Source: Aureimonas flava (GTDB lineage: Bacteria; Pseudomonadota; Alphaproteobacteria; Rhizobiales; Rhizobiaceae). Taken from it: a stretch of DNA of 64,000 bases. Both the position numbers and the translations under genes were made by a program. The stretch is from contig NZ_QYRN01000001.1 in NCBI RefSeq assembly GCF_003583935.1, positions 310,001 through 374,000 of the forward strand. Reading direction: 5' to 3'. The notes beneath the pieces are model-generated. The model made no database searches. It was not told the DNA's origin and worked only from the letters and a program-made list of their open reading frames with translations. Shown in pieces: positions 1 to 64,000 of the stretch (within the stretch, counting starts at the first letter, position 1; the number at the start of each line of letters is the position of its first letter).

Positions 1-765
1 CGTACGCTGATGGCCGGGATGCTGATCCTTCTCGTGCTGCGCCTGCGGGGCCTGCGTCTGCCGACGGACCGGCGCAATCTCGGGCGCTTCATGGTCCAGG
101 CCTGCCTAAACTCCGTGGTTCCGTTCGTCCTCGTGGCCTGGGGCACGCGGTATGTGGACGCGGGGCTGGCGACGATCCTCAACTCCCTGACCCCCGTCTT
201 CGCCTTCCTGATCAACTGGGGCATCACGCGGCACGAGACCGTGACGGGCATCAAGGCGTTCGGCGTCGCGGCGGGGCTGCTCGGCATCTGCCTCGTGGTC
301 GGACCGGCGGCCCTCGGCGGGGCGAGCCAGGAGTTGACGGCGCAGCTCGCCATCGTCCTCGCCGCGATCGCCTATGGCGCCGCCGTCACCTTCGGGCGGA
401 CGTTCCGCGAGCTCGACCCGATGATGCCGGCCGCGGGGTCTCTTCTGTTCGGCGCGGTGATCTTGGCGCCCTTCAGCCTCGTGCTGGATCGGCCATGGAC
501 GCTGGAGCCTTCGTCCGCCTCGCTCGCGGCGCTCCTGGCGCTCTCCGTGTTCTCCACGGCGCTCGCCTTCGTTCTGTACTTCACGCTGCTGAAGCGCCTG
601 GGCTCGGTCGGAACCACGGCGCAGGCCTATCTGCGCGTGCCGATCGGCGTCGGCATCGGCATGCTGGTGCTCGGCGAGACGCCGCAGCCCAGCGCCTGGG
701 TGGGGCTCGCCTTCGTGGTGGTGAGCGTCGTCGCGATGACGCTGCCGTCGCGGCGAAGGGCATAG
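1..765 (+). CDS. EamA/DMT-family transporter (5' truncated)
   Basis: Inner-membrane transporter of the drug/metabolite (EamA) superfamily; the substrate cannot be told from sequence. The reading frame is open to base 1, so the true start lies outside the window; the first in-frame ATG visible is at 10. What is visible is a chain of hydrophobic segments, including the typical EamA stretches around NSLTPVFAFLINWG and the C-terminal half ending in FVVVSVVAMTLPSRRRA. The remaining 250 residues cover most of the usual ten-helix protein of about 300 residues, so only the first one or two helices are missing. It is followed 94 bases later by a thiolase-like gene on the same strand. Confidence 0.85.
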   Translation, partial: RTLMAGMLILLVLRLRGLRLPTDRRNLGRFMVQACLNSVVPFVLVAWGTRYVDAGLATILNSLTPVFAFLINWGITRHETVTGIKAFGVAAGLLGICLVVGPAALGGASQELTAQLAIVLAAIAYGAAVTFGRTFRELDPMMPAAGSLLFGAVILAPFSLVLDRPWTLEPSSASLAALLALSVFSTALAFVLYFTLLKRLGSVGTTAQAYLRVPIGVGIGMLVLGETPQPSAWVGLAFVVVSVVAMTLPSRRRA

Positions 766-859
766 CGGCATCGGCGCCCCTGACGCGGGCCGGTTCAAGA
801 ACTATCCTATCTCGGAGGCAACGCCGGGGCTTCGGCCATCGGCCGGGAGGAGACCGTTC

Positions 860-2029
860 ATGAGCGAACCGCAGATCGTCGGCTGGGCGCATTCGCGCTT
901 CGGCAAGTCGGAGGCGCGGGACACGCGCGAACTGATGGCCGACGTGGCGCTGCCCGCGCTGGAGCACGCGGGGCTCGCCCCCGAGGATGTGGATGGGCTG
1001 TTCGTCGGCGTCTACAACAACGGCTTCACGGCCCAGGACTTCCAGGGCGCGCTGGTCGGCATGGGAGCCGAGGCGCTGGCGCGCACGCCGGCGATGCGCA
1101 CCGAGAACGCCTGCGCCACGGGCTCCGCCGCGATCCACGCGGCGATGGACTTCATAGCCGCCGGTCGGGGCCGGGTGGCGCTGGTGGTGGGCGCCGAGAA
1201 GATGACCGGCGTGCCCACGGCTCGGGCGGGCGACATCCTCCTGTCCGCGTCCTTCCGCGAGGAGGAGGCGGAGGTGGACGGCGGCTTCGCCGGTCTCTTC
1301 GGCCGCATCGCGCAGGCCTATTTCCAGCGGCACGGCGACCGGTCGGAGGAACTGGCGATGATCGCCGCCAAGAACCACGCCAACGGTCTCGCCAACCCCT
1401 ATGCCCACATGCGCAAGGACGTCTCGGTCGAATTCTGCAACACCGTGTCGGACAGGAACCCCTATGTCGCCGCACCGCTGCGACGCACCGACTGCTCGCT
1501 GATCTCGGACGGCGCGGCGGCCCTGGTGATCGCCGATGCCGAGGTGGCGGCCGGCCTGCAGCGCGCCGTCGCCTTCCGCGCCCGGGTCCACGCCAATGAC
1601 ATCCTGGCGCTGTCGCGGCGCGACCCCATCGCCTTCGACGGGGCTCGCCGCGCCTGGACGCAGGCGCTGGATGCGTCCGGTCTGTCGCTCGCAGACCTCG
1701 ACTTCGTGGAAACCCACGACTGCTTCACGATCGCCGAGATGATCGAATACGAGGCCATGGGCCTCGCCGAGCCGGGCCAAGGCTGGCGCGTCGCGCGCGA
1801 CGGCACGACGCGAAAGGACGGACGGCTTCCGGTGAACCCGTCCGGCGGCCTGAAATCCAAGGGCCACCCGATCGGCGCCACGGGTGTCTCGATGCATGTC
1901 ATGGCGGCGATGCAACTCTGCGGCGAGGCCGGCGAGATGCAGCTCGACGGCGCAAGCCGCGCGGGCGTGTTCAACATGGGAGGGGCGGCGGTGGCCAACT
2001 ACGTCTCGATCCTGGAACGCGTGCGATAG
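860..2029 (+). CDS. Thiolase family protein (acetyl-CoA acetyltransferase / SCP-x-like)
   Basis: 389-residue thiolase-fold protein that would condense or cleave acyl-CoAs in the cytoplasm. The nucleophilic cysteine lies in ENACATGS near residue 85; further landmarks are ETHDCFTIAE and the C-terminal NPSGGLKSKGHPIGATG, which carries the conserved His of the thiolase active site. The length and the ETHDCFT motif fit the SCP-x/lipid-transfer thiolase subgroup better than classical PhaA or FadA. A GGAGGAG ribosome site precedes the ATG at 860. No partner small OB-fold protein (often beside this subgroup) is seen here. The substrate is unknown. Confidence 0.85.
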   Translation: MSEPQIVGWAHSRFGKSEARDTRELMADVALPALEHAGLAPEDVDGLFVGVYNNGFTAQDFQGALVGMGAEALARTPAMRTENACATGSAAIHAAMDFIAAGRGRVALVVGAEKMTGVPTARAGDILLSASFREEEAEVDGGFAGLFGRIAQAYFQRHGDRSEELAMIAAKNHANGLANPYAHMRKDVSVEFCNTVSDRNPYVAAPLRRTDCSLISDGAAALVIADAEVAAGLQRAVAFRARVHANDILALSRRDPIAFDGARRAWTQALDASGLSLADLDFVETHDCFTIAEMIEYEAMGLAEPGQGWRVARDGTTRKDGRLPVNPSGGLKSKGHPIGATGVSMHVMAAMQLCGEAGEMQLDGASRAGVFNMGGAAVANYVSILERVR

Positions 2030-2254
2030 CCCGACCGGGGCGGCCGAAGCCCCGCATCGCGTGAGGCCCGCGTCGGCAGATCGCGACAAATATCGTTTCC
2101 TGGCTGTCAAAAGAACCGTGGGGACACGTCGCGCGCCGTCGCCGCTTATCCGCTTCATAAGCACTCGCGCGATAGTTTTCCTCACAAGCGAAGCGCGTAC
2201 CGGACGATGGTCCGGCCCATCGGCGCGCTGGGAGTCGGAAGGCGGGTGCCGGGC

Positions 2255-4639
2255 ATGATGACGGTCATCGGGTGTATCGTCTACGAGCACAACTTGTGGC
2301 TCGTCCTCGTCGCCGCTGTGATCTGCGGCTCGGGATCCTGGGCGATGGTCCGCCTGTTCCTGCGCGCCGCCAACGCCCGGGCGACGGAGCGACTCGCCTG
2401 GATCGTCCTCTCGGCATTCCTGACGGGCGCATCGATCTGGTGCACCCATTTCGTGGCCATGCTGGGCTACGAGCCCGGCGTGCCGGTTGCCTTCGACCCG
2501 GTGCTGACGATCGTATCGCTGCTCGTCGCCATGGTCGGCTCCGGCATCGGCTTCTGGATCGCCGCCGGCGGCCGACCCATGGCTCCGGCGATCGGCGGTG
2601 CCATCGTGGGCCTCGCGATCGTGGTCATGCACTACACGGGCATGCTGGCCTACCGGGTCCAGGGAATCATCGCCTGGGATCGAACCTATCTGATCGCCTC
2701 CGTCGCGATCTCCTGCGTCCTCGCGGCGCTCTCCATGCATGCGGCGATGCGCGGCCGGAACGAAGCGCTGCGCCCGCACTTCGCCACCGGGTTTTTCTTC
2801 CTCTCGATCATCGGGCTGCACTTCACGGGAATGACGGCGTTCGAGGTCACGCCGATGCGTATCGACGGATCTTTCTCCAATCCCGAAGCCCTGAACGCCT
2901 TGGCCTTCGCCGTGGCCTGCATCGGCCTCGCCATCGTCGCGTCGGGCTTCGCCAGCAGCTTCATCGACAACAAGGCGCGCGCCACCGCTGCGGACGCTCT
3001 GTCCAACATGTCGAACGGTCTGACGGTGATCTCGTCCTCGGGGCACATCACCCTCTTGAACGAACGGGTTCGCGAGCTCTTCCGGCTCCAGGAGAGCGAC
3101 GTGTGGATCGGCATGTCGTTGGAGGCCTTTATCGACGCCATCGGCGCGCGGGCCGGCTGGGATGCGCCAAGAATCCAGCGCGTCGTCGCCAACCATCGCA
3201 CGTGGTTCGGCGTCGACCATCCGACGCGCATCGAGCAGCATCTGGACGACGGGCTGATCCTCGATATCTGCTGCCAGCCCGTCGGCCGCGGCGGCGCGAT
3301 CCTCACCTACGAGGATGTGACGGAAGCGCGCAACGGCCAGAAGACGATCGCGCACATGGCGTTCCACGACGCTCTGACCGGGTTGAAGAACCGACGCATG
3401 TTCGCCCAGTCGATGGACGCTCTCCTGGCGCGCGGCGAGGTCACGATGCTGATGATCGACCTCGACCGCTTCAAGGATGTGAACGACCGCCTGGGTCACG
3501 CGTTCGGCGACGGGCTCCTGAAGGAAGCAGCGGAACGGATCGAGGCGCTTCTTCGCCCCGAGGAGGAGGCTTTCCGCCTGGGCGGAGACGAACTCGCCGT
3601 TCTCAGCATCGCCGGGCCTGAGCGGGCCGAGGCGCTGGCGCGCGACCTCGTCGTGTCGCTCGGCATGCCCTTCGAGATCGGGCTGCACGCGGCGACCATC
3701 GGGTGCAGCATCGGCATCGCGACCGCATGCGCGGGGGACGACGCCTCCACGGTGCAGAAGAAGGCGGACCTCGCCCTCTACGCGGCCAAGAACGCCGGCC
3801 GAGGCCGCTTCGAAGTCTACCGCGAAGGGATGTTGGAGCACGAGGCCAGCAAGCGCGTCTTCGAGCAGGATCTCGCCGAAGCCCTCGCGCTCGGCCAGTT
3901 GGAGCTCTGGTATCAGCCCCTGTTCTGCCTGCCCGAACGGCGCCTCGTCGGCTTCGAGGCCCTGGTCCGCTGGCGTCATCCCGAGCGCGGCCTCGTCCCG
4001 CCGAGCGAGTTCATTCCCGTGGCGGAAAGCTGCGGGCTCATCTCCTCGATCGGCGCATGGGTGATGGACGAGGCCTGTCGCCGCGCCGCGCAGTGGCCGG
4101 ACGACCTCTACATGTCGATCAACGTGTCGGCCGTCCAGCTCCGCTCCGCTACCCTGTCGAGCCATCTCCACCAGGCGTTGACCCGGCATCGGCTTCCGGC
4201 CTCGCGCATCGAGCTCGAGATCACGGAGACCGCGATCGTCGAGAACAGCGAACACCTCGCGGTGGTCCTGGCCGGCCTGCGCGCCATCGGCGTGCGGATC
4301 GCGATGGACGACTTCGGTACGGGATACTCGTCGCTCGCGCACCTGCGCGAGTTCAAGGTCGACCGCATCAAGATCGACCGCAGCTTCATCGCGGCCTACG
4401 CCTCCGACGACGGCTCGGCGGCGATCGTGCGGGCCGTGCTATCCATGGCCGGTCAATTGAGCATCGACACGACGGCCGAAGGAATCGAGCAGGAAGACCA
4501 GCTCCACAGCCTCATCGAGCTCGGCTGTGGGACGGCTCAAGGCTATCTCCTCGGCCGGCCGCTAGAGGCGGGCGCGGCGGATGCACTGGTCCATGCCGAC
4601 CAGCCGTCGGGGCCGCAGGCCTTGCCGAGCGTCGCCTGA
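2255..4639 (+). CDS. MHYT-PAS-like-GGDEF-EAL cyclic di-GMP signalling protein
   Basis: 794-residue membrane sensor that makes or breaks down cyclic di-GMP. The N-terminal third is an MHYT domain: seven hydrophobic helices with CTHFVAM, MHYTGM and LHFTGM, thought to bind a metal or gas ligand. A PAS-like linker follows (about residues 250-350). Next is a GGDEF domain whose signature reads GGDEL, and then an EAL domain with the catalytic set intact: FEALVRW, DDFGTGYSSL, KIDRSF and AEGIE. The phosphodiesterase half therefore looks active, while the cyclase half is a slight variant. The start at 2255 (MMTVIGC) matches the usual MHYT beginning; an upstream in-frame ATG at 2207 has no ribosome site. 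The gene stands alone. Confidence 0.9.
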   Translation: MMTVIGCIVYEHNLWLVLVAAVICGSGSWAMVRLFLRAANARATERLAWIVLSAFLTGASIWCTHFVAMLGYEPGVPVAFDPVLTIVSLLVAMVGSGIGFWIAAGGRPMAPAIGGAIVGLAIVVMHYTGMLAYRVQGIIAWDRTYLIASVAISCVLAALSMHAAMRGRNEALRPHFATGFFFLSIIGLHFTGMTAFEVTPMRIDGSFSNPEALNALAFAVACIGLAIVASGFASSFIDNKARATAADALSNMSNGLTVISSSGHITLLNERVRELFRLQESDVWIGMSLEAFIDAIGARAGWDAPRIQRVVANHRTWFGVDHPTRIEQHLDDGLILDICCQPVGRGGAILTYEDVTEARNGQKTIAHMAFHDALTGLKNRRMFAQSMDALLARGEVTMLMIDLDRFKDVNDRLGHAFGDGLLKEAAERIEALLRPEEEAFRLGGDELAVLSIAGPERAEALARDLVVSLGMPFEIGLHAATIGCSIGIATACAGDDASTVQKKADLALYAAKNAGRGRFEVYREGMLEHEASKRVFEQDLAEALALGQLELWYQPLFCLPERRLVGFEALVRWRHPERGLVPPSEFIPVAESCGLISSIGAWVMDEACRRAAQWPDDLYMSINVSAVQLRSATLSSHLHQALTRHRLPASRIELEITETAIVENSEHLAVVLAGLRAIGVRIAMDDFGTGYSSLAHLREFKVDRIKIDRSFIAAYASDDGSAAIVRAVLSMAGQLSIDTTAEGIEQEDQLHSLIELGCGTAQGYLLGRPLEAGAADALVHADQPSGPQALPSVA

Positions 4640-4700
4640 GGCTGGCGAGCGGCGGCCCGCGCCGAGCGATCCGGCGAGACCCGACGTGCGCAAGGGGGCG

Positions 4701-5024
4701 CTAGCGAGCCTGTTCCAGCTGCGCCCGCAGGAGGCTTTCTCCGGACGCGCAGAACTGCTTCAGCTTGCCTTCCTTGCGCAGGCGCGCCGTGAGGTCGGTC
4801 GCCGCCTTCGCAAGCACCTGCTCGGCCGATTTCGGGCTGATCCCGCGGTCCTTGGCGAAGGATGCGATACCCGCATCGGTGACGGCCTTGCTGACCTTCA
4901 TCGGGCATGACTTCTTGATCGTCGCGATGACGACCGCTCCGTTGGTCACGGCCGGCGTCGCCGCGACGCCCTGACCCGAAGTCGCCAACAATGCGGCGGC
5001 AACCGCCAAACCAAGCTTCTGCAT
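4701..5024 (-). CDS. Small exported protein of unknown function
   Basis: 107 residues beginning with a clear Sec-type signal peptide (MQKLGLAVAAALLATSG, cleavage probable after VAA). The mature part is short, charged and helical, with two cysteines (KKSCPMK and KQFCASG) that could form a disulphide in the periplasm. I do not recognise a family. It is convergent with the GGDEF-EAL gene and has a G-rich ribosome site upstream. No operon partner is seen. Confidence 0.6.
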   Translation of the reverse strand: MQKLGLAVAAALLATSGQGVAATPAVTNGAVVIATIKKSCPMKVSKAVTDAGIASFAKDRGISPKSAEQVLAKAATDLTARLRKEGKLKQFCASGESLLRAQLEQAR

Positions 5025-5289
5025 CCCGTACCCCCCGAATACACCCTATGGTTGTATATGCCCGAAGGGCATCCGTGTGGCAATGCCGAAGCCGCCCCGG
5101 TCGTCCGGTTCTGCCACGGATAGAGGCAGACCGCGTTTTGGCAGCGCGGGGGGAATGGGCGTCGATGGCGAAATGGGTCGGGGCGCAGCGGTTTCGGGCC
5201 GTGCGGTATCCGTCCCGGTCGATGGTTCGGCCGGGACGGGGGAGTGCCTGCTGCGGGTGACCCGGCAGGGCCGCCCGCCGGACCTTGTG

Positions 5290-6069
5290 TCAGAAGATGC
5301 CGGTTTCCTGTGCGACGCGTCGATAGGCGGCTCCGGCGGTGAAGCCGCCGTCGATGACGATGTCCTCGCCGGTGATGAAGCCGGAGGCGTCGCTGGCGAG
5401 GAAGAGCACGAGTTCGGCGATCTCCTCGGGGGCGCCGGAGCGGCGCATCGGCGTCATCTCGATCATCGGAGTCAGGTGCGGGCTGTCCTTGTTGAGGCCG
5501 GTGACGACGAGGCCGGGGCAGATCGCGTTGACGCGGATGCCGGCGCGGGCGAACTCCAGCGCGGACGAGCGCGTGAGGCCGCGAAGGCCCCATTTCGAGG
5601 CGGTGTAGGCCGGGTCGTAGTGGCCCGAGAAGCCGCTGTTCGACGAGATGTTGACGATCGACCCGCCGCCGTTCGCCGTCATCAGCGGCACCGCGGCCTG
5701 GATGCCGAGGAAGGCGCCGGTGAGGTTGACGTCGAGCACGCGCTTCCAGGCGTCGAGCGCGGTGGAGGCGACGGTGGTGCGGTTGATGATCCCGGCATTG
5801 TTGACGAGGATGTCGAGGCGGCCCTTCCACAGGCGGCAGGCCTCGATGGCGTCCGCCCAGTGCGTGGGGTCCGTCACGTCGAGCGGCCGGAAGCGTGCGT
5901 CGAGCCCCTCGGCCCGCAGGGCCTCCGCGTGGGCCTCGCCGTCCTCCACGAGCACGTCGCCGATGAGGACGCTCGCGCCCTCGCGCGCCAGAAGCGCAGC
6001 CTCCGCCGCGCCCTGACCGCGGCCGCCGCCGGTGACGAGGGCGACCTTGCCGTTCATGCGTCCACTCAT
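5290..6069 (-). CDS. SDR-family NAD(P)-dependent oxidoreductase
   Basis: 259-residue classical short-chain dehydrogenase. Visible are the nucleotide site TGGGRGQG near residue 14, NNAG near residue 92, and the catalytic Ser/Tyr/Lys in ISSNSGFSGHYDPAYTASKWG. The end DIVIDGGFTAG is typical of the family. Its ATG overlaps the stop of the upstream FAH-family gene by four bases (ATGA), so the two are translated together. The context suggests a dehydrogenase step in aromatic or alicyclic acid breakdown; the substrate is inferred only loosely. Confidence 0.88.
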   Translation of the reverse strand: MSGRMNGKVALVTGGGRGQGAAEAALLAREGASVLIGDVLVEDGEAHAEALRAEGLDARFRPLDVTDPTHWADAIEACRLWKGRLDILVNNAGIINRTTVASTALDAWKRVLDVNLTGAFLGIQAAVPLMTANGGGSIVNISSNSGFSGHYDPAYTASKWGLRGLTRSSALEFARAGIRVNAICPGLVVTGLNKDSPHLTPMIEMTPMRRSGAPEEIAELVLFLASDASGFITGEDIVIDGGFTAGAAYRRVAQETGIF

Positions 6070-6926
6070 CGACCGCTCTCCCTGGTGGCTGCGACGGTGC
6101 GCTGGCGCTGCTCGCCGAGCCCTTCGATGCCGAGGCGCATCTCCTGCCCCGCGCGCAGGAAGACGGGAGGCTTGAGGCCGAGGCCGACGCCCGGCGGCGT
6201 GCCGGTCGCGATGATGTCGCCGGGCTCAAGCGTCATGAACCGTGAGAGGTAGGAGACGAGACCGGCGACGCCGAAGATCATGGTGCGCGTGTTGCCGGTC
6301 TGGCGGCGCACGCCGTCGACCTCGAGCCAGAGGTCGAGGGCCTGCGGATCGGGGATCTCGTCGCGCGTCACCAGCCAGGGGCCGGTGGGCCCGAACGTGT
6401 CGTGGCTCTTGCCCTTGGTCCACTGGCCACCGTGCTCGGACTGGAAGGCCCGCTCGGACACGTCGTTGACGACGCAGTAGCCAGCGACGTGATCGAGGGC
6501 GTCGGCCTCGCCGACATACTTGGCGCGCGTGCCGATCACGACGCCGAGCTCGACCTCCCAGTCGGTCTTGGCGGCGCCGCGCGGGATCTCGACGTCGTCG
6601 TTCGGGCCGACGACCGCGCTCGTCGCCTTCATGAAGACGATCGGCTCCGGGGGCGGCTCCTTGCCGGTCTCGCGCGCATGGTCGGCGTAGTTGAGGCCGA
6701 TGCAGATGAACTTGCCGGGGCGGGCGACGCAGGAGCCGACGCGCGCACCCTCGGGCGCGAGCGGCAGGGCGGCGGGGTCGAGGGCGGCAAGGCGCCGGAG
6801 CGAGGCTGGCCCGAGCGCGTCGCCGGTGAGGTCGGGCAGCACCGCGGACAGATCGCGCACCGCGCCTTGCGCGTCGAGGAGGCCCGGCTTCTCGGCGCCG
6901 GGTTCGCCGAAGCGAAGGAGCTTCAT
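6066..6926 (-). CDS. Fumarylacetoacetate hydrolase family protein
   Basis: 286-residue FAH-fold enzyme, a cytoplasmic metal-dependent hydrolase, decarboxylase or lyase acting on C-C bonds of oxo-acids. The fold signature GKFICIGLNYADHA lies near residue 72, and the metal ligands sit in DWEVELGVVIG with a downstream Asp (VVNDVSER). The C-terminal GDIIATGTPPGVG is standard. The family includes ureidoglycolate lyase-like and 2-hydroxyhepta-2,4-diene-1,7-dioate isomerase-like members, and sequence alone does not decide between them. It lies between the cupin gene and the SDR gene on the same strand, overlapping the latter by four bases. Confidence 0.87.
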   Translation of the reverse strand: MKLLRFGEPGAEKPGLLDAQGAVRDLSAVLPDLTGDALGPASLRRLAALDPAALPLAPEGARVGSCVARPGKFICIGLNYADHARETGKEPPPEPIVFMKATSAVVGPNDDVEIPRGAAKTDWEVELGVVIGTRAKYVGEADALDHVAGYCVVNDVSERAFQSEHGGQWTKGKSHDTFGPTGPWLVTRDEIPDPQALDLWLEVDGVRRQTGNTRTMIFGVAGLVSYLSRFMTLEPGDIIATGTPPGVGLGLKPPVFLRAGQEMRLGIEGLGEQRQRTVAATRESGR

Positions 6927-6940
6927 GACCTCGCCCCCCG

Positions 6941-7372
6941 TCAGCGTGCCGGGGGGATGTAGCCGACGAGCGTCTCGTCCGGCACGTCCTCGAGGTTGAC
7001 GACGATGTTGTCGGGCGTCCGGCAGGTCATCCAGACCAGCTCTTCCGTGGTGGACATGTTGACTTCGACATGCGGCATCAGCGGCGGCACGAAGACGAAG
7101 TCGCCCTCCGTCATGTCGATGAACTCGGCGTAGTTCTCGCCCCAGTAGATCCGGCCCTTGCCCTTCAGCACGTAGCCGCCGGTCTCGGCCTCGCCGTGGT
7201 GATGGGGCAGCGAACGGTAGCCCGGCTCATTGGACACCTTGCCGAACCAGATGCGGGTGGCGGGCGTGTGCTGCGGGCTGACGCCGGAGATGCGCCTGGC
7301 GCCGCCGGACTGGCCGGTGCCGGCATGCTCCTGGTCCTTGCGGGTGACGATGGGCTTGACCGATGCCGTCAT
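6941..7372 (-). CDS. Cupin-domain protein
   Basis: 143-residue single-domain cupin. The first cupin motif is LPHHHGEAETGGYVLKGKG and the second is GDFVFVPPLMPHVEVN, giving a normal metal site of His/His/Glu plus His. Small cupins of this kind occur as sensors or as isomerases/dioxygenases of aromatic catabolism. It is the first gene of the leftward set cupin-FAH-SDR and is divergent from a MarR-type regulator, which probably controls it. Confidence 0.8.
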   Translation of the reverse strand: MTASVKPIVTRKDQEHAGTGQSGGARRISGVSPQHTPATRIWFGKVSNEPGYRSLPHHHGEAETGGYVLKGKGRIYWGENYAEFIDMTEGDFVFVPPLMPHVEVNMSTTEELVWMTCRTPDNIVVNLEDVPDETLVGYIPPAR

Positions 7373-7431
7373 GGGGTTCTCCGGTGCGCGGGCTTCTCGC
7401 CGCTTCGATACGGAAGGCTTCGCGATATTAG

Positions 7432-7443
7432 TTTAGATGTCAA
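7432..7443. promoter_or_regulatory. Candidate MarR-type operator between cupin and marR genes
   Basis: The 151-base divergent intergenic region (7373-7523) is AT-rich only here. TTTAGATGTCAA resembles the dyad TTTAGGTCTAAA found upstream of the monooxygenase/reductase gene (11993-12004), sharing the TTTAG half. This suggests, weakly, that the adjacent MarR protein binds both promoters. Confidence 0.3.
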
Positions 7444-7523
7444 GTATTGCGCGACGGGCCGGCTTGGCAGGGGCTGCGCCGGCTGGCATAGCGGGGTCGG
7501 ATGCAGGGAAGGGGCCGAGAACG

Positions 7524-8048
7524 ATGAGCGACGCCTCGAAGGTCTGGATCGACGCCGAGACCAAGATCGACGACGCGCTGGGCGACGAGCACGACCAGCT
7601 CCGCCTGTGGCTCCGCCTCTACAGCGTGTCGCGGCTGATCGAGAACGAGGTACGGCGGCGGCTCCTCCAGGAGTTCGACACCACATTTCCGCGCTTCGAC
7701 ATCCTGTCCCAGATCGAGCGAGCGCCGGACGGGCTGAACCTCGGCGAGCTGTCCCAGCGCCTCATGGTCTCGCCCGGCAACATCACCGCCGTCATCAAGC
7801 GCCTCGTCGAGGACGGGCTGATCCGGCGCGAGCAGAACCCGAAGGACCGGCGCGAGAGCTTCATCCACATGACCCCCGTCGGTCGAGCCACCTTCGCGCG
7901 GATGGCCGAGGCGAACGAGGGCTGGATCCGCTCGCTGACGGCGGGGCTCGACGCAGGCGAAACGCGCCAGATGCTCGGCCTCCTGCGCAAGATGAAGGGC
8001 TCGGCCCGGCAGGTGCTGGCCGAGCGGCTCAGCTCGGACCGGGAATGA
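7524..8048 (+). CDS. MarR-family transcriptional regulator
   Basis: 174-residue winged-helix regulator. The recognition region LSQRLMVSPGNITAVIKRL and the wing RREQNPKDRRESF are typical MarR features. MarR proteins beside CoA-dependent aromatic pathways usually release DNA on binding the aromatic acyl-CoA or acid, so control of the flanking catabolic operons is a reasonable inference. The ATG at 7524 is preferred because it is preceded by a purine-rich stretch (GAGAACG); the frame is open further upstream. The 3' end overlaps that of the convergent ridA-like gene by 20 bases. Confidence 0.88.
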   Translation: MSDASKVWIDAETKIDDALGDEHDQLRLWLRLYSVSRLIENEVRRRLLQEFDTTFPRFDILSQIERAPDGLNLGELSQRLMVSPGNITAVIKRLVEDGLIRREQNPKDRRESFIHMTPVGRATFARMAEANEGWIRSLTAGLDAGETRQMLGLLRKMKGSARQVLAERLSSDRE

Positions 8049-8433
8049 CCGCGCTCGCCACGATCTCGACCTGGGCGCGATCCTCCATCAGCGCCACGAC
8101 CTGCACGGCGGCCATCGGCGGGAAATGGCGGCCGATGATGGCGCGGTAGGCTGCGCCGACGCGCTTCATGCTCGCCTTGTAGACCTCGCGGTCCGTGACG
8201 TACCAGGTCATCTGGACGATGTGCTCGGGCTTTGCGCCTCCTTCCTCCAGGACGCGCACGATGTTCCGAAGCGTCTGCTCCACCTGGTCGGCGAAGTCGT
8301 CGGATCGGAACTCGCAGTTCTCGTCCCAGCCGATCTGGCCGCCGACCTGCAAGAAGGTGCCGGTGGCCTTGATGCCGTTGCCGTAGCCGACGGGTTTGGC
8401 CCAGCCTTCGGGCTGGAGAATCTGGTGGCTCAT
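8029..8433 (-). CDS. RidA-family protein (enamine/imine deaminase-like)
   Basis: 134-residue YjgF/YER057c/UK114 (RidA) fold protein. RidA enzymes form trimers and hydrolyse reactive enamines and imines to ketones plus ammonia. Visible are the early strand GTFLQVGGQIGWDENCEF, the helix DDFADQVEQTLRNI and the region HFPPMAAVQVVALM; the catalytic Arg position of canonical RidA (RxxxxQ near residue 105) reads differently, so it belongs to another subgroup. Its ATG overlaps the stop of the thioesterase gene (ATGA). It is the last gene of the operon whose first gene makes an enamine product, which fits a deaminating role. Confidence 0.85.
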   Translation of the reverse strand: MSHQILQPEGWAKPVGYGNGIKATGTFLQVGGQIGWDENCEFRSDDFADQVEQTLRNIVRVLEEGGAKPEHIVQMTWYVTDREVYKASMKRVGAAYRAIIGRHFPPMAAVQVVALMEDRAQVEIVASAVIPGPS

Positions 8434-8843
8434 TCGGAAGGCTCCAGGTAGCGGGACAGGCCGGCCCGCACGTCGTCGGGCCAAGGGTGGGACTTGTGGT
8501 TCTCGAGCGACGTGGCGACGATGCGCTGCCGGACGGTCCAGATCGTCTCGCCGCGCACGCTCACCACGGTCTGCAGGTCCAGCGACGCGCGTCCGACGGC
8601 GCGCACGTGGACGGCGAAGTCGAGCACGTCGCCATAGGTCGAGGGGCGCACGAACTCGACGTTCAGCGTCACGGTCGGCAGGCCGATCCGGCGCTCGAAC
8701 ATCAGCGCCTTCCAGGTGACGCCGAAGGAGGCGAACATCGCCTCGTTCACATCCACCAGCATCCCGAAATAGGCCGGGTGGTAGGCGATGCCGGTGAGGT
8801 CGCAGTCGCCGAAGCGGAGCGGCTTGGATTGGGTGAAGGGCAT
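8430..8843 (-). CDS. Acyl-CoA thioesterase (4-hydroxybenzoyl-CoA thioesterase-like)
   Basis: 137-residue hotdog-fold thioesterase. The signature RFGDCDLTGIAYHPAYF contains the catalytic Asp at the place known from Pseudomonas 4-hydroxybenzoyl-CoA thioesterase. It would free CoA from an aromatic or alicyclic acyl-CoA in the cytoplasm, acting as a product-release step or as a safety valve that restores CoA. It lies 14 bases downstream of the SDR gene and overlaps the RidA gene by four bases. Confidence 0.88.
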   Translation of the reverse strand: MPFTQSKPLRFGDCDLTGIAYHPAYFGMLVDVNEAMFASFGVTWKALMFERRIGLPTVTLNVEFVRPSTYGDVLDFAVHVRAVGRASLDLQTVVSVRGETIWTVRQRIVATSLENHKSHPWPDDVRAGLSRYLEPSE

Positions 8844-8857
8844 GGGTCCTGTCCTGT

Positions 8858-9646
8858 TCAGCCGGCCATGACCTCGCCGCCCGCGACGGCGACGGCCTGG
8901 CCCGTGATGGCGGAAGCGGCGGGCGAGGCGAGCCAGAACACGGCGTCGGCGACCTCCTCGGGCGAAACGAGCCGTCCTTGCGGGTTGGCCCGGGTAAACT
9001 CCCGCAGGGCCTCCTCGCGCGTGCGCCCGGTCTTGGCGACGAGGCGCTCGACGGCCTCGGCGATGATCGGCGTGTCGGTGAAGCCGGGGCACACGGCGTT
9101 GACGGTGACCCCGGTTCTCGCCAGCTCGAGGGCAAGGGCGCGCGTCAGGCCCACCACGCCGTGCTTGGCGGCGCAATAGGCGGTGACGTAGGCGTAGCCG
9201 ACGAGCCCCGCCGTGGAGGCGACGTTGACGATGCGCCCGCCGGCCCCGCCGGCGCGGATGTCCGGCAGGGCGGCCTGCGTCACGTTGAAGACGCCCGTGA
9301 GGTCCACCGACAGGACCTTGGCCCAGAGATCGCCGCCGGTCTTCTCGAACGGCGCGCTCGGCGCCTCGCCGGCGTTGTTGACGAGGATCGAGACGGGGCC
9401 GAAAGCGTCCCGCGCCGCCGCCACGCCGGCCGCGACGGCGGCGGGATCGGTCACGTCGAAGCCGGCGGCGACGCGCGTGTCGGGCCCGAGCCGCTCGGAT
9501 AGGGCACGCAGCGGCGCCTCGCGCCGCCCGGCGAGCGTCACCCGCGCCCCGGCCAGCGCCAGCCGCGTGACGATCGCCGCGCCGATGCCCGAGCCCGCGC
9601 CGGTGACCAGCGCGTGGCGGCCATCAAGGGTGCGTTCGGCGATCAT
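8858..9646 (-). CDS. SDR-family oxidoreductase
   Basis: 262-residue classical SDR: cofactor site TGAGSGIG near residue 15, NNAG near residue 90, active-site Ser/Tyr/Lys in [19 protein letters not shown] and the C-terminal [16 protein letters not shown]. The last part resembles 3-hydroxyacyl-CoA or 3-hydroxybutyrate dehydrogenases, so oxidation or reduction of an oxo/hydroxy acyl-CoA is likely. The ATG at 9646 overlaps the stop of the monooxygenase/reductase gene (ATGA), which fixes this start over longer alternatives. Confidence 0.88.
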
Positions 9647-11955
9647 TGCGCCGCCGCCCGTTCGAGATTGGTCTCGAACTGTCGCTTCGCCGATTGGTAC
9701 TGCCGGGGCCAGGGCACCTGCCGGATGCCGATCCTGGCCGCCTCGTGCAGCGCCCAGGCGGGATCGGCCAGATGCGGCCGGGCGACGGCGCACAGGTCGG
9801 CGCGGCCCGCCGCGATGATCGAGTTGGCGTGGTCCGCCTCCGAGATCGCGCCGACCGCGATGGTTGGGATGCCGACCTCGTTGCGGATCTTGTCGGAGAA
9901 GGGCGTCTGGAACAGACGGCCATAGACCGGCGCCTCACCCTTCCAGACCTGACCCGACGAGCAGTCGATCATGTCGGCGCCCGCGTCCTTGAACAGGCGT
10001 GCGAAGACCGCCGCATCGTCCGGCGTGTTGCCGCCCTGGAACCAGTCGTGCGCGGACAGGCGCACCGAGATCGGCCTGTCCTCCGGCCACGCCTCGCGCA
10101 CGGCGCGGAAGACCTCCAGCGGATAGCGCGCCCGGTTCTCGTGGCTGCCGCCGTATTCGTCGTCGCGCCGGTTGGTCAGCGGCGACAGGAAGGAAGACAG
10201 AAGGTAGCCGTGGGCGCAGTGGAGCTCCAGCCAGTCGACCCCGGCATCGGCCGCGCGGCGCGCGGCGGCGACGAAGTCGGCGAGCACCCGGTCCATGTCC
10301 GCCCGGTCCATCGCCTTCGGCACCGCGGAATGCGCAAGGTAGGGCAGGGCCGAGGCCGACAGGAGCGGCCATGCGCCCTCCGTCAGCGGCTCGTCGATCC
10401 CGTCCCACGCGAGCCGGGTCGCGCCCTTGCGCCCGGCATGGCCGAGCTGGATGCCGAGCCGGGCGTCGGTCGAGCCGTGCACGAAGTCCGCGAGGCGCCG
10501 CCAACCTTGCGTCTGCGCGTCGTTCCACAGGCCGAGGCAGCCCGGCGTGATGCGCGCGTCCGGCGAGACGCAGGTCATCTCGGCGAACACCAGGGCTGCG
10601 CCGCCCAGGGCGCGGGCGCCGAGGTGGACCAGGTGGAAGTCGCCGATCAGGCCGTCGCTCGCCGAATACATCGCCATGGGCGACACCACGATGCGGTTCT
10701 TCAGGGTGACGCCCCGCGCGCGATACGGCGTCAGCATCGGCGGCAGGGGGCGCTCGCCCTCCGGCGCGGACGGCGCGCCCGCCTGCGCCGCGAACCAGCG
10801 TTCGTAGCCTTCCAGCCATTCGGGGTCGCGCAGGCGCAGGTTCTCGTGGCTGATGCGCTGCGAGCGCGTCAGCATGGAATACATGAACTGCTCGGGCGCA
10901 AGCTGGTCGGCATAGCGCTCGCCCACCACCTCGAACCACTCCATGGCGTTGCGCGCCGCGTTCTGGATGCGCGCGACGTCGACGCGGCGGATCGCCTCGT
11001 AGTCGTCGAGGACTGCGGGAATGGCGTCGCGCTCATGGCCGTGTGCGTTGAACTGGCGCGTCAGCTCGATCGCATCCTCCAGCGCGAGCTTGGTGCCCGA
11101 TCCGATGGCGAAATGGGCGGTGTGCGCCGCATCGCCCATCAGCACGACGTGGGAATGGCCGTTGAAGTGGCTCCACTTGCCGCAGACGAGGCGCGAGAAG
11201 TTGAGCCAGGCGGAGCCGCGCAGGTGCCGCGCGTTGCTCATCAGCGGCGCGCCGTCCAGCGTGTCGGCAAACAGCCTCTCGCAGAAGCTTATCGATTCGT
11301 CCTGGCTCATCGCTTCCAGCCCATGCCGCTGGAACGCCTCCTCCGTGGTCTCCACGATGAAGGTCGAGGTCTTGTCGTCGAACTTGTAGATGTGCGCCTG
11401 GAACCAGCCGTGCTCGGTCCTGCGGAAGTCGAAGGTGAAGGCGTCAAACAGCTTCTCGGTGCCGAGCCAGACGAAGCGGTTCGGCCGCTTCGCGAGGTCC
11501 GGCTCGAAGATGTCGGCATAGGCGTTGCGGACCTTGGAGTTGAATCCGTCCGAGGCGATCACGAGGTCGGCGTCGGGGAAGTCCCGGTCGCCGTTCGCCT
11601 CCGTCTCGAAGCGCAGCTCGACGCCGAGCGCCTCGCAGCGCGCCTGCAGGATGTTGAGCAGCTTACGGCGTCCGATGCCGACGAACCCGTGGCCCGTGGT
11701 GCGCTGGCGGGTGCCCTTGAACAGGAGTTCGATATCGTCCCAGTGGTTGAAGGCGTCCTCGATCTCGGCCGCGCTCTGCGCATCCCACCGGCGCATCGCC
11801 ACCATCGTGGCGTCCGAGAAGACGACGCCCCAGCCGAAGGTATCGTAGGGCCGGTTGCGCTCCACCACCGTGATCGAATGCTCCGGGTGGTTCTTCTTCA
11901 TCAGCAGCGCGAAATAGAGCCCGGCAGGACCGCCGCCGATACAGACGATACGCAT
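9643..11955 (-). CDS. Anthraniloyl-CoA monooxygenase/reductase-type fusion (salicylyl-CoA 5-hydroxylase-like)
   Basis: 770-residue two-domain flavoprotein. Residues 1 to about 380 form an FAD monooxygenase (IGGGPAG at 6-12; [20 protein letters not shown]). The rest is an Old Yellow Enzyme-type FMN reductase ([38 protein letters not shown]). This architecture is that of 2-aminobenzoyl-CoA monooxygenase/reductase of Azoarcus, which hydroxylates and then reduces anthraniloyl-CoA to a non-aromatic 2-amino-5-oxocyclohexene carboxyl-CoA; relatives are annotated as salicylyl-CoA 5-hydroxylase. The substrate here is inferred from the family. It is the first gene of the operon with SDR, thioesterase and RidA. 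No CoA ligase is seen in the window. Confidence 0.85.
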
Positions 11956-12359
11956 GGGATGGGCCTCTTGGTTCGCGCGTTCGGCAAAATGATTTAGGTC
12001 TAAAATAAATCTGCGCTCGTGGGCGGTCAAGGGCTCGGCGAGGCGTCGGCGTCCGGAGAGGCACCATCGCAGCCGAACTCCTCCTCCACGCTGACATGGA
12101 AAATGCCCGTGTGAGATTTCCCTCGGCACACGCCGAACTTCGGACGAGGCTTGCTCTCGCGGATGGCCGGACACCACGAAGGCGGCGTTCGACGAGCGGC
12201 CCGCGGCCTTCGGGCGGCTTCGGCGGGAGCGGGATGGCCGGAGACAGCCTCCGGCAAAGCCCATTGCCTTCCAGTTCCCGTCGCCTCTACGAGAGATGGG
12301 CGCGCGCAAGAGACGTCATGGGCTGCGGGGCGCGGATCGCCATCGGGCAGGGAGACGGC
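11956..12359. promoter_or_regulatory. Divergent intergenic region with TTTAGGTCTAAA dyad (11993-12004)
   Basis: No convincing gene is seen in these 404 bases, which separate the monooxygenase/reductase gene from rutR. About 40 bases upstream of the monooxygenase start is the perfect dyad TTTAGGTCTAAA followed by an AT-rich run (ATAAAT), the likely promoter and operator of the leftward operon. The site has the look of a MarR-family operator. The rest is GC-rich and without clear signals; I see no RutR box here. Confidence 0.4.
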
Positions 12360-13157
12360 ATGGGCCGAAAGGGGACAGAACGGCCGGAGACGCGGTCCGC
12401 GATGCCGACGACCCGCATTCAAGCGGCGACGCGGGCGGTAATCCTGGACGCCGCGCTGGACGTCTTCTCGCGCCACGGCTTTCGAGGGTCGACCGTGGAC
12501 GACATCGCGGCGAAGGCCGGCCTGTCCAAGGCGAACCTCCTCTACTACTACCGCCGCAAGCAGGACCTCTACGAGGCCGTGCTGGAGCGCACCCTCAAGG
12601 AATGGCTGCAGCCGCTCGAGGCCATGGCCGCGGACGGCGACCCGGTCGAAGAACTGCGGCGATACATCAACGCCAAGCTCGTGATGTCGGCCGAGCGCCC
12701 CGAGGCGTCGCGCCTGTTCATGAACGAGATCCTGGCCGGCGCTCCGGTGATCCTGCCGACCCTCGAAACGACGCTTCGCGTGCTGGTGTCGCAGAAGGCC
12801 GCGATCATCCGGACATGGGTGTCGGACGGGCGGTTGGCGCCGGTGGATCCGGTCCATCTGATCTTCGCGATCTGGGCGACCACGCAGCACTACGCCGATT
12901 TCGATACGCAGATCCGCGCGGTCCTCGGACCGGATGGCGCCCGGCCGGGCTTCCACGACGAGGCCGCCCGCGCCGTCCTGGCGATCATCCTCGACGGCGT
13001 GCGCCCGCGCGCGCCCATCGCCGACGATCACCCGCCGGCCGGGCGCCCGGGGCCGGTGAAGCCGAGGCCGCAGGCAGCGCCCGCGAAACGACCGCTCATA
13101 TCTCGCGGTACGATCGGTCGACGTAGATCAAGGCGCCTCCGTCGCTCCGGGAGTTGA
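12360..13157 (+). CDS. rutR: RutR, TetR-family uracil-responsive repressor of the rut operon
   Basis: 265-residue TetR-type regulator. The HTH is STVDDIAAKAGLSKANLLYYYRRK. The ligand domain keeps RutR hallmarks: ASRLFMNEILAGAP and PVDPVHLIFAIWATTQHYADF. E. coli RutR binds uracil or thymine and then leaves its operator upstream of rutA; the same control is expected. The match to the family ends near residue 220 (DGVRPR), and an Arg/Pro-rich tail of about 45 residues follows, whose last 62 bases run antisense to the 3' end of rutF. The start at 12360 is chosen by frame and a purine-rich upstream stretch; an ATG at 12402 is the alternative. Confidence 0.9.
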   Translation: MGRKGTERPETRSAMPTTRIQAATRAVILDAALDVFSRHGFRGSTVDDIAAKAGLSKANLLYYYRRKQDLYEAVLERTLKEWLQPLEAMAADGDPVEELRRYINAKLVMSAERPEASRLFMNEILAGAPVILPTLETTLRVLVSQKAAIIRTWVSDGRLAPVDPVHLIFAIWATTQHYADFDTQIRAVLGPDGARPGFHDEAARAVLAIILDGVRPRAPIADDHPPAGRPGPVKPRPQAAPAKRPLISRGTIGRRRSRRLRRSGS

Positions 13158-13614
13158 CCGAGAGAACGCGGCAGAACAGCACCTCGTGGGTGCCCGCGCC
13201 CGTCGCCGTCACAATCTCGCAACCGATCGACACCAGCGCGCCCTCGAGTTCGGGCGTGCCGGACGCGTTCTCGGTCCAGGTTCCCGTTCCGAACCGTTCC
13301 ACCATGGGGGTGCGGCCTCCGAACAGGCGGCTGAGGTCTGCCTGTTCGCCGGCAAGGACGTTGATGCAAACCCGCCCGTTGCGCCGCACGGCCGCATGGG
13401 CCGACGAAGCGCGGTTAAGGCAGACCAGCAGCGTCGGAGGATCGTCGGTCACGCTGCAGACGGCGGTCGCCGCGAACCCGGCGCGCCCGCCGGGTCCGTC
13501 GGTGGTGACGATGGTCACGGCCGCGCCGAGCCGGGCCATCGCGTTGCGGAAATCGAGGCGGTCGACCTCGGGGGCGGTTGTGCGCGGGCCAGCGGGGGCG
13601 GGCAGGGCGTTCAT
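13096..13614 (-). CDS. rutF: RutF, NADH:FMN oxidoreductase for pyrimidine oxygenase
   Basis: 172-residue flavin reductase-like protein (split-barrel flavoprotein) that supplies reduced FMN to RutA. Visible are FRNAMARLGAAVTIVTTDG, GFAATAVCSVTDDPPTLLVCLN, and RNGRVCINVLAGEQ, all typical of the HpaC/RutF family. It is the last gene of the rut operon; its ATG overlaps the rutD stop (ATGA). Its 3' end overlaps that of convergent rutR by 62 bases. Confidence 0.9.
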   Translation of the reverse strand: MNALPAPAGPRTTAPEVDRLDFRNAMARLGAAVTIVTTDGPGGRAGFAATAVCSVTDDPPTLLVCLNRASSAHAAVRRNGRVCINVLAGEQADLSRLFGGRTPMVERFGTGTWTENASGTPELEGALVSIGCEIVTATGAGTHEVLFCRVLSVNSRSDGGALIYVDRSYREI

Positions 13615-14402
13615 GGGGGTGGCGCCTTTCCCGTTTCGGTCAGGAACGACCGGAGAGCCGCGTTGAACCAGGCCGCTTCGGTGATGTTGACCGCATGGGC
13701 CCCAAAGTCCGAGAGCGCGAGGGCGGCTTGCGGCATCGCCTCCGCCAAAGCGAGCGAGCGCGTATAGGGCACGAGGAGGTCGTCCCTTGCAGCCACCACA
13801 AGCGTCGGCACCGCGATCTCGCCGAGACGCGCTTCCACGTCGAAGGCCCGCAGCGCAGCGATACGAGACAGGACGTTCTCGCGCCCCTGGAAGTGCGCGA
13901 TCGCGTGCGCGACCTCCGCCTCGACGCGCTGGTGGTTCTCGGCCATCCACGCTCCGGGATAAAGAAACAGCGGCTGCGCGCGGACGAAGGCTTCGACGCC
14001 CGCTTCCCGGAGCAGCGTGATGCGGGTGTCGAAGCAGCGGCCGGACTGGGCGTCGGCCCGTCCCCAGGCGTTGACGAGGACGAGGCTCTCCACCGGAGAG
14101 TCGGCCCGCAGCGCAAGGTCGAGACCGATCAGACCGCCGAGCGCGTGGCCCATGAAATGGAAGCGGCCGAGCCCGGCGGCGGCCGCGACCTCCAGAACGT
14201 CGTCGGCCATGGCCGAGATGCCGCCGGCCGCGACGCCGCCGCTTCGGTTCGTGCCGCGATGGTCGTAGGTGACGACGCGAAAATGCGAGGCGAGCGCCTC
14301 GATCTGTGGCGCCCAGTAGGCGCCGGCGCCGCCGAGCCCCGAAGAGAGGACGATCGTCGGCGCGTCGTCGCACCGGCCCTGGATCTCGTGATGCAGGCTC
14401 AT
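13611..14402 (-). CDS. rutD: RutD, aminoacrylate hydrolase-like alpha/beta hydrolase
   Basis: 263-residue alpha/beta-hydrolase. In the Rut pathway RutD speeds the hydrolysis of aminoacrylate to malonic semialdehyde and ammonia. The oxyanion region [11 protein letters not shown] is seen, as is [10 protein letters not shown]: here the nucleophile-elbow residue is Ala rather than Ser. RutD proteins are known to depart from the standard triad at this place. The late His lies in [11 protein letters not shown]. It is translationally coupled to both neighbours by four-base overlaps. Confidence 0.88.
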
Positions 14403-14788
14403 GGGCGGCCGATATGGGCGACGGTGGCGATCTCGATCAGCGCCTCGGGCTTCACCAGGCCGCAGAGGATGCAGTAGCGCGCCGGCTTGTCCCCCGGAAA
14501 ATACTCGGCGTAGACCGAGTTGACGGCGGCATAGTTCGCCCAGTCGGTGAGGAAGATGTGGTTCATGGTCACATCCTCCATCGACCCGCCCGCCGTCTCG
14601 ATGACGGTCTTGATGGTTTCGAGGACATGGCGCGTCTGCGCCGCGGCGTCGCCGACATGCACGACGTCGTTGTTGCGGTCGAAGGGCAGGGTTCCCGAGA
14701 CGTAGACCACGCCGTCGGCGAGCGTGCCGGGCGAGAAGGGCGCGATCGGTTTCGACGTGCCTTCGGGAACGACGATGGATTTGGGCAT
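14399..14788 (-). CDS. rutC: RutC, RidA-family aminoacrylate deaminase
   Basis: 129-residue RidA-fold protein placed in the rut operon. It has [28 protein letters not shown] at the N-terminus in the way of RutC (shown as several shorter motifs, e.g. [12 protein letters not shown]) and the C-terminal [20 protein letters not shown]. RutC is proposed to process 3-aminoacrylate (peracid) on the way to malonic semialdehyde. It lies 13 bases downstream of rutB and overlaps rutD by four bases. Confidence 0.92.
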
Positions 14789-14801
14789 AGGGTCTCCTGG
14801 T

Positions 14802-15550
14802 TCAGATCGAAGGGGTGGGAGAAGCGGGCGCGGCCTGCGAGACGGCGCCGCAGAAGTCGCCGACCGTCGAGACCCAGCCGAAGAAGGTCTCGATGTTGTA
14901 GGCGGCCGCCTCCTGGATCGAAGCGGGGCCCAACTGATGGGTCGCGTCCTCCAGCATCACCGCGAAATATTCGAGGTGGAAGGCGTCGCGCAGCGTGCTC
15001 TCGACGCAGACATTGGTGGCGATGCCCACGAACACGAGGTTGCGGATGCCCCGCGCTCGCAGCGTGCTGTCGAGGGTGGAGTTGAAGAAGCCGCTGTACC
15101 GGGTCTTCGGCACGAGGAGATCGCCCGGCTGGGGCTGCAGGGAATCGACGATCGCGTAGTCCCACGTGCCTTTCGCGAGCAGCGTCCCCTGCAGTTCGGG
15201 GTGCCGGCGCATGGTCTTCAGAGCGTTCGACTTGTGCCAGTTGGGCGAGCCTGGCCCGCCCGCCTCCTCGTAGCCCTGGTCCCAGCCGTTCTGGAGATAG
15301 ACCACCAGCAATCCGGCGGCTCGCGCCGCCTCCAGCGCCTTGGCAATGGCGCCGATCGTGCTCTGCGCGCCGGAAATGTCGAAGCCCGCGAGGTCGACGT
15401 AGCCGCCGAGCGTGGCATAGGCGTTCTGCATGTCGACCACGACGATGGCGGTCTCGTGGGGCGTCAGGGACAGGGGCTCGGGGCGCGCGGGCAAGGTCAC
15501 GCTGCCGAGCGCCTGCGGCCGGGAGACATGGCCGGCGACCGGAGGCGCGC

Positions 15551-15554
<4 letters not shown>
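14802..15554 (-). CDS. rutB: RutB, ureidoacrylate amidohydrolase
   Basis: 250-residue isochorismatase-like hydrolase that cleaves ureidoacrylate (peracid) to carbamate and aminoacrylate. Visible are the catalytic Asp in [11 protein letters not shown], the Lys in [13 protein letters not shown] and the nucleophilic Cys in [16 protein letters not shown]. The N-terminal leader before [10 protein letters not shown] is a little longer than in E. coli. The ATG at 15554 overlaps the rutA stop (ATGA), which settles the start. Confidence 0.93.
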
Positions 15555-16642
<1,088 letters not shown>

Positions 16643-16780
16643 CCGTCCTCCTGCTCCCGCAGAGCGGTCCGATCGCCGCTCCGTTGATGCAGCAACTCGC
16701 GTGCCAGACGGAATTTCTCGTTAAGCATCAGTGCGTTGTCGATTCGCGCGCTCGGGGATCGCTTGGTTCGGTCCGAAAAA

Positions 16781-16796
16781 CTGACCAAATGGACAA
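16781..16796. promoter_or_regulatory. RutR operator upstream of rutA
   Basis: The sequence CTGACCAAATGGACAA matches 12 of the 14 defined positions of the E. coli RutR box (TTGACCA, two free bases, TGGTCAA), both mismatches being at outer positions. It lies between rutA (starting at 16642, read leftward) and the integrated element. With rutR next to the operon this makes uracil-controlled repression of rutA-F very likely. Confidence 0.7.
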
Positions 16797-17213
16797 AAAT
16801 CAATGGTGGGTTGCGGAAATCTGCGCCACGAGGTGCACACGCGTTTTGCAGTCGGATGGAAGATACGGCTCGGCCCCGGCAGATCGGAGGGCGTGTGCCG
16901 ATCGCACGCTGTCGAACTTTTCAGCAGGAAACGCAGATCGATGGAGGGAACGCCCGCTTCGCCATGCGCCATTCCCCATCAACCTCTTACGGTTTCGCGC
17001 CGATACGTTTGATCAGCAGGCGAGCGACGACGGCATGGCTCGCCTCGAGCAAGTCGGCTTGCGCAAATGCCCCGCTCCCAACGAGCGATGTCCGCATGCC
17101 GGCCGTCAGCGATGGTTGCGTGGTCGACAGACCTCGGTCGGATCGAACCCACACGAGTGTCGCGCAATCGAGCGTTCACGAAGGTTTGCAGAGCGAGCTG
17201 ACGGGGTGCGGCA
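16797..17213. other. Gene-poor stretch between rut promoter and element boundary
   Basis: 417 bases with no gene I can support. Open frames run through it, one of them continuous with the integrase frame, but they lack ribosome sites and protein-like sequence. It probably includes the remainder of the host spacer that once joined the rut promoter region to the tRNA-Ser gene. Confidence 0.4.
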
Positions 17214-17227
17214 TGGCGGAGAGGATG
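17214..17227. repeat. Candidate attL (copy of tRNA-Ser 3' end)
   Basis: TGGCGGAGAGGATG is identical to the last 14 bases of the tRNA-Ser gene at 41465-41478, including the encoded CCA. It lies 145 bases upstream of the integrase start, as expected for the left attachment site. Confidence 0.8.
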
Positions 17228-17347
17228 TCCGACGAACTGACATCTCTGCACGTCCCCCGTTCTATCATAAGGCCGTGCGCTGCCGGGGTTCTCATTCTCT
17301 GGTCGTATCCCGTCATCTCCGGTAATATCCCGACATCCCAACTTCAA

Positions 17348-17370
17348 AGTGGGGAAGGAAGTGGGGAAGG
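17348..17370. repeat. Integrase arm-type sites, left end
   Basis: Two directly repeated copies of AGTGGGGAAG with a 12-base period, ending directly before the integrase ATG at 17372. The same 23-base block with one difference stands at the right end (41389-41411). The second copy also serves as the integrase ribosome site, so integrase binding could limit its own expression. Confidence 0.7.
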
Positions 17371-17371
17371 C

Positions 17372-18601
17372 ATGGCACGAGGCGGGAACAAGCTCACCGA
17401 CACGGCGGCGAAGTCGAGCGCGCTCAAGGCCGGCCGGCATTCGGACGGGGGCGGGCTTTACCTGAACGTCTCGGCCTCGGGCTCGAAGTCCTGGCTGTTC
17501 ATGTGGGTGGTGGCCGGCAAGCGCCGTGAGATGGGGCTGGGAGCCTATCCCATGATCGGGTTGGCAAAGGCGCGCAAGCTCGCGAGCGACTGTCGCGATG
17601 CCGTGGCCGAGGGCAGGGACCCGATCGCCGAGAAGAAGGCCGAGGCGCCTAGCGAGCCGACATTCGGGGAATGCGCCGACGACCTTATATCGTCCATGAA
17701 GGGCTCCTGGCGAAATGCCAAGCATCGCGACCAGTGGATGACGACCCTAAGCCGGAAACGCGACGACGACGGCGCCCTCGTCCGCGACGGGTACTGCCTC
17801 AAGCTGATCGACCGGAAGGTGAGCGCAATCGGCACGGACGATGTGCTAGCGGTACTCAAACCGATATGGGCGACCAAGGCCGAGACCGCTTCTCGGCTCC
17901 GCGGTCGGATTGAGCGCGTGCTGGACTATGCTAAGGCCAAGGGCTGGCGAACGGGCGAGAACCCGGCGCTCTGGCGCGGCCATCTCGCCAACATCCTGCC
18001 GGCCCGCCAGAAGCTCCAGCGCGGCCATCATGCGGCGATGCCATACGATCAGGTGCCGGCATTCCTTCAGCAGGTGAGGGGAGCCGAGGCGCTGGCAGCT
18101 CGTGCGCTGGAACTGACGATCCTGACCGCCGCCAGATCCGGAGAAACTTTGAACGCAGTTTGGTCGGAAATCGATCTGGAGCGCGCCGTGTGGACCATCC
18201 CGGCCGGCCGCATGAAGGCTGCGAAGGAGCATCGCGTGCCGTTGGTCCCGCGCGCGGTCGAGATCCTTAAACTGCTGCACGAGGCGAGAACGGGCGACCA
18301 TGTGTTCCCCGGCCAGAAGCCGGGCCGGCCGCTCTCCAACATGGCTATGGAGATGCTGCTTCGGCGCATGAAGGTGGACGTGACGGTTCACGGCTTCCGC
18401 TCGGCGTTCCGCGATTGGGCCGGTGAGGAAACCAGCTTCCCGCGCGAGGTGGCGGAACAAGCCCTGGCGCACACGGTAGGGGATGCGACCGAGCGGGCCT
18501 ATCGACGCGGCGACGCACTGGAGAAGCGCCGGAAGCTCATGGAGGCGTGGGCGTCATATCTGACGCCTGCGCCGGAGGGGGTGGTGAAGCTGCGGGCTTA
18601 G
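17372..18601 (+). CDS. int: P4-type tyrosine recombinase (integrase)
   Basis: 409-residue site-specific recombinase that inserts and removes the element. It has the P4-type N-terminal DUF4102 arm-binding region (GRHSDGGGLYLNVSASGSKSW; GLGAYPMIGLAKAR), a SAM-like core-binding middle, and the catalytic domain with the first Arg in LTAARSGETLNAVW, HGFRSAFRDWA (His-x-x-Arg), and the late His/Tyr region EQALAHTVGDATERAYRRGD. All expected catalytic residues are present, so it should be active. The ATG at 17372 follows a GGAAGG ribosome site; the frame stays open far upstream but without family similarity. It reads away from attL into the element. Confidence 0.95.
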   Translation: MARGGNKLTDTAAKSSALKAGRHSDGGGLYLNVSASGSKSWLFMWVVAGKRREMGLGAYPMIGLAKARKLASDCRDAVAEGRDPIAEKKAEAPSEPTFGECADDLISSMKGSWRNAKHRDQWMTTLSRKRDDDGALVRDGYCLKLIDRKVSAIGTDDVLAVLKPIWATKAETASRLRGRIERVLDYAKAKGWRTGENPALWRGHLANILPARQKLQRGHHAAMPYDQVPAFLQQVRGAEALAARALELTILTAARSGETLNAVWSEIDLERAVWTIPAGRMKAAKEHRVPLVPRAVEILKLLHEARTGDHVFPGQKPGRPLSNMAMEMLLRRMKVDVTVHGFRSAFRDWAGEETSFPREVAEQALAHTVGDATERAYRRGDALEKRRKLMEAWASYLTPAPEGVVKLRA

Positions 18602-18670
18602 CGTCTGGTCCACCATCCATCAGACGGATCACGGCTCGACACGGCACCATTGTCAGGTCATCGAAGCGCG

Positions 18671-19114
18671 TCATCGTGCGGGCAGCACGAACACTTTGCA
18701 TGGCCCCTCTACCTTTATCAGTCGGTAGCCCATCAAGCGGTACCATCGCTCAACCTTCGGGTGGGGGCTGTAACAGTAGGAAACGACTGGCAGGTTGCCA
18801 GCTTCGGCTTGAATCTGGCGCATGTAGCGGCGACCAAAGCGAACGGACGGCACGTCCGGCTCATAGAAACGATCGGTTGCGAGGAACGTGGTGGCCAGGG
18901 CTTCTCCCTCGGCTGTCTCTTCCCACGCCATCAAAGCGACGTTCGCGCCATTGTGAACTAGCGTTGCAGCGCACCCCGCCTTGATGGCGGCCTTTATAGC
19001 CTCTTTCACGTCCGCAAGCGTTACGTCGGCGAACTTCATTTCCTCGTGGGTGCGCACCGACAAGTTTCGCGATACGGCTCTGAAGTCTGCGAGCGAACTC
19101 GGCTTCGCTTCCAT
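18671..19114 (-). CDS. Phage-type GNAT-fold-like protein
   Basis: 147 residues. The middle and end (ATLVHNGANVALMAWEET; then KVERWYRLMGYRLIKVEG) have the order of a GNAT acetyltransferase fold, with the final KxxxWYRxMGYRL resembling the helix-turn that ends GNAT domains. Small proteins of this kind occur in podovirus-like phages (T7 gp13-like internal proteins have a similar look). The assignment is a fold-level guess; acetyltransferase activity is not shown by any motif I can confirm. Confidence 0.45.
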   Translation of the reverse strand: MEAKPSSLADFRAVSRNLSVRTHEEMKFADVTLADVKEAIKAAIKAGCAATLVHNGANVALMAWEETAEGEALATTFLATDRFYEPDVPSVRFGRRYMRQIQAEAGNLPVVSYCYSPHPKVERWYRLMGYRLIKVEGPCKVFVLPAR

Positions 19115-19130
19115 ACGGCAACCCCTCCAC

Positions 19131-19784
19131 CTACTCGGCGCTATCGCTGCGATGCCCCCTGGTCACGATCTTGAGCCCGTCGTCCGGTAGCGGGCGCTGG
19201 AGCTTCGTCGCCTCCGACCAGTCCGCCCGCATCCACACGTCGAACTCCTCGGGCTCCGTCAGGATCACGGGCATAGCCTTCGGATGGATCGGCCCGACCA
19301 CACCGTTCGCGTCCGTCGTCAGGAACCCGTAGGCGTCGGTCGTGATCTCGCCCTCGGCCTTCTTCCGGGTCGACGTCCATTCCGTCCAGATGCCGGCGAA
19401 GGCCATTAGGGGGCGGTCCTCGTCGGCCGCGAACCAAACCGGCACCTTCTTCCCATCCACGGTGTCGTACTCGGAGAACGAGGTGAACGGTACGAGGCAG
19501 CGGTGAGCCGGCCCGAGCCAGCGGCGCCAATGCGGGCTCTTCGTGTTCCGCACGTTCGTCACGCCCGGGTCAGTCGTGCGCCCCTTCAGGGCGAACTGTG
19601 GGGACGGCATGCCCCAGCGGGCGAGCTGCAACGTCCGATCGCCGTCTCGCGTGGTGACGATCGGCGCCGCGGCGTCGGGGAAGATGCCCGGCATCGGTGG
19701 GAGGTTGCCCGTCCGGTCCTGCGTTGCACGAGTGAAGGCGACGATTGCGGCCTGGCCCTTTGTGAGCGAATAGAGGTTGCACAT
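19131..19784 (-). CDS. SRAP-family protein (YedK/HMCES-like abasic-site binder)
   Basis: 217-residue SOS-response-associated peptidase family protein. Family members use Cys2, freed by removal of Met1, to form a thiazolidine link with abasic sites in single-stranded DNA and so protect them. Visible are the start MCNLYSLT (Cys2), the Glu in [12 protein letters not shown] and the His in [12 protein letters not shown]; all key residues are kept. The first four residues fix the start. SRAP genes are often carried by phages and mobile elements and may protect replicating DNA. Confidence 0.93.
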
Positions 19785-19849
19785 CAGGCCGGTTCTCCAG
19801 ACGGATGAGCGCAGCTTGCTTCAGAAGTTTGTTAGGCCATCATGGCGGG

Positions 19850-20395
19850 TCAAGCTGACGCCATCCGTGCGGTCAAAGCGCTTTCGTAAAGCGGGCTGCC
19901 ATGGCGGGACTGTCTCTCATCAGCCGAATTCCAGATGCGCCAGTCGAATGTGACCCAGTCGCGGAAGACGCCGTCGTAGATTTTCGCGGTCTTGAGGTTG
20001 ATGAACTGGAGGGTGCTGTGCCGCTCACCGTAGCCGTTATCGACCGACAAAAGTGGTCCATCTGGCGAGAGCGTGATCGCGCCCGACACTTCACCCCGCT
20101 GACGCCCGCCGACTGAACTCCGGTCAGGCTGCGCTTCCAAAACCCAATCGGCCCCATAGCAGTAGACGTCTGCGGTAGCGGCTCCAAGTTGGGCCTGATG
20201 AAGGTAGGGAGGTACGCTTGTATCCAGCGGGATCACGCAAAAGAACCTCCTGGATGGATGAGGTTCGTTCAGTGCTAGGGCGAGCGAAAAACCGGCGTGA
20301 AATTCACCAAGAGCCAACTCGCCTCCGGTCATCAAACGTACTTCTTTAGTCTCGTATCCCGGCACCGTCCGCATTCCGCTTCCTCTCACAGGCAT
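19850..20395 (-). CDS. Hypothetical protein
   Basis: 181 residues, beta-rich by eye (RRFFCVIPLDTS; TLQFINLKTAKIYDG; FDWRIWN). I recognise no family or motif. The start may be at 20374 (MRTVPGYETKEV) rather than 20395. It is in the leftward group of accessory genes behind the integrase and has lower GC in places than the core genome. Confidence 0.5.
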   Translation of the reverse strand: MPVRGSGMRTVPGYETKEVRLMTGGELALGEFHAGFSLALALNEPHPSRRFFCVIPLDTSVPPYLHQAQLGAATADVYCYGADWVLEAQPDRSSVGGRQRGEVSGAITLSPDGPLLSVDNGYGERHSTLQFINLKTAKIYDGVFRDWVTFDWRIWNSADERQSRHGSPLYESALTARMASA

Positions 20396-20432
20396 TGGTT
20401 GGGGTGGCTTCAGTCTCTGAAGTGCGAAGGCG

Positions 20433-21155
20433 TCACAGCCGTGCGTTAGGAGGCGGGGCTATATTGGCCCAGCGCTCGGCGATCGAGGTGCATGCGGCTT
20501 CCATCGATGCAAATCGCCGCGCGGAGTCCGTTGGCGCTTGGTAGACGACGCCACTGTGGGCGTCGATCGTCAAGCACAGCCCATTCTCTGGTGTCGCATC
20601 CGGGTCATGGGTGGTCCTGGCTAGGTAGCCAAGCAGGAACGCCGACTGCCATTCGCCAACGGCTGGCGGCAGTGGCTTGCGCTTTGCGTACCTAAGCGCA
20701 GCGGCCCCCAGCCGTCGGCGGTTGTTGCGGGTCGTCCGCTCCAGCATCAGATGAAGCTCAACCGTCACGCGCATGCCGCCCACCATTAGCGGCTGCCGAT
20801 CGCCTGGCGGTAGGCGCTCTACGTCGGGCAGCTCAATGGCCGCGCTGACTTCCGCAAAGCGCTCGATATAGTCGGCATTGTGCTGGTTCGTGTCTGCTTC
20901 GAACGGCGTGTCCGCCATTCGGTCTCGCAAGCTCTCCACCTGCTCGCGCAGGTATCCTGCGTCCGCGTCGCCCCGCAGATATCGACCGATGGCCAACTTG
21001 GCGTCGTCGTGCTGTAGAATGCGCGCGACCGGCTGGTACTTGCACGAGCGAACGAGCGTGCGGCGTACCTGTTCGGAAGCCGCCATAAAGTCGGCGAGGG
21101 TGCGCATATTGATTTGCGGGCGCGCAACCTCACGATGCGTGCGCTGATCTGACAC
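20433..21155 (-). CDS. Hypothetical protein
   Basis: 240 residues, largely helical in the first half (TLADFMAASEQVRRTLVR; YLREQVESLRDRMADTP). It reads as a soluble protein without signal peptide or membrane segment. No family is recognised. The reading starts with GTG at 21155; an internal ATG at residue 17 (MRTLADFM) is an alternative. It is divergent from a small gene on the plus strand whose frame begins only two bases away. Confidence 0.5.
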   Translation of the reverse strand: MSDQRTHREVARPQINMRTLADFMAASEQVRRTLVRSCKYQPVARILQHDDAKLAIGRYLRGDADAGYLREQVESLRDRMADTPFEADTNQHNADYIERFAEVSAAIELPDVERLPPGDRQPLMVGGMRVTVELHLMLERTTRNNRRRLGAAALRYAKRKPLPPAVGEWQSAFLLGYLARTTHDPDATPENGLCLTIDAHSGVVYQAPTDSARRFASMEAACTSIAERWANIAPPPNARL

Positions 21156-21174
21156 GATGGCTCCAGGTGGGATG

Positions 21175-21402
21175 ATGGGAAGCTACTATTTCAGCAAACA
21201 GCTCGCTGACGGCGCCACGCTCTGCCTGGCGCCGTTAACGAACGATCAGCTCGCATGCAGCGGCCAAGAGGTCGCAGATCCGAGCGGCTACTTCCTATAT
21301 GAGCGGGCAGGCGACGGGCAGGCATCTCGCGTCGAGATCCTGGCGCAGGTCTTCTCTCAAGAAGGCCTCGATAGGCTACGACAGGTTTTCGACCTGACGT
21401 GA
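21175..21402 (+). CDS. Small hypothetical protein
   Basis: 75 residues from the ATG at 21175 (an in-frame ATG at 21157 would add six). The sequence GSYYFSKQLADGATLCLAP followed by YFLYERAGDG looks like a compact beta-rich protein. It is wedged between a divergent hypothetical gene and the convergent antitoxin-like gene, eight bases from the end of the latter. I recognise no family, and coding status is only moderately sure. Confidence 0.4.
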   Translation: MGSYYFSKQLADGATLCLAPLTNDQLACSGQEVADPSGYFLYERAGDGQASRVEILAQVFSQEGLDRLRQVFDLT

Positions 21403-21409
21403 TGCACGC

Positions 21410-21922
21410 TTACGCTGCGCGCGCGTCATCGGTCCACCGCTGGCCGCAGTAGATCATCACCACGTTGTCGGACGTCTCATCGCTTTCGTTGAGGCGTCGC
21501 AGTCGTGCCAGGAAGTCGTTGAGCAGCACGCCCCGCTCCTGTTCGGGTACGAACGAGAGAAGGTAGATGACGCGGAGCGCAAAAACGGCCGCGCCGTTGG
21601 CTTCGCATTGCCCCTTCTCCCAACGCGCAACGCTCTGGTCGGATACGCTCAGCATGCTCGCAAGCTCGCTCTGGGTCATATCCAACTCGTTGCGCAGGAA
21701 CCGCAGCTCCTTGCCAGAGGGCGCCTTCCGCTCAAGGACAATATGCATGCCAATGGCCTTATGCAGACCATCCACGTCCTTGACCGTCAGAAACTCCTCG
21801 CCATCATCCAACTCGCGCGTGAACCCGTTACGCAGGATGATGTTGTCCAAGCCGCAATCCTTGTAGTGGTAAGGCGTGGTGTTGATGTCCTCGCCTGTCC
21901 TCATGAAGTGCTGGACGTTCAT
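21410..21922 (-). CDS. HTH antitoxin-like protein
   Basis: 170 residues with a Cro/CI-type helix-turn-helix at about residues 80-105 (LDMTQSELASMLSVSDQSVARWEKG). Its DNA-binding part resembles HigA/MqsA-type antitoxins. The start at 21922 overlaps the stop of the upstream DUF4258 gene (ATGA), so it would be made coupled to it; an ATG at 21937 is less likely. In such pairs the HTH protein neutralises the partner and represses the shared promoter. The toxin-antitoxin role is inferred from arrangement and families, not shown. Confidence 0.65.
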   Translation of the reverse strand: MNVQHFMRTGEDINTTPYHYKDCGLDNIILRNGFTRELDDGEEFLTVKDVDGLHKAIGMHIVLERKAPSGKELRFLRNELDMTQSELASMLSVSDQSVARWEKGQCEANGAAVFALRVIYLLSFVPEQERGVLLNDFLARLRRLNESDETSDNVVMIYCGQRWTDDARAA

Positions 21923-22260
21923 CTGATGTCTTCCCATTCGACCGTTTTGACGTTCAAGCGACCGTTCTTAACAAGTAGAACGACCACGCCGACGTCCCGG
22001 CGTCCTCGCATATTGCGAATGAATTTGGCCTTCAACTCGCCTGGATACTTTCCAAGCTCGATAGGGCCAACGACGTCTCCTTCTCGAAGAACGTATAACG
22101 CTTGACGGATCGTGATATCCCGCTCTGCCATCCGATCGAGCGCGTGCTGTGACCACCGCACGTTTTCGGAATTGGCAGCGAGCTGCCGAACTCGCTGGGC
22201 AACAACGTGAGGCTTCGGGACACAGACCGAAACTCGTTGGGGAGGAGGATCATCCGTCAT
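21919..22260 (-). CDS. DUF4258-domain protein, probable toxin of a type II pair
   Basis: 113 residues. The stretch SQHALDRMAERDITIRQALYVLREGDVV is the DUF4258 signature (seen here as HALDRMAERDIT and ALYVLREGDVV); the domain is related to small RelE/MqsR-like folds. It is the first gene of a two-gene unit with an HTH protein. The ATG lies only about two bases after the predicted transcription start, and no ribosome site is present, so the message may be leaderless. Toxicity is an inference. Confidence 0.65.
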   Translation of the reverse strand: MTDDPPPQRVSVCVPKPHVVAQRVRQLAANSENVRWSQHALDRMAERDITIRQALYVLREGDVVGPIELGKYPGELKAKFIRNMRGRRDVGVVVLLVKNGRLNVKTVEWEDIR

Positions 22261-22261
22261 T

Positions 22262-22296
22262 GCCTATCATTATGATAGGTGGAGAATGCCTGTCAA
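22262..22296 (-). promoter_or_regulatory. Promoter with palindromic operator for the DUF4258/HTH pair
   Basis: Read on the minus strand: TTGACA (complement of 22291-22296), 16 bases, then CATAAT (complement of 22269-22274), close to the sigma-70 consensus. The -10 element lies inside the hyphenated palindrome CCTATCATTATGATAGG (22263-22279), a natural operator for the HTH partner. Transcription should begin near 22262, beside the start codon at 22260. Confidence 0.65.
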
Positions 22297-22360
22297 CCGT
22301 TAAGGTTGCGTAACCCGCGAACAGATCGGAGCCCTAGAGGCGTGAGGGCAGCGCCCATCA

Positions 22361-22825
22361 TCACTTCGACTTCGCATCTCGCGTAGCGATGAAACGATCC
22401 CATGTGGCCTCCCCTGCGTCGATCGCAGCTTGGATTGCTCCTCGGCCTTCCAGATATGCCTCCAACTCCGGCCAGTCGGCCGCATCTGGCATGGTGCGGT
22501 CCATGCGAGCATCGCCAATGAAGTCGCCGACGGGGTCGTTCGTCTTCTCGGCCTGACGAATGAACTGGAGGAAGGTCAGCGGCCCAGCCTTCCGCAGCCG
22601 CACGCCCGGCCCCTGGCCGTTCTCGTCGATGAAGATCACGCCGGCCTCCTGGAGGGCAGCGACCACGGCCGAAACGTTGTTCGGCATACCGACAGCGGGT
22701 CCGTCGCTGGCCTCCATCCGCTTCAACGTCGGCACTGAAATACGCGCGGCTTCGGCAAGCGCACTCTGGGAAAGCCCTGCCAGCGTCCGAGCGGCGGCAA
22801 GCTGGCGACCGTGCGGTTTATCCAT
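22361..22825 (-). CDS. XRE-family regulator with YozE-like C-terminal domain
   Basis: 154 residues. The first 55 form a Cro/CI-type HTH (AARTLAGLSQSALAEAARI; SVPTLKRMEAS). The second half, TFLQFIRQAEKTNDPVGDFIGDARMDRTMP seen in parts as NDPVGDFIGDARMD and ELEAYLEGRGA, resembles the YozE/SAM-like fold found in small Bacillus proteins. It is divergent from the rightward early operon and is the likely lysogeny or copy-control repressor of the element. The unusual C-terminus is not one known to me for phage repressors. Confidence 0.65.
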   Translation of the reverse strand: MDKPHGRQLAAARTLAGLSQSALAEAARISVPTLKRMEASDGPAVGMPNNVSAVVAALQEAGVIFIDENGQGPGVRLRKAGPLTFLQFIRQAEKTNDPVGDFIGDARMDRTMPDAADWPELEAYLEGRGAIQAAIDAGEATWDRFIATRDAKSK

Positions 22826-22863
22826 TTAGCTCGTTTTTATCTAAAGGTGTTGACATAAAGATC

Positions 22864-22887
22864 GATATGATCCAAATGTATCACATC
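22864..22887. promoter_or_regulatory. Candidate operator of the XRE regulator
   Basis: The dyad GATATGAT, eight bases, ATCACATC (one mismatch) stands in the 88-base region between the XRE gene (start 22825, leftward) and the first rightward gene (22914). The region is far more AT-rich than its flanks. A TTGACA at 22850-22855 could be part of a promoter, but I see no well-spaced -10. Confidence 0.45.
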
Positions 22888-22913
22888 GAGACCGATGCAC
22901 AAGGTCAATAGCC

Positions 22914-23222
22914 ATGCACAACCGATCCGCTTTCATGAAATCCGTCTGGGCGCACTTCCGCCGCGTCGCCAGCCCCCACCGGCCGTTCTGCCGCAAGCTC
23001 TTCTCCCAGGTGCTCGCCTTCATGTGGAAGTCCGAGCGCGTCCGCATCCAGGCCGCCCGCGAGGCTGCCGTCCGCGTCGCCGCCACCCCGATCGTCGTCT
23101 CGGCGCCGGCCCGCCCGCTGTCGCCCATGGAAGCCCGCATCGACGGCCTGAAGTACCTGTCCGCCCGCTACCGCATCGACCTCATGGCCGCGGAGATCCG
23201 CGCCGAATACGCCAACGCTTGA
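22914..23222 (+). CDS. Small basic protein, first gene of the rightward early operon
   Basis: 102 residues, rich in Arg and aromatic residues at the start (FMKSVWAHFRRVASPHRPF) and helical afterwards. It lacks a signal peptide. Its place next to the repressor resembles early phage genes of the cro/cII position, but no HTH is evident. I recognise no family with certainty. Confidence 0.55.
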   Translation: MHNRSAFMKSVWAHFRRVASPHRPFCRKLFSQVLAFMWKSERVRIQAAREAAVRVAATPIVVSAPARPLSPMEARIDGLKYLSARYRIDLMAAEIRAEYANA

Positions 23223-23285
23223 GATTACCCGATCCGCTTAGGACTGAGCGCATCGCCTGACCCCTCACAATCTGGAGCCTATCCC

Positions 23286-23699
23286 ATGTCGAACCGCACG
23301 GTTCCGGCAGCCGCCGAAGGCTTGCCGATCATCACCCGCCGACAAGCTCTTCGCACGCTCGCCGCCGGCTCCGCTGCTGGCGCCCTGGCCGGCGGCCTCT
23401 TCACTCTCGCCGTGCCGGCCGCCGAGGCCGCGGCCGATCCCTGCCTCGCGTTCGTCACCGCATGGGACGCGGCGTCCGATCAACTCGCTGCCGCGCCGCA
23501 CGATGCGCAGGAAGACGTTTGGAAGGCTCGTTGCGAGCCCTTCGACCGCGCCGCCTTCCGAGGCGAGATCCCCGCCGCCACGACCGCTGCCGGTGCTGCC
23601 GCAGCGATCCGCAAGGCCATCAACTTCGGCGACATGCAGGAGCAGGACGAAGCCCTCGTCCGCGCCGCTCTCGCCTATCTCGACGGAGCCGCATCATGA
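23286..23699 (+). CDS. Small Tat-signal protein 1
   Basis: 137 residues with a twin-arginine signal: TRRQALRTLAAG followed by a hydrophobic stretch and the probable cleavage site AEAAAD near residue 47. The mature part holds two cysteines (ADPCLAF; KARCEPF) and is helical. It should be exported folded to the periplasm. No family is recognised. Its stop overlaps the ATG of the next gene, which is also a Tat protein. Confidence 0.65.
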   Translation: MSNRTVPAAAEGLPIITRRQALRTLAAGSAAGALAGGLFTLAVPAAEAAADPCLAFVTAWDAASDQLAAAPHDAQEDVWKARCEPFDRAAFRGEIPAATTAAGAAAAIRKAINFGDMQEQDEALVRAALAYLDGAAS

Positions 23700-23974
23700 A
23701 CCGACGTTCCTTCCTCCAACGCCTTGGCATCGCCGCCGCGATTGGTGCGACCGGCTCCGCTCTGGCAACGCCGAGGCCGACGCGCCAGCAGCTTGAGAGG
23801 TACTACGCCCTTCTGTGGCGCGAGCATCATGCCTTGGCGAAAGAGCTGGGTATCGACATGTTCGAGCACGACATCGTTCTGGATGCCGGGCACCGCGAAG
23901 CTACCTCGGCGGCGCTGGTTGGTCCCCCGTCCTCACGCGCCATTGCGCTGCTGACTGCGGCGGGGTGCGCGTGA
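23696..23974 (+). CDS. Small Tat-signal protein 2
   Basis: 92 residues beginning MNRRSFLQRLGIAAAIGATG, a compact twin-arginine signal with probable cleavage near ALA-TP. The mature part is only about 65 residues (QQLERYYALLWREHHALAKE). It is coupled to the previous gene by a four-base ATGA overlap and to the next by a TGATG junction. Function unknown. Confidence 0.6.
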   Translation: MNRRSFLQRLGIAAAIGATGSALATPRPTRQQLERYYALLWREHHALAKELGIDMFEHDIVLDAGHREATSAALVGPPSSRAIALLTAAGCA

Positions 23975-24417
23975 TGGTCAGCCGCCGCCAGTTCCTCACC
24001 ACCACGGGCGCCGTCGCATCCCTTGGCCTCTGCGCCGGCATCGTCGCTGGCGTGCCCGGCTGCACTCCCGCGCCGGCCGCCGAGCCGATCAATGCGGACC
24101 TCGCCTTTGCGATTGAGCGTCACCGCGCCGCTCTGGCCGACATGGAGGCATCGGGCCGCGTGCAGGAAGCCTGCGAGAGCGCCATGCGCATGCTGGAGAC
24201 GCCCGACACCCGTTCGGCCTTCGACGCAGCGGACGACGCCTTTGACCTCGACTGCGAGCGTGAGCAGGCCGCTCATAACCGGGTGATCGCCGCGCCCATC
24301 TTCACCTTAGCCGACATGCGCGCCAAGGCGTCGTACCTCGCCAGCGTCTCCCAGCACATGATCCACGATGGCGACACCATGGCGGCGCTCCTGACGAGCA
24401 TGGGCGGGGAAGCCTGA
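23974..24417 (+). CDS. Small Tat-signal protein 3, possible lipoprotein
   Basis: 147 residues beginning MVSRRQFLTTTGAVASLGLC, a near-consensus Tat motif (S-R-R-x-F-L). The hydrophobic region ends in GVPGC-TPAP, which resembles a lipobox, so the mature protein may be lipid-anchored. The rest is helical and acidic, with a C(x)S pattern in RVQEACESAMRMLE and DLDCEREQ. It is the third Tat-signal gene in a row. Function unknown. Confidence 0.62.
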   Translation: MVSRRQFLTTTGAVASLGLCAGIVAGVPGCTPAPAAEPINADLAFAIERHRAALADMEASGRVQEACESAMRMLETPDTRSAFDAADDAFDLDCEREQAAHNRVIAAPIFTLADMRAKASYLASVSQHMIHDGDTMAALLTSMGGEA

Positions 24418-24419
24418 CC

Positions 24420-24800
24420 ATGGCGAACTATCTCGACGCCAACTCCGACGAACGGCTGATGGTCGAACACCACCGCCATGACGGAAGCGGGATGATCCCT
24501 GTCGCCGCTGATGGAATGCTCGACGCCATGGTAAGCGCTCGCTGCATCAACGGCTATGCCCTTAGCTCTCCGCTTCCTGTCGCTGATTACGTCGTCGGCT
24601 TGAAACTGCTGGGCAATCGGTTTTCGGTGTTCCGCGATAGCCGAGGCCATCAGCGGGTCGGCGTCATCTTGCCGGTGGACGAGCGGCCCGCCTCTTGGGC
24701 CAGACACGAACGAGCCATTGAGGCGGCTTTCGGCATACATTCGAGCCGCGCCGACGAACTGGTGGAGTTCCTTTTAGAACGCGATGGGGAGGCCCTGTGA
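24420..24800 (+). CDS. Hypothetical protein
   Basis: 126 residues, no signal or membrane segment. It follows the Tat trio by two bases and overlaps the next gene by one base (TGATG), so it belongs to the same operon. The middle NRFSVFRDSRGHQRVGVILPV reads as beta strands. No family recognised. Confidence 0.55.
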   Translation: MANYLDANSDERLMVEHHRHDGSGMIPVAADGMLDAMVSARCINGYALSSPLPVADYVVGLKLLGNRFSVFRDSRGHQRVGVILPVDERPASWARHERAIEAAFGIHSSRADELVEFLLERDGEAL

Positions 24801-25246
24801 TGCTCTCCCGTGCTCTGCCCCAACCCGCCCGTGCCCTCGACGTGCTTTCCGCTGTCCCGGCCGGCTGCGTCGTCCACCGCGAGCGCGACGACACCAACGC
24901 CCCGCACATCCGAGCCGGCGAGAGCATCATCGCCGATCCTGCCGACTGCGAGCCCCTACGCGGTGAACTGTTCCTGATCGAGTGGAGCGGCGGCCGGCGC
25001 GACGTGATGCAAGCCGTCCTGCGGCGAGAGCCCGGCATCGTGCAGTCTGACGGATCGCGAGCCGAGCAGGACATGTGGACCCTGACCGGGCTCAGCTTCT
25101 GCCTGGCTGAAGGGCCGATGTCGGAAGCGCATCTGCGGTCGAAAATCGTGAGTCGAGTGATCGGCCTCTACGATCCGGCATTCGAGGCACGAGCGGAATG
25201 CCTCCCGGTCGCGCTCCGGCCGCGCGAGACGCAGCCGCCGACCTGA
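24800..25246 (+). CDS. Hypothetical protein with S24-like beta region
   Basis: 148 residues. The stretch HIRAGESIIADPADCEPLRG followed by ELFLIEWSGG resembles the strands before the active site in S24 (LexA/repressor) peptidases, but no catalytic Ser-Lys pair can be pointed to. It ends the first block of rightward genes; 140 bases without a gene follow. A GTG at 24797 is a possible start one codon earlier. Confidence 0.5.
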   Translation: MLSRALPQPARALDVLSAVPAGCVVHRERDDTNAPHIRAGESIIADPADCEPLRGELFLIEWSGGRRDVMQAVLRREPGIVQSDGSRAEQDMWTLTGLSFCLAEGPMSEAHLRSKIVSRVIGLYDPAFEARAECLPVALRPRETQPPT

Positions 25247-25386
25247 CGGCACCCACTCCGACGCGTCAGAACTGACGCTTTTCGCGAAAGCCGCATCACC
25301 CCGACCAAACCCCTGCGGCGCAAAGGGTCGACACGATTTTTCGGCCGGTTTTTGGCCTGCCGCATCACCCCCATTCCGAGGTCGCC

Positions 25387-25743
25387 ATGAACGTCCATAT
25401 CCGACCGGCGCATGTCGCCAGTCTGCCCGCCATCCTTCGCGATGTCGCCGTGTCGCCGGCGGTCCTGGCCGAGCCCGAGGCACCGCCGGCCATTGCCCTC
25501 CTGTGCGCCTCGATCGGCAGGACGGCGGCGGACGTGGCGGCGCTCCTCTTCACGTTGCCGATGCCCGAATGCCTTCGCGAGGTGTTCGAGGTCGAGATCC
25601 GACAGGCCATCGTCGCCGAGCTGCTGACCCGGCCGGCGATCGACGACGTGGAGCGCAAGCACATGGAGGACGTCGCGTGGATCGCGTTCGACCGCCGGCT
25701 AGAGCGTCACGAGTGGCGCTGCGCGCTCGGCGGGAAGGCGTGA
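25387..25743 (+). CDS. Hypothetical protein
   Basis: 118 residues, helical, with DVAALLFTLPMPECLREVFEVE and a charged C-terminus RRLERHEWRCALGG. No family recognised. It stands at the start of a second block of rightward genes and is followed after two bases by the next gene. Confidence 0.5.
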   Translation: MNVHIRPAHVASLPAILRDVAVSPAVLAEPEAPPAIALLCASIGRTAADVAALLFTLPMPECLREVFEVEIRQAIVAELLTRPAIDDVERKHMEDVAWIAFDRRLERHEWRCALGGKA

Positions 25744-25745
25744 CC

Positions 25746-26651
25746 ATGCGGCTCGCCTGTGAACAATTGCAGAACGGGATCTCGCCTCGGCTGTCCCGAT
25801 CGCCCTATATTCGAATGGCGCGGGGCCGGCCGGCCAGCCGTCGCATTCCACCACCGCCGGAATGCTTGCCCCGCGTCACCCCTCGGCGGTTGGCGGTGAC
25901 GTGCATGCACGGGAAAGACGCTTTACATCCGGCCATGACCGCGACGCGGTGGACGCTCGGCGAAGCGTTGGCTTGGATCGCAACCCGCCAGCCTGAGGCT
26001 ATCAAGGGCAACGATGGTGCGGCCGACCTTTGCGTCTGGATGGCACTGAACCCCGCCCATCAACCGTACCCGTACCCGGAGCCTTCGGAAGCCTGGGTTG
26101 CGCTGTCGGAGGCGATGGCCTTGGGACTTCATGGCCTCGGAACGTCTGTGCGAATGTTCTGGAATGGCGGGCCGGTTCAACACACGGTCGGCGTTCCGTT
26201 TCCGCCGAAGGAGCAGCTGGGCGCTGCTCTCGACTACGGTGTCTACAGCGAGAGGCCATCCATCATCCGTCCAATCGAAGCGCTAGGTGCGCACAGTTGG
26301 GTGGAGATCCACGACCTTTCCTTCTGGCGAGCAGACATCATGGCGTGGTTTCCCGCGCTTAGTATGCCCGTGTCGAGAGCCGAAATCGTGGGCGATGCGG
26401 GGCGTGGCACGGATGCTCGTCCGCTGAGAGCTGGCCGGCGGCGGGGTGCACCATCGCTCGCAAACGCAGATGAGGACGCGCTTAGCCGCATGCGGCTGCT
26501 GTTCGTTTCCGGCGGTGACATGAACGTCACGAAGGCCGCGAGTATCGTTGTGGCAGAGGGTGGCGTTGCTGGCGACGGCACCGACGAGAGCAAAGCGAAG
26601 CGCCTTGAACGCCGGTATCGCTCCGCATTTCCCGCTGGCCCTATTGGGTAG
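25746..26651 (+). CDS. Hypothetical phage-type protein
   Basis: 301 residues from the ATG at 25746, which has a GGGAAGG ribosome site and follows the previous stop by two bases. The first 63 residues are Arg/Pro-rich and not protein-like, while typical sequence starts at MTATRWTLGEALAWIATRQP (ATG at 25935), so the shorter form of 238 residues is a real alternative. Proteins with TLGEALAWIAxR near the start are common in alphaproteobacterial prophages, but their function is unknown to me. The C-terminus KAKRLERRYR is basic. Confidence 0.5.
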   Translation: MRLACEQLQNGISPRLSRSPYIRMARGRPASRRIPPPPECLPRVTPRRLAVTCMHGKDALHPAMTATRWTLGEALAWIATRQPEAIKGNDGAADLCVWMALNPAHQPYPYPEPSEAWVALSEAMALGLHGLGTSVRMFWNGGPVQHTVGVPFPPKEQLGAALDYGVYSERPSIIRPIEALGAHSWVEIHDLSFWRADIMAWFPALSMPVSRAEIVGDAGRGTDARPLRAGRRRGAPSLANADEDALSRMRLLFVSGGDMNVTKAASIVVAEGGVAGDGTDESKAKRLERRYRSAFPAGPIG

Positions 26652-26656
26652 GGAGA

Positions 26657-26705
26657 GAATGGGAGCGAATTGCGTCGAATATTCTCCCAAGTATCGCTCC
26701 CATTC
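26657..26705. repeat. 12-base inverted repeat downstream of 26651
   Basis: GAATGGGAGCGA (26657-26668) and its exact complement TCGCTCCCATTC (26694-26705) enclose 25 bases. It could fold into a hairpin acting as a terminator (although no T-run follows), or it could be a binding site in front of the gene at 26774. Confidence 0.5.
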
Positions 26706-26773
26706 GATCCCGCGCTCTCCATAGTATTCGTGCGGCAAGACGCGTTCTCTGTGCATCTCAATAGGAGACGCAC

Positions 26774-26998
26774 ATGGACGACGCAGCAAACCCCAACAGC
26801 TTCACCGCCGAGCGCGGCGCCATGTCGGTGCCCGAGTTCTGCACGTGGGCGACGATCAGTACGGCGAGCTTCTACCGCGAGGTCACGGCCGGCCGCATCA
26901 CAATCCGCAAAATCGGTCGCAAGTCCGTCGTGACGATGCCCGATGCGCTGGCGTGGCTCGCCGCACTCCCCGTCGCCAAGTTTCGCGAGGCCGCGTAA
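26774..26998 (+). CDS. Small HTH (AlpA/excisionase-like) protein
   Basis: 74 residues: SVPEFCTWATISTASFYREV followed by GRITIRKIGRKSVVTMPDALAW is the winged-helix layout of MerR/AlpA-type excisionases and small regulators. It could be the excisionase for the integrase or an activator of the replication operon that begins six bases downstream. Confidence 0.65.
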   Translation: MDDAANPNSFTAERGAMSVPEFCTWATISTASFYREVTAGRITIRKIGRKSVVTMPDALAWLAALPVAKFREAA

Positions 26999-27003
26999 GC
27001 ACC

Positions 27004-27204
27004 ATGCCCCTCAACGAAGAAACCCGCCGCACGGGCATGTGCGGGCGGGCTTCGAATGTGTCTCTTGGCAGCGACACTTTCGATCTAGCCCACACCGACC
27101 TCATTTTCAATCAGGCAGCACGGATCGCACGACGCTTTGTCGTGAGCGACGCCCTGGCGCGCACCATTGCCGAGCACGCCTTCAGCAATGGAGGCTCGGC
27201 ATGA
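27004..27204 (+). CDS. Small hypothetical protein
   Basis: 66 residues (MPLNEETRRTGMCGRASNVS at the start; helical end). Its stop overlaps the ATG of the next gene by four bases, which supports it being translated. No family recognised. Confidence 0.5.
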   Translation: MPLNEETRRTGMCGRASNVSLGSDTFDLAHTDLIFNQAARIARRFVVSDALARTIAEHAFSNGGSA

Positions 27205-27500
27205 GCCGCTACACCGTTCTCGCTCGCATCCTTCCTGACGGCCAGCCTATGACGATCATCGGGCGGGACGCTTGGTGCCTCGAGCGCCTCCTGGCGGCCG
27301 GCGCACGCGGCTGCACACCGATCGAGCAGCCGGCCCCGCGCTGGAGCCACTACGTCTGGAAGCTGCGCACCCGTCACGGCATCGTCGTGGAGACAATCGA
27401 CGAGGGGCACGGCGGCCAGTTCGCGGGCACCCATGCCCGCTACGTCCTGCGCTCGAATATCGAGATCCTGCGCGACGATGACCAACGGAGCGCAGCATGA
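27201..27500 (+). CDS. Winged-helix domain protein
   Basis: 99 residues. GRDAWCLERLLAAGARGCTP followed by WSHYVWKLRTRHGIVVETI and HARYVLRS is the winged-helix family common next to phage replication genes in alphaproteobacteria. It probably binds DNA. It is coupled to both neighbours by four-base overlaps. Confidence 0.65.
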   Translation: MSRYTVLARILPDGQPMTIIGRDAWCLERLLAAGARGCTPIEQPAPRWSHYVWKLRTRHGIVVETIDEGHGGQFAGTHARYVLRSNIEILRDDDQRSAA

Positions 27501-27709
27501 ACCCGGCGCCCGATCATTCCGACGCCATCGCGGCAGCCGCGTTCGCGCGCTACGCCGAAGCTTCGACGCGTTTCCAGCAGACGCACCGCCCGGCCGACGC
27601 CGCAGCCGCACGCCGCGCCTATCGCGGGTTTGTCGAGGCTTTCCTGACGCCCGCCGAGCAAGCCGGGCTTGCGGCGGCCGGCGTGCCCGGTCTCGGGAGG
27701 CGCGCATGA
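27497..27709 (+). CDS. Small Ala-rich helical protein
   Basis: 70 residues, Ala/Arg-rich and helical (AAAAFARYAEASTRF; FVEAFLTPAEQAGL). Start and stop both overlap neighbouring genes by four bases (ATGA), so it is part of the replication operon. Function unknown. Confidence 0.5.
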   Translation: MNPAPDHSDAIAAAAFARYAEASTRFQQTHRPADAAAARRAYRGFVEAFLTPAEQAGLAAAGVPGLGRRA

Positions 27710-29139
27710 GTGTCGATCCGAACGGCGAGGGCTTCATTCCCGAACTGGAGCAGTCCCTTCTTGGGGCTCTCCTCCTCGGCCAAGGACTTGCTCGCGTGCG
27801 CCCCATCGTGCGCGCCGAACACTTCGTGGAGCCGATTCATCAGGACATCTTCGGCGCCATCTGTGACGCGCACGAGCGCTCCGGCTCGCACGGCGTGCCG
27901 CTCGTCGCCAAGCTGATCCCCGAGCGCGTCCACATGGCGCTCAAGCTGCGCACCGACATGAACGTGCTGGGCTACCTGTCTCGGATGGCGGCCGATACGG
28001 TGCATGGCGGTTCGCTGATCGAGAAGGCAGCGAAGGCCGTCGTCGAGCAGTGGGCGCGTCTCAACGTGGCGGTTCATTGCGAGCAGATTGCCATCGCAGC
28101 GCGCGACCCAGCCGCCGACCCGTCCATCCTCGGCCGACAGATCGGATCGGCCGTGGAGGGCGTCCTGTCCGACGTGCGCGGCTCCGGCGTCCGGCGCTCG
28201 CGCTTCTCCATCGGGCAGGCGGCCGAGGCGGCCATCGCGTCGGCTCGGGCGGCCAAGGAACAGGGGCACGGCCTCACCGGCCTGTCATGGGGCCTGACGG
28301 ACGTAAACCGCCTCACGGGCGGCATGCAGCGCAAGGATCTGATCCTCGTCGGCGCCCGGCCTTCCATGGGTAAGACGTCGCTCTTGATCTCGTCGGCGCT
28401 CGCTACGGCCCGCGCCGGCCACGGCATCGGCATCCTGTCCATGGAGATGGACGCCGAGAAGCTGACGGCGCGTGCCCTATCGGACCTGTCGTTCAACGGA
28501 CACGTCCAGGTGCCCTATGCCAGCATCATCAGGGGCCAGCTCGACGACGGACAATTCGCCGCGGTGGAGGAGATGGGGCGCCGCCTTGACCAGTTGCCCA
28601 TCGCGATCGACGAGGCGTCGGGCACGACCTTCGACATCCGCGTGAAGATCGAGACCATGATGGAGCAGTTCGAGCGCGCCGGCTGGCCGCGCCTCGAATG
28701 CCTGATGGTGGATCACCTGGGCTTCGTGCAGCCCTCGGCTCACTACCGCGGCAACCGCAACAATGAGGTGGGCGAGATCACGCGGGCGCTCAAAGGCTAT
28801 GCCAAGGAATACGGCCTCGCCATCGTGCTCCTGTCGCAGCTCTCGCGCCAGCTCACCCAGCGCGACGACAAGCGTCCCCAGCTCTCCGACCTTCGGGATA
28901 GCGGCAACATCGAACAGGACGCTGATGTCGTCGTGTTCCTGCATCGCGAGGCCTACTACCTCGATCGGGAACGAGCGACCGGCGACCGCGAGACCGAACG
29001 CGTCGAGAAGCTGGCGGCCTGCCAGCACCAGCTCGAATTCATCATCGCCAAGCAGCGCAACGGACCCGTCACGACGGTGGACCTGTTCTGCGACATGGCG
29101 TTTTCGGCCGTCAGAAACGGCGATCGGAGGTCGCTTTGA
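27706..29139 (+). CDS. DnaB-like replicative helicase of the element
   Basis: 477-residue hexameric DNA helicase. The N-terminal domain starts with PELEQSLLGALLLGQ, the ATPase domain holds the Walker A GARPSMGKTSL near residue 220, the Walker B MVDHLGFVQ, and the C-terminal DLRDSGNIEQDADVVVFLHR and FIIAKQRNGPV. All motifs are kept, so it should be active. It is distinct from the chromosomal DnaB at 51941-53425 and would be loaded at the element's own origin. The gene lies inside a run of four-base start/stop overlaps with the replication protein gene. Confidence 0.93.
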   Translation: MSVDPNGEGFIPELEQSLLGALLLGQGLARVRPIVRAEHFVEPIHQDIFGAICDAHERSGSHGVPLVAKLIPERVHMALKLRTDMNVLGYLSRMAADTVHGGSLIEKAAKAVVEQWARLNVAVHCEQIAIAARDPAADPSILGRQIGSAVEGVLSDVRGSGVRRSRFSIGQAAEAAIASARAAKEQGHGLTGLSWGLTDVNRLTGGMQRKDLILVGARPSMGKTSLLISSALATARAGHGIGILSMEMDAEKLTARALSDLSFNGHVQVPYASIIRGQLDDGQFAAVEEMGRRLDQLPIAIDEASGTTFDIRVKIETMMEQFERAGWPRLECLMVDHLGFVQPSAHYRGNRNNEVGEITRALKGYAKEYGLAIVLLSQLSRQLTQRDDKRPQLSDLRDSGNIEQDADVVVFLHREAYYLDRERATGDRETERVEKLAACQHQLEFIIAKQRNGPVTTVDLFCDMAFSAVRNGDRRSL

Positions 29140-30026
29140 GCCGCCAACCTTGGATGAAATTCTTCCCCGCCGACTGGCAGTCTGACGTGCTGCTTCGGTC
29201 CTGTTCCATCGCCGCGCGGGGCCTCTGGATCGAGCTTCTATGCATCATGCAGAAGGCCGAACCGGTGGGGCATCTGCTGGTCAACGGCAAGGCTCCGGCG
29301 CCCTCGCTGCTGGCAGTCCTGTGCGGCACTTCCGAGAAGGAAATCAGGCGTTTGCTCGACGAGCTGCGGGAGGCCGGCGTGTTCGACGAGGCTGACGGGG
29401 TTATCGTCAGCCGCCGCATGGTGCGGGACGCGGAGAAGGCCGAGAGGGATAAGACCAACGGCAAGAAGGGCGGCAACCCGGCGGTTAAGGCGGGGGTTAA
29501 CCCCCCGGTTAAGCCTTCGGTTGAGGGGGGGATAAACCCCATATTCCAGAAGCCAGAAGCCAGAAGCCAGAAGAATACTCTTGGTGCATCCGCACCGATT
29601 GAGCCGGCTGCGCCGGACCCGTTCGAGGTGTTCTGGAGGCTCTATCCGAAGCGCGATGGCTCAAATCCGAAGAAGCCAGCGAAGGAGAAGTTCGAGAAGC
29701 TAGTGAAGGCTGGCGCCGATCCCGAACAGATCACCGCCGCGGCCATCCGCCTCGCAGCTAAACATCCGAAGCCGACGCCCTACGTGCCGCAGGCTCTCAA
29801 ATGGCTTGGCCAGGAGAGGTTCAACGACGACGACACCAGCGCGACGATCCACGCCCTGGTCGGCGACGAGCAATGGAGCAAGCGCCTCGCCTATGCTCGT
29901 CGTGAGCGTCAGTGGGCCAGGATCGAATGGGGCCCAATGCCCGGCGAACATGGGTGCCGTGTTCCCACACACCTCCTCCAGCCCGATGACGGCCAAGGTT
30001 GGACAGCTCAGAAGGAGGCTGCGTGA
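29136..30026 (+). CDS. Phage replication initiator/helicase-loader-like protein
   Basis: 296 residues. The N-terminus (QPWMKFFPADWQSD; GTSEKEIRRLLDELREAGVF) is a winged-helix region of the DUF1376/DnaD-like kind seen in phage replication proteins. A repetitive linker follows, and the C-terminus (PFEVFWRLYPKRDG; TPYVPQALKWLGQERF) is the usual DnaA-interacting or loader-like tail of such proteins. The start is TTG at 29136, supported by GGAGG at 29126-29130 and by the four-base overlap with the helicase gene. The linker DNA holds iteron-like and heptamer repeats. Confidence 0.7.
   Translation: MSRQPWMKFFPADWQSDVLLRSCSIAARGLWIELLCIMQKAEPVGHLLVNGKAPAPSLLAVLCGTSEKEIRRLLDELREAGVFDEADGVIVSRRMVRDAEKAERDKTNGKKGGNPAVKAGVNPPVKPSVEGGINPIFQKPEARSQKNTLGASAPIEPAAPDPFEVFWRLYPKRDGSNPKKPAKEKFEKLVKAGADPEQITAAAIRLAAKHPKPTPYVPQALKWLGQERFNDDDTSATIHALVGDEQWSKRLAYARRERQWARIEWGPMPGEHGCRVPTHLLQPDDGQGWTAQKEAA
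29483..29573. repeat. Iteron-like 12-base repeats and heptamer array in the replication gene
   Basis: GGTTAA recurs at 29483, 29495 and 29507 and as GGTTGA at 29519, an exact 12-base period; the second copy lies in the perfect palindrome GGGGGTTAACCCCC (29492-29505). Directly after come four perfect copies of CCAGAAG (29546-29573). This is a candidate origin inside the initiator gene, as in lambda gene O. Confidence 0.5.
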
Positions 30027-30304
30027 TGCCTCATGTACTACCCGTCCTCATGCGGCCCGAAGAGATTATCGATCTGAAGGAAGCGGTCTATCGCACCGGC
30101 AAGAACGAGAAGACTATCCGGCGCTGGTGCAAAGAGGATGGGATCGGTCGGCGCACTTCGCCTGGCGCGCCTTGGGAAATCTCGGCCGTTGCGCTCGAGG
30201 CGAAGCGATACGGCGATGTAGAGGCGCTGGAGGAGCTGCGGGTAAACTCGGGCCGCACCGCCAACAGCGCCCGCTACCGAGCCATGCTTGGCATGCCGAA
30301 ATAG
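30026..30304 (+). CDS. Small HTH protein closing the replication operon
   Basis: 92 residues: DLKEAVYRTGKNEKTIRRWC and GRRTSPGAPWEISAVALEAK fit a MerR/excisionase-type winged helix. It starts in the TGATG junction with the replication protein gene. It may be a regulator or excisionase. Confidence 0.6.
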   Translation: MPHVLPVLMRPEEIIDLKEAVYRTGKNEKTIRRWCKEDGIGRRTSPGAPWEISAVALEAKRYGDVEALEELRVNSGRTANSARYRAMLGMPK

Positions 30305-30309
30305 ACGGC

Positions 30310-31623
30310 TCAGTTTAATCCCTCGTCGGCGGGATGTTCAACTACATATTGCTCCAAATTATTTCGACTGAGGATCGCTGATATCTCGGTGGAGGGTATT
30401 TTCTTTGCAGCGTAGCAAGCTGCGATGAAGTCTGTGTAGCCTCCACTACCAATCAAGTCGGATACACCGTCGTCCGCGGATTTCGCGATTTTCTCAAGAT
30501 CCTCCGCTGTTATGAATTGGGAAAACTTCACCATAAATAACGATGAATAACTGTTCGTGCTCGCCCAGCTTCGGGAACTGGCGAATAAAGTTACAGCTCT
30601 CTCGACGACTTCGCGAGCAGGATCGGATATAAGATTTCCCAATTCTTCTGCTGATAGCTTGCTTACTTCAAGCCTCGCTTCAGTTTTCAAATAAGATACT
30701 AGCAACGCCTTATTGAGAAGGTTTGGCCGCTCGACGAGCTTTTCATCCTGGATCAGAGCTTTGAGTGTGGAATGATCTTCTGGTGGAACTTTCTCGCCAA
30801 TATCTAAGCTTCTCACCAAGATTGCAGCGGCGAAACGGATCGAATCTTTTTCGGTTCGCCGAAGTAGTTTGATGCAGTTTGCCAAAACGCGCGGCGCTGC
30901 TTCCCGTCGGTCCATTTCGAGAATGGCCAGCACAGATCTGACGACGGAATTCTTTTTGTAAAATCCACTCGCCTTATCAGGCCACCCGAACATTAGGGTG
31001 TCAACGATAGACCTTATGAGTGCGGGCCTCGCGTTTTTAAGCTCAGTTCCGCTAAGTCTTGACACCGCATCTTTAATTGTCTCGGGAAAATACGTTGACA
31101 GGATTACGGCGCCCACAGCGTCGACGGCAGCTTTACCGTGTCGCGGCGGCTGTGTCAGAACAAGATTTAGCGCGTTCACGATATGTAAGCGCGCCAGTTC
31201 TGCGTTCGGCGCGTATGGAAGCGATGAATTGAGATAGGTTGGGTGCGCGCATCTATGCCGATCAGAACGCAGCCTGTTCATTTCCTCGAATTCGCTCTTC
31301 CCGAAGAAGCCGAATTTGTCTCTGAAGGTTTCCAGCAAGCCTCGCTCAAAATCTAGCAGCTTCCTGAGCGCTTCGGTTTGCCCTTTCTCAAGGGCGTCTT
31401 GCCGATTTTCTAGCTTCTTGATCTCCTCCCCCGCCTCTTTGTCTCCTATCGCCGATAAAGAGCGTAGTTTCTCAATGAGATCAAAGCATACAGCTATATA
31501 TGTAGTAACAATTGCCGCTCTATACGCGCCGCTTTCATAGCATTTGATAGCTTCTGCAATATGTGATTTAGAGCTGTCATTTGTGCATCTAGAAGTAAGT
31601 TCGTCGAAACTCGCAATCATCAC
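30310..31623 (-). CDS. Large HEPN-like protein of unknown function, candidate defence gene
   Basis: 437 residues, read against the surrounding rightward genes and clearly AT-richer (bases 30481-30540 hold 22 G/C of 60), so separately acquired. The N-terminal region (about 20-150) is all helical (AEAIKCYESGAYRAAIVTTY) and carries RHRCAH at 122-127, matching the R-x4-6-H motif of HEPN ribonucleases, preceded by NRLRSD. The rest is a helical array without motifs I recognise. HEPN proteins in phage elements often act in abortive infection. It lies five bases from the replication operon end and in the place where head genes would be expected. The role is inferred. Confidence 0.6.
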   Translation of the reverse strand: MMIASFDELTSRCTNDSSKSHIAEAIKCYESGAYRAAIVTTYIAVCFDLIEKLRSLSAIGDKEAGEEIKKLENRQDALEKGQTEALRKLLDFERGLLETFRDKFGFFGKSEFEEMNRLRSDRHRCAHPTYLNSSLPYAPNAELARLHIVNALNLVLTQPPRHGKAAVDAVGAVILSTYFPETIKDAVSRLSGTELKNARPALIRSIVDTLMFGWPDKASGFYKKNSVVRSVLAILEMDRREAAPRVLANCIKLLRRTEKDSIRFAAAILVRSLDIGEKVPPEDHSTLKALIQDEKLVERPNLLNKALLVSYLKTEARLEVSKLSAEELGNLISDPAREVVERAVTLFASSRSWASTNSYSSLFMVKFSQFITAEDLEKIAKSADDGVSDLIGSGGYTDFIAACYAAKKIPSTEISAILSRNNLEQYVVEHPADEGLN

Positions 31624-31648
31624 ATTCTACTCGCGGCGTTGGCGGGAT

Positions 31649-31668
31649 CGTCCGGACATGTCCGGACG
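31649..31668. promoter_or_regulatory. 20-base perfect palindrome between HEPN and virion genes
   Basis: CGTCCGGACATGTCCGGACG is a perfect palindrome in the 110-base divergent region between the HEPN-like gene (start 31623, leftward) and the rightward virion genes (31734). It starts 25 bases upstream of the HEPN start codon and is a likely operator. Confidence 0.5.
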
Positions 31669-31733
31669 TGTCCACTGAACATGATTCGCAACGTGTGGTC
31701 GAATGCTCCTCAATCGAAAGAGGAGAACCGCCC

Positions 31734-31970
31734 GTGTCCCGAACAGTCCCGCTGTTTCTAAGCGGTGCAAAGGTCGAAGAAGGCTTCCGCTCGGCCTTAT
31801 TCGATGCAGCTAACCGCGCCGGTATCACCCCCAACGAGTTCGCCATCGTCGCCGCCGCCGAGAAGTTGGCGCGCTGCGGGCGCACCTTCCCCGGCATCTT
31901 CCGCAAAGGCGATTTCGAGATGGTCGGCTTCAATCCCGCGCAGGGCACGCAGGTTGGGGGTGCTGTCTGA
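31734..31970 (+). CDS. Small hypothetical protein ahead of virion genes
   Basis: 78 residues from GTG at 31734, preceded by AGGAG eight bases upstream; the frame is open further back but without a ribosome site. The sequence FRSALFDAANRAGITPNEFAI is helical and HTH-like without being decisive. Its stop overlaps the next start (TGATG). Confidence 0.55.
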   Translation: MSRTVPLFLSGAKVEEGFRSALFDAANRAGITPNEFAIVAAAEKLARCGRTFPGIFRKGDFEMVGFNPAQGTQVGGAV

Positions 31971-34381
31971 TGGCGCTCCCCCAGTTCATCTTCGGTGGCG
32001 ACACGGGCATGACGCCCGCGCAGTTGAAGAAAAACCGCGCCATCGCCGAAGCTCTCAGGGAAGGCGCATCCCGCGCCCCTCGCAACGTCGGCGAGGGCAT
32101 CTCAGCCATCGGGCAGGCGCTCGCCTACCGGATCCGCGAGGGGCAGAATGACAAGGCCGAGAAGGCGCTCGGCGAGAAGCAGCGTGAGATTTCGGGCACG
32201 CTCGGCCAAGAGTATGCGGCGGCTCTCGCTGGTGGCGGTTCGGACTTCGGCGCGGGCGCTGGTTTCGGTTCGGCCACCGGCCCCATTGGCGACGCCTCGA
32301 CGGCCATCCCTGCGGGCGAGCGCGCCACCTACATCCGCTCCGGTCTCGTGTCGCGCGGACTGCCCGAGCATGTCGCGGACGGCTTCCTCGCGAATTTCGA
32401 AGATGAGAGCGGCCTTGATCCTGGCATCAACGAGCGCAACCCGACCGTGCCCGGCTCGCGTGGTGGCTTCGGGCTGTATCAGCTCACCGGCCCCCGTCGC
32501 GACGCATACGAGGGCTTTGCCGCCAGCCGTGGCGTCGATCCCTCGGACATCGACACGCAGTTGGACTTCATGGTCGGCGAGCTGGGCGTCGGTGAGGGGG
32601 CGAAGGAAGCGCCGTGGTACGGGTCGGAAGGCAAGGCCGCGCGCAGCATCATGGCCGCGCCCGACACGGCCGGCGCCGCTCAGGCCATCGTGAACAACTT
32701 CCTGCGGCCGGCGCCCGAGCACCGGTCCTCACGGGCGGCGAAGTATGCCCGTCTCGCGGGCGCGGCGGCTCCGGTTCAGGTCGCTTCGCTCGACCGGGCC
32801 GCCGGTATGTCGTCCGTGCCAGAGTTCGGGGCCGAGGACGTCGCGGCGCTCGAGGCGCGCCCGAAAGACCCTCGCGCAGTGCCGTACCAGGGCCCCGGAG
32901 CGACGATCGACCCGCGCGACGTGGAGCGGTTCCAGCCCGGAAACGTGCTCGCTGCGCCGGGCTCGATGTCGCCCGAGGATCAGCGGCTCTATGACGAGCG
33001 CATTCGCGGGCGCGGTGCCCAACCGGACCCGGCCGGAACCGTTCCGTATGCCGGCCCCGGTGCCCGCATCGACGACCCGAACGCTATGCAGGGTGGCAGG
33101 CAGCCGCCGCAGCGCGCGGACCCGCCCGGCACGAAGAACATGGCAGTCGCGCGCGCGCTCGGCATCCAACCGCAGCCGTTCACCCCTCCATCCATGTCGG
33201 CCGTTGCCTCCGCGCTCAATGGCCGGCCGGTGCCCACGCCGACGCCGCGCCCCGAACAGATGGCCGATGCGCAGCCCGGCGCCGATCCGTCGCAGGGCGG
33301 CGACCCGTGGGCCGGAATGCGCCCGCAGGACATCGCGCGGCAGAGCGGCGCGCTTCAGGTGGCGCAGGCCAACGCGAGCCAGCCGTCGCCCTTCGACGTC
33401 GCGCGCGCCAACGGCCAGACCATCGAGACCGACGCCCCGACGTACATGGGCCGGTCGGTCGATACCTTTGACCCGCAAGTCCTCATCGGCGTGTTGCAAA
33501 ACGAGTATGCCAGCCCCGACCAGAAGGCCATGGCGCAGGACATTCTCCAGTTGCAGATGAGGCGCCAGCAGACGACCCAGGCGCAGCAGTACGACATGCG
33601 CAAGACGCTGGAGGGCCGGGCCTATGAGGAACAGAAGGCCGCCCGCGAGCGCGCCGCCGGGAACGAGGACTATCTGACCCGGAAGAAAATCGACCTCCAG
33701 TTTCAGAAGCCCGAGGGCGTCGATTGGCAGGAGCTGCCCAACGGCGACTATGGGTATTTCGACCCGCAGAAGCGCCAGTTCACCAAGCTCGGCAACGCGC
33801 CCAAGCCTGCCTCTAGCGGGATAACGATCGGGCCGGATGGGACGGTTCAGATCGGCGGCGGCCCGAAGCTACCGGCCAACTTCATGCCGGACCCGGAAAA
33901 CCCTGGTGCCGTGAAGCCCATCCCCGGCGGCCCTGGCGAACAGCTTCCGGCCGAACTGGCGGGCCGCATCGCCATCGCCGATAGCTTCCTGGGGCAGGCC
34001 GGCGCTCTTCGCGAGCAGCTTGCAGCCGGCGGCGCAACCGGCCTGCTCGATCGCTTCCAGGCAGGAAACAACGCATCGAGCGATCAGGCCGGGATCTATC
34101 GGCAGCTCCAATCCGGTGCCGACGCGCTTCAGCGCCTCCTCACTGGCGCCGGCATGACGGAGAGCGAAGCCGCGATCTACGCCGGCCGCTATCTGCCGGG
34201 TTACACGGACAGCGCCGAGAGCGCGGTCGCGAAGCTCGACCAGATGACGCGCGAAATCGAGAACGCCCGCGCCGCCGCCCTGCGTGGGCGAGGCGGCATC
34301 GGTGCGGACGTCACGCCCAATGGGGCCAATGCGCCCAAGGGTGCCGCCGCCGACTACAAGACGAAATACGGGCTGGAGTGA
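31970..34381 (+). CDS. Phage internal virion protein with tail-lysozyme-like domain
   Basis: 803 residues. Residues about 121-245 (RSGLVSRGLPEHVADGFLAN; FEDESGLDPGINERNP; GGFGLYQLTGPRRDAYE) match the phage tail lysozyme (transglycosylase-like) domain, with the probable catalytic Glu in NFEDESG. The remainder is Pro/Ala-rich linker (repeated PYQGPGATIDP and PYAGPGARIDD motifs) and a helical C-terminus. Such proteins are ejected by podovirus-like particles to breach the peptidoglycan. Residues 20-54 share 20 of 35 positions with the small protein at 37940-38194. It is followed directly by another large virion-type gene. Confidence 0.75.
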   Translation: MALPQFIFGGDTGMTPAQLKKNRAIAEALREGASRAPRNVGEGISAIGQALAYRIREGQNDKAEKALGEKQREISGTLGQEYAAALAGGGSDFGAGAGFGSATGPIGDASTAIPAGERATYIRSGLVSRGLPEHVADGFLANFEDESGLDPGINERNPTVPGSRGGFGLYQLTGPRRDAYEGFAASRGVDPSDIDTQLDFMVGELGVGEGAKEAPWYGSEGKAARSIMAAPDTAGAAQAIVNNFLRPAPEHRSSRAAKYARLAGAAAPVQVASLDRAAGMSSVPEFGAEDVAALEARPKDPRAVPYQGPGATIDPRDVERFQPGNVLAAPGSMSPEDQRLYDERIRGRGAQPDPAGTVPYAGPGARIDDPNAMQGGRQPPQRADPPGTKNMAVARALGIQPQPFTPPSMSAVASALNGRPVPTPTPRPEQMADAQPGADPSQGGDPWAGMRPQDIARQSGALQVAQANASQPSPFDVARANGQTIETDAPTYMGRSVDTFDPQVLIGVLQNEYASPDQKAMAQDILQLQMRRQQTTQAQQYDMRKTLEGRAYEEQKAARERAAGNEDYLTRKKIDLQFQKPEGVDWQELPNGDYGYFDPQKRQFTKLGNAPKPASSGITIGPDGTVQIGGGPKLPANFMPDPENPGAVKPIPGGPGEQLPAELAGRIAIADSFLGQAGALREQLAAGGATGLLDRFQAGNNASSDQAGIYRQLQSGADALQRLLTGAGMTESEAAIYAGRYLPGYTDSAESAVAKLDQMTREIENARAAALRGRGGIGADVTPNGANAPKGAAADYKTKYGLE

Positions 34382-34387
34382 ACGACG

Positions 34388-37300
34388 ATGGCGGACCTCG
34401 ACCTCGCCCGCGTGAAGCGCAACGTCGCCAAGATGGCAGGCATGAATGCCCCCATGGAGGACATCGACGGCTATATCGCATCGGAGGGCACGACCGTTGA
34501 CGCGGTGCGCGCCTTCAGGCACGGCGCCACATCCCAGCCCGGCCAGTTCGCCGGCCCGGCCATGAACGCCACGGCCGGCATGAACGAAGCGATCTATGGG
34601 ACGCTCGGTGCCCCGGTGGATCTGATGCGCGGCGGCATGAACCTCGCGGTTCGCGGCTTCAATGCCGTGACGGGTTCCGAAGTGCCGACGATCCCCGAGA
34701 ACAGTTTCGGCGGGTCGCGATCCATCGGCGAGGCCATGGGCAGCATTCGGCCCGAGCTCGACCCCACGAACACCGTGGCGGCTGATGCCGGCGACCGCGT
34801 GGCCCGTGGCGTCGGCCAAGGCGTCGCGGGGACGGTCCTGCCGGCCGCCATTGTCGGCGGCGCCGCGCGGGCTGGCGCGATCGGACCCCAGGCGGCCGAG
34901 ATGGGCGCACAGGTCTTCGGGCGGTCGAACAGCGTCCGCAACGTCGGCGCCGAGGCATTGACGGGCGCGGCGGCCGGCGCTGGGTCCGCGACCGCCGCCG
35001 AGTTCACGCCCGAGCAGTATCGCAGCATTGGCAGCTTCGCGGGCGGCCTTGCTGGTGGCGGCATCGGCGCGGCTCTCACCGGCATTCCTGCGCTTGTGCG
35101 GCAGGGTGCCAGCGCCGCCGGCCGCTATCTCGAGCCCTTCACCGAGGGCGGGCGCGAGCGGATGGCGGGTCGCGCCTTGCGTAATGGCGCGACCGATCCG
35201 CAGGCTGCGATTGACGCTATCGAGACGGCGCCTCGCGACCTCGTGCCTGGCTCGCAGCCGACGACGTTCCAGTTGACCGGCGACATGGGCCTGGGTGCGA
35301 TGGAGCGCGGATCGCAGGCGCGATACCCCGCCGAATTCGGGCAGCGCCGCGCCGACCAGAACCAAGCCCGTGTCACCGCCCTTGAGGGCATCCAGCCCGG
35401 CGGCGCCCCGGAGAAGGTGGCGCAATCCGTCCGATCTTTCCTCCAGCAGATCGAGGACGAGGCCGAGGCAACGGTGGGCGCCGCGACCGAGCGGGCACGA
35501 ACTGGCGCGACCGGCCTCGGTGTGGGAGCGCAGGCGGACGAGGCGGGCGCGGCCATGCGTGCGAACCTCGAAAGCGCCCGCGCCGCCGCCAAGGCCCGCG
35601 AGAACGCCCTGTATGCCGCCGTCGATCCCAGCGGCACGATGACGCTCGGCCTGGCGAACACCCGGAAGAGCGCGCAGGGCATCGCTGAGGAAATGTCCCC
35701 CTTGGCGCAGCCGCTCAGCGAGACCGAGCGCCAGATCTATGGGGCCATCGGGCAGGCGGGAGAGGCCGTGCCGCTCCGCGCGATGCGAGACCTTCAATCG
35801 AACCTGAAGGCGGCCATGCGCGCCGAACGCTCGACAAACGGCGAGAGCCCTGCCTATCGTCGCCTGTCGATCGTCTCGGCCGGCATCGCGAAAGACTTTG
35901 ACGACGCGGTGGCTGGGAAGGTCGCACAAGAGGCGCAGGCAGTGGCGCGCGGCGAGATCCGCGCCGAAGATACGATCGAAGCTGCAATGCTTCGACAGCG
36001 TGAGGAATGGGTTGCAGGACGACAGGCAACAGCAGGCACCCAAGCCCGAGCGTCTGGGGCTGATAGTGCAGCGGGTTTTGGAGCCCCTGGACTTGGCCGA
36101 TCGACCTCTGTTCCTTCAGCACTTGGAGGCCAAGGCCAAGCAGGAGGGCGACTTCCAGACCCTTCGGGCGATCCGCGACTACAGGTCGATGGCGCAGCCA
36201 CATTCGACGGAGCCGCCCAAGAGCGCTTGAGGGCTGCGAACGCTGCCACGCGCGAGCGTGCCGAGACCTTCGACAATCCGCTTCTCGCCCCGCTCCGCCG
36301 CAAGTCCGCTACCGAGCTTCCGAACGCCACCGTTGCGCGCCGCATCTTCTCGGGGTCGTCTGAAAGCTTCGAAGCCGTTCAGACCTTCCGCCGCGCGGTC
36401 GGCGATGCGGAGGCGACTGCGACCCTCACGCCATACGCAGTGGGGCAGGCCCGTCGCGCCGCGCTGAACGAAGACGGCACGTTCGACCCGGCGAAGCTCG
36501 ACCGATGGCGCCGGCAGCACGCCGACGCCTTGCGCGCGATGCCCGAGCTCGGCACGCGCCTCGGCGACGTCAACCGGCTGTCCGACACCCTGGCCGAGAC
36601 GGTCGCGACCGAGCGTCAGAGGGTGGAAACGGCGCAGAAGGGCGCGCTCGGCCGCTTCATCGGCAACGAGAACCCCGACGAAGTGTCGAAGACGATCGGC
36701 GGCCTTCTCACCCGGCAGGACGGCGCCCGCCAGCTCGCCGAGATCCGCCGTGCGATCGGCAACGATCCCGAGGCGCTAGAGGGCCTGCGCAAGGCGGCGG
36801 CCGACTTCATCACGGGCCGGCTGATCGGGAACACGGAGGTCGGCACGTCCGGCCAGGCTGGCATCCGCGTCGAGCAATATCAGAACTTCATCCGTCAGAA
36901 CGCGGAGGCGCTTCGGACCATCTTCTCGGATGCCGAGATCCTGTCCATGGAGGGCATCGCCGCCGATATGCAGCGCGCCGGTCGGTCCATCTCGGCCGTG
37001 AAGACCCCCGGAACGCCCGGCACCGCGCAAGACCTCATGGCGGCGCAGGGCGATGACAGCCCCGTGTCGATCCTGGCGAAGATTGTCGGCGCCTCTGCAA
37101 CGACGGGCGGCAGCGTCACGGCGGTCGGCGGCCCGGTCGCCGGCACCATCGCAGGCGTCGGCACGCTGTTTGGCGCTGCCCTGCGCGAGAACGGCATCCG
37201 CCGCGTCGAGGACTTGGTGAAGGACGCGCTTCTCAATCCCGATCGCGCGGCGGCGCTGATGAGCGGCGTACGGCCCAGTAAGCCCGAGCGCGAGACCGCC

Positions 37301-37561
37301 ATCGCACGGCGCTACCGCGCTTCCGTCGCGGCGTCTGGTGCGATGGCTTTGCCGGGAGACGATGAGGACGCGCCGCCGCCTCGCAGCGAGCGCCGATCCA
37401 GTCTGACCCGCGAAATGCGGATCATGGCAGCCTTGCAGGGGCAGGCGCCAACGGCCCGTAGCGAGACGGTCGCGGAAGCTCTGTTGGCCGGGCGTCGGCG
37501 GTCGCCGGCCGAACCCGCAACCCCCAACGCGGTGGCGCGCGCTCTGCGGGCGAGGGCATAG
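34388..37561 (+). CDS. Large phage internal virion (ejection) protein
   Basis: 1057 residues, Ala/Gly-rich, largely helical, with two glycine-rich hydrophobic stretches (about 130-180 and 225-250; e.g. GSFAGGLAGGGIGAALTG) and another near the end (GGPVAGTIAGVGTLFGAAL) that could insert into the host membrane. This is the usual look of large internal or ejection proteins of podoviruses. Order and strand (six bases after the lysozyme-type gene) support this. A Gly/Ser-rich linker at about residues 545-620 overlaps a second open frame. No enzyme motif is seen. Confidence 0.65.
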   Translation: MADLDLARVKRNVAKMAGMNAPMEDIDGYIASEGTTVDAVRAFRHGATSQPGQFAGPAMNATAGMNEAIYGTLGAPVDLMRGGMNLAVRGFNAVTGSEVPTIPENSFGGSRSIGEAMGSIRPELDPTNTVAADAGDRVARGVGQGVAGTVLPAAIVGGAARAGAIGPQAAEMGAQVFGRSNSVRNVGAEALTGAAAGAGSATAAEFTPEQYRSIGSFAGGLAGGGIGAALTGIPALVRQGASAAGRYLEPFTEGGRERMAGRALRNGATDPQAAIDAIETAPRDLVPGSQPTTFQLTGDMGLGAMERGSQARYPAEFGQRRADQNQARVTALEGIQPGGAPEKVAQSVRSFLQQIEDEAEATVGAATERARTGATGLGVGAQADEAGAAMRANLESARAAAKARENALYAAVDPSGTMTLGLANTRKSAQGIAEEMSPLAQPLSETERQIYGAIGQAGEAVPLRAMRDLQSNLKAAMRAERSTNGESPAYRRLSIVSAGIAKDFDDAVAGKVAQEAQAVARGEIRAEDTIEAAMLRQREEWVAGRQATAGTQARASGADSAAGFGAPGLGRSTSVPSALGGQGQAGGRLPDPSGDPRLQVDGAATFDGAAQERLRAANAATRERAETFDNPLLAPLRRKSATELPNATVARRIFSGSSESFEAVQTFRRAVGDAEATATLTPYAVGQARRAALNEDGTFDPAKLDRWRRQHADALRAMPELGTRLGDVNRLSDTLAETVATERQRVETAQKGALGRFIGNENPDEVSKTIGGLLTRQDGARQLAEIRRAIGNDPEALEGLRKAAADFITGRLIGNTEVGTSGQAGIRVEQYQNFIRQNAEALRTIFSDAEILSMEGIAADMQRAGRSISAVKTPGTPGTAQDLMAAQGDDSPVSILAKIVGASATTGGSVTAVGGPVAGTIAGVGTLFGAALRENGIRRVEDLVKDALLNPDRAAALMSGVRPSKPERETAIARRYRASVAASGAMALPGDDEDAPPPRSERRSSLTREMRIMAALQGQAPTARSETVAEALLAGRRRSPAEPATPNAVARALRARA

Positions 37562-37570
37562 GAGGGCATC

Positions 37571-37927
37571 ATGAACGACAACCCCGCGACGCCCTCGGCC
37601 GTCTACGTCGGCAAGCTGCTGGACCGTCTCATCAAGGGGCTGGACGGCCCGTCCGAGCCCGAGCGCGCGATCGGCCTCCTGTCCGCGCTTGTCGGCTCCC
37701 GCTGCGAGACAACCGCGGACCTCCTGGCCCTTGTCGCGCATGGCAACGACCTCGTGCGCCAAGCGTGCCTCCTGCTGGAGGACGAAGACATGCCGATCGA
37801 CCAAGGCGAGGTCTCGCGTTTCCTCCTGTGGTCGATCCTCATCAACGCCCGTGTGCTCGATGCGCTGGAGGGCGCAACGGGGCTGCCCGCATCCGGCTTC
37901 CTCGGCACCGGCCCGACGATCAACTGA
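37571..37927 (+). CDS. Hypothetical protein
   Basis: 118 residues, helical and acidic (YVGKLLDRLIKGLDGPSEPE; GNDLVRQACLLLEDEDM). A GGAGG ribosome site lies before the ATG. It belongs to the rightward virion-type gene set. No family recognised. Confidence 0.55.
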   Translation: MNDNPATPSAVYVGKLLDRLIKGLDGPSEPERAIGLLSALVGSRCETTADLLALVAHGNDLVRQACLLLEDEDMPIDQGEVSRFLLWSILINARVLDALEGATGLPASGFLGTGPTIN

Positions 37928-37939
37928 CGGGAGCACCCC

Positions 37940-38194
37940 ATGAGCTTCATTTTCGACGCGAACGAGACGCCCGAGCAGGCCGCCAAGCGCCGGCAGATAG
38001 GCATGGACGCCCTCCGGGCTGGTGCAACTCGCCAGCCCCAAAACATGGGCGAGGGCATGTCCGCCGTGGCCCAGGCTCTTGCCTATCGATCGATGCAGAA
38101 CAGCCAAGCCAAGGCCGCCGCCGATCCGTGGTCGAGCATGCGCCAGCCAGCCGGCGCGGGGTTCTTCGCCCGCCTCGGCGGCATGTTTCGATAG
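37940..38194 (+). CDS. Small protein sharing a motif with the lysozyme-type virion protein
   Basis: 84 residues. Residues 16-50 match residues 20-54 of the 803-residue virion protein at 20 of 35 positions, centred on NMGEGMSAVAQALAYR versus NVGEGISAIGQALAYR. The shared piece may be a docking or packaging segment of virion components. It has a GGGAG ribosome site. Confidence 0.55.
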   Translation: MSFIFDANETPEQAAKRRQIGMDALRAGATRQPQNMGEGMSAVAQALAYRSMQNSQAKAAADPWSSMRQPAGAGFFARLGGMFR

Positions 38195-38203
38195 GAGGAC
38201 ATC

Positions 38204-38473
38204 ATGAACAACATCGCCCGCAGGCTCCGCCGTCTCGAAGACGAACAGGGCGGAGATAGCCGGATCCTCGTCGTGTTTTCAGGCGGAGCGACCACGCAGG
38301 AGGTCCACGACATGCTGCGGCGGGATCACGGCATCACGGTAAGCCCCCGCGACGAGCTCGTTCACTTCGCCACCATCTACGAGGATGAGGACGGAAACCC
38401 GGATCCGAACCCCGCGCCGCCGCGGTATGTGCCGACGCGCGAGGTCGGCGACTTTAGCCGGGGGCGTCGATGA
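38204..38473 (+). CDS. Small hypothetical protein, tandem-related copy 1
   Basis: 89 residues: N-terminal basic helix IARRLRRLEDEQ, then a strand RILVVFSGG and a helix EEVHDML-like region. The next gene has the same plan, suggesting a tandem duplication. Function unknown. It overlaps that gene by four bases (ATGA). Confidence 0.5.
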   Translation: MNNIARRLRRLEDEQGGDSRILVVFSGGATTQEVHDMLRRDHGITVSPRDELVHFATIYEDEDGNPDPNPAPPRYVPTREVGDFSRGRR

Positions 38474-38703
38474 GCGCTCTCCTGCGCCGTGTCCGCAGGC
38501 TGGAGCGGGAGCACGAACCGAAGACCGGACGACTGATCGTAATCGGTTCTCCCTACACGTTGGCCGAGGAAGCCCGCGAGGCTTTCCTCCAGCGCGAGGG
38601 CATCCGGGTCGCGGACGCGGATCTCGTCATCTGGGTTCTCAGCTTTGTGACAGCGCCCGGGCCGGTGATGCCTCGCCTGATCCGCAACACGCCACTGGCT
38701 TGA
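38470..38703 (+). CDS. Small hypothetical protein, tandem-related copy 2
   Basis: 77 residues with the same layout as the preceding protein: LLRRVRRLEREHEPKTGRLI, then strand and helix (EEAREAFLQREGI), then hydrophobic strand. Function unknown. Confidence 0.5.
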   Translation: MSALLRRVRRLEREHEPKTGRLIVIGSPYTLAEEAREAFLQREGIRVADADLVIWVLSFVTAPGPVMPRLIRNTPLA

Positions 38704-38724
38704 AAACAATCAAGAGGAAATCAA

Positions 38725-39177
38725 GTGTCGCAGCACGGCGGGCCCCGGCAGGGGGCAGGACGGAAGAAGGGCAGCGTCAGCGTCCGGTCGGTCGAGACCA
38801 TCGCGGCTTCCCTGCCGAATGGTGTGTCTCCGGTCGAGTACATGCTGGGCGTCCTGCACGATCCGGCATCGGATGAGAAGTCGAAGGCTTGGGCCGCTGA
38901 GAAGGCCGCACCGTTCGTCCATCCGAAGCCCGCGCCAGCGCAACGGCTGGTGAAGATCGAGCTTCCGGCGACGGACACAGCGGAAGGGGTTTCTGCCGCG
39001 CTGGGCAAGCTCATTCAGGCCGTCGCGACCGGGGATCTCGCGCCGAGCGAGGCGCAGAGCGTTGCTGCGTTGATCGAAGCGCAGCGCAAGGCCATCGAGA
39101 CGAACGACGTCCTCGCACGGCTCGACGCGCTTGAGGAAGCGCAGCGTCGGCCCGGCGGTCCCAAGCTGGTGGCTTGA
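38725..39177 (+). CDS. Terminase-small-subunit-like DNA-binding protein
   Basis: 150 residues from GTG at 38725 with an AGAGGA ribosome site seven bases upstream. The start HGGPRQGAGRKKGS is the basic AT-hook-like lead typical of phage small terminase and related packaging proteins, followed by a helical body (SKAWAAEKAAPFVHPKP) and a C-terminal coiled region (LIEAQRKAIETNDVLARLDA). No large terminase gene is found in the element, so a packaging role here is uncertain. Confidence 0.5.
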   Translation: MSQHGGPRQGAGRKKGSVSVRSVETIAASLPNGVSPVEYMLGVLHDPASDEKSKAWAAEKAAPFVHPKPAPAQRLVKIELPATDTAEGVSAALGKLIQAVATGDLAPSEAQSVAALIEAQRKAIETNDVLARLDALEEAQRRPGGPKLVA

Positions 39178-39179
39178 GC

Positions 39180-40436
39180 ATGGACACGCTTGTCGCCCAC
39201 AACCAACGGGCCGCCGAGGCTCGCGATATGCTGGCCCACATCTTTGCCCGTCATGACCGCGTGTTCCTCGCCTTCTCGGGCGGCAAGGAAAGCCTCGCCC
39301 TCGCTCGCCTCTGCGATCCATGGGCCGGACGCTTCCGCCTCCTTTGGGCCAACACGGGGTACGCCTTCCCGCACGTCGAGGCACTGATCCGCTCCTATGG
39401 CGAGCGCTACGGGCTTGACGAAAGGCGGTCGGACCTCATCGCCAACTGGAAGGCGAACGGCTTGCCGTCGAACGTCGTGCCGATCCCGAACGCCCTCGGC
39501 GGCGGCCTGCATGCGGAGCCGAAGCTCCAGGCGTGGCCCGCCTGCTGCGGCGCGCTGCGCTCGGCGCCGATGCTGGATATGCTCCAGGCCGAGACGGCGC
39601 CCGTGGCAGTGATCCACGGCCAGCGGCATGAGGACCGGACGCCAGGTCTCGGGATGTCGGGGTGGCCCGTGCCCGAATGCGTCGAGGTCGTCGCGCCGCT
39701 CGCGGACTGGAGCAGGGCCGACGTCCTGGCGTTCCTCGAGCATGAAGGCGTGGACCTTCCGGCGCACTATGCTGACGTCCCCGATAGCCTCGACTGCTGG
39801 CTCTGCCCGTCCGCGTTCGGCGAGGCGAAGGGGCCGGCCCGAGCGGCCTACATGCGCAAAGCCTATCCCGAAATGCTCGAGGTGGTAATGCCGGGCGTGC
39901 GGCGGACCCGTGAAGCCGTCGCGGCCGTGGTCGGCACCATCGGCATGTCGGTCGAGAGCGCCCAGCCCCCGCGGGACGAGCTGCGCCCCGTCGCCCAGCA
40001 TCCCGATCGGCTGGGGGATTGCGTCATTGCCGCGCTGGCGACGATCCTCGGCCGCACCTATCCCGAGACGGCAACGCTCCTCGGCTTTCCCTGCGATCCT
40101 GCGACCGGGCACCCTGTCGGCCTGCACAAGGCCGGCGTGCCTATCACCATGCTCGCCGCCCCGCTTCTCGCCGCCGGCATCCCGTCCACGATCATCGTCT
40201 CAGATGAGTTCGCCGCGCGCGTCGGCGATGTGCCCGGCGTCGGGCTCGCTCGGGACCGGCTGCACCAGATGCTTCGCGGCCGGCGTGCGGTGGTGATGAT
40301 CGAAGAGCGCCACGATGACGGCTTCGAGATGCACGCGCTCGGCTGGGTTGGCGATCGGCTATACGACTGCCGACCGCCGGCACCGAACGAGCGCCCGATC
40401 GATGGGGTAGAGATCCTGGCCGCCGTTGTCATGTGA
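39180..40436 (+). CDS. APS/PAPS-reductase-type domain fused to a probable cysteine-peptidase domain
   Basis: 418 residues. Residues about 20-250 form an adenine-nucleotide alpha-hydrolase (PAPS reductase) domain: PPi loop FSGGKES at 32-38, Cys-Cys at 122-123 (PACCGALRSAPM) and Cys-x-x-Cys at 206-209 (DCWLCPSAF). The CC...CxxC set is that which binds a [4Fe-4S] cluster in assimilatory APS reductases. Residues about 270-418 look like a C39/papain-like peptidase: HPDRLGDCVIAALATILGRT with Cys281 and EMHALGWVGDRLYDC with His385. The start at 39180 (ATG) is three bases after the previous stop. Roles in nucleotide or DNA modification, or in processing of a virion protein, are possible; nothing decides. 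Confidence 0.7.
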   Translation: MDTLVAHNQRAAEARDMLAHIFARHDRVFLAFSGGKESLALARLCDPWAGRFRLLWANTGYAFPHVEALIRSYGERYGLDERRSDLIANWKANGLPSNVVPIPNALGGGLHAEPKLQAWPACCGALRSAPMLDMLQAETAPVAVIHGQRHEDRTPGLGMSGWPVPECVEVVAPLADWSRADVLAFLEHEGVDLPAHYADVPDSLDCWLCPSAFGEAKGPARAAYMRKAYPEMLEVVMPGVRRTREAVAAVVGTIGMSVESAQPPRDELRPVAQHPDRLGDCVIAALATILGRTYPETATLLGFPCDPATGHPVGLHKAGVPITMLAAPLLAAGIPSTIIVSDEFAARVGDVPGVGLARDRLHQMLRGRRAVVMIEERHDDGFEMHALGWVGDRLYDCRPPAPNERPIDGVEILAAVVM

Positions 40437-40461
40437 GGGCGGCCAGGAGGATCGCACCCCG

Positions 40462-40734
40462 CTACCGCCTGAAGCGGTTCATGATGCGCGCGATCCAACG
40501 AGCGACAGCGGCGCGATGCGCGTGCCGATCGAACCCCGGCTCGCGCGCAGGATCGAGCGTGTAGGCGATCATCTGCGCCAAGGCGGACAAGGCAGCGCAC
40601 ATGGCGCCGTTGCGCCCCGCTTCGAGAGCGGTCGCGGGCTCAAGCCCGTCGAGGGCGCTGAAGCACCACAGGAGGGCCGCCACCGCCGCGAGGACGATGG
40701 CGAGGAGGGCGGAAATCAGACGGACCTTCTTCAT
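40462..40734 (-). CDS. Small membrane protein
   Basis: 90 residues with an N-terminal hydrophobic helix (RLISALLAIVLAAVAALLWC), a second weaker hydrophobic segment (AMCAALSALAQMIAYTL) and a basic tail. The start at 40734 has an AGGAGA ribosome site. It could be a holin-like or regulatory membrane protein; no partner endolysin is found beside it. Confidence 0.5.
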   Translation of the reverse strand: MKKVRLISALLAIVLAAVAALLWCFSALDGLEPATALEAGRNGAMCAALSALAQMIAYTLDPAREPGFDRHAHRAAVARWIARIMNRFRR

Positions 40735-40864
40735 GGCAAAGTCTCCTGTGCCGGGTTGGCACGAAAAGAAGGCCCGAGAACCTGGCAACCCATCATAGGG
40801 CATGCATTCACAAGTTCGTGAGTGCTGCGGTTCGTGCTAGGCCGGGGAACGGGAGGGAGAGGGA

Positions 40865-41341
40865 ATGGCGAAGGCGAAGCGCGGACGGCCTCGGAAGCAG
40901 CCTCCTCCAGAGGCGTACTACGTCATCGAAATCACGAGCTGGGAATGGCGGTATTGGATCAACGGAGCGCGCCACAGCTTCGACATGACCGCAGTCGTCG
41001 AGAACCGCGACATCATCATCCACGGCATCGTGCGCGGCCCGAAGCTCGGGAAGGTAACGAAGGCGGAGGTCCACCTCGAACCAGGTTGGAAGCTCGAAGA
41101 GGTGAAGCAGCCTAGGGATGGTGAGGAGATTCTGATCGGCTCGATCTGGATGACGACGGGTGTCTTCCAGGCCATGCAGCGGATTACGAACGAGGCAGCC
41201 GCGTCGATCCTCCAGATGCTAATCGCGGACAAGATCCGGTTCGCGTGCGTGACGACCACCCCGCTCCACTACCGCACGGGCGAGATGCGGCGCCTCACCT
41301 TGCAAATGGAACTGGGCGAAGACGAGGACGTCGAACCATAG
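40865..41341 (+). CDS. Hypothetical protein near the right end of the element
   Basis: 158 residues. Starts MAKAKRGRPRKQPPPEAYYV, a basic AT-hook-like lead, followed by a beta-rich part (SWEWRYWINGARHSFDMTAV) . A strong purine-rich ribosome site (GGGAGGGAGAGGG) precedes the ATG. It may bind DNA. It is the last gene before the arm sites and tRNA. Confidence 0.55.
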   Translation: MAKAKRGRPRKQPPPEAYYVIEITSWEWRYWINGARHSFDMTAVVENRDIIIHGIVRGPKLGKVTKAEVHLEPGWKLEEVKQPRDGEEILIGSIWMTTGVFQAMQRITNEAAASILQMLIADKIRFACVTTTPLHYRTGEMRRLTLQMELGEDEDVEP

Positions 41342-41388
41342 CGGTCGGCGCCCTCAAGGCACCTTTCGAAAGTGCAGCGAACCGACGG

Positions 41389-41411
41389 AGTGGGGAAAGA
41401 AGTGGGGAAGG
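41389..41411. repeat. Integrase arm-type sites, right end
   Basis: Same 23-base block as at 17348-17370 with one base changed, again two AGTGGGGAA(A/G) copies with a 12-base period and in the same orientation. It lies 53 bases inside the tRNA 3' end. Confidence 0.7.
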
Positions 41412-41464
41412 ATCACAAGCCAGCTCGTATTAATCAATGAGAACAGAGGCTTGGCACGAAGTCG

Positions 41465-41478
41465 TGGCGGAGAGGATG
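41465..41478. repeat. Candidate attR at the 3' end of tRNA-Ser
   Basis: TGGCGGAGAGGATG, the CCA end, discriminator and acceptor strand of the tRNA read on the plus strand, identical to 17214-17227. Confidence 0.8.
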
Positions 41479-41554
41479 GGATTCGAACCCACGATACCGT
41501 TCCCGGTATACTCCCTTAGCAGGGGAGCGCCTTCGACCACTCGGCCACCTCTCC
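41465..41554 (-). tRNA. tRNA-Ser (anticodon GCT)
   Basis: 90 bases including an encoded CCA. Read on the minus strand it has the acceptor stem GGAGAGG/CCTCTCC, the D-arm GGCCGAGTGG, the anticodon stem-loop CTCCC-CTGCTAA-GGGAG with anticodon GCT, a long variable arm typical of class II tRNA (TATACCGGGAACGGTATC) and the T-arm GGGTTCGAATCCC. Its 3' end is the integration target of the neighbouring element and remains intact. Confidence 0.97.
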
Positions 41555-41765
41555 GACGCGGTTTCGAGTATCGGAAGCCTCCGCAATGTTCAAGGGGCAA
41601 ACGCCGCACATGCGGGAGGCGCGCATGGGGCGGCGCTTCCGCTCGGTACCATAGGTCGCCTATGTCATCTCATTCAAGTTGCAAGGCTAATCGGATTGTG
41701 GCAGGGCGTCGCGCGCGATAGGGTCCTGCTTGTCTGGACCTTGAACACGAAGGAGCCGCCACGCG

Positions 41766-43127
41766 ATGATCAGACGGAAGGGCCCGATCCTGGCGGCCGC
41801 GGTGATCGCGGCCTTCGCCCTCGGCTGGTATCGCGGGCTCTTCGGGGTGGACGAGGCGAGCGCCCCAGCCGTGCCGGCGACGGCGCCGACGCTGGAGACG
41901 GCCGCGACCCGGACCGAGCCCGCCCCGGTGGCCGGGCCCGATGGCGGCGCGGCGCCGGAAGCGTCGGGGACGCGGGACGCCTCCACGCCCGACACGCGCG
42001 CGACGCCCGGCTTCGACGTGGTGCGGGTGGAGCCCGACGGGTCCGCCGTGATCGCCGGCAAGGGGGCCGCCAACGAGGCGATCAGCCTGACGGACGGGAC
42101 CCGGACTCTCGGCGAGGCACGCACGGATGCCAACGGCGATTTCGTGATGACCCTTTCGCTGCCCCAGGGCAGCCACCGGCTGCAGCTCGCGCAGCGCGAC
42201 GACGTGGTGTCCGACGATGCGGCGGTTGTGAACGTGCCGCCCAAGGGCCGGGCCGACCAACTCCTGGTGATGGTGCAGCGGCCGGGCGAGGCGAGCGAGA
42301 TTCTTCGACGGCCGGAGGAGCAGGGCTCCGCCGCGACGGTGGCGGATGCCGATCCGGCACCCACGGCGGACGCGCCGTCCGTTCGGCCCGAACCGGACAC
42401 GGAGGTCGTGGCGGCCACTCCCGCGCCGCCGGCCACGGAGGCGCCGCGCGACGCCGCGTCGTCGCCGGCCGGGCTGTCGGTCGAGGCCGTCGAGATCGAG
42501 GGCGACCGGCTGTTCGTCGCGGGTTCGGCCAAGACCGGCTCCACGGTGCGCATCTATCTGGACGATCGGCCGGTGGCGGAAACCCGCAGCGGCGCGGGCG
42601 ATCGGTTCATCGCCAGCGCGCGGGCGGACGTGTCCGTCGGGGACCATACGATCCGCGCGGACACCGTGGAGGGCGGCAGTCGCGTCGTCGGGCGGGTCGA
42701 GGTGCCGTTCCGGCGCCCTGACGCTCCGTCCATGGCGGCGATCGCCGCGCCGCGCGACACGACGCCGGCTCCCGCTCCCGCTCCCGCGGCCGCTCCGGCG
42801 GCGCCGAGCGAAACGGCAGCGGTCTCGCAAGGTGCGCCCGCGCCCGGCGAGCGCGCCGCGACCGGCACTGCCGCGACGCCGGCCACCCCGGGCATGGAAC
42901 CGGAGGCCGTTCGCCAGGCTCCGCTGCAGGCCGCGGCGTCGCGGGTCATCATCCGGCGGGGCGATACGCTCTGGCGGATCTCGCGCGACACCTATGGCCT
43001 GGGCAGCCGCTACACGGTGATCTACCTCGCCAACGGCGACCAGATCCGCGACCCGAACCGGATCTATCCCGGTCAGGTGTTCCGCATGCCGGACGGCGAG
43101 CCGCCGGACGCGCCGCCGCGCGGCTGA
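41766..43127 (+). CDS. LysM-domain membrane-anchored protein
   Basis: 453 residues: an N-terminal membrane anchor (GPILAAAVIAAFALGWYRG), Pro/Ala-rich linkers, two Ig-like or big-domain repeats (VVRVEPDGSAVIAGKGA; VEAVEIEGDRLFVAGSAKTG), and a C-terminal LysM domain (VIIRRGDTLWRISRDTYGLG to YPGQVFRMP, about residues 397-443) that binds peptidoglycan. It probably sits in the inner membrane and reaches the cell wall. This is a common Hyphomicrobiales protein beside Atm1-type exporters, as here. Confidence 0.85.
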   Translation: MIRRKGPILAAAVIAAFALGWYRGLFGVDEASAPAVPATAPTLETAATRTEPAPVAGPDGGAAPEASGTRDASTPDTRATPGFDVVRVEPDGSAVIAGKGAANEAISLTDGTRTLGEARTDANGDFVMTLSLPQGSHRLQLAQRDDVVSDDAAVVNVPPKGRADQLLVMVQRPGEASEILRRPEEQGSAATVADADPAPTADAPSVRPEPDTEVVAATPAPPATEAPRDAASSPAGLSVEAVEIEGDRLFVAGSAKTGSTVRIYLDDRPVAETRSGAGDRFIASARADVSVGDHTIRADTVEGGSRVVGRVEVPFRRPDAPSMAAIAAPRDTTPAPAPAPAAAPAAPSETAAVSQGAPAPGERAATGTAATPATPGMEPEAVRQAPLQAAASRVIIRRGDTLWRISRDTYGLGSRYTVIYLANGDQIRDPNRIYPGQVFRMPDGEPPDAPPRG

Positions 43128-43218
43128 CCGCCGCCGATCGAGGTCGCGCGCCCGGTCCCCGCGAGGAGCGGGGTGGCCCTTCACGGCTCGGAGAGTTAGA
43201 AGCGCTCCAAATGGGCGG

Positions 43219-45156
43219 GTGGCCGACGAGCGGGCCCGCTTCCAGCGACGGAACGCCCCAGCCTTGTCCGATACGTCCCAACCATCCGCCGCCGGCGAGA
43301 GCCGGGTCATGTGGCGCACCCTCAAGAGCCTTTGGCCCTACATGTGGCCGGAAGGGCGGCCGGATCTGCGCACCCGCGTCGTCTGGGCGAGCGTCTATCT
43401 GGTGCTCGCCAAGCTGCTCACCGTCGGCATTCCGTACTTCTTCAAATGGGCGACCGACGCGCTGGACGGCGCCCACACGGCGCAGCAGTGGCTTCCGCTG
43501 ATCCTGACCGGGGCGGTGACCCTCGTCGTGGCCTACAACGTGGCGCGCATCGTGTCCGTCGCGCTCAATCAGCTTCGCGACTCGCTGTTCGCCAGCGTCG
43601 GGCAGCACGCCGTCCGGGTGCTCGCGTTCAAGACCTTCGTGCACATGCACCAGCTCTCGCTGCGCTTTCACCTGGAGCGCCGGACGGGGGGCCTCAGCCG
43701 CATCATCGAGCGCGGCACCAAGGGCATCGAGACGATCGTGCGGTTCACGATCCTGAACTCGGTGCCGACCCTCCTGGAGTTCGCGCTGACGGCGGCGATC
43801 TTCGGCTTCTCCTACGGCTGGCGCTATCTCGCCGTCGTCGCGGTCACCGTGTTCGCCTACGGCTGGTTCACCATCAAGGCCAGCGACTGGCGCATCGCGA
43901 TCCGCCGCGAGATGAACGATTCCGACACCGAGGCGAACACCAAGGCGATCGATTCGCTGCTGAACTTCGAGACGGTGAAGTATTTCGGCAACGAGACCAT
44001 GGAAGCCGAGCGCTTCGACCGTTCCATGGCGCGGTACGAGAAGGCCGCGACCCAGACCTGGACCTCGCTCGGCTGGCTCAACTTCGGCCAGGGCGTCATC
44101 TTCTCGGCGGGCATGGGCCTTACGATGGTGATGTCGGCGATGGAGGTGCGGGCGGGCACGCAGACGCTCGGCGACTTCGTCTTCATCAACGCCATGCTGA
44201 TGCAGCTTTCGGTGCCGTTGAACTTCATCGGCTTCGTGTATCGCGAGATCCGCCAGGGCCTGACGGACATGGAGGAGATGTTCCGGCTCCTGCGCATCCG
44301 CGAGGAGGTGCGCGACCGGGAGGGTGCGCCAGACCTCACGGTGGGCCAGGGTTCGATCCGCTTCGAGGACGTCCATTTCAGCTACGACGCGGACCGGCCG
44401 ATCCTCAAGGGGGTGAGCTTCGAGGTGCCGGCCGGCAAGTCGGTGGCCATCGTGGGTCCGTCCGGGGCGGGCAAGTCCACCATCTCTCGGCTTCTGTTCC
44501 GCTTCTACGACGTGCAGTCGGGCCGCATCATGATCGACGGCCAGGACATCGCCACGGTTCGGCAGGCGAGCGTGCGCGCGGCGATCGGCATCGTCCCGCA
44601 GGACACGGTGCTGTTCAACGACACGATCGCCTACAACATCCGCTACGGCCGCACGGAGGCTGCGGAGGACGAGGTGCGGCGCGCCGCGGCGCTCGCGCAG
44701 GTCGCGACCTTCATCGAGACGCTGCCCGAGGGCTACGACACGATGGTCGGCGAGCGGGGCCTGAAGCTTTCGGGCGGCGAGAAGCAGCGCGTCGCCATCG
44801 CCCGCACGATCCTGAAAAGCCCGCCGATCCTGGTTCTGGACGAGGCGACCTCGGCCCTCGACACCCACACGGAGCAGGAGATCCAGAGCGCGCTCCAGCT
44901 CGTCTCGCGCCAGCGCACGACGCTCACCATCGCGCACCGTCTGTCGACGATCGTCGACGCGGACGAGATCATCGTGTTGCGCGCCGGCACGATCGTGGAG
45001 CGGGGCTCGCACAGGGCATTGCTCGCCGCCGGCGGCCTCTACGCCGAGATGTGGACGATGCAACGCGAGGCCAGCGAGGCGGAGGAGGCGCTCCGGCGCG
45101 CGCGCGAGGCGGATGCGCTCGGCGTGATCGAGCGGCGGCGCCCGGCGGGCGTCTGA
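43219..45156 (+). CDS. Atm1-type ABC transporter (membrane and ATPase fusion)
   Basis: 645-residue half-transporter: about six membrane helices (residues 50-330) and a nucleotide-binding domain with Walker A VGPSGAGKSTISRL, signature LSGGEKQRVAIART, Walker B ILVLDEATSALD and the H-loop IAHRLST. The similarity is to the Atm1/AtmA group of bacterial exporters, which move glutathione-linked metal or persulphide compounds out of the cytoplasm. The start is uncertain: GTG at 43219 gives the full length, TTG at 43264 or ATG at 43309 would shorten the N-terminus without loss of helices. Confidence 0.92.
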   Translation: MADERARFQRRNAPALSDTSQPSAAGESRVMWRTLKSLWPYMWPEGRPDLRTRVVWASVYLVLAKLLTVGIPYFFKWATDALDGAHTAQQWLPLILTGAVTLVVAYNVARIVSVALNQLRDSLFASVGQHAVRVLAFKTFVHMHQLSLRFHLERRTGGLSRIIERGTKGIETIVRFTILNSVPTLLEFALTAAIFGFSYGWRYLAVVAVTVFAYGWFTIKASDWRIAIRREMNDSDTEANTKAIDSLLNFETVKYFGNETMEAERFDRSMARYEKAATQTWTSLGWLNFGQGVIFSAGMGLTMVMSAMEVRAGTQTLGDFVFINAMLMQLSVPLNFIGFVYREIRQGLTDMEEMFRLLRIREEVRDREGAPDLTVGQGSIRFEDVHFSYDADRPILKGVSFEVPAGKSVAIVGPSGAGKSTISRLLFRFYDVQSGRIMIDGQDIATVRQASVRAAIGIVPQDTVLFNDTIAYNIRYGRTEAAEDEVRRAAALAQVATFIETLPEGYDTMVGERGLKLSGGEKQRVAIARTILKSPPILVLDEATSALDTHTEQEIQSALQLVSRQRTTLTIAHRLSTIVDADEIIVLRAGTIVERGSHRALLAAGGLYAEMWTMQREASEAEEALRRAREADALGVIERRRPAGV

Positions 45157-45282
45157 GCGGTTTCGGGCCGTCGCGGCGCGCTCCGCGCAGCAAGCCCACG
45201 CGGCGGCGTTGAGCGCAGGGCGGTTTGCCCCTATGTGTCGGAGCCGGCCGCTTCAAGGCCCTGGATAAGGAACTCCGCCTCG

Positions 45283-45981
45283 ATGGATATGATCGCCTCG
45301 ATCCGAAACGTCTTCGTTCCGATCCATCGGGCGGGCTATCCCTTCATCGCCGGATTCTTCGTCGCCTCCGTGCTACTCGGCCTCCTCTGGGAGCCGCTGC
45401 TCTGGATCGGGCTGATCCTCACGGTGTGGTGCGCCTATTTCTACCGCGATCCCGCGCGCACGACGCCGGTCGGCGAAAATCTCGTGGTGAGTCCGGCCGA
45501 CGGCAAGGTCTCGCTGGTCGGCCTCGTTCGCCCGCCGGCCGATCTCGGCCTCGGCGACGAGCCGCTGCTGCGCGTGTCGATCTTCATGAACGTCTTCGAC
45601 TGCCACGTGAACCGGGCGCCGGTGCGCGGGCGGATCGACCGGATCATCTACCGGGAGGGCCTGTTCAAGAACGCCGAGCTCGACAAGGCGAGCGAGGTCA
45701 ACGAGCGTTCCGGCATGGTGATCGCCGCCGCGCAAGGCGAGGTCGGCGTGGTGCAGATCGCCGGCGCCGTGGCGCGGCGGATCATCGTCTTCTCGCGGGC
45801 GGGCGAACACCTGGAGACCGGCGAGCGTTTCGGCCTGATCCGCTTCGGCTCGCGCCTCGACGTCTATCTGCCGGACGGCGCCGTGGCGCGGGTGGCGGAG
45901 GGGCAGAAGGCGGTCGCCGGCGAGACCGTGATCGCCGAGTTCGGCGCAGGCCAGGCGGCCTGGACCTGGCGTCGGGACTGA
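45283..45981 (+). CDS. psd: Phosphatidylserine decarboxylase
   Basis: 232-residue proenzyme that turns phosphatidylserine into phosphatidylethanolamine at the inner membrane. The N-terminal hydrophobic hairpin ([16 protein letters not shown]) anchors it; [10 protein letters not shown] and [14 protein letters not shown] are family motifs. The self-cleavage site GS lies in [11 protein letters not shown], where the Ser becomes the pyruvoyl group. It is the short form of the enzyme usual in alphaproteobacteria. It precedes pssA by five bases, so both steps of the pathway are co-expressed. Confidence 0.96.
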
Positions 45982-45986
45982 GGGCG

Positions 45987-46763
45987 ATGAGCGATCCCGT
46001 GGAAACGCCGCCGGCCCCGACCTCGCGCATCCCGTTCCGGCAGATCCTGCCGAACATCGTCACCATCCTGTCGATCTGCGCCGGCGTCACCGGCATCCGC
46101 TTCGGCTTCGAGGGGCGTTTCGAGCTCGCCGTCGGCCTGGTGCTCGGCGCCGCCTTCCTGGACGGGATCGACGGGCGTATCGCGCGCCTCGTCAACGGGC
46201 AGAGCCGCTTCGGCGCGGAGATGGATTCCCTGGCCGATATCGTGAACTTCGGCGTTGCCCCGGCGCTGCTGCTCTACGCCTATACGCTGCACGACGTCGG
46301 CTCGTTCGGCTGGATCTGCGCGCTGCTCTACATTTCGGGCTGCGCGCTGCGCCTCGCCCGCTTCAACACGATGCTGGACGAGCCCAACAAGCCGGCCTGG
46401 AAGAGCGCCTACTTCACCGGCGTCCCGTCTCCGGCAGGGGCGGGGCTCGCGCTGTTCCCGGTCTATCTCGGCTTCACGAGCAACCTGGAATTCCCGGACA
46501 TCACGCCGGCCGCGGCGGCGATCTATCTCGTCGTCGTCGGCGTCCTGATGGCGAGCCATATCCCGACCTATTCGGGCAAGACGATCGGCATCCCGCTGCG
46601 GCGCGAATACGTCGCTCCGGCCGTGCTCTTCGTGGTCCTCTATATCGGGCTGCTGCTCAGCTTCTTCTGGGAGACGCTGACGGTTTCCGCGATCGTCTAC
46701 TACGCGACGATCCCGTTCTCGATCCGCTCCTATCGCAATCAGACGCGGCGCACGGCCGCCTGA
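45987..46763 (+). CDS. pssA: CDP-diacylglycerol--serine O-phosphatidyltransferase
   Basis: 258-residue integral membrane enzyme making phosphatidylserine from CDP-diacylglycerol and serine. The CDP-alcohol phosphotransferase motif is complete: DGIDGRIARLVNGQSRFGAE followed by MDSLAD. Six or more hydrophobic helices follow. It lies directly after psd. Confidence 0.95.
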   Translation: MSDPVETPPAPTSRIPFRQILPNIVTILSICAGVTGIRFGFEGRFELAVGLVLGAAFLDGIDGRIARLVNGQSRFGAEMDSLADIVNFGVAPALLLYAYTLHDVGSFGWICALLYISGCALRLARFNTMLDEPNKPAWKSAYFTGVPSPAGAGLALFPVYLGFTSNLEFPDITPAAAAIYLVVVGVLMASHIPTYSGKTIGIPLRREYVAPAVLFVVLYIGLLLSFFWETLTVSAIVYYATIPFSIRSYRNQTRRTAA

Positions 46764-46776
46764 CGGGGCACGGACC

Positions 46777-47331
46777 ATGGCCAAGCAGTTCGACCGCATC
46801 GAGCCGGCCCACCGCGAGATGATGGCGCGGCAGGCGATCTTCTTCATGGGATCGTCGGCCGGCGACAGCCGCGTCAACATCCCGCCGCGCTCCACCGCGC
46901 ATTTCCACGTGCTCGGCGATCTCGCGGTGGCCTATCTCGACCTGACCGGCAGCGGCAGCGAGACGGCGGCGCATGCCCGCGCGGGCGGGCGCGCCACCAT
47001 CATGTTCTGTACGTTCGAGGGCCCGCCGCAGATCCTTCGCCTCTACGGGCGCCCGCGCATCGCGTTCCGGGGCTCGCCCGACTATCGCGCCTTTGTCGCC
47101 GAGCGCTATCCGCAGGGCGAGCCCGCGGGCGCGCGGCAGGTGGTGACCATCGACCTCGACCTCGTCCAGACGTCCTGCGGCTACGCCGTGCCGCTCTTCG
47201 AGCATGTCGGCGAGCGGCCGGTCCTCGATCGCTGGGCCGAGGCCAAGGGCGAGGAGGGCCTCGAGGCCTATCGGCGCGAGAAGAACATGGAGAGCATCGA
47301 CGGGCTTCCGACCGGCCTCGGCGAGGCCTGA
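46777..47331 (+). CDS. Pyridoxamine 5'-phosphate oxidase-family protein
   Basis: 184-residue split-barrel flavoprotein. The stretch ARQAIFFMGSSAGDSRVNIP at the start and FHVLGDLAVAYLDLTGSGSE followed by RATIMFCTFEGPPQILRLYG are typical of the PPOX/FMN-binding family with uncertain substrate (heme, F420 or flavin). It follows pssA by 13 bases. Confidence 0.8.
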   Translation: MAKQFDRIEPAHREMMARQAIFFMGSSAGDSRVNIPPRSTAHFHVLGDLAVAYLDLTGSGSETAAHARAGGRATIMFCTFEGPPQILRLYGRPRIAFRGSPDYRAFVAERYPQGEPAGARQVVTIDLDLVQTSCGYAVPLFEHVGERPVLDRWAEAKGEEGLEAYRREKNMESIDGLPTGLGEA

Positions 47332-47337
47332 TCGGCC

Positions 47338-48078
47338 TCAGTCCGGCATATGGTATGTCATAAACCGGTTCTGCCGCACGTCGAACAGGCGACCGGTGTC
47401 CGCGCAGGACGGATAGGCCAGCGGCACGATCCTGGAGGCGACGTCGGAGGGCGTCGGCAGCGTATCGGGGTCCTCGCCCGGCATGGCGAGCGCCCGCATC
47501 GCCGTCCGCGTGCCGCCGGGATTCACGCTGTTGACGCGTAAGGGAAGGTTCTGCGTCTCCGCCGCCCAGGAGCGGCCGAGCGCCTCCAGCGCGGCCTTGC
47601 TGGCCGCGTAGAGGCCCCAGAAGCCCTTGCAGGAATGCGCGGCGCCCGACGACAGGAGGATGGCTCGACCGGCGTCCGAGACGCGCAGGAGCGGGTCCAC
47701 GCTACGGATCAGCCGCCACGCCGAGGTGACGTTGATCGCCATGGTCCGGTCGAACACCTTCGTCTCGATGTGGCCGATCGGGCTCAGCGTGCCGAGCGCG
47801 CCGGCATTGACGACCAGGACGTCGAGCTTGCCCCAGCGTTCGTGGATGGCGGCGCCCAGCCGGTCGACGCCGGGCCCGTCCGTCAGGTCCAGCGGCACCA
47901 GCGTCGCGGAACCGCCGGCCGCCTGGATCTCGTCGTCGAGCTCTTCCAGCCCGCCCACGGTGCGGGCCACGGCCACGACGTGTGCACCTTCCGCAGCGAG
48001 CTGCTTGGCCAGGTGATAGCCGATGCCGCGCGAGGCGCCGGTGACGAGCGCGACGCGCCCTTCGAGCTGGCCGGGCAT
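47338..48078 (-). CDS. SDR-family oxidoreductase
   Basis: 246-residue short-chain dehydrogenase: TGASRGIG near residue 14, VVNAGALG near residue 89 (in place of NNAG), and Ser/Tyr/Lys in SSGAAHSCKGFWGLYAASK. It lies 39 bases after purF on the same strand, a neighbour often seen in this order of bacteria. The substrate is unknown. Confidence 0.88.
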   Translation of the reverse strand: MPGQLEGRVALVTGASRGIGYHLAKQLAAEGAHVVAVARTVGGLEELDDEIQAAGGSATLVPLDLTDGPGVDRLGAAIHERWGKLDVLVVNAGALGTLSPIGHIETKVFDRTMAINVTSAWRLIRSVDPLLRVSDAGRAILLSSGAAHSCKGFWGLYAASKAALEALGRSWAAETQNLPLRVNSVNPGGTRTAMRALAMPGEDPDTLPTPSDVASRIVPLAYPSCADTGRLFDVRQNRFMTYHMPD

Positions 48079-48117
48079 GGGAAACTCTCCTGACTGATCG
48101 GGGAAGGGGCGGGCGGC

Positions 48118-49593
48118 TCAGCCGCTCGCCATCACCGCGAGGCGGTGGATGTTGCTGGCCGCGTCCTTGTCCTGGAGGCGGGTCGGATATTCGCCGGTGA
48201 AGTAGTGATCGGTGAACTGCGGCCGCGACGCGTCGCGCGGCGCACCGCCCACCGCATCGTAGAGCCCGTCCAGCGACAGGAAAGCGAGGGAGTCCGCGCC
48301 GATGAAGCGGCACATCGCGTCTAGCGAATCGTGCTGGTTTGCGAGGAGCTTCTCTGCGTCCGGCGTGTCGATGCCGTAGAAGTCCGGATAGTAGATCATC
48401 GGGCTCGCGACGCGGATATGCACCTCGCGCGCGCCCGCGTCGCGGATCATCTGCACGATCTTCACCGAGGTGGTGCCGCGCACGATCGAATCGTCCACCA
48501 GGACCACCCGCTTGCCCTCGATCATCGCTCGGTTGGCCGAGTGCTTGAGCTTCACGCCGAAGGCGCGGATCTGCTGCGTCGGCTCGATGAAGGTGCGGCC
48601 GACATAGTGGTTGCGGATGATGCCGTATTCGAACGGAATGCCGCTCGCCTGCGCGAAGCCGAGCGCCGCCGGGGTGCCGCCGTCGGGCACGGGCACGACC
48701 ACGTCCGCCTCGACCGGCGCCTCGTTCGCCAGGTTGTGGCCCATGTTCTTGCGCGCCACGTAGACGCTGCGGCCGCCCACCACGGAGTCCGGCCGTGCGA
48801 AATACACGTACTCGAATAGGCAGAGGCGCTCGGGCGGAGGGGCGGGAGCCTTGCGCGTGTCGATCGTGATCGAGCCGTCCGGCTGGACCTCGCAGATCAC
48901 CACCTCGCCGTTCTCGACGTCGCGCACATAGCGGGCGCCGATGATGTCGAGCGCGCAGGTCTCGGAGCAGAAGATCGGCTTGCCGTCGAGCTCGCCCATG
49001 ACCAGCGGACGGATGCCGATCGGATCGCGCGCCGCGATCAGCTTGGTCCGGGTGAGCGCCAGCATCGAGTAGCCGCCCTCGACGCGCCGGATCGCGTCGA
49101 TGAAGCGGTCCGACGAGGACGAGTGCTTCGAGCGGGCGATCAGGTGCAGCACGACCTCGGTGTCGGAGGTCGACTGGCAGATGGCGCCATCGGCGATGAG
49201 CTGGCGCCGCAGCGTCAGCCCGTTGGTGAAGTTGCCGTTGTGGGCGACCGCGATGCCGCCCACCTCGAGCTCGGCGAAGAGCGGCTGGACGTTGCGCAGC
49301 GCGACCTCGCCCGTGGTGGAGTACCGCGTGTGGCCGATGGCGACGAAGCCGGGCAGCTTCGCCAGTGTCGCGGGGTCCGTATAGTGGTCCCCGACGAGGC
49401 CCATGCGCTTTTCGGTGTGGAACTGCTGGCCGTCGAACGTGACGATGCCGGCCGCTTCCTGCCCGCGATGCTGCAGGGCGTGGAGCCCCAGCGCGGTCAG
49501 GGTCGCGGCGTCCGGGTGCCCCAGGATGCCGAACACGCCGCACTCCTCGTGCAGGGTGTCGCCGTCGATGTCGTCGAAGGAGGCCTTGGTCAT
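48118..49593 (-). CDS. purF: Amidophosphoribosyltransferase
   Basis: 491-residue enzyme that makes phosphoribosylamine from PRPP and glutamine, the first committed step of purine synthesis. After a short propeptide the catalytic Cys stands in EECGVFGILGH near residue 18. Further motifs are GLHALQHRGQEAAGI, GNFTNGLTLRR and the PRPP loop VVLVDDSIVRGTTSVKIVQM. The C-terminus reads HYFTGEYPT without the iron-sulphur cysteines of the Bacillus enzyme. The ATG at 49593 is chosen because the family begins shortly before the Cys. Confidence 0.97.
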   Translation of the reverse strand: MTKASFDDIDGDTLHEECGVFGILGHPDAATLTALGLHALQHRGQEAAGIVTFDGQQFHTEKRMGLVGDHYTDPATLAKLPGFVAIGHTRYSTTGEVALRNVQPLFAELEVGGIAVAHNGNFTNGLTLRRQLIADGAICQSTSDTEVVLHLIARSKHSSSSDRFIDAIRRVEGGYSMLALTRTKLIAARDPIGIRPLVMGELDGKPIFCSETCALDIIGARYVRDVENGEVVICEVQPDGSITIDTRKAPAPPPERLCLFEYVYFARPDSVVGGRSVYVARKNMGHNLANEAPVEADVVVPVPDGGTPAALGFAQASGIPFEYGIIRNHYVGRTFIEPTQQIRAFGVKLKHSANRAMIEGKRVVLVDDSIVRGTTSVKIVQMIRDAGAREVHIRVASPMIYYPDFYGIDTPDAEKLLANQHDSLDAMCRFIGADSLAFLSLDGLYDAVGGAPRDASRPQFTDHYFTGEYPTRLQDKDAASNIHRLAVMASG

Positions 49594-49726
49594 CTCACAC
49601 CCGTTCTGGCCGGTCGCGGCCCGCTGCCCGGTTCCGCCCGGCATATGGGGGCGTGACCAGGGTTTCGCGAACAAAAATGCGATCGGCGCGAGACGATCGC
49701 GCCGACCCTTGCCTGTCCCCCCTTGA

Positions 49727-49750
49727 GCCGGCGGAGGATACCCCGCCGGC
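49727..49750 (-). terminator. GC-rich hairpin after cvpA (weak terminator candidate)
   Basis: GCCGGCGG and CCGCCGGC pair around an eight-base loop directly after the cvpA stop. No T-run follows on the transcribed strand, so it may only attenuate reading into purF. Confidence 0.3.
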
Positions 49751-49752
49751 GA

Positions 49753-50388
49753 TCAGTTGGCCGGCGCGTCGGCCGGCTGGTCCTCGCTGTCGCGGATCGC
49801 GTCCTCGATCGAACCGGGCTGCTCGGCGGCGGGATTCTCGCCCGCCGGTGCGCTGTCCGTGCCGGGCGCCGGCGTGCCGAAGCGCTCGCGGATGGTTTCC
49901 TGCGGGTCGTCCGGGAGCGCGCCGACGAGGCGGTTGCCGAGGTCGTCCAGCATCGGCTTGGAGCGCGCCTGCGACACCCAGGTCGGCTGGTTTCCGGACT
50001 GAGGCGGCGTCAGCCAGTTGAAGAACACCATCGCCACCACGACGAGGAGCAGCCCGCGCGCCGCGCCGAACAGGAAGCCCAGCGTGCGGTCGATCGCCCC
50101 GACGCGCGAGTCGATGATGAAATCGGCGATCTTCAGGGTGATGAAGGAGACGACGATCAGCGTCCCGAAGAAGATCGTGGCGGCGGACGCTACCAGCGCG
50201 ACCTTCTCGTTGTGGATGTAGTTCGACATGAACGGCGTCAGCCGTCCGTAGAAAAGATAGGCCGCCGCGGCGGCCGCGACCCAGCTCAGCACCGACAGGA
50301 TCTCGCGCGAGAAGCCGCGCACCATCGCCAGAAGCCCGGAAACGAGCATGATGGCGATCAGGATCGCGTCCAGCAGGGTGACGGTCAT
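49753..50388 (-). CDS. cvpA: CvpA family membrane protein
   Basis: 211 residues with four hydrophobic helices (LLDAILIAIMLVSGLLAMVR; VLSWVAAAAAAYLFYG; SAATIFFGTLIVVSFITLKI; RGLLLVVVAMVFF) and an acidic tail. The core RGFSREILSVLSWV and VGAIDRTLGFLFGAARG are the CvpA family signature. It lies between radA and purF in the conserved order. Its precise function is not settled. Confidence 0.92.
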   Translation of the reverse strand: MTVTLLDAILIAIMLVSGLLAMVRGFSREILSVLSWVAAAAAAYLFYGRLTPFMSNYIHNEKVALVASAATIFFGTLIVVSFITLKIADFIIDSRVGAIDRTLGFLFGAARGLLLVVVAMVFFNWLTPPQSGNQPTWVSQARSKPMLDDLGNRLVGALPDDPQETIRERFGTPAPGTDSAPAGENPAAEQPGSIEDAIRDSEDQPADAPAN

Positions 50389-50468
50389 TCGATTTCCGGT
50401 CTGGCTTCCTTCGGGCGGCGGCGCCGACGCCCGTCATTCGTGTCTTACACTGCGAAGACGCCCGAAAA

Positions 50469-51857
50469 TCAAGTCTCCGATTGCACTTGTCGTCCCGCGA
50501 CCCGGGCGACGAGGTGAGGAAGGCTCTCGATCTCGTGCGCCGCCACGTCCCGGCTGCGCGGCAGATCCGAGCTTGCCGAGGGGAGCACGGACTGCCGGAA
50601 GCCGAGCTTCTCCGCCTCCTTCAGCCGCTGCGCCGCGTGGGCGACGGGGCGCACGGAACCCGACAGGCTGATCTCGCCGAAATACACGCAGTCCGTGGGC
50701 AGCGGCTGGCCGGACAGCGACGAGACCAGCGCCGCTGCCACCGCGAGATCGGCCGCCGGCTCCTGGATGCGATAGCCGCCCGCGACGTTGAGGTAGACGT
50801 CGTGCTGGCCGAGCCGGACGCCGCAATGCGCCTCCAGAACCGCCAGCACCATGGCGAGGCGCGGCTGATCCCAGCCGAGCACGGAACGGCGCGGCGTGCC
50901 GAGCGTCGACGGTGCGACGAGCGCCTGGATCTCCACCAGCACCGGGCGAGTTCCCTCCATGCCGGCGAAGACCGCCGCGCCGGGCGCCTGTCCGTTCCGC
51001 TCGCCCAGGAAGAGTTCCGACGGGTTCTGCACCTCGCGCAGGCCGATGTCGCTCATCTCGAACACGCCGATCTCGTCGGTCGGGCCGAAGCGGTTCTTGA
51101 CCGTGCGCAGGATGCGATAGTGGTGGCCACCTTCGCCCTCGAAGTAGAGGACGGCATCGACCATGTGCTCGACCACGCGCGGACCGGCGATCTGACCTTC
51201 CTTGGTGACGTGGCCGACCAGGATCACCGCCGCGCCGCTCGACTTGGCGTAGCGGATCAACGCCTGCGAGCCGGCGCGCACCTGCGTCACCGTTCCGGGG
51301 GCGGATTCGGCCATGTCGGTCCAGACGGTCTGGATCGAATCGATGATCACGAGGTCCGGGCGCTTGTCTTCCGCCAGGGTCGCCAGGATGTCCTCGATAT
51401 TGGTCTCGGCCATGAGCTGGACGCTGGTGTCGGATGCCTTCAGCCGCTGCGCGCGGAGGCGCACCTGCGCCACCGCTTCCTCGCCCGAGACGTAGATCAC
51501 CTTGTTGCCGCCGCGCGCCAGGGCGGCGGCGGCCTGCATCAGCAGCGTGGATTTGCCGATGCCGGGATCGCCGCCCACCAGCAGCGCCGAGCCTCGCACG
51601 AAGCCGCCGCCCGTCACGCGGTCGAGTTCGGCGATGCCTGAGACGATGCGCGGCGCCTCCTCGGTCTCGCCGGAAAGCGGCAGCAGCGCGGCCGGGCGCC
51701 CCTTGCGCTTGGAGCGGAGCGGACCGCCGCCGATGCCGTTGGTGTCGCTTTCCTCGACGATCGTGTTCCACTCGCCGCAGGCTTCGCACTTGCCCTGCCA
51801 GCGATTGAACACCGAGCCGCAGTTCTGGCAGATGAAGGACGTCTTGTTCTTGGCCAT
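50469..51857 (-). CDS. radA: DNA repair protein RadA
   Basis: 462 residues. RadA is a branch-migration helicase that helps process recombination intermediates. Visible are the zinc finger CQNCGSVFNRWQGKCEACGE near the start, Walker A GGDPGIGKSTLL, the family KNRFGPTDE motif and a Lon-protease-like C-terminal domain (VAGGYRIQEPAADLAVAAAL). The start MAKNK is the usual one; an ATG six bases upstream is possible. It lies between dnaB and cvpA. Confidence 0.96.
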   Translation of the reverse strand: MAKNKTSFICQNCGSVFNRWQGKCEACGEWNTIVEESDTNGIGGGPLRSKRKGRPAALLPLSGETEEAPRIVSGIAELDRVTGGGFVRGSALLVGGDPGIGKSTLLMQAAAALARGGNKVIYVSGEEAVAQVRLRAQRLKASDTSVQLMAETNIEDILATLAEDKRPDLVIIDSIQTVWTDMAESAPGTVTQVRAGSQALIRYAKSSGAAVILVGHVTKEGQIAGPRVVEHMVDAVLYFEGEGGHHYRILRTVKNRFGPTDEIGVFEMSDIGLREVQNPSELFLGERNGQAPGAAVFAGMEGTRPVLVEIQALVAPSTLGTPRRSVLGWDQPRLAMVLAVLEAHCGVRLGQHDVYLNVAGGYRIQEPAADLAVAAALVSSLSGQPLPTDCVYFGEISLSGSVRPVAHAAQRLKEAEKLGFRQSVLPSASSDLPRSRDVAAHEIESLPHLVARVAGRQVQSET

Positions 51858-51940
51858 GCGCATCGCGAAGGAGGGAGACCGGCCCTAGATGGCATGAGAA
51901 CAAACGGGAAACAAGACGCCCGGGCCCCGTACCGCCGCTC

Positions 51941-53425
51941 CTACTCGTAGCGTTCGGGCAGGTGGCTTTCCTCCGCGAGGTCGGTGAAGCGGGTGAACTC
52001 CGCCTGGAAGGCGAGCTGCGCGGCGCCGGTCGGTCCGTGGCGCTGCTTGGCGATGATGACCTCGGCCTTGCCCCGCGCGTCGTTCATCTCCTGCTGCCAC
52101 TTGAGGTGCTCGTCGGTGCCGAGCTTCGGCTCCTTGGCCTGCAGGTAGTACTCCTCGCGATACACGAACATCACGACGTCGGCATCCTGCTCGATTGAGC
52201 CCGATTCGCGAAGGTCCGAGAGCTGGGGGCGCTTGTCGTCGCGGTTCTCGACCTGGCGCGAGAGCTGCGACAGCGCGATGATCGGGACGTGGAGCTCCTT
52301 GGCCAGCGCCTTCAGGCCCGTGGTGATCTCGGTGATTTCCTGAACGCGGTTGCCCGACGTCTTGGACGAGCCCTGCATGAGCTGCACGTAGTCGATCACC
52401 ATGACGTCGAGCCCGCGCTGGCGTTTGAGGCGACGCGCGCGGGCGGCGAGCTGGGCAATCGATATGCCACCGGTCTGGTCGATGTAGAGCGGCGCCTTCT
52501 GCATCATCTCGGTGCAGGCGACGAGCTTTGAATATTCCGCATCGGTGATCGACCCGCGTCGGATCTTCGACGAGGAGACCTCGGACTGCTCGGAGATGAT
52601 ACGCGTCGCGAGCTGCTCGGCGGACATTTCCAGCGAGAAGAAACCGACCACGCCCCCGTTCGCGGCCTTGAACGAGCCGTCCGCCTGTTCGGCGGGCTCG
52701 TAGGCCCCGGCGATGTTGAACGCGATGTTGGTGGCGAGCGAGGTCTTTCCCATGGCCGGGCGCCCAGCCAGGATAATGAGGTCGGAATGCTGGAGACCGC
52801 CGAGCCGGCGATCCAGCTCGCGGATGCCGGTGGAGATGCCCGACAGACCGCCGTCCCGGTCCTTGGCGGCGCCCGCCATCTCGATGGCGAGCGCCATCGC
52901 GTCCTCGAAGGACTGGAAGCCGCCGTCGTAGCGGCCGGTCTCGGCCAGCGAGAAGAGGGCCTTCTCCGCCTCCTCGATCTGCTCCTTCGGCTCGGCGTCC
53001 ACCGGCGCCTCGAAGGCGGCGTTGACCATGTCCTCGCCGATGCGGATCAGCGAGCGGCGCAGCGCCATGTCGTAGACCGCGCGGCCGTAGTCGTTGGTGT
53101 TGATGATCGTCGTCGCCTCGGCGGCGAGCCGCGCGATGTACTGCGCCATCGTCATGTCGCCGACGCGGTCGTTGGCGGGCAGGAACGTCTTCAGCGTCAC
53201 CGGCGTGGCGATCTTGCCCATGCGGATCATGGTCGACGCCTTGGAGAAGATCTCGCGATGGATCGGCTCGAAGAAGTGCTCCGGCTTCAGATAGTCGTGG
53301 ACGATGTAGTAGGCGTCGTTGTTGACCAGGATGGCGCCGAGCAGCGCCTGCTCGGCTTCGATGTTGGCCGGCGCCTCGCGGTAGAGAGGGGTCTCCTCCT
53401 CGAACTTGCGTGCGGCTTCCGCCAT
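51941..53425 (-). CDS. dnaB: Replicative DNA helicase (chromosomal)
   Basis: 494 residues. N-terminal domain with ANIEAEQALLGAILVNNDAY, ATPase with Walker A AGRPAMGKTSLAT, Walker B VIDYVQLMQG, and the C-terminal DLRESGSIEQDADVVMFVYR and IIAKQRHGPTG. Typical full-length chromosomal DnaB. It precedes radA. The element carries a second, diverged DnaB at 27706-29139. Confidence 0.97.
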   Translation of the reverse strand: MAEAARKFEEETPLYREAPANIEAEQALLGAILVNNDAYYIVHDYLKPEHFFEPIHREIFSKASTMIRMGKIATPVTLKTFLPANDRVGDMTMAQYIARLAAEATTIINTNDYGRAVYDMALRRSLIRIGEDMVNAAFEAPVDAEPKEQIEEAEKALFSLAETGRYDGGFQSFEDAMALAIEMAGAAKDRDGGLSGISTGIRELDRRLGGLQHSDLIILAGRPAMGKTSLATNIAFNIAGAYEPAEQADGSFKAANGGVVGFFSLEMSAEQLATRIISEQSEVSSSKIRRGSITDAEYSKLVACTEMMQKAPLYIDQTGGISIAQLAARARRLKRQRGLDVMVIDYVQLMQGSSKTSGNRVQEITEITTGLKALAKELHVPIIALSQLSRQVENRDDKRPQLSDLRESGSIEQDADVVMFVYREEYYLQAKEPKLGTDEHLKWQQEMNDARGKAEVIIAKQRHGPTGAAQLAFQAEFTRFTDLAEESHLPERYE

Positions 53426-53571
53426 CGCTCGACCTCACGGGAATTGGGTAAAAATTCCTCATACCCGAGATCGCGCCGCCGGGCCAACGCTAAGGGCGCG
53501 ATGGCCGACAAAAAGACGCCGATGGGGTCGGGGCTGTGGAGCGCCGGTGGGAAACCTGTGGAGCGGCCGTA

Positions 53572-54852
53572 TCAGCCGGCCGCCTCCAGCGCCGGTCGGA
53601 GGCGGCCGTCGTCCGTGGCCGCCTCCCGGTCCCGCAGGCGCGCCTCGTTCTGCGCCATGTAGTCGCGCGTGATCGGCAGGGCCTCCGTCCGGCGGGCCAG
53701 TTGAATCTGGAACACGACGAGCCCCTGCCAGCGGAAGCCGGCTTCGGCGATGGCGAGATAGAACTCCCACATGCGGCAGAACCGCTCGTCGTGCAGCGAA
53801 AGGGCCGCCTCGCGGCGCGCGATGAACGCCTCCCGCCACAGCCGGCACGTCTCGGCATAGTGCAGGCGCAGGACCTCGACATCGGTGACGATCAGCCCCG
53901 CCCGCTCGATGGCGGGCAGCATTTCGGACAGGGAAGGGGTGTAGCCACCAGGGAAGATGTGCCGCTGGATGAAGGCGTTGGTGTCGGCCGGTTCGGTGGA
54001 GCGCCCGATCGTGTGCAGCAGCATCACGCCCTCGGGCCGCAGAAGCTCGGCGGCGCGCCCGAAGAAAGCCGCGTAGAACTCGCGGCCGACATGCTCGAAC
54101 ATGCCCACGGAGACGATGCGGTCGAACGTCTCGGTGATGTGGCGATAGTCCTGGAGGCGGAAGTTCACCCGGGACGCGAGGCCGTCGGCCTCCACGCGCT
54201 CGCGCGACAGGGCAAGTTGCTCGTCCGAGAGCGTCACGCCGGTCACGCGCGCGCCGGCGGTGCGGGCGAGGTAGAGCCCGAGGCCGCCCCAGCCCGAGCC
54301 GATGTCGAGCACGTCCAGCCCCTCGCGGTCGAGGTTCAGCTTGGCGGCGATGTGGCGCTTCTTGGCGAGCTGCGCCTCGGCGAGGCTCTGCTGCGGGTGC
54401 TCGAAATAGGCGCAGGAATATTGCAGGTCGGGATCGAGGAACAGCGCGTAGAGCTCGCGCGACAGGTCGTAGTGGTGCTGGACGTTGCGGCGCGAGCGAG
54501 TCGGCACGTTGTTCTGCCGAAAGCGGCGCACGAGGCCGCGCGCTCGGACGATGAGCCGCATCCACAGTTCCGACGTGGCGTGGACACCGGCATTCTCGCA
54601 GGCGAGGCGGACGAGATCCATGATCGATCCCTCCGCCAACTCCAGTTCGCCGTTCATGTAGCACTCGCCCAGCGCGAGGGCGGGATCGTGTGCGATCGCC
54701 CGTTCCGCCTGATGGCTGGCGAGGCGTACGGCGACGGCCGGCTGGCCGCCGTCGCCGAACCGGTGGACCGTACCGTCGGCGGTGCGCACTTCGAGGCGGC
54801 CGCGGCGGAACAGGCGGCGGCAATAGAACGCGAGCAGAGGATACATTCGCAA
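53572..54852 (-). CDS. cfa: Cyclopropane-fatty-acyl-phospholipid synthase
   Basis: 426 residues. Uses S-adenosylmethionine to add a methylene bridge to unsaturated acyl chains in membrane phospholipids. Visible are the SAM site VLDIGSGWGGLGLYLA, YSCAYFEHPQQSLAEAQ, VGMFEHVGREFY and IFPGGYTPSLSEM. The C-terminal half is typical; the N-terminal extension is normal for proteobacterial Cfa. Either ATG at 54852 or 54846 may start it. Confidence 0.93.
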   Translation of the reverse strand: MRMYPLLAFYCRRLFRRGRLEVRTADGTVHRFGDGGQPAVAVRLASHQAERAIAHDPALALGECYMNGELELAEGSIMDLVRLACENAGVHATSELWMRLIVRARGLVRRFRQNNVPTRSRRNVQHHYDLSRELYALFLDPDLQYSCAYFEHPQQSLAEAQLAKKRHIAAKLNLDREGLDVLDIGSGWGGLGLYLARTAGARVTGVTLSDEQLALSRERVEADGLASRVNFRLQDYRHITETFDRIVSVGMFEHVGREFYAAFFGRAAELLRPEGVMLLHTIGRSTEPADTNAFIQRHIFPGGYTPSLSEMLPAIERAGLIVTDVEVLRLHYAETCRLWREAFIARREAALSLHDERFCRMWEFYLAIAEAGFRWQGLVVFQIQLARRTEALPITRDYMAQNEARLRDREAATDDGRLRPALEAAG

Positions 54853-54920
54853 CGCCCTCCAACGCTATTCGGGTGAGACGCTAAGGCGGCCTTCCCATAC
54901 GTATGATGACGCGTTCGTGA

Positions 54921-54960
54921 AAAAAGAAAAGGAGCCCGAGGTCCGGGACCTGGGCTCCTT
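54921..54960 (-). terminator. Rho-independent terminator of the rpsF-rplI operon
   Basis: Read leftward, AAGGAGCCC ... GGGCTCCTT form a long stem with an inner AGGTCC/GGACCT pairing, followed by TTTTCTTTTTT. It lies 53 bases after the rplI stop. Confidence 0.88.
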
Positions 54961-55012
54961 CCAACATTGAATCGTGCGACGCGAACGAATCCGCGTCGCA
55001 ACCTGTGCGCGA

Positions 55013-55594
55013 TCAGGCGCGGTCTTCGTCCTCCTCGCCGCCTTCCTCGAAGAACTCGCCGCCGCCGGGGACGATCTCGTCCTCGTTGGCGCCGTAGATG
55101 GCGTCGGCCGAGTTCAGCGTCTCGCCGCGCGCCTGGCGCTCGGCCTCGTCCTGCGAACGGGCGACGTTCACCTCGATCGAGACCTGCACTTCCGCGTGGA
55201 GAGCGAGCTTCACCGTGTGGATGCCGATCGCCTTGATAGGAACGTTCAGCTCAACGGAGTTGCGGTTCACCTGGTAGCCCTGCTCCTTCAGGATGTCGGC
55301 GATGTCGCGCGCCGAGACGGAGCCGTAGAGCTGGCCGGTCTCGCCGGCGGAGCGGACGATCACGAGCCGCAGGCCGTTGAGCTGGTCGGCCACGCCCTGC
55401 GCCTCGGTGCGGCGCTCCTCGTTGCGGGCGACGAGCTGCGCCTTCTGCGACTCGAACTTGGCGCGGTTCGCGTCGTTGGCGCGCAGTGCGCGGCCGGTCG
55501 GAAGCAGGTAGTTGCGAGCGAAGCCGTCGCGCACGCGGACGGTTTCGCCAAGGCCGCCGAGGCGGGCGATACGCTCGAGAAGAATGACTTCCAT
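55013..55594 (-). CDS. rplI: 50S ribosomal protein L9
   Basis: 193 residues. Starts [20 protein letters not shown] with [13 protein letters not shown], the L9 signature; the C-terminal domain binds rRNA. An acidic tail ([17 protein letters not shown]) is longer than in E. coli, as is usual in alphaproteobacteria. Last gene of the ribosomal operon. Confidence 0.97.
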
Positions 55595-55618
55595 GGTCTT
55601 TATCCTTGGTTTGAGGTG

Positions 55619-56542
55619 TCAGGTCTGGGGATTGTCCGCCCCGCGGTTCCGTGCGGTGTCGAAGACGCCGAGAACCAGGAAGGCGAGAAGCGGAAAGGTC
55701 AGGAGGAAGATCGCGCCGTAGGCCGAGAACAGCACGAGCCCGCGCGCCGGACGCTCGCGCGTGCGGCGATGCATGGTGGCCAGTCCGACGAGCGTGAAGC
55801 CCGTGCCGAAGGCGCCGGCGACCACCGCGCCGAGCGTTCCCGCCGTGCCCGGCAGAAAGGAGGCGGCGAGCGCGAGGGCGAACAGCGGCAGCGCGATCCG
55901 GGGAAGGCCCGCCGTCGCCGGAATGTCGTCCTTCGGCCGCTGCAGCCGGCCGCTCAGCCGCACGATCGCCGCCGCCACGTAGAGGCACGCGGCGAGGGTC
56001 AGCACGGTCAGCGTCGGCTGCACGAAGGGGATCGCCGCCACGACCAGCCGAACGAAGCTTTGCACCTGCTGCGGATCGGAGATCGGGCTGTCTGGCTGGG
56101 ACGACAGGGCGTCCGTCACCGCGGCTTCCAGCCCGGCGGCGTCGTAGCCGAGAAGCGCGCCGAGCACCACGACGGTCGCCGCCGCGATCGCCACGAGCGC
56201 GAACAGGAGGCGCGAGAGCGGATACCAGTCGAGGCTCGTCCCGTCCTCGCGCGGCCGGGCAAGGCCTGCCATGTGCCCGATCACGGCGGCGGGAAGCCCG
56301 GACCCGAGCAGCATGGCCGCACCGGACAGGATCGACTCCATGAAGCTCGCAATGGCGACGGCGGACGTGCCGGCGGCGATGAAGCCGGCGCGGCTTCCCC
56401 AGCCGAGGCTGGCGATCAGGACGGGAACGGGAGCGGCGAGGGCCAGCACGACCGCGCCGGGCGACTGGGTGACCAGTCCGGCGAACAGGAGGGCCGCGGC
56501 CAAGCCGGCGACCAGTCCGATGGGGAGGGCGGTACGGTTCAT
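55619..56542 (-). CDS. DUF2232 membrane protein
   Basis: 307 residues with about eight hydrophobic helices (GLVAGLAAALLFAGLV; VVLALAAPVPVLIASLG; LLFALVAIAAATVVVLGALL). DUF2232 proteins sit between rpsR and rplI in many alphaproteobacteria, as here. Their function is not known; they look like small-molecule transporters (ECF-S-like fold). Confidence 0.85.
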   Translation of the reverse strand: MNRTALPIGLVAGLAAALLFAGLVTQSPGAVVLALAAPVPVLIASLGWGSRAGFIAAGTSAVAIASFMESILSGAAMLLGSGLPAAVIGHMAGLARPREDGTSLDWYPLSRLLFALVAIAAATVVVLGALLGYDAAGLEAAVTDALSSQPDSPISDPQQVQSFVRLVVAAIPFVQPTLTVLTLAACLYVAAAIVRLSGRLQRPKDDIPATAGLPRIALPLFALALAASFLPGTAGTLGAVVAGAFGTGFTLVGLATMHRRTRERPARGLVLFSAYGAIFLLTFPLLAFLVLGVFDTARNRGADNPQT

Positions 56543-56710
56543 CTCGTCGTTTCGCTGTCCTGCGCGCGGGCAGTTAGGGGCGGGGCCCCAACTCGGCTCT
56601 GGTATCGTTACGCTCCGCCGGTGCCGAACGCGGCGGAAGCGAGGAGGCGGCGGACCCGTGGCCCGCCGCCCGAGATCGCGGCCCGTGCCGGACGGCGCGG
56701 TAGGCGTTTC

Positions 56711-56959
56711 CTACTTCAGGACGTAGGGCAGCAGGCCCAGGAAACGGGCGCGCTTGATCGCCTGGGCGAGGGCGCGCTGGTTCTTCTGGGACACCGCAGT
56801 GATGCGGGACGGGACGATCTTGCCGCGCTCGGAGATGTAGCGCTGCAGGAGACGCACGTCCTTGTAGTCGATCTTCGGCGACTCGCCCGACGCGAACGGG
56901 TCGGACTTGCGGCGACGATGGAACGGACGGCGCGTGGGGAGCTGGGCGATGTCGACCAT
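56711..56959 (-). CDS. rpsR: 30S ribosomal protein S18
   Basis: 82 residues. [20 protein letters not shown] and [20 protein letters not shown] are the S18 signature; it pairs with S6 on the 30S platform. Its ATG touches the rpsF stop. Confidence 0.98.
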
Positions 56960-57397
56960 TTACGCGGCCTCCTCGGTGCGCGGACGGCGCGGACGATCGT
57001 CGTCCTCGCGACGCGGGCGATCCTCGCGGCGCGGACGATCGCCGCCGTCGCGGTCACCGCGGCGCGGACGGTCGTCGCGCTTCTGCATCATCGCCGACTG
57101 GCCCTCGTCGTGCTCTTCGACGCGGATCGTCATGTAACGCAGGATGTCCTCGTTGAAGCGCATCTGGCGCTCCATCTCGTCGACGGCCGCCGAAGGGGCG
57201 TCGATGTTCATCAGCGTGTAGTACGCCTTCCGGTTCTTCTTGATCCGGTAGGTGAGGGTCTTGAGACCCCAATTCTCGACCTTGCCGACCTTGCCGCCAT
57301 TGGCCTCGATCACGCCGCGGTACTGTTCCACGAGCGTCTCGACCTGCTGGCCGCTGATGTCCTGTCGGGCAAGGAAAACGTGCTCGTAGAGAGCCAT
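56960..57397 (-). CDS. rpsF: 30S ribosomal protein S6
   Basis: 145 residues. [20 protein letters not shown] and [20 protein letters not shown] are S6 motifs. The C-terminal tail rich in Arg and Asp ([12 protein letters not shown] repeats) is typical of alphaproteobacteria. First gene of the operon. Confidence 0.98.
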
Positions 57398-57668
57398 GGC
57401 GTTCGCCTTTCCATCGGTTGCGCATATGCCCGGCGACAGCGGCTAAGCCTCTGCGACTCTCCTGTTGGCTCCGAGGGAGCCGGGGGCGGAAAGGCGCGTC
57501 GATAGAGACGGTCGAGAGCGGGAACACGGGAAGTCGGAATGGGCGGAGCCCATGCCCAGCGGCCCACGAATGAACCGCCTTCCGTTCAGCCCCCGGCTGA
57601 CGCTCGGGCAATGACGTGGCAGCCCTTAAACGAATGTCGCCGCCGAGACAAGGCGTGCCGGCCCGGAA

Positions 57669-59318
57669 TCAGCCGGACGCTTCGTCCGCCCTGCGCCCGC
57701 TGGCGCGGAGCGTCTCCGCTTCCCGCTCGCCGAAAAAGGCGCCCTGCGCCCGGAGACGACCGAGCCGGCGCAACTGGTCCCACTGCTGCGGGGTCTCGAT
57801 GCCGTCGGCGGACATCTCGATAGCCAGCCGCTGGCACAAGGTCCAGATCGCGCCCGTCAGCGCGTCCGCGTCTGCTTCGCCGAGCATGCGCACGGCGATC
57901 GAGCGGTCGAACTTGATGCGCCCGACCCCGAGCGACCGAAGGTAGCTCAGGTCGTGACGGTGGGAGCAGAAGCCGTCGATCGCGATCCGGACCCCGGCTC
58001 CGGCGAGATGACGCATAACGGGCGCGAGGTCGCTGCCGGTCGCGAGGACCGAGCCTTCCGCGATCTGGATCTCCAGCCGCTCCGGCGGCAGCTCGTGTTC
58101 GGCCAGGATGCGCAGGATGGCGTCGGCCGTGTCGGCGCGCAGGAGCGTCGTCGTGGCTACGCCGATGGCGACACGGGGGCAGGCCCAGCCGCCGTCGCGT
58201 CGCTCGGCGAACCGGGCGACGGCCGTCCGGATCGTCCATAGGTCGAGGAGGTGCGACAGACCCGCTTCCTGGGCGAGCGAAAGCAGTGCCTCGGATCCGA
58301 TCCGCTGGCCGTTGCGGGCGTTGGTCCAGGTGATCGAGACCTCCGCGCCGGCCAGTTCCGCGTTGTCGCTGTCGAACTGCGGCAGGAACGCGAGCTCGAG
58401 ACTGTTGTCGGCGATCGCCAGCACGAGATCGGCCTGAAGCAGGCGGCGGTCCAGAAGGGCCTGCTCCTGTCTCGGATCGAAGCAGGCGACGTTGCCCCGG
58501 CCGGCTCGCTTGACGTCGTAGAGCGCGAGATCGGCCGCCCGATGCAGGGCGTCGCGCTGCGTTCCGTCGAGCGGCCCGGATGCTATGCCGACGGAGCAGC
58601 CGATCACGATCTCATGCCCGAGCACCGTCATGGGGCGCCGGAGGTCCTCCACGATGCGCCGGCCGACCGCGACGGCGGCCGTGCGAGAACCGCCTTCGGC
58701 CAACACGAAGAACTCGTCGCCGCCGAAGCGGAACACTTGGCCCGCCTCGGCGACCGCCAGGCGGATGCGGTTCGCCGCCTGGCGCAGCACGAGGTCGCCC
58801 ATCGCGTGCCCGTGCACGTCGTTGACTTCCTTGAACCGGTCGAGATCGAGCGCCATCGCATGGACCTCGACCTCCCCGTGTCGGAGGCGCCTCTCCAGGG
58901 CGTCCCAGACGGACTGGAGCAGCGTCCGGTTGCCGAGCCGCGTCAGCGGATCGTGGTGGGCCAGGAACTCCGCGCGTTCGGTCGCCCGCTTGAAGTCGGT
59001 GATGTCGGTCAGGCTGACCACGAAATCCGTCTGACCCGCGCCGCCGAGTTTGGCGACGCTCGCCGTCACCTGGCGCTCGGTCTCCAGGTCGGAGACCGTG
59101 GCCTCGAACTGATGGCCGTCGTGCAGGTGGGCTCGCAGCGCCCGTCCGTCGACGGGGCGCAGCGTGTCGACGAGGTTCGGGACCGCCGTTCCGTCGCCGA
59201 AAAGGGCGTGGGCCGCATCGTTGGCATAAAGGAGTGTCGTGTCGCCCCGCAGGACCAGCACGCCCACGGGCACCGTTTCGAGGATGTGGAACTCGTGATG
59301 GGATACGGCGGCCGACAT
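57669..59318 (-). CDS. PAS-GGDEF protein with degenerate EAL domain
   Basis: 549 residues: PAS domain (about 1-125; FHILETVPVGVLVLRGDTTL), GGDEF domain (about 135-295) with an intact FRFGGDEFF, and an EAL-like domain (about 300-540) in which the catalytic positions have changed: EAL reads EVS (GAEVSITW), DDFGTG reads IDGFCS and AEGVE reads SADGIE. It should make cyclic di-GMP, and the EAL part may only bind or sense. The start at 59318 (MSAAVSHHEFHILE) is preferred because the upstream frame is not protein-like. Confidence 0.85.
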   Translation of the reverse strand: MSAAVSHHEFHILETVPVGVLVLRGDTTLLYANDAAHALFGDGTAVPNLVDTLRPVDGRALRAHLHDGHQFEATVSDLETERQVTASVAKLGGAGQTDFVVSLTDITDFKRATERAEFLAHHDPLTRLGNRTLLQSVWDALERRLRHGEVEVHAMALDLDRFKEVNDVHGHAMGDLVLRQAANRIRLAVAEAGQVFRFGGDEFFVLAEGGSRTAAVAVGRRIVEDLRRPMTVLGHEIVIGCSVGIASGPLDGTQRDALHRAADLALYDVKRAGRGNVACFDPRQEQALLDRRLLQADLVLAIADNSLELAFLPQFDSDNAELAGAEVSITWTNARNGQRIGSEALLSLAQEAGLSHLLDLWTIRTAVARFAERRDGGWACPRVAIGVATTTLLRADTADAILRILAEHELPPERLEIQIAEGSVLATGSDLAPVMRHLAGAGVRIAIDGFCSHRHDLSYLRSLGVGRIKFDRSIAVRMLGEADADALTGAIWTLCQRLAIEMSADGIETPQQWDQLRRLGRLRAQGAFFGEREAETLRASGRRADEASG

Positions 59319-59620
59319 CAGGCCGGAGCCGTACCGCCCGGAATTGTCCGTGCGATGCGTCAATCGATTCGCTCCCTGCCTATGCGTCCGATGGCTCGAG
59401 GAGCCTGCGCCTTCGCGCATGCGAAATTAAGGCTCCGCAGGCCGGATTTGCACCCGGGACTGACGCAGCGTAAGGGCTGGTCGGTTTCCGAAACGTTAAC
59501 GAGATATCTCGCATCGGACATGTCGCGGAGACGTGGTCGCCGGGGTGGATCGCCCAGTCGCCTTGACAGCCAGGGCTGCGCTGCCCACTACCCGGGCAAC
59601 CAACGAACAGGGAGGCCGCG
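59319..59620. promoter_or_regulatory. Divergent region between GGDEF gene and fabD
   Basis: 302 bases without a gene I can support. It includes the perfect palindrome CGAGATATCTCG (59500-59511) about 110 bases upstream of fabD in an AT-richer patch (GTTAACGAGATATC), a possible binding site for a regulator of the fab cluster. Confidence 0.3.
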
Positions 59621-60562
59621 ATGACGCTTGCCGTGATTTTTCCGGGACAGGGTAGCCAGGTCGTCGGCATGGGGCGGGAACTGGCGGACGCCTATCCCGA
59701 GAGCCGCCGCGTCTTCGAGGAAGTGGACGACGCGCTGGGTCAGAAGCTCAGCGAGGTCATCTGGAACGGCCCGGAAGACGCGCTCACGCTGACCGCCAAC
59801 GCCCAGCCTGCGCTCATGGCCGTCTCGCTGGCGGCGCTGCGGGCGATGGAGGCGAGGGGCTTCGACCTTGGCGCGTCCGCCGCGTTCGTGGCGGGGCATT
59901 CGCTCGGCGAATACTCGGCGCTCGCAGCGACGGGATCGCTGTCGATCGCCGACGCCGCGCGTCTCCTGCGCATCCGGGGCGATGCGATGCAGGCCGCGGT
60001 GGCGCCGGGAGAGGGGGCGATGGCCGCCATTCTCGGCCTCGACCACGATGCGCTGAAGGCCGTGTGCGCGGAAGCCGGGCAGGGCGGCGTGTGCCAGATC
60101 GCCAACGACAACGGCGGCGGCCAGATCGTGATCTCCGGCACCAAGCCTGCGGTGGAAAAGGCCATGGAGGCCGCGCAGGCGGCCGGCGCCAAGCGCGCGA
60201 TCGCGCTCGCGGTGTCCGCGCCGTTCCACTCGATGCTAATGCAGCCGGCCGCCGAGCGCATGGCCGAGGCGCTGAGCGGCGCGGCGCTTTCGGCGCCCCG
60301 CGTGCCGCTGGTCGCCAACGTGCTGGCCTCGCCGATCTCCGATCCGGAGGAGATCCGCGCCCGCCTGGTCGAGCAGGTGACCGGCCAGGTGCGCTGGCGC
60401 GAAAGCATGAGCTACCTCGCCGACGGCGGCGTCGATCTCCTGATCGAGGTCGGCAGCGGCAAGGTCCTGTCCGGGCTCGCCAAGCGCATCGATCCGCGCC
60501 TGTCCGCGATCAGCGTCGGCAAGCCGGCCGACATCGAGCCCGCGCTCGCCCGCCTCGGCTGA
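59621..60562 (+). CDS. fabD: Malonyl-CoA:ACP transacylase
   Basis: 313 residues. Moves malonyl groups from CoA to ACP. Visible are FPGQGSQVVGMG at the start, the nucleophilic Ser in VAGHSLGEYSAL and the His in VSAPFHSMLM. First gene of the fatty acid synthesis cluster fabD-fabG-acpP-fabF. Confidence 0.97.
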   Translation: MTLAVIFPGQGSQVVGMGRELADAYPESRRVFEEVDDALGQKLSEVIWNGPEDALTLTANAQPALMAVSLAALRAMEARGFDLGASAAFVAGHSLGEYSALAATGSLSIADAARLLRIRGDAMQAAVAPGEGAMAAILGLDHDALKAVCAEAGQGGVCQIANDNGGGQIVISGTKPAVEKAMEAAQAAGAKRAIALAVSAPFHSMLMQPAAERMAEALSGAALSAPRVPLVANVLASPISDPEEIRARLVEQVTGQVRWRESMSYLADGGVDLLIEVGSGKVLSGLAKRIDPRLSAISVGKPADIEPALARLG

Positions 60563-60589
60563 CACCAACGAACTGGAAGGAAGCGGCAT

Positions 60590-61327
60590 ATGTTCGATCT
60601 CACCGGCCGCAAGGCCCTCGTCACGGGCGCCAGCGGCGGCATCGGCGAAGCCATCGCCCACACGCTCCATCAGGCGGGCGCGACCGTCGGCCTGCACGGC
60701 ACGCGTCGCGAGAAGCTGGAGGAACTGGCCGGCACGCTCGGCGAGCGCGTCCACGTCCTGCCCGCCGACCTCGGCAGCCGCGAGGGCCAGGCGGGTCTCG
60801 CGGAGGCAGCCGACAAGGAGCTCGGCGGCGTCGACATCCTCGTGAACAACGCGGGCATCACCAAGGACGGCCTGTTCGTGCGCATGTCCGACGAGGACTG
60901 GGACCGCGTGATCGAGGTGGACCTCACCGCCGTGTTCCGCCTGACCCGCGCCCTGACGCACCAGATGATGCGGCGCCGCTATGGCCGCATCGTCAACATC
61001 ACGTCCATCGTCGGCGTGACCGGCAATCCGGGGCAGGCCAACTACTGCGCCGCCAAGGCCGGCATGATCGGCTTCTCGAAGTCGCTGGCGCAGGAGATCG
61101 CCTCGCGCAACGTGACCGTCAACTGCATCGCGCCCGGCTTCATCGAGAGCGCGATGACGGGCAAGCTCAACGAGAAGCAGACGGAGGCGATCATGGGCGC
61201 CATCCCGATGAAGCGGATGGGCCAGCCGGCCGAGATCGCGGCCGCCGCTCTGTATCTCGCCTCGGAGGAGGCTGCCTACGTCACGGGCCAGACGCTCCAC
61301 GTCAACGGCGGCATGGCGATGATCTGA
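60590..61327 (+). CDS. fabG: 3-oxoacyl-ACP reductase
   Basis: 245-residue SDR enzyme reducing beta-ketoacyl-ACP with NADPH. TGASGGIG near residue 12, NNAG near 87, Ser/Tyr/Lys in TSIVGVTGNPGQANYCAAK. Follows fabD by 27 bases with a GGAAG ribosome site. Confidence 0.97.
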   Translation: MFDLTGRKALVTGASGGIGEAIAHTLHQAGATVGLHGTRREKLEELAGTLGERVHVLPADLGSREGQAGLAEAADKELGGVDILVNNAGITKDGLFVRMSDEDWDRVIEVDLTAVFRLTRALTHQMMRRRYGRIVNITSIVGVTGNPGQANYCAAKAGMIGFSKSLAQEIASRNVTVNCIAPGFIESAMTGKLNEKQTEAIMGAIPMKRMGQPAEIAAAALYLASEEAAYVTGQTLHVNGGMAMI

Positions 61328-61500
61328 CGGCGCTTGGCCTGCGCGGCGCCGACATGCTAAGCCGCAGGCCTCGCCGGATTCACCGATCGTCCCACATCTC
61401 GAAAGCGTGGGCGCGGACCAACGTCGACGGGGTAACGCTTGATTAACGGGACCCCGGCGTCTAACGAAACGGCGAAAGCCATCGCAACAGAGGAATGACC

Positions 61501-61737
61501 ATGAGCGATACCGCTGAACGGGTGAAGAAGATCGTCGTCGAGCACCTGGGCGTCGAGCAGGAAAAGGTCACGGAGAACGCTTCGTTCATCGACGACCTTG
61601 GTGCCGACAGCCTCGACACGGTCGAGCTCGTCATGGCGTTCGAGGAAGAGTTCGGCGTCGAGATCCCGGACGACGCGGCCGAGACGATCCTCACGGTGGG
61701 CGACGCCGTGAAGTTCATCGAGAAGAACCAGGCCTGA
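61501..61737 (+). CDS. acpP: Acyl carrier protein
   Basis: 78-residue acidic helical protein carrying growing acyl chains. The phosphopantetheine Ser is in [18 protein letters not shown] at 61501 is chosen by spacing from AGAGGA (an in-frame ATG at 61495 is too near that site). Confidence 0.98.
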
Positions 61738-61778
61738 CGAACGGGCGGGCGCGCCCGCCACTGTACCAAGAGTTCGGA

Positions 61779-63044
61779 ATGAGACGAGTCGTCATCACCG
61801 GCATCGGCATGGTCAGTCCCTTGGGGGCCGGTGTCGACGTAACCTGGAAGCGTCTCCTGGAAGGCCGTAGCGCGGCGAGCCGGGTCGAAAGCTTCGAGGT
61901 TTCGGACCTGCCGTGCCAGATCGCCTGCCAGATCCCTCGCGGCGACGGCGCGGACGGCACGTTCAATCCCGATCTCTGGATGGAGCCCAAGGAGCAGCGC
62001 AAGGTCGACGATTTCATCGTCTACGCCGTGGCCGCTGCCTCCGAGGCGCTCGACGACGCCAACTGGCATCCCGAGAGCTACGACGACCAGTGCGCCACCG
62101 GCGTGCTGATCGGCTCGGGCATCGGCGGGCTGGAAGGCATCGAGCGGCACTCGCTGGTTCTCGCCGAGAAGGGGCCGCGACGGATCAGCCCCTTCTTCAT
62201 TCCCGGAAGCCTCATCAACCTGGCTTCCGGCCACGTCTCCATCCGCAACGGTCTGAAGGGTCCGAACCATTCGGTGGTGACGGCCTGCTCCACCGGCGCC
62301 CATGCGATCGGCGACGCGGCGCGCCTTGTGATGCTGGGCGACGCCGACGTGATGGTGGCCGGCGGCGCCGAGTCGCCCGTCGGGCGCCTGTCGCTCGCCG
62401 GCTTCGCCGCCTGCCGCGCCCTTTCCACCGGCTACAACGATGACCCGACCGCCGCTTCGCGTCCCTACGACAAGGGGCGCGACGGGTTCGTGATGGGCGA
62501 GGGCGCCGGAATCGTCGTCCTCGAGGAGCTGGAGCATGCGCGCGCGCGCGGCGCGCGGATCTACGCCGAGCTGATCGGCTACGGTCTGTCGGGCGACGCG
62601 CATCACATCACCGCCCCGGCGGAGGACGGCGACGGCGCGTATCGCTGCATGAAGGCGGCGCTGAAGCGCGCCGGCATCACGCCGGACCAGATCGACTACA
62701 TCAACGCGCACGGCACCTCGACACCGCTCGGCGACGAGATCGAGCTACGCGCCATCGAGCGTCTGGTCGGGGACGCGGCGTCGAAGATCTCGATGTCGTC
62801 CACCAAGTCGGCGATCGGGCATCTTCTCGGCGCCGCCGGCGCGGTGGAGGCGATCTTCGCGACGCTGGCGATCCGCGACAACGTCGCGCCGCCGACGCTC
62901 AACCTCGTGGACCCGTCCGTGGAGACGCGGATCGATCTCGTTCCGCTGAAAAAACGCGAGAAGCGCATCGACATCGCGCTGTCGAACTCCTTCGGATTCG
63001 GCGGCACCAACGCTTCCGTGGTCCTGCGTCGCTTCGAGGGCTGA
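61779..63044 (+). CDS. fabF: 3-oxoacyl-ACP synthase II
   Basis: 421 residues. Elongating condensing enzyme. Catalytic Cys in VTACSTGAHAIG, His in NAHGTSTPLGD and KSAIGHLLGAAG, and the C-terminal NSFGFGGTNASV. The triad is complete. Confidence 0.98.
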   Translation: MRRVVITGIGMVSPLGAGVDVTWKRLLEGRSAASRVESFEVSDLPCQIACQIPRGDGADGTFNPDLWMEPKEQRKVDDFIVYAVAAASEALDDANWHPESYDDQCATGVLIGSGIGGLEGIERHSLVLAEKGPRRISPFFIPGSLINLASGHVSIRNGLKGPNHSVVTACSTGAHAIGDAARLVMLGDADVMVAGGAESPVGRLSLAGFAACRALSTGYNDDPTAASRPYDKGRDGFVMGEGAGIVVLEELEHARARGARIYAELIGYGLSGDAHHITAPAEDGDGAYRCMKAALKRAGITPDQIDYINAHGTSTPLGDEIELRAIERLVGDAASKISMSSTKSAIGHLLGAAGAVEAIFATLAIRDNVAPPTLNLVDPSVETRIDLVPLKKREKRIDIALSNSFGFGGTNASVVLRRFEG

Positions 63045-63185
63045 CGCCTTCCGGCTTTCGCCACATTCGGATGCTGCTACCTGCGGACGATACCGGCAGG
63101 AAGCGCGGCCGCGCGCACCGGCAAACAGTCTGATGGAAGCGCGACCGACGGGCGCTTTCCCGCAAATGGCAGAGGGAGGTCCCCC

Positions 63186-64000
63186 GTGACCCACGGTCCC
63201 GACGAGCAGTTCGAGCCGACAGGCCAGGTCGCGGGACGCAGGTCCAAGCCGAAGCGGCGGTCCCGCCACGCCCGAAACGGCTTCGTGATTCTCCTGAACT
63301 TCGCCTTCAGCCTCGCGCTTGTCGCGGCGATCGCCGGCGGCGTCGCGCTCTACTGGGGAAAGCGGCAGTTCGACGGTCCCGGCCCGTTGCAGGCTGAGGC
63401 CACCTATCTCGTGCCGTCGGGCGGCGGTCTGGAAAGCACCGCCAACGGGCTGGAGCGCGCCGGCATCGTCAGCGACGCGCGCATCTTCGAATACGGCGTT
63501 CGCCTGGAATCGATGGAAGGGCTCAAGGGGGCCGGCGACACGGGCATCCGCGCGGGCGAATACGCCTTCGCGCCCGGCGCCAGCATGCGCGACGTCATGG
63601 ACATCCTGCGCAGCGGCAAGTCGATCCAGCACGCCGTGACCGTCCCCGAGGGTTGGACCGTCCACCAGATCTACGCGCGGCTCGCCGCCAACCCGGTGCT
63701 GGTCGGCGACATGCCGCCGATGGTGGCGGAAGGCACGCTGCTGCCCGAGACCTACACGTTCACGCGCGGCATGACGCGCGCCGCCATGGTCGACCGCATG
63801 AAGGCGGCACAGACGGAACTCGTGAACGAGATCTGGGCCGGGCGTCAGGATGGGCTCCCGGTCAAGGACATCGGCGAGTTCGTGACGCTCGCGTCGATCG
63901 TCGAGAAGGAGACGGGCGTCGCGGCCGAACGGCCGCACGTCGCCTCCGTCTTCGTCAACCGCCTGCGCGACGGCATGCGGCTCCAGTCCGACCCGACGAT
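63186..64000 (+). CDS. mltG: Endolytic transglycosylase MltG (3' truncated)
   Basis: The first 271 residues of MltG, which cuts nascent glycan strands and ends their growth. It starts with GTG at 63186, preceded by GGGAGG. Visible are a basic cytoplasmic lead, one membrane helix (LLNFAFSLALVAAIAGGVALYW), the LysM-like part and the family motifs VTVPEGWTVHQIYARLA and LLPETYTFTRGMT, then IVEKETGVAAERPHVASVFVNR seen in parts near the end. The gene runs off the window. fabF-mltG is the usual neighbour order. Confidence 0.93.
   Translation, partial: MTHGPDEQFEPTGQVAGRRSKPKRRSRHARNGFVILLNFAFSLALVAAIAGGVALYWGKRQFDGPGPLQAEATYLVPSGGGLESTANGLERAGIVSDARIFEYGVRLESMEGLKGAGDTGIRAGEYAFAPGASMRDVMDILRSGKSIQHAVTVPEGWTVHQIYARLAANPVLVGDMPPMVAEGTLLPETYTFTRGMTRAAMVDRMKAAQTELVNEIWAGRQDGLPVKDIGEFVTLASIVEKETGVAAERPHVASVFVNRLRDGMRLQSDPT

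Follow-up and report, generated by a model that had tools for sequence, protein, structure and literature searches.

A PAPS-reductase-like domain fused to a probable papain-like peptidase in a satellite-like element of Aureimonas flava

Introduction

What might a protein do that carries, in one chain, a domain resembling PAPS and APS reductases and a second domain resembling cysteine peptidases? The question is raised by a gene, here called P0001, in a stretch of 64,000 nucleotides from Aureimonas flava, the whole of which is referred to as the window. Our searches of the open-licence literature found no description of a PAPS-reductase-like/peptidase fusion, and no paper combining 'phosphoadenosine phosphosulfate reductase', C39 and phage. 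Two papers assign phage 'PAPS reductases' to sulfur metabolism (PMC9144972, PMC2920897), and the former treats the homologue of phage JC1 as a moron gene likely acting in sulfate reduction (PMC9144972).

Results and Discussion

Integrity and distribution of the fusion gene

39180–40436, + strand: fusion gene (P0001), 418 aa, ATG-initiated single frame, with a 43% homologue over the full length

The frame at 39180–40433 (with the stop codon, to 40436) runs for 418 codons from its ATG without interruption, and its pattern of GC by codon position is that of the neighbouring genes, in the N- and C-terminal halves alike. The host genome holds a single full copy of this DNA, the sole further match being of 36 bases. 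A protein encoded on contig MKRJ01000004.1, from another genus, aligned with P0001 from end to end (43% identity, 417 columns), which excludes a frame error as the source of the fusion, a danger that the first-pass annotation had raised. On this sequence evidence, the fusion is genuine, one gene with two domains, and the single 418-residue protein of that annotation stands; the residue positions that it gave (SGGKES at 33–38, C122–C123, C206 and C209, C281, and H385) are all correct in the sequence.

Matches to the C-terminal domain (C-domain) were obtained in five of the 394 family genomes sampled, corresponding to two fusions, two standalone copies and one spurious match. The credible C-domain loci therefore number four: P0001, its homologue on MKRJ01000004.1 (MKRJ), and the standalone copies G076 and G260. 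The search for the same domain pair elsewhere, which had been proposed with the initial description, thus yielded a second fusion, and P0001 and MKRJ are the two known among the genomes searched. A scan of genome contigs returned the MKRJ contig alone, but the query consisted of two peptide patterns, so this result is no proof of rarity. Searches across the class (385 genomes) and the order (377 genomes) found the C-domain in the own genome only. Scans of viral contigs, whether with full-length P0001, the C-domain or alignments of either, returned no relative, and tblastn of the C-domain against phages gave no match, or E values of 0.7–0.8 at best. Two search matches were dropped as spurious: L021, a chromosomal locus at which the open reading frames of the other strand look by eye like a toxin-antitoxin pair, and L112, on the opposite strand of an apparent recG (also by eye).

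The ATG of the fusion lies 2 bases after the stop of the preceding gene in the window. It follows the preceding stop directly (0 bases) in the MKRJ element, where the next gene is again immediate. This tight spacing in both elements suggests co-translation with late-type genes.

The N-terminal domain and its relationship to CysH

39180–39935, + strand: N-terminal domain (N-domain), PPi-loop/PAPS-reductase-like, phrog_424 (PF01507, phrog_424, Foldseek)
39276–39293, + strand: PPi loop SGGKES (residues 33–38); S33, G34, G35 and K36 invariant in 29/29 rows
39543–39548, + strand: Cys122-Cys123, putative cluster ligands, invariant in 29/29 rows
39795–39806, + strand: Cys206-x-x-Cys209, putative cluster ligands, invariant in 29/29 rows

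Pfam family PF01507 matched residues 28–211 (E 5e-11; score 43.4 bits, cut-off 22.5), and phrog_424, named 'phosphoadenosine phosphosulfate reductase', matched residues 20–253 (E 3.1e-23). In a Foldseek search with the model of the full protein (29 sequences, mean pLDDT 85.4, pTM 0.68), the APS/PAPS reductases 4bwv and 2goy came first, with E values of about 1e-7, and TtuA thiolases were close behind. In APS reductases, the CC and CxxC motifs bind the cluster. The four corresponding cysteines are the invariant ones listed above, and the proposal of an APS-reductase-like N-domain with four cysteines is well borne out.

In CysH, the cysteine of the ECGLH (more generally ECG[IL]H) tail motif is the catalytic residue. 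All nine cellular CysH loci examined (one from the own genome, six from the genus, one from the family and one from the order) carry ECGLH after CC and CxxC, so the host has a CysH of its own with all three motifs. This tail motif is absent from P0001, and CG[ILV]H occurred in none of the best 80 of 330 viral relatives. The column of the catalytic cysteine contains Cys in 4/4 CysH sequences and in 0/25 phage-type rows (P0001, its homologue, three plasmid proteins, one named phage record and 19 viral contigs), the residue in P0001 being Met. An assignment of the N-domain to ordinary CysH was rejected, because the tail motif and the cysteine of this column are both missing. A cysteine elsewhere in the tail was found in 43 of the 75 complete viral relatives from these best 80, in 37 of the 43 at 46 residues behind CxxC, so that another thiol could serve in them; P0001 has no Cys between C209 and C281. 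These sequence features place the N-domain in a viral family that is separate from CysH.

In the tree, the two fusion N-domains formed one clade (support 0.975), and the next branch was a Methylobacterium plasmid protein (0.935). This protein, from plasmid pMt-1, is the nearest standalone relative in the tree and is not encoded beside virion genes.

The viral family and its genomic slot

A scan of viral contigs with a seven-sequence alignment returned 330 relatives, the best 80 of which were kept for analysis. CC and CxxC lay at a fitting distance in 79 of these 80, and the sole exception, L039, was read as an 88-aa fragment. In all 75 complete relatives from this set, no more than 53 residues follow CxxC and none has the C-domain, so that in this comparison the C-terminal extension is peculiar to the fusion.

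In the Lessievirus phages, the N-domain gene sits between virion-structure genes. Upstream neighbours were scanned at 28 loci and matched phrog_6121 in 16, phrog_8003 in five and phrog_17319 in two, all of which are annotated as 'virion structural protein'; four of the 28 matched an acyltransferase family. A profile of the virion neighbour matched the gene directly upstream in 70 of the 75 viral loci with at least 700 bases upstream, a descriptive figure, as the profile was built from 22 neighbours of the same loci, many of them close relatives. Of the five misses, three (L037, L038 and L050) have a chosen start that overruns the upstream gene; the other two are L040 and the fragment L039. The gene preceding the fusion in the window is terminase-small-like rather than of the phrog_6121/8003 virion type that occupies the usual viral slot.

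In a profile search of 29 family members, with E values of up to 10 accepted, BrxP was matched by 28/29, SspD by 26/29 and DndC by 6/29, the best E values among the members being 4e-11, 1.1e-12 and 1.6e-4, respectively. P0001 itself matched BrxP only, and weakly (E 8e-4).

A Comamonas plasmid protein (L133:5452–6714) carries a PAPS-reductase-like domain behind a part annotated as a methyltransferase; a Pfam scan of this protein found no methyltransferase. Its gene occupies a similar slot, preceded by a GNAT gene and one for a hypothetical protein.

The C-terminal domain

39960–40433, + strand: C-domain, probable papain-like cysteine peptidase fold (Foldseek; phrog_31365)
39996–39998, + strand: Gln273, putative oxyanion-hole residue, invariant 4/4
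40020–40022, + strand: Cys281, putative nucleophile, invariant 4/4, at the N-terminus of helix 281–290
40332–40334, + strand: His385, putative catalytic residue, invariant 4/4, in strand 381–391
40365–40367, + strand: Asp396, putative third catalytic residue, invariant 4/4, at the end of strand 393–396

A Pfam search with the C-domain of P0001 (residues ~270–418) identified no family, and the four members together yielded only Peptidase_C23 (E 0.11) and CcmH (E 0.13), in one member each. All four matched phrog_31365, to which no function is assigned (E 7.8e-5 for P0001), and a PDB search with the C-domain profile returned nothing useful. The copies of MKRJ, G076 and G260 are 38%, 35% and 30% identical to that of P0001, and Gln273, Cys281, His385 and Asp396 are among 27 columns invariant in the four homologues.

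A separate model of the C-domain (2 sequences) had a mean pLDDT of 78.4 and a pTM of 0.76. Its best PDB matches in Foldseek were staphopain C (E 0.011, probability 0.97) and staphopain (E 0.024, probability 0.96), with query TM scores of 0.47 and 0.50; no PDB match reached E ≤0.001. The best viral model was part of a 'Morphogenesis protein 1 wall, phi29, hydrolase' (E 1.2e-3). Papains have a characteristic order of secondary-structure elements, and the order predicted in the model of the full protein, a helix at C281 followed by the strands of H385 and D396, fits it. Confidence in that model was lowest at residues 261–280 (blocks of 60 and 56), where a linker is expected. The C-domain probably has, on the basis of its own model, a papain-like cysteine peptidase fold. 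The first-pass annotation had proposed a C39/papain-like domain: the papain-like part agrees with the staphopain matches and the four invariant residues, but family C39 was rejected at the sequence level, since no C39 profile matched in Pfam. The structure prediction that it had called for thus points to the staphopains, although no PDB match was as good as E 0.001.

The element around the gene

The fusion gene lies in an element of 24.25 kb (window positions 17214–41478) at a tRNA-Ser(gct) gene, with the following features:

17214–17227, no strand: attL-like 14-bp direct repeat, probable left end; exact repeat, 158 bases before the integrase
17372–18601, + strand: tyrosine integrase (phrog_1, E 4.9e-48; 48% to the integrase of the MKRJ element)
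27706–29139, + strand: DnaB-like helicase (phrog_19, E 2.4e-79)
29136–30026, + strand: replication initiation protein (phrog_270, E 3.4e-24)
31970–34381, + strand: internal-virion/ejection-type protein of 803 aa with a phage tail lysozyme domain (PF18013, E 7.3e-21), its role deduced
34388–37561, + strand: second large late-type protein, 1057 aa, its role deduced from position; 44.6% to a 1040-aa protein of G012:C8
38725–39177, + strand: terminase-small-subunit-like gene, tentative (phrog_641, E 1.4e-4, residues 30–71, a weak match)
41465–41478, no strand: attR-like repeat, the 3' end of tRNA-Ser(gct), right boundary; homology to relatives begins here

Relatives become homologous to the window from 41465 onwards in G004 and G002, and one base earlier, from 41464, in G009; in G007, homology already covers the first base (41451) of the query that was used. 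None of these four relatives had a match to element DNA beside tRNA-Ser. The right end is firm, given this start of homology at 41464/41465 and the lack of element DNA in the relatives. The left end is probably at 17214, as judged from the repeat: an empty site sought from the left flank was not found, homology in four relatives stopping between 16,706 and 16,821, and no tRNA-Ser was seen in the left-flank stretches read. The tRNA-Ser(gct) gene itself lies at 41465–41554 (- strand), and an apparent different integrase adjoins it in G002 (L176); this gene may be a repeated integration site.

The 803-aa protein also matches phrog_24864 (E 6.2e-58) and the terminase-small-like protein phrog_15261 (E 1.1e-11), both without an assigned function, and the 1057-aa protein had no PHROG or Pfam match. 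An 84-aa gene at 37940–38194 (+ strand) resembles the N-terminus of the 803-aa protein, and a 59% relative of it lies near a similar large gene in G019:C105. Two further genes are on the opposite strand. The product of 19131–19784 is an SRAP (SOS response associated peptidase) protein (PF02586, E 2.8e-27). The gene at 30310–31623 is PD-T7-3-like (PADLOC E 1.1e-24, residues 1–163); GC content there is about 52%, lower than in the remainder of the element, and the gene is probably anti-phage cargo. PADLOC detected no Dnd, Ssp or BREX partner among eight other element proteins.

No capsid, portal or large terminase gene was recognised in the element, as judged from PHROG scans of 19 element proteins, few long open reading frames being left over; those without an assignment are 34388–37561, 25503–26651 and 20433–21155. 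In the host genome (G000), the portal profile phrog_156 had no match and the large-terminase profile phrog_2 had one, on another contig (C21); phrog_156 matched in only one of seven genomes, and both profiles also miss the by-eye terminase and portal of G019:C105. The element is phage-like, as suspected earlier, and from its gene content we read it as satellite-like, with a putative dependence on a helper.

Related elements

On a 28 kb contig from the same genus (G012:C8), which has a gene that looks ParA-like by eye, the gene order is preserved: the two large genes have counterparts at 40% and 44.6%, and the terminase-like gene has one at 52%. The contig is without the fusion gene, which is thus dispensable for this late module. 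Portal and large-terminase profiles had no match on this contig, the matches of that genome being on contig C1.

The standalone C-domain genes of G076 and G260 lie beside large late-type or terminase-small-like genes (roles partly assigned by eye). No phrog_2 match was found near the C-domain gene of G076, and the nearest in G260 begins about 19 kb beyond the integrase. The MKRJ element (G174:C4), unlike that of the window, has a large-terminase match; its contig ends at 12,889 bases. We read these elements, with that of the window, as a satellite-like family with a putative dependence on helpers. At G019:C105, the capsid, portal and terminase roles assigned by eye obtained no confirmation in Pfam and PDB sequence searches, and this locus was not used as proof.

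Possible function of the fusion protein

The explanation that we tentatively favour is that P0001 is a late bifunctional enzyme, combining an ATP-dependent sulfur/redox modifier with a cysteine protease, that serves in DNA delivery or takeover. Judging from its position, it would be made late, at the same time as the ejection-type proteins. ATP and a 4Fe-4S cluster are the probable ligands of the N-domain, and its probable reaction is the insertion of sulfur into nucleic acid or a small molecule, or a redox change of either, rather than APS reduction, by analogy with SspD/DndC/TtuA-type enzymes. Sulfur chemistry on nucleic acid would be the likeliest N-domain reaction, given the similarity of the family to the BrxP, SspD and DndC profiles. 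The C-domain would probably be catalytically active, as a thiol protease or amidase with a protein of the virion, the helper phage or the host as its target, and together the two domains may condition incoming DNA or the cell during delivery of the satellite-like element. We prefer a late role in nucleic-acid handling or delivery over one in metabolism because the CysH thiol motif is missing and both halves have late-gene neighbourhoods in separate elements.

An auxiliary metabolic CysH, with the N-domain reducing PAPS/APS for host or infection sulfide and the peptidase incidental, would agree with the names of the Pfam and PHROG families and with the sulfate-reduction proposal that the JC1 authors make for their phage homologue (PMC9144972), but we consider it very unlikely, since the tail motif found in 9/9 cellular loci is lacking in P0001 and in all of the best 80 of 330 viral relatives, and the host already has a CysH that carries CC, CxxC and ECGLH. 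The altered host sulphur metabolism suggested at the outset is unlikely on the same grounds. The other two suggestions made then, modification of DNA in the manner of DndC and processing of a protein, may still apply. A role in counter-defence or self-protection, in which the N-domain makes, removes or mimics a phosphorothioate-like DNA mark and the peptidase destroys a host defence protein, is unlikely but less remote: it draws on the matches of the family to BrxP (28/29), SspD (26/29) and DndC (6/29) at E values of up to 10, and on the PD-T7-3-like defence gene in the same element, but P0001's own match is to BrxP only, and the eight other element proteins scanned with PADLOC include no Dnd, Ssp or BREX partner.

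Two further alternatives, both somewhat less probable than counter-defence, concern the balance between the domains. The weak similarity of the C-domain to known peptidases would be explained if it were a non-catalytic papain-fold module acting as a protein-binding tether for the N-domain; this we regard as improbable, because the glutamine, cysteine, histidine and aspartate are all kept in the four homologues even though the other three are only 30–38% identical to the C-domain of P0001. Conversely, the protein might act chiefly as a peptidase that processes ejection or head proteins, its viral N-domain having been added through a chance deletion. The C-domain does occur alone in two of the four credible loci, beside late-type or terminase-small-like genes; however, the N-domain signature residues are kept in both fusions, which suggests that this domain is still selected, and we find this course of events equally doubtful.

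Returning to the bifunctional enzyme, a bolder proposal, which we offer as no better than a doubtful conjecture, is that of a satellite-like family in Rhizobiales with its own ejection proteins and a terminase-small-like protein instead of capsid genes; its two-headed enzyme, pairing an ATP-dependent 4Fe-4S modifier of nucleic acid with a papain-like protease, would be made together with the ejection proteins, and might be delivered alongside them, so that the satellite DNA is secured on entry. We found no paper in the open-licence literature combining 'phage satellite' with 'internal virion protein'.

Two points had not been noticed earlier: the N-domain is one of a widespread family of viral proteins, encoded as a rule behind a virion gene, and capsid genes are not recognisable in the element. 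That all of the best 80 of 330 viral relatives lack the CysH motif, together with this usual slot, argues that the sulfur-metabolism reading is wrong for the viral family. The natural fusion to a peptidase provides a handle on the function of these viral PAPS-reductase-like proteins, and the surrounding element may represent a type of satellite equipped with ejection proteins of its own.

Comparison with known systems

P0001 has the PPi-loop fold and the CC..CxxC set in common with assimilatory [4Fe-4S] APS reductases of the CysH type, but it is without their ECG[IL]H catalytic cysteine and has an extra papain-like domain. The phrog_424 genes of the Lessievirus phages BcepIL02 (gp67) and JC1 (gp65), both from Burkholderia, are 31% and 30% identical to the P0001 domain, have the same four cysteines and are located beside virion genes; their products, in contrast, are standalone proteins of about 240 aa. 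The BrxP, SspD and DndC proteins of phosphorothioate systems are similar in profile to the viral family, but P0001 itself scores weakly, and partner genes of these systems are absent from the eight element proteins scanned. Papain-fold proteases, such as staphopain and the phage cell-wall/morphogenesis hydrolase model, resemble the C-domain in predicted fold and in the order Gln-Cys-His-Asp, but the C-domain, of about 158 residues, has no sequence family match.

Phage satellites (PICI and others) offer a set of features with which the element as a whole can be compared. As in these satellites, there is an integrase, replication genes, a terminase-small-like gene and a tRNA att site with no recognisable capsid genes; the window element differs from them in carrying large ejection-type proteins of its own.
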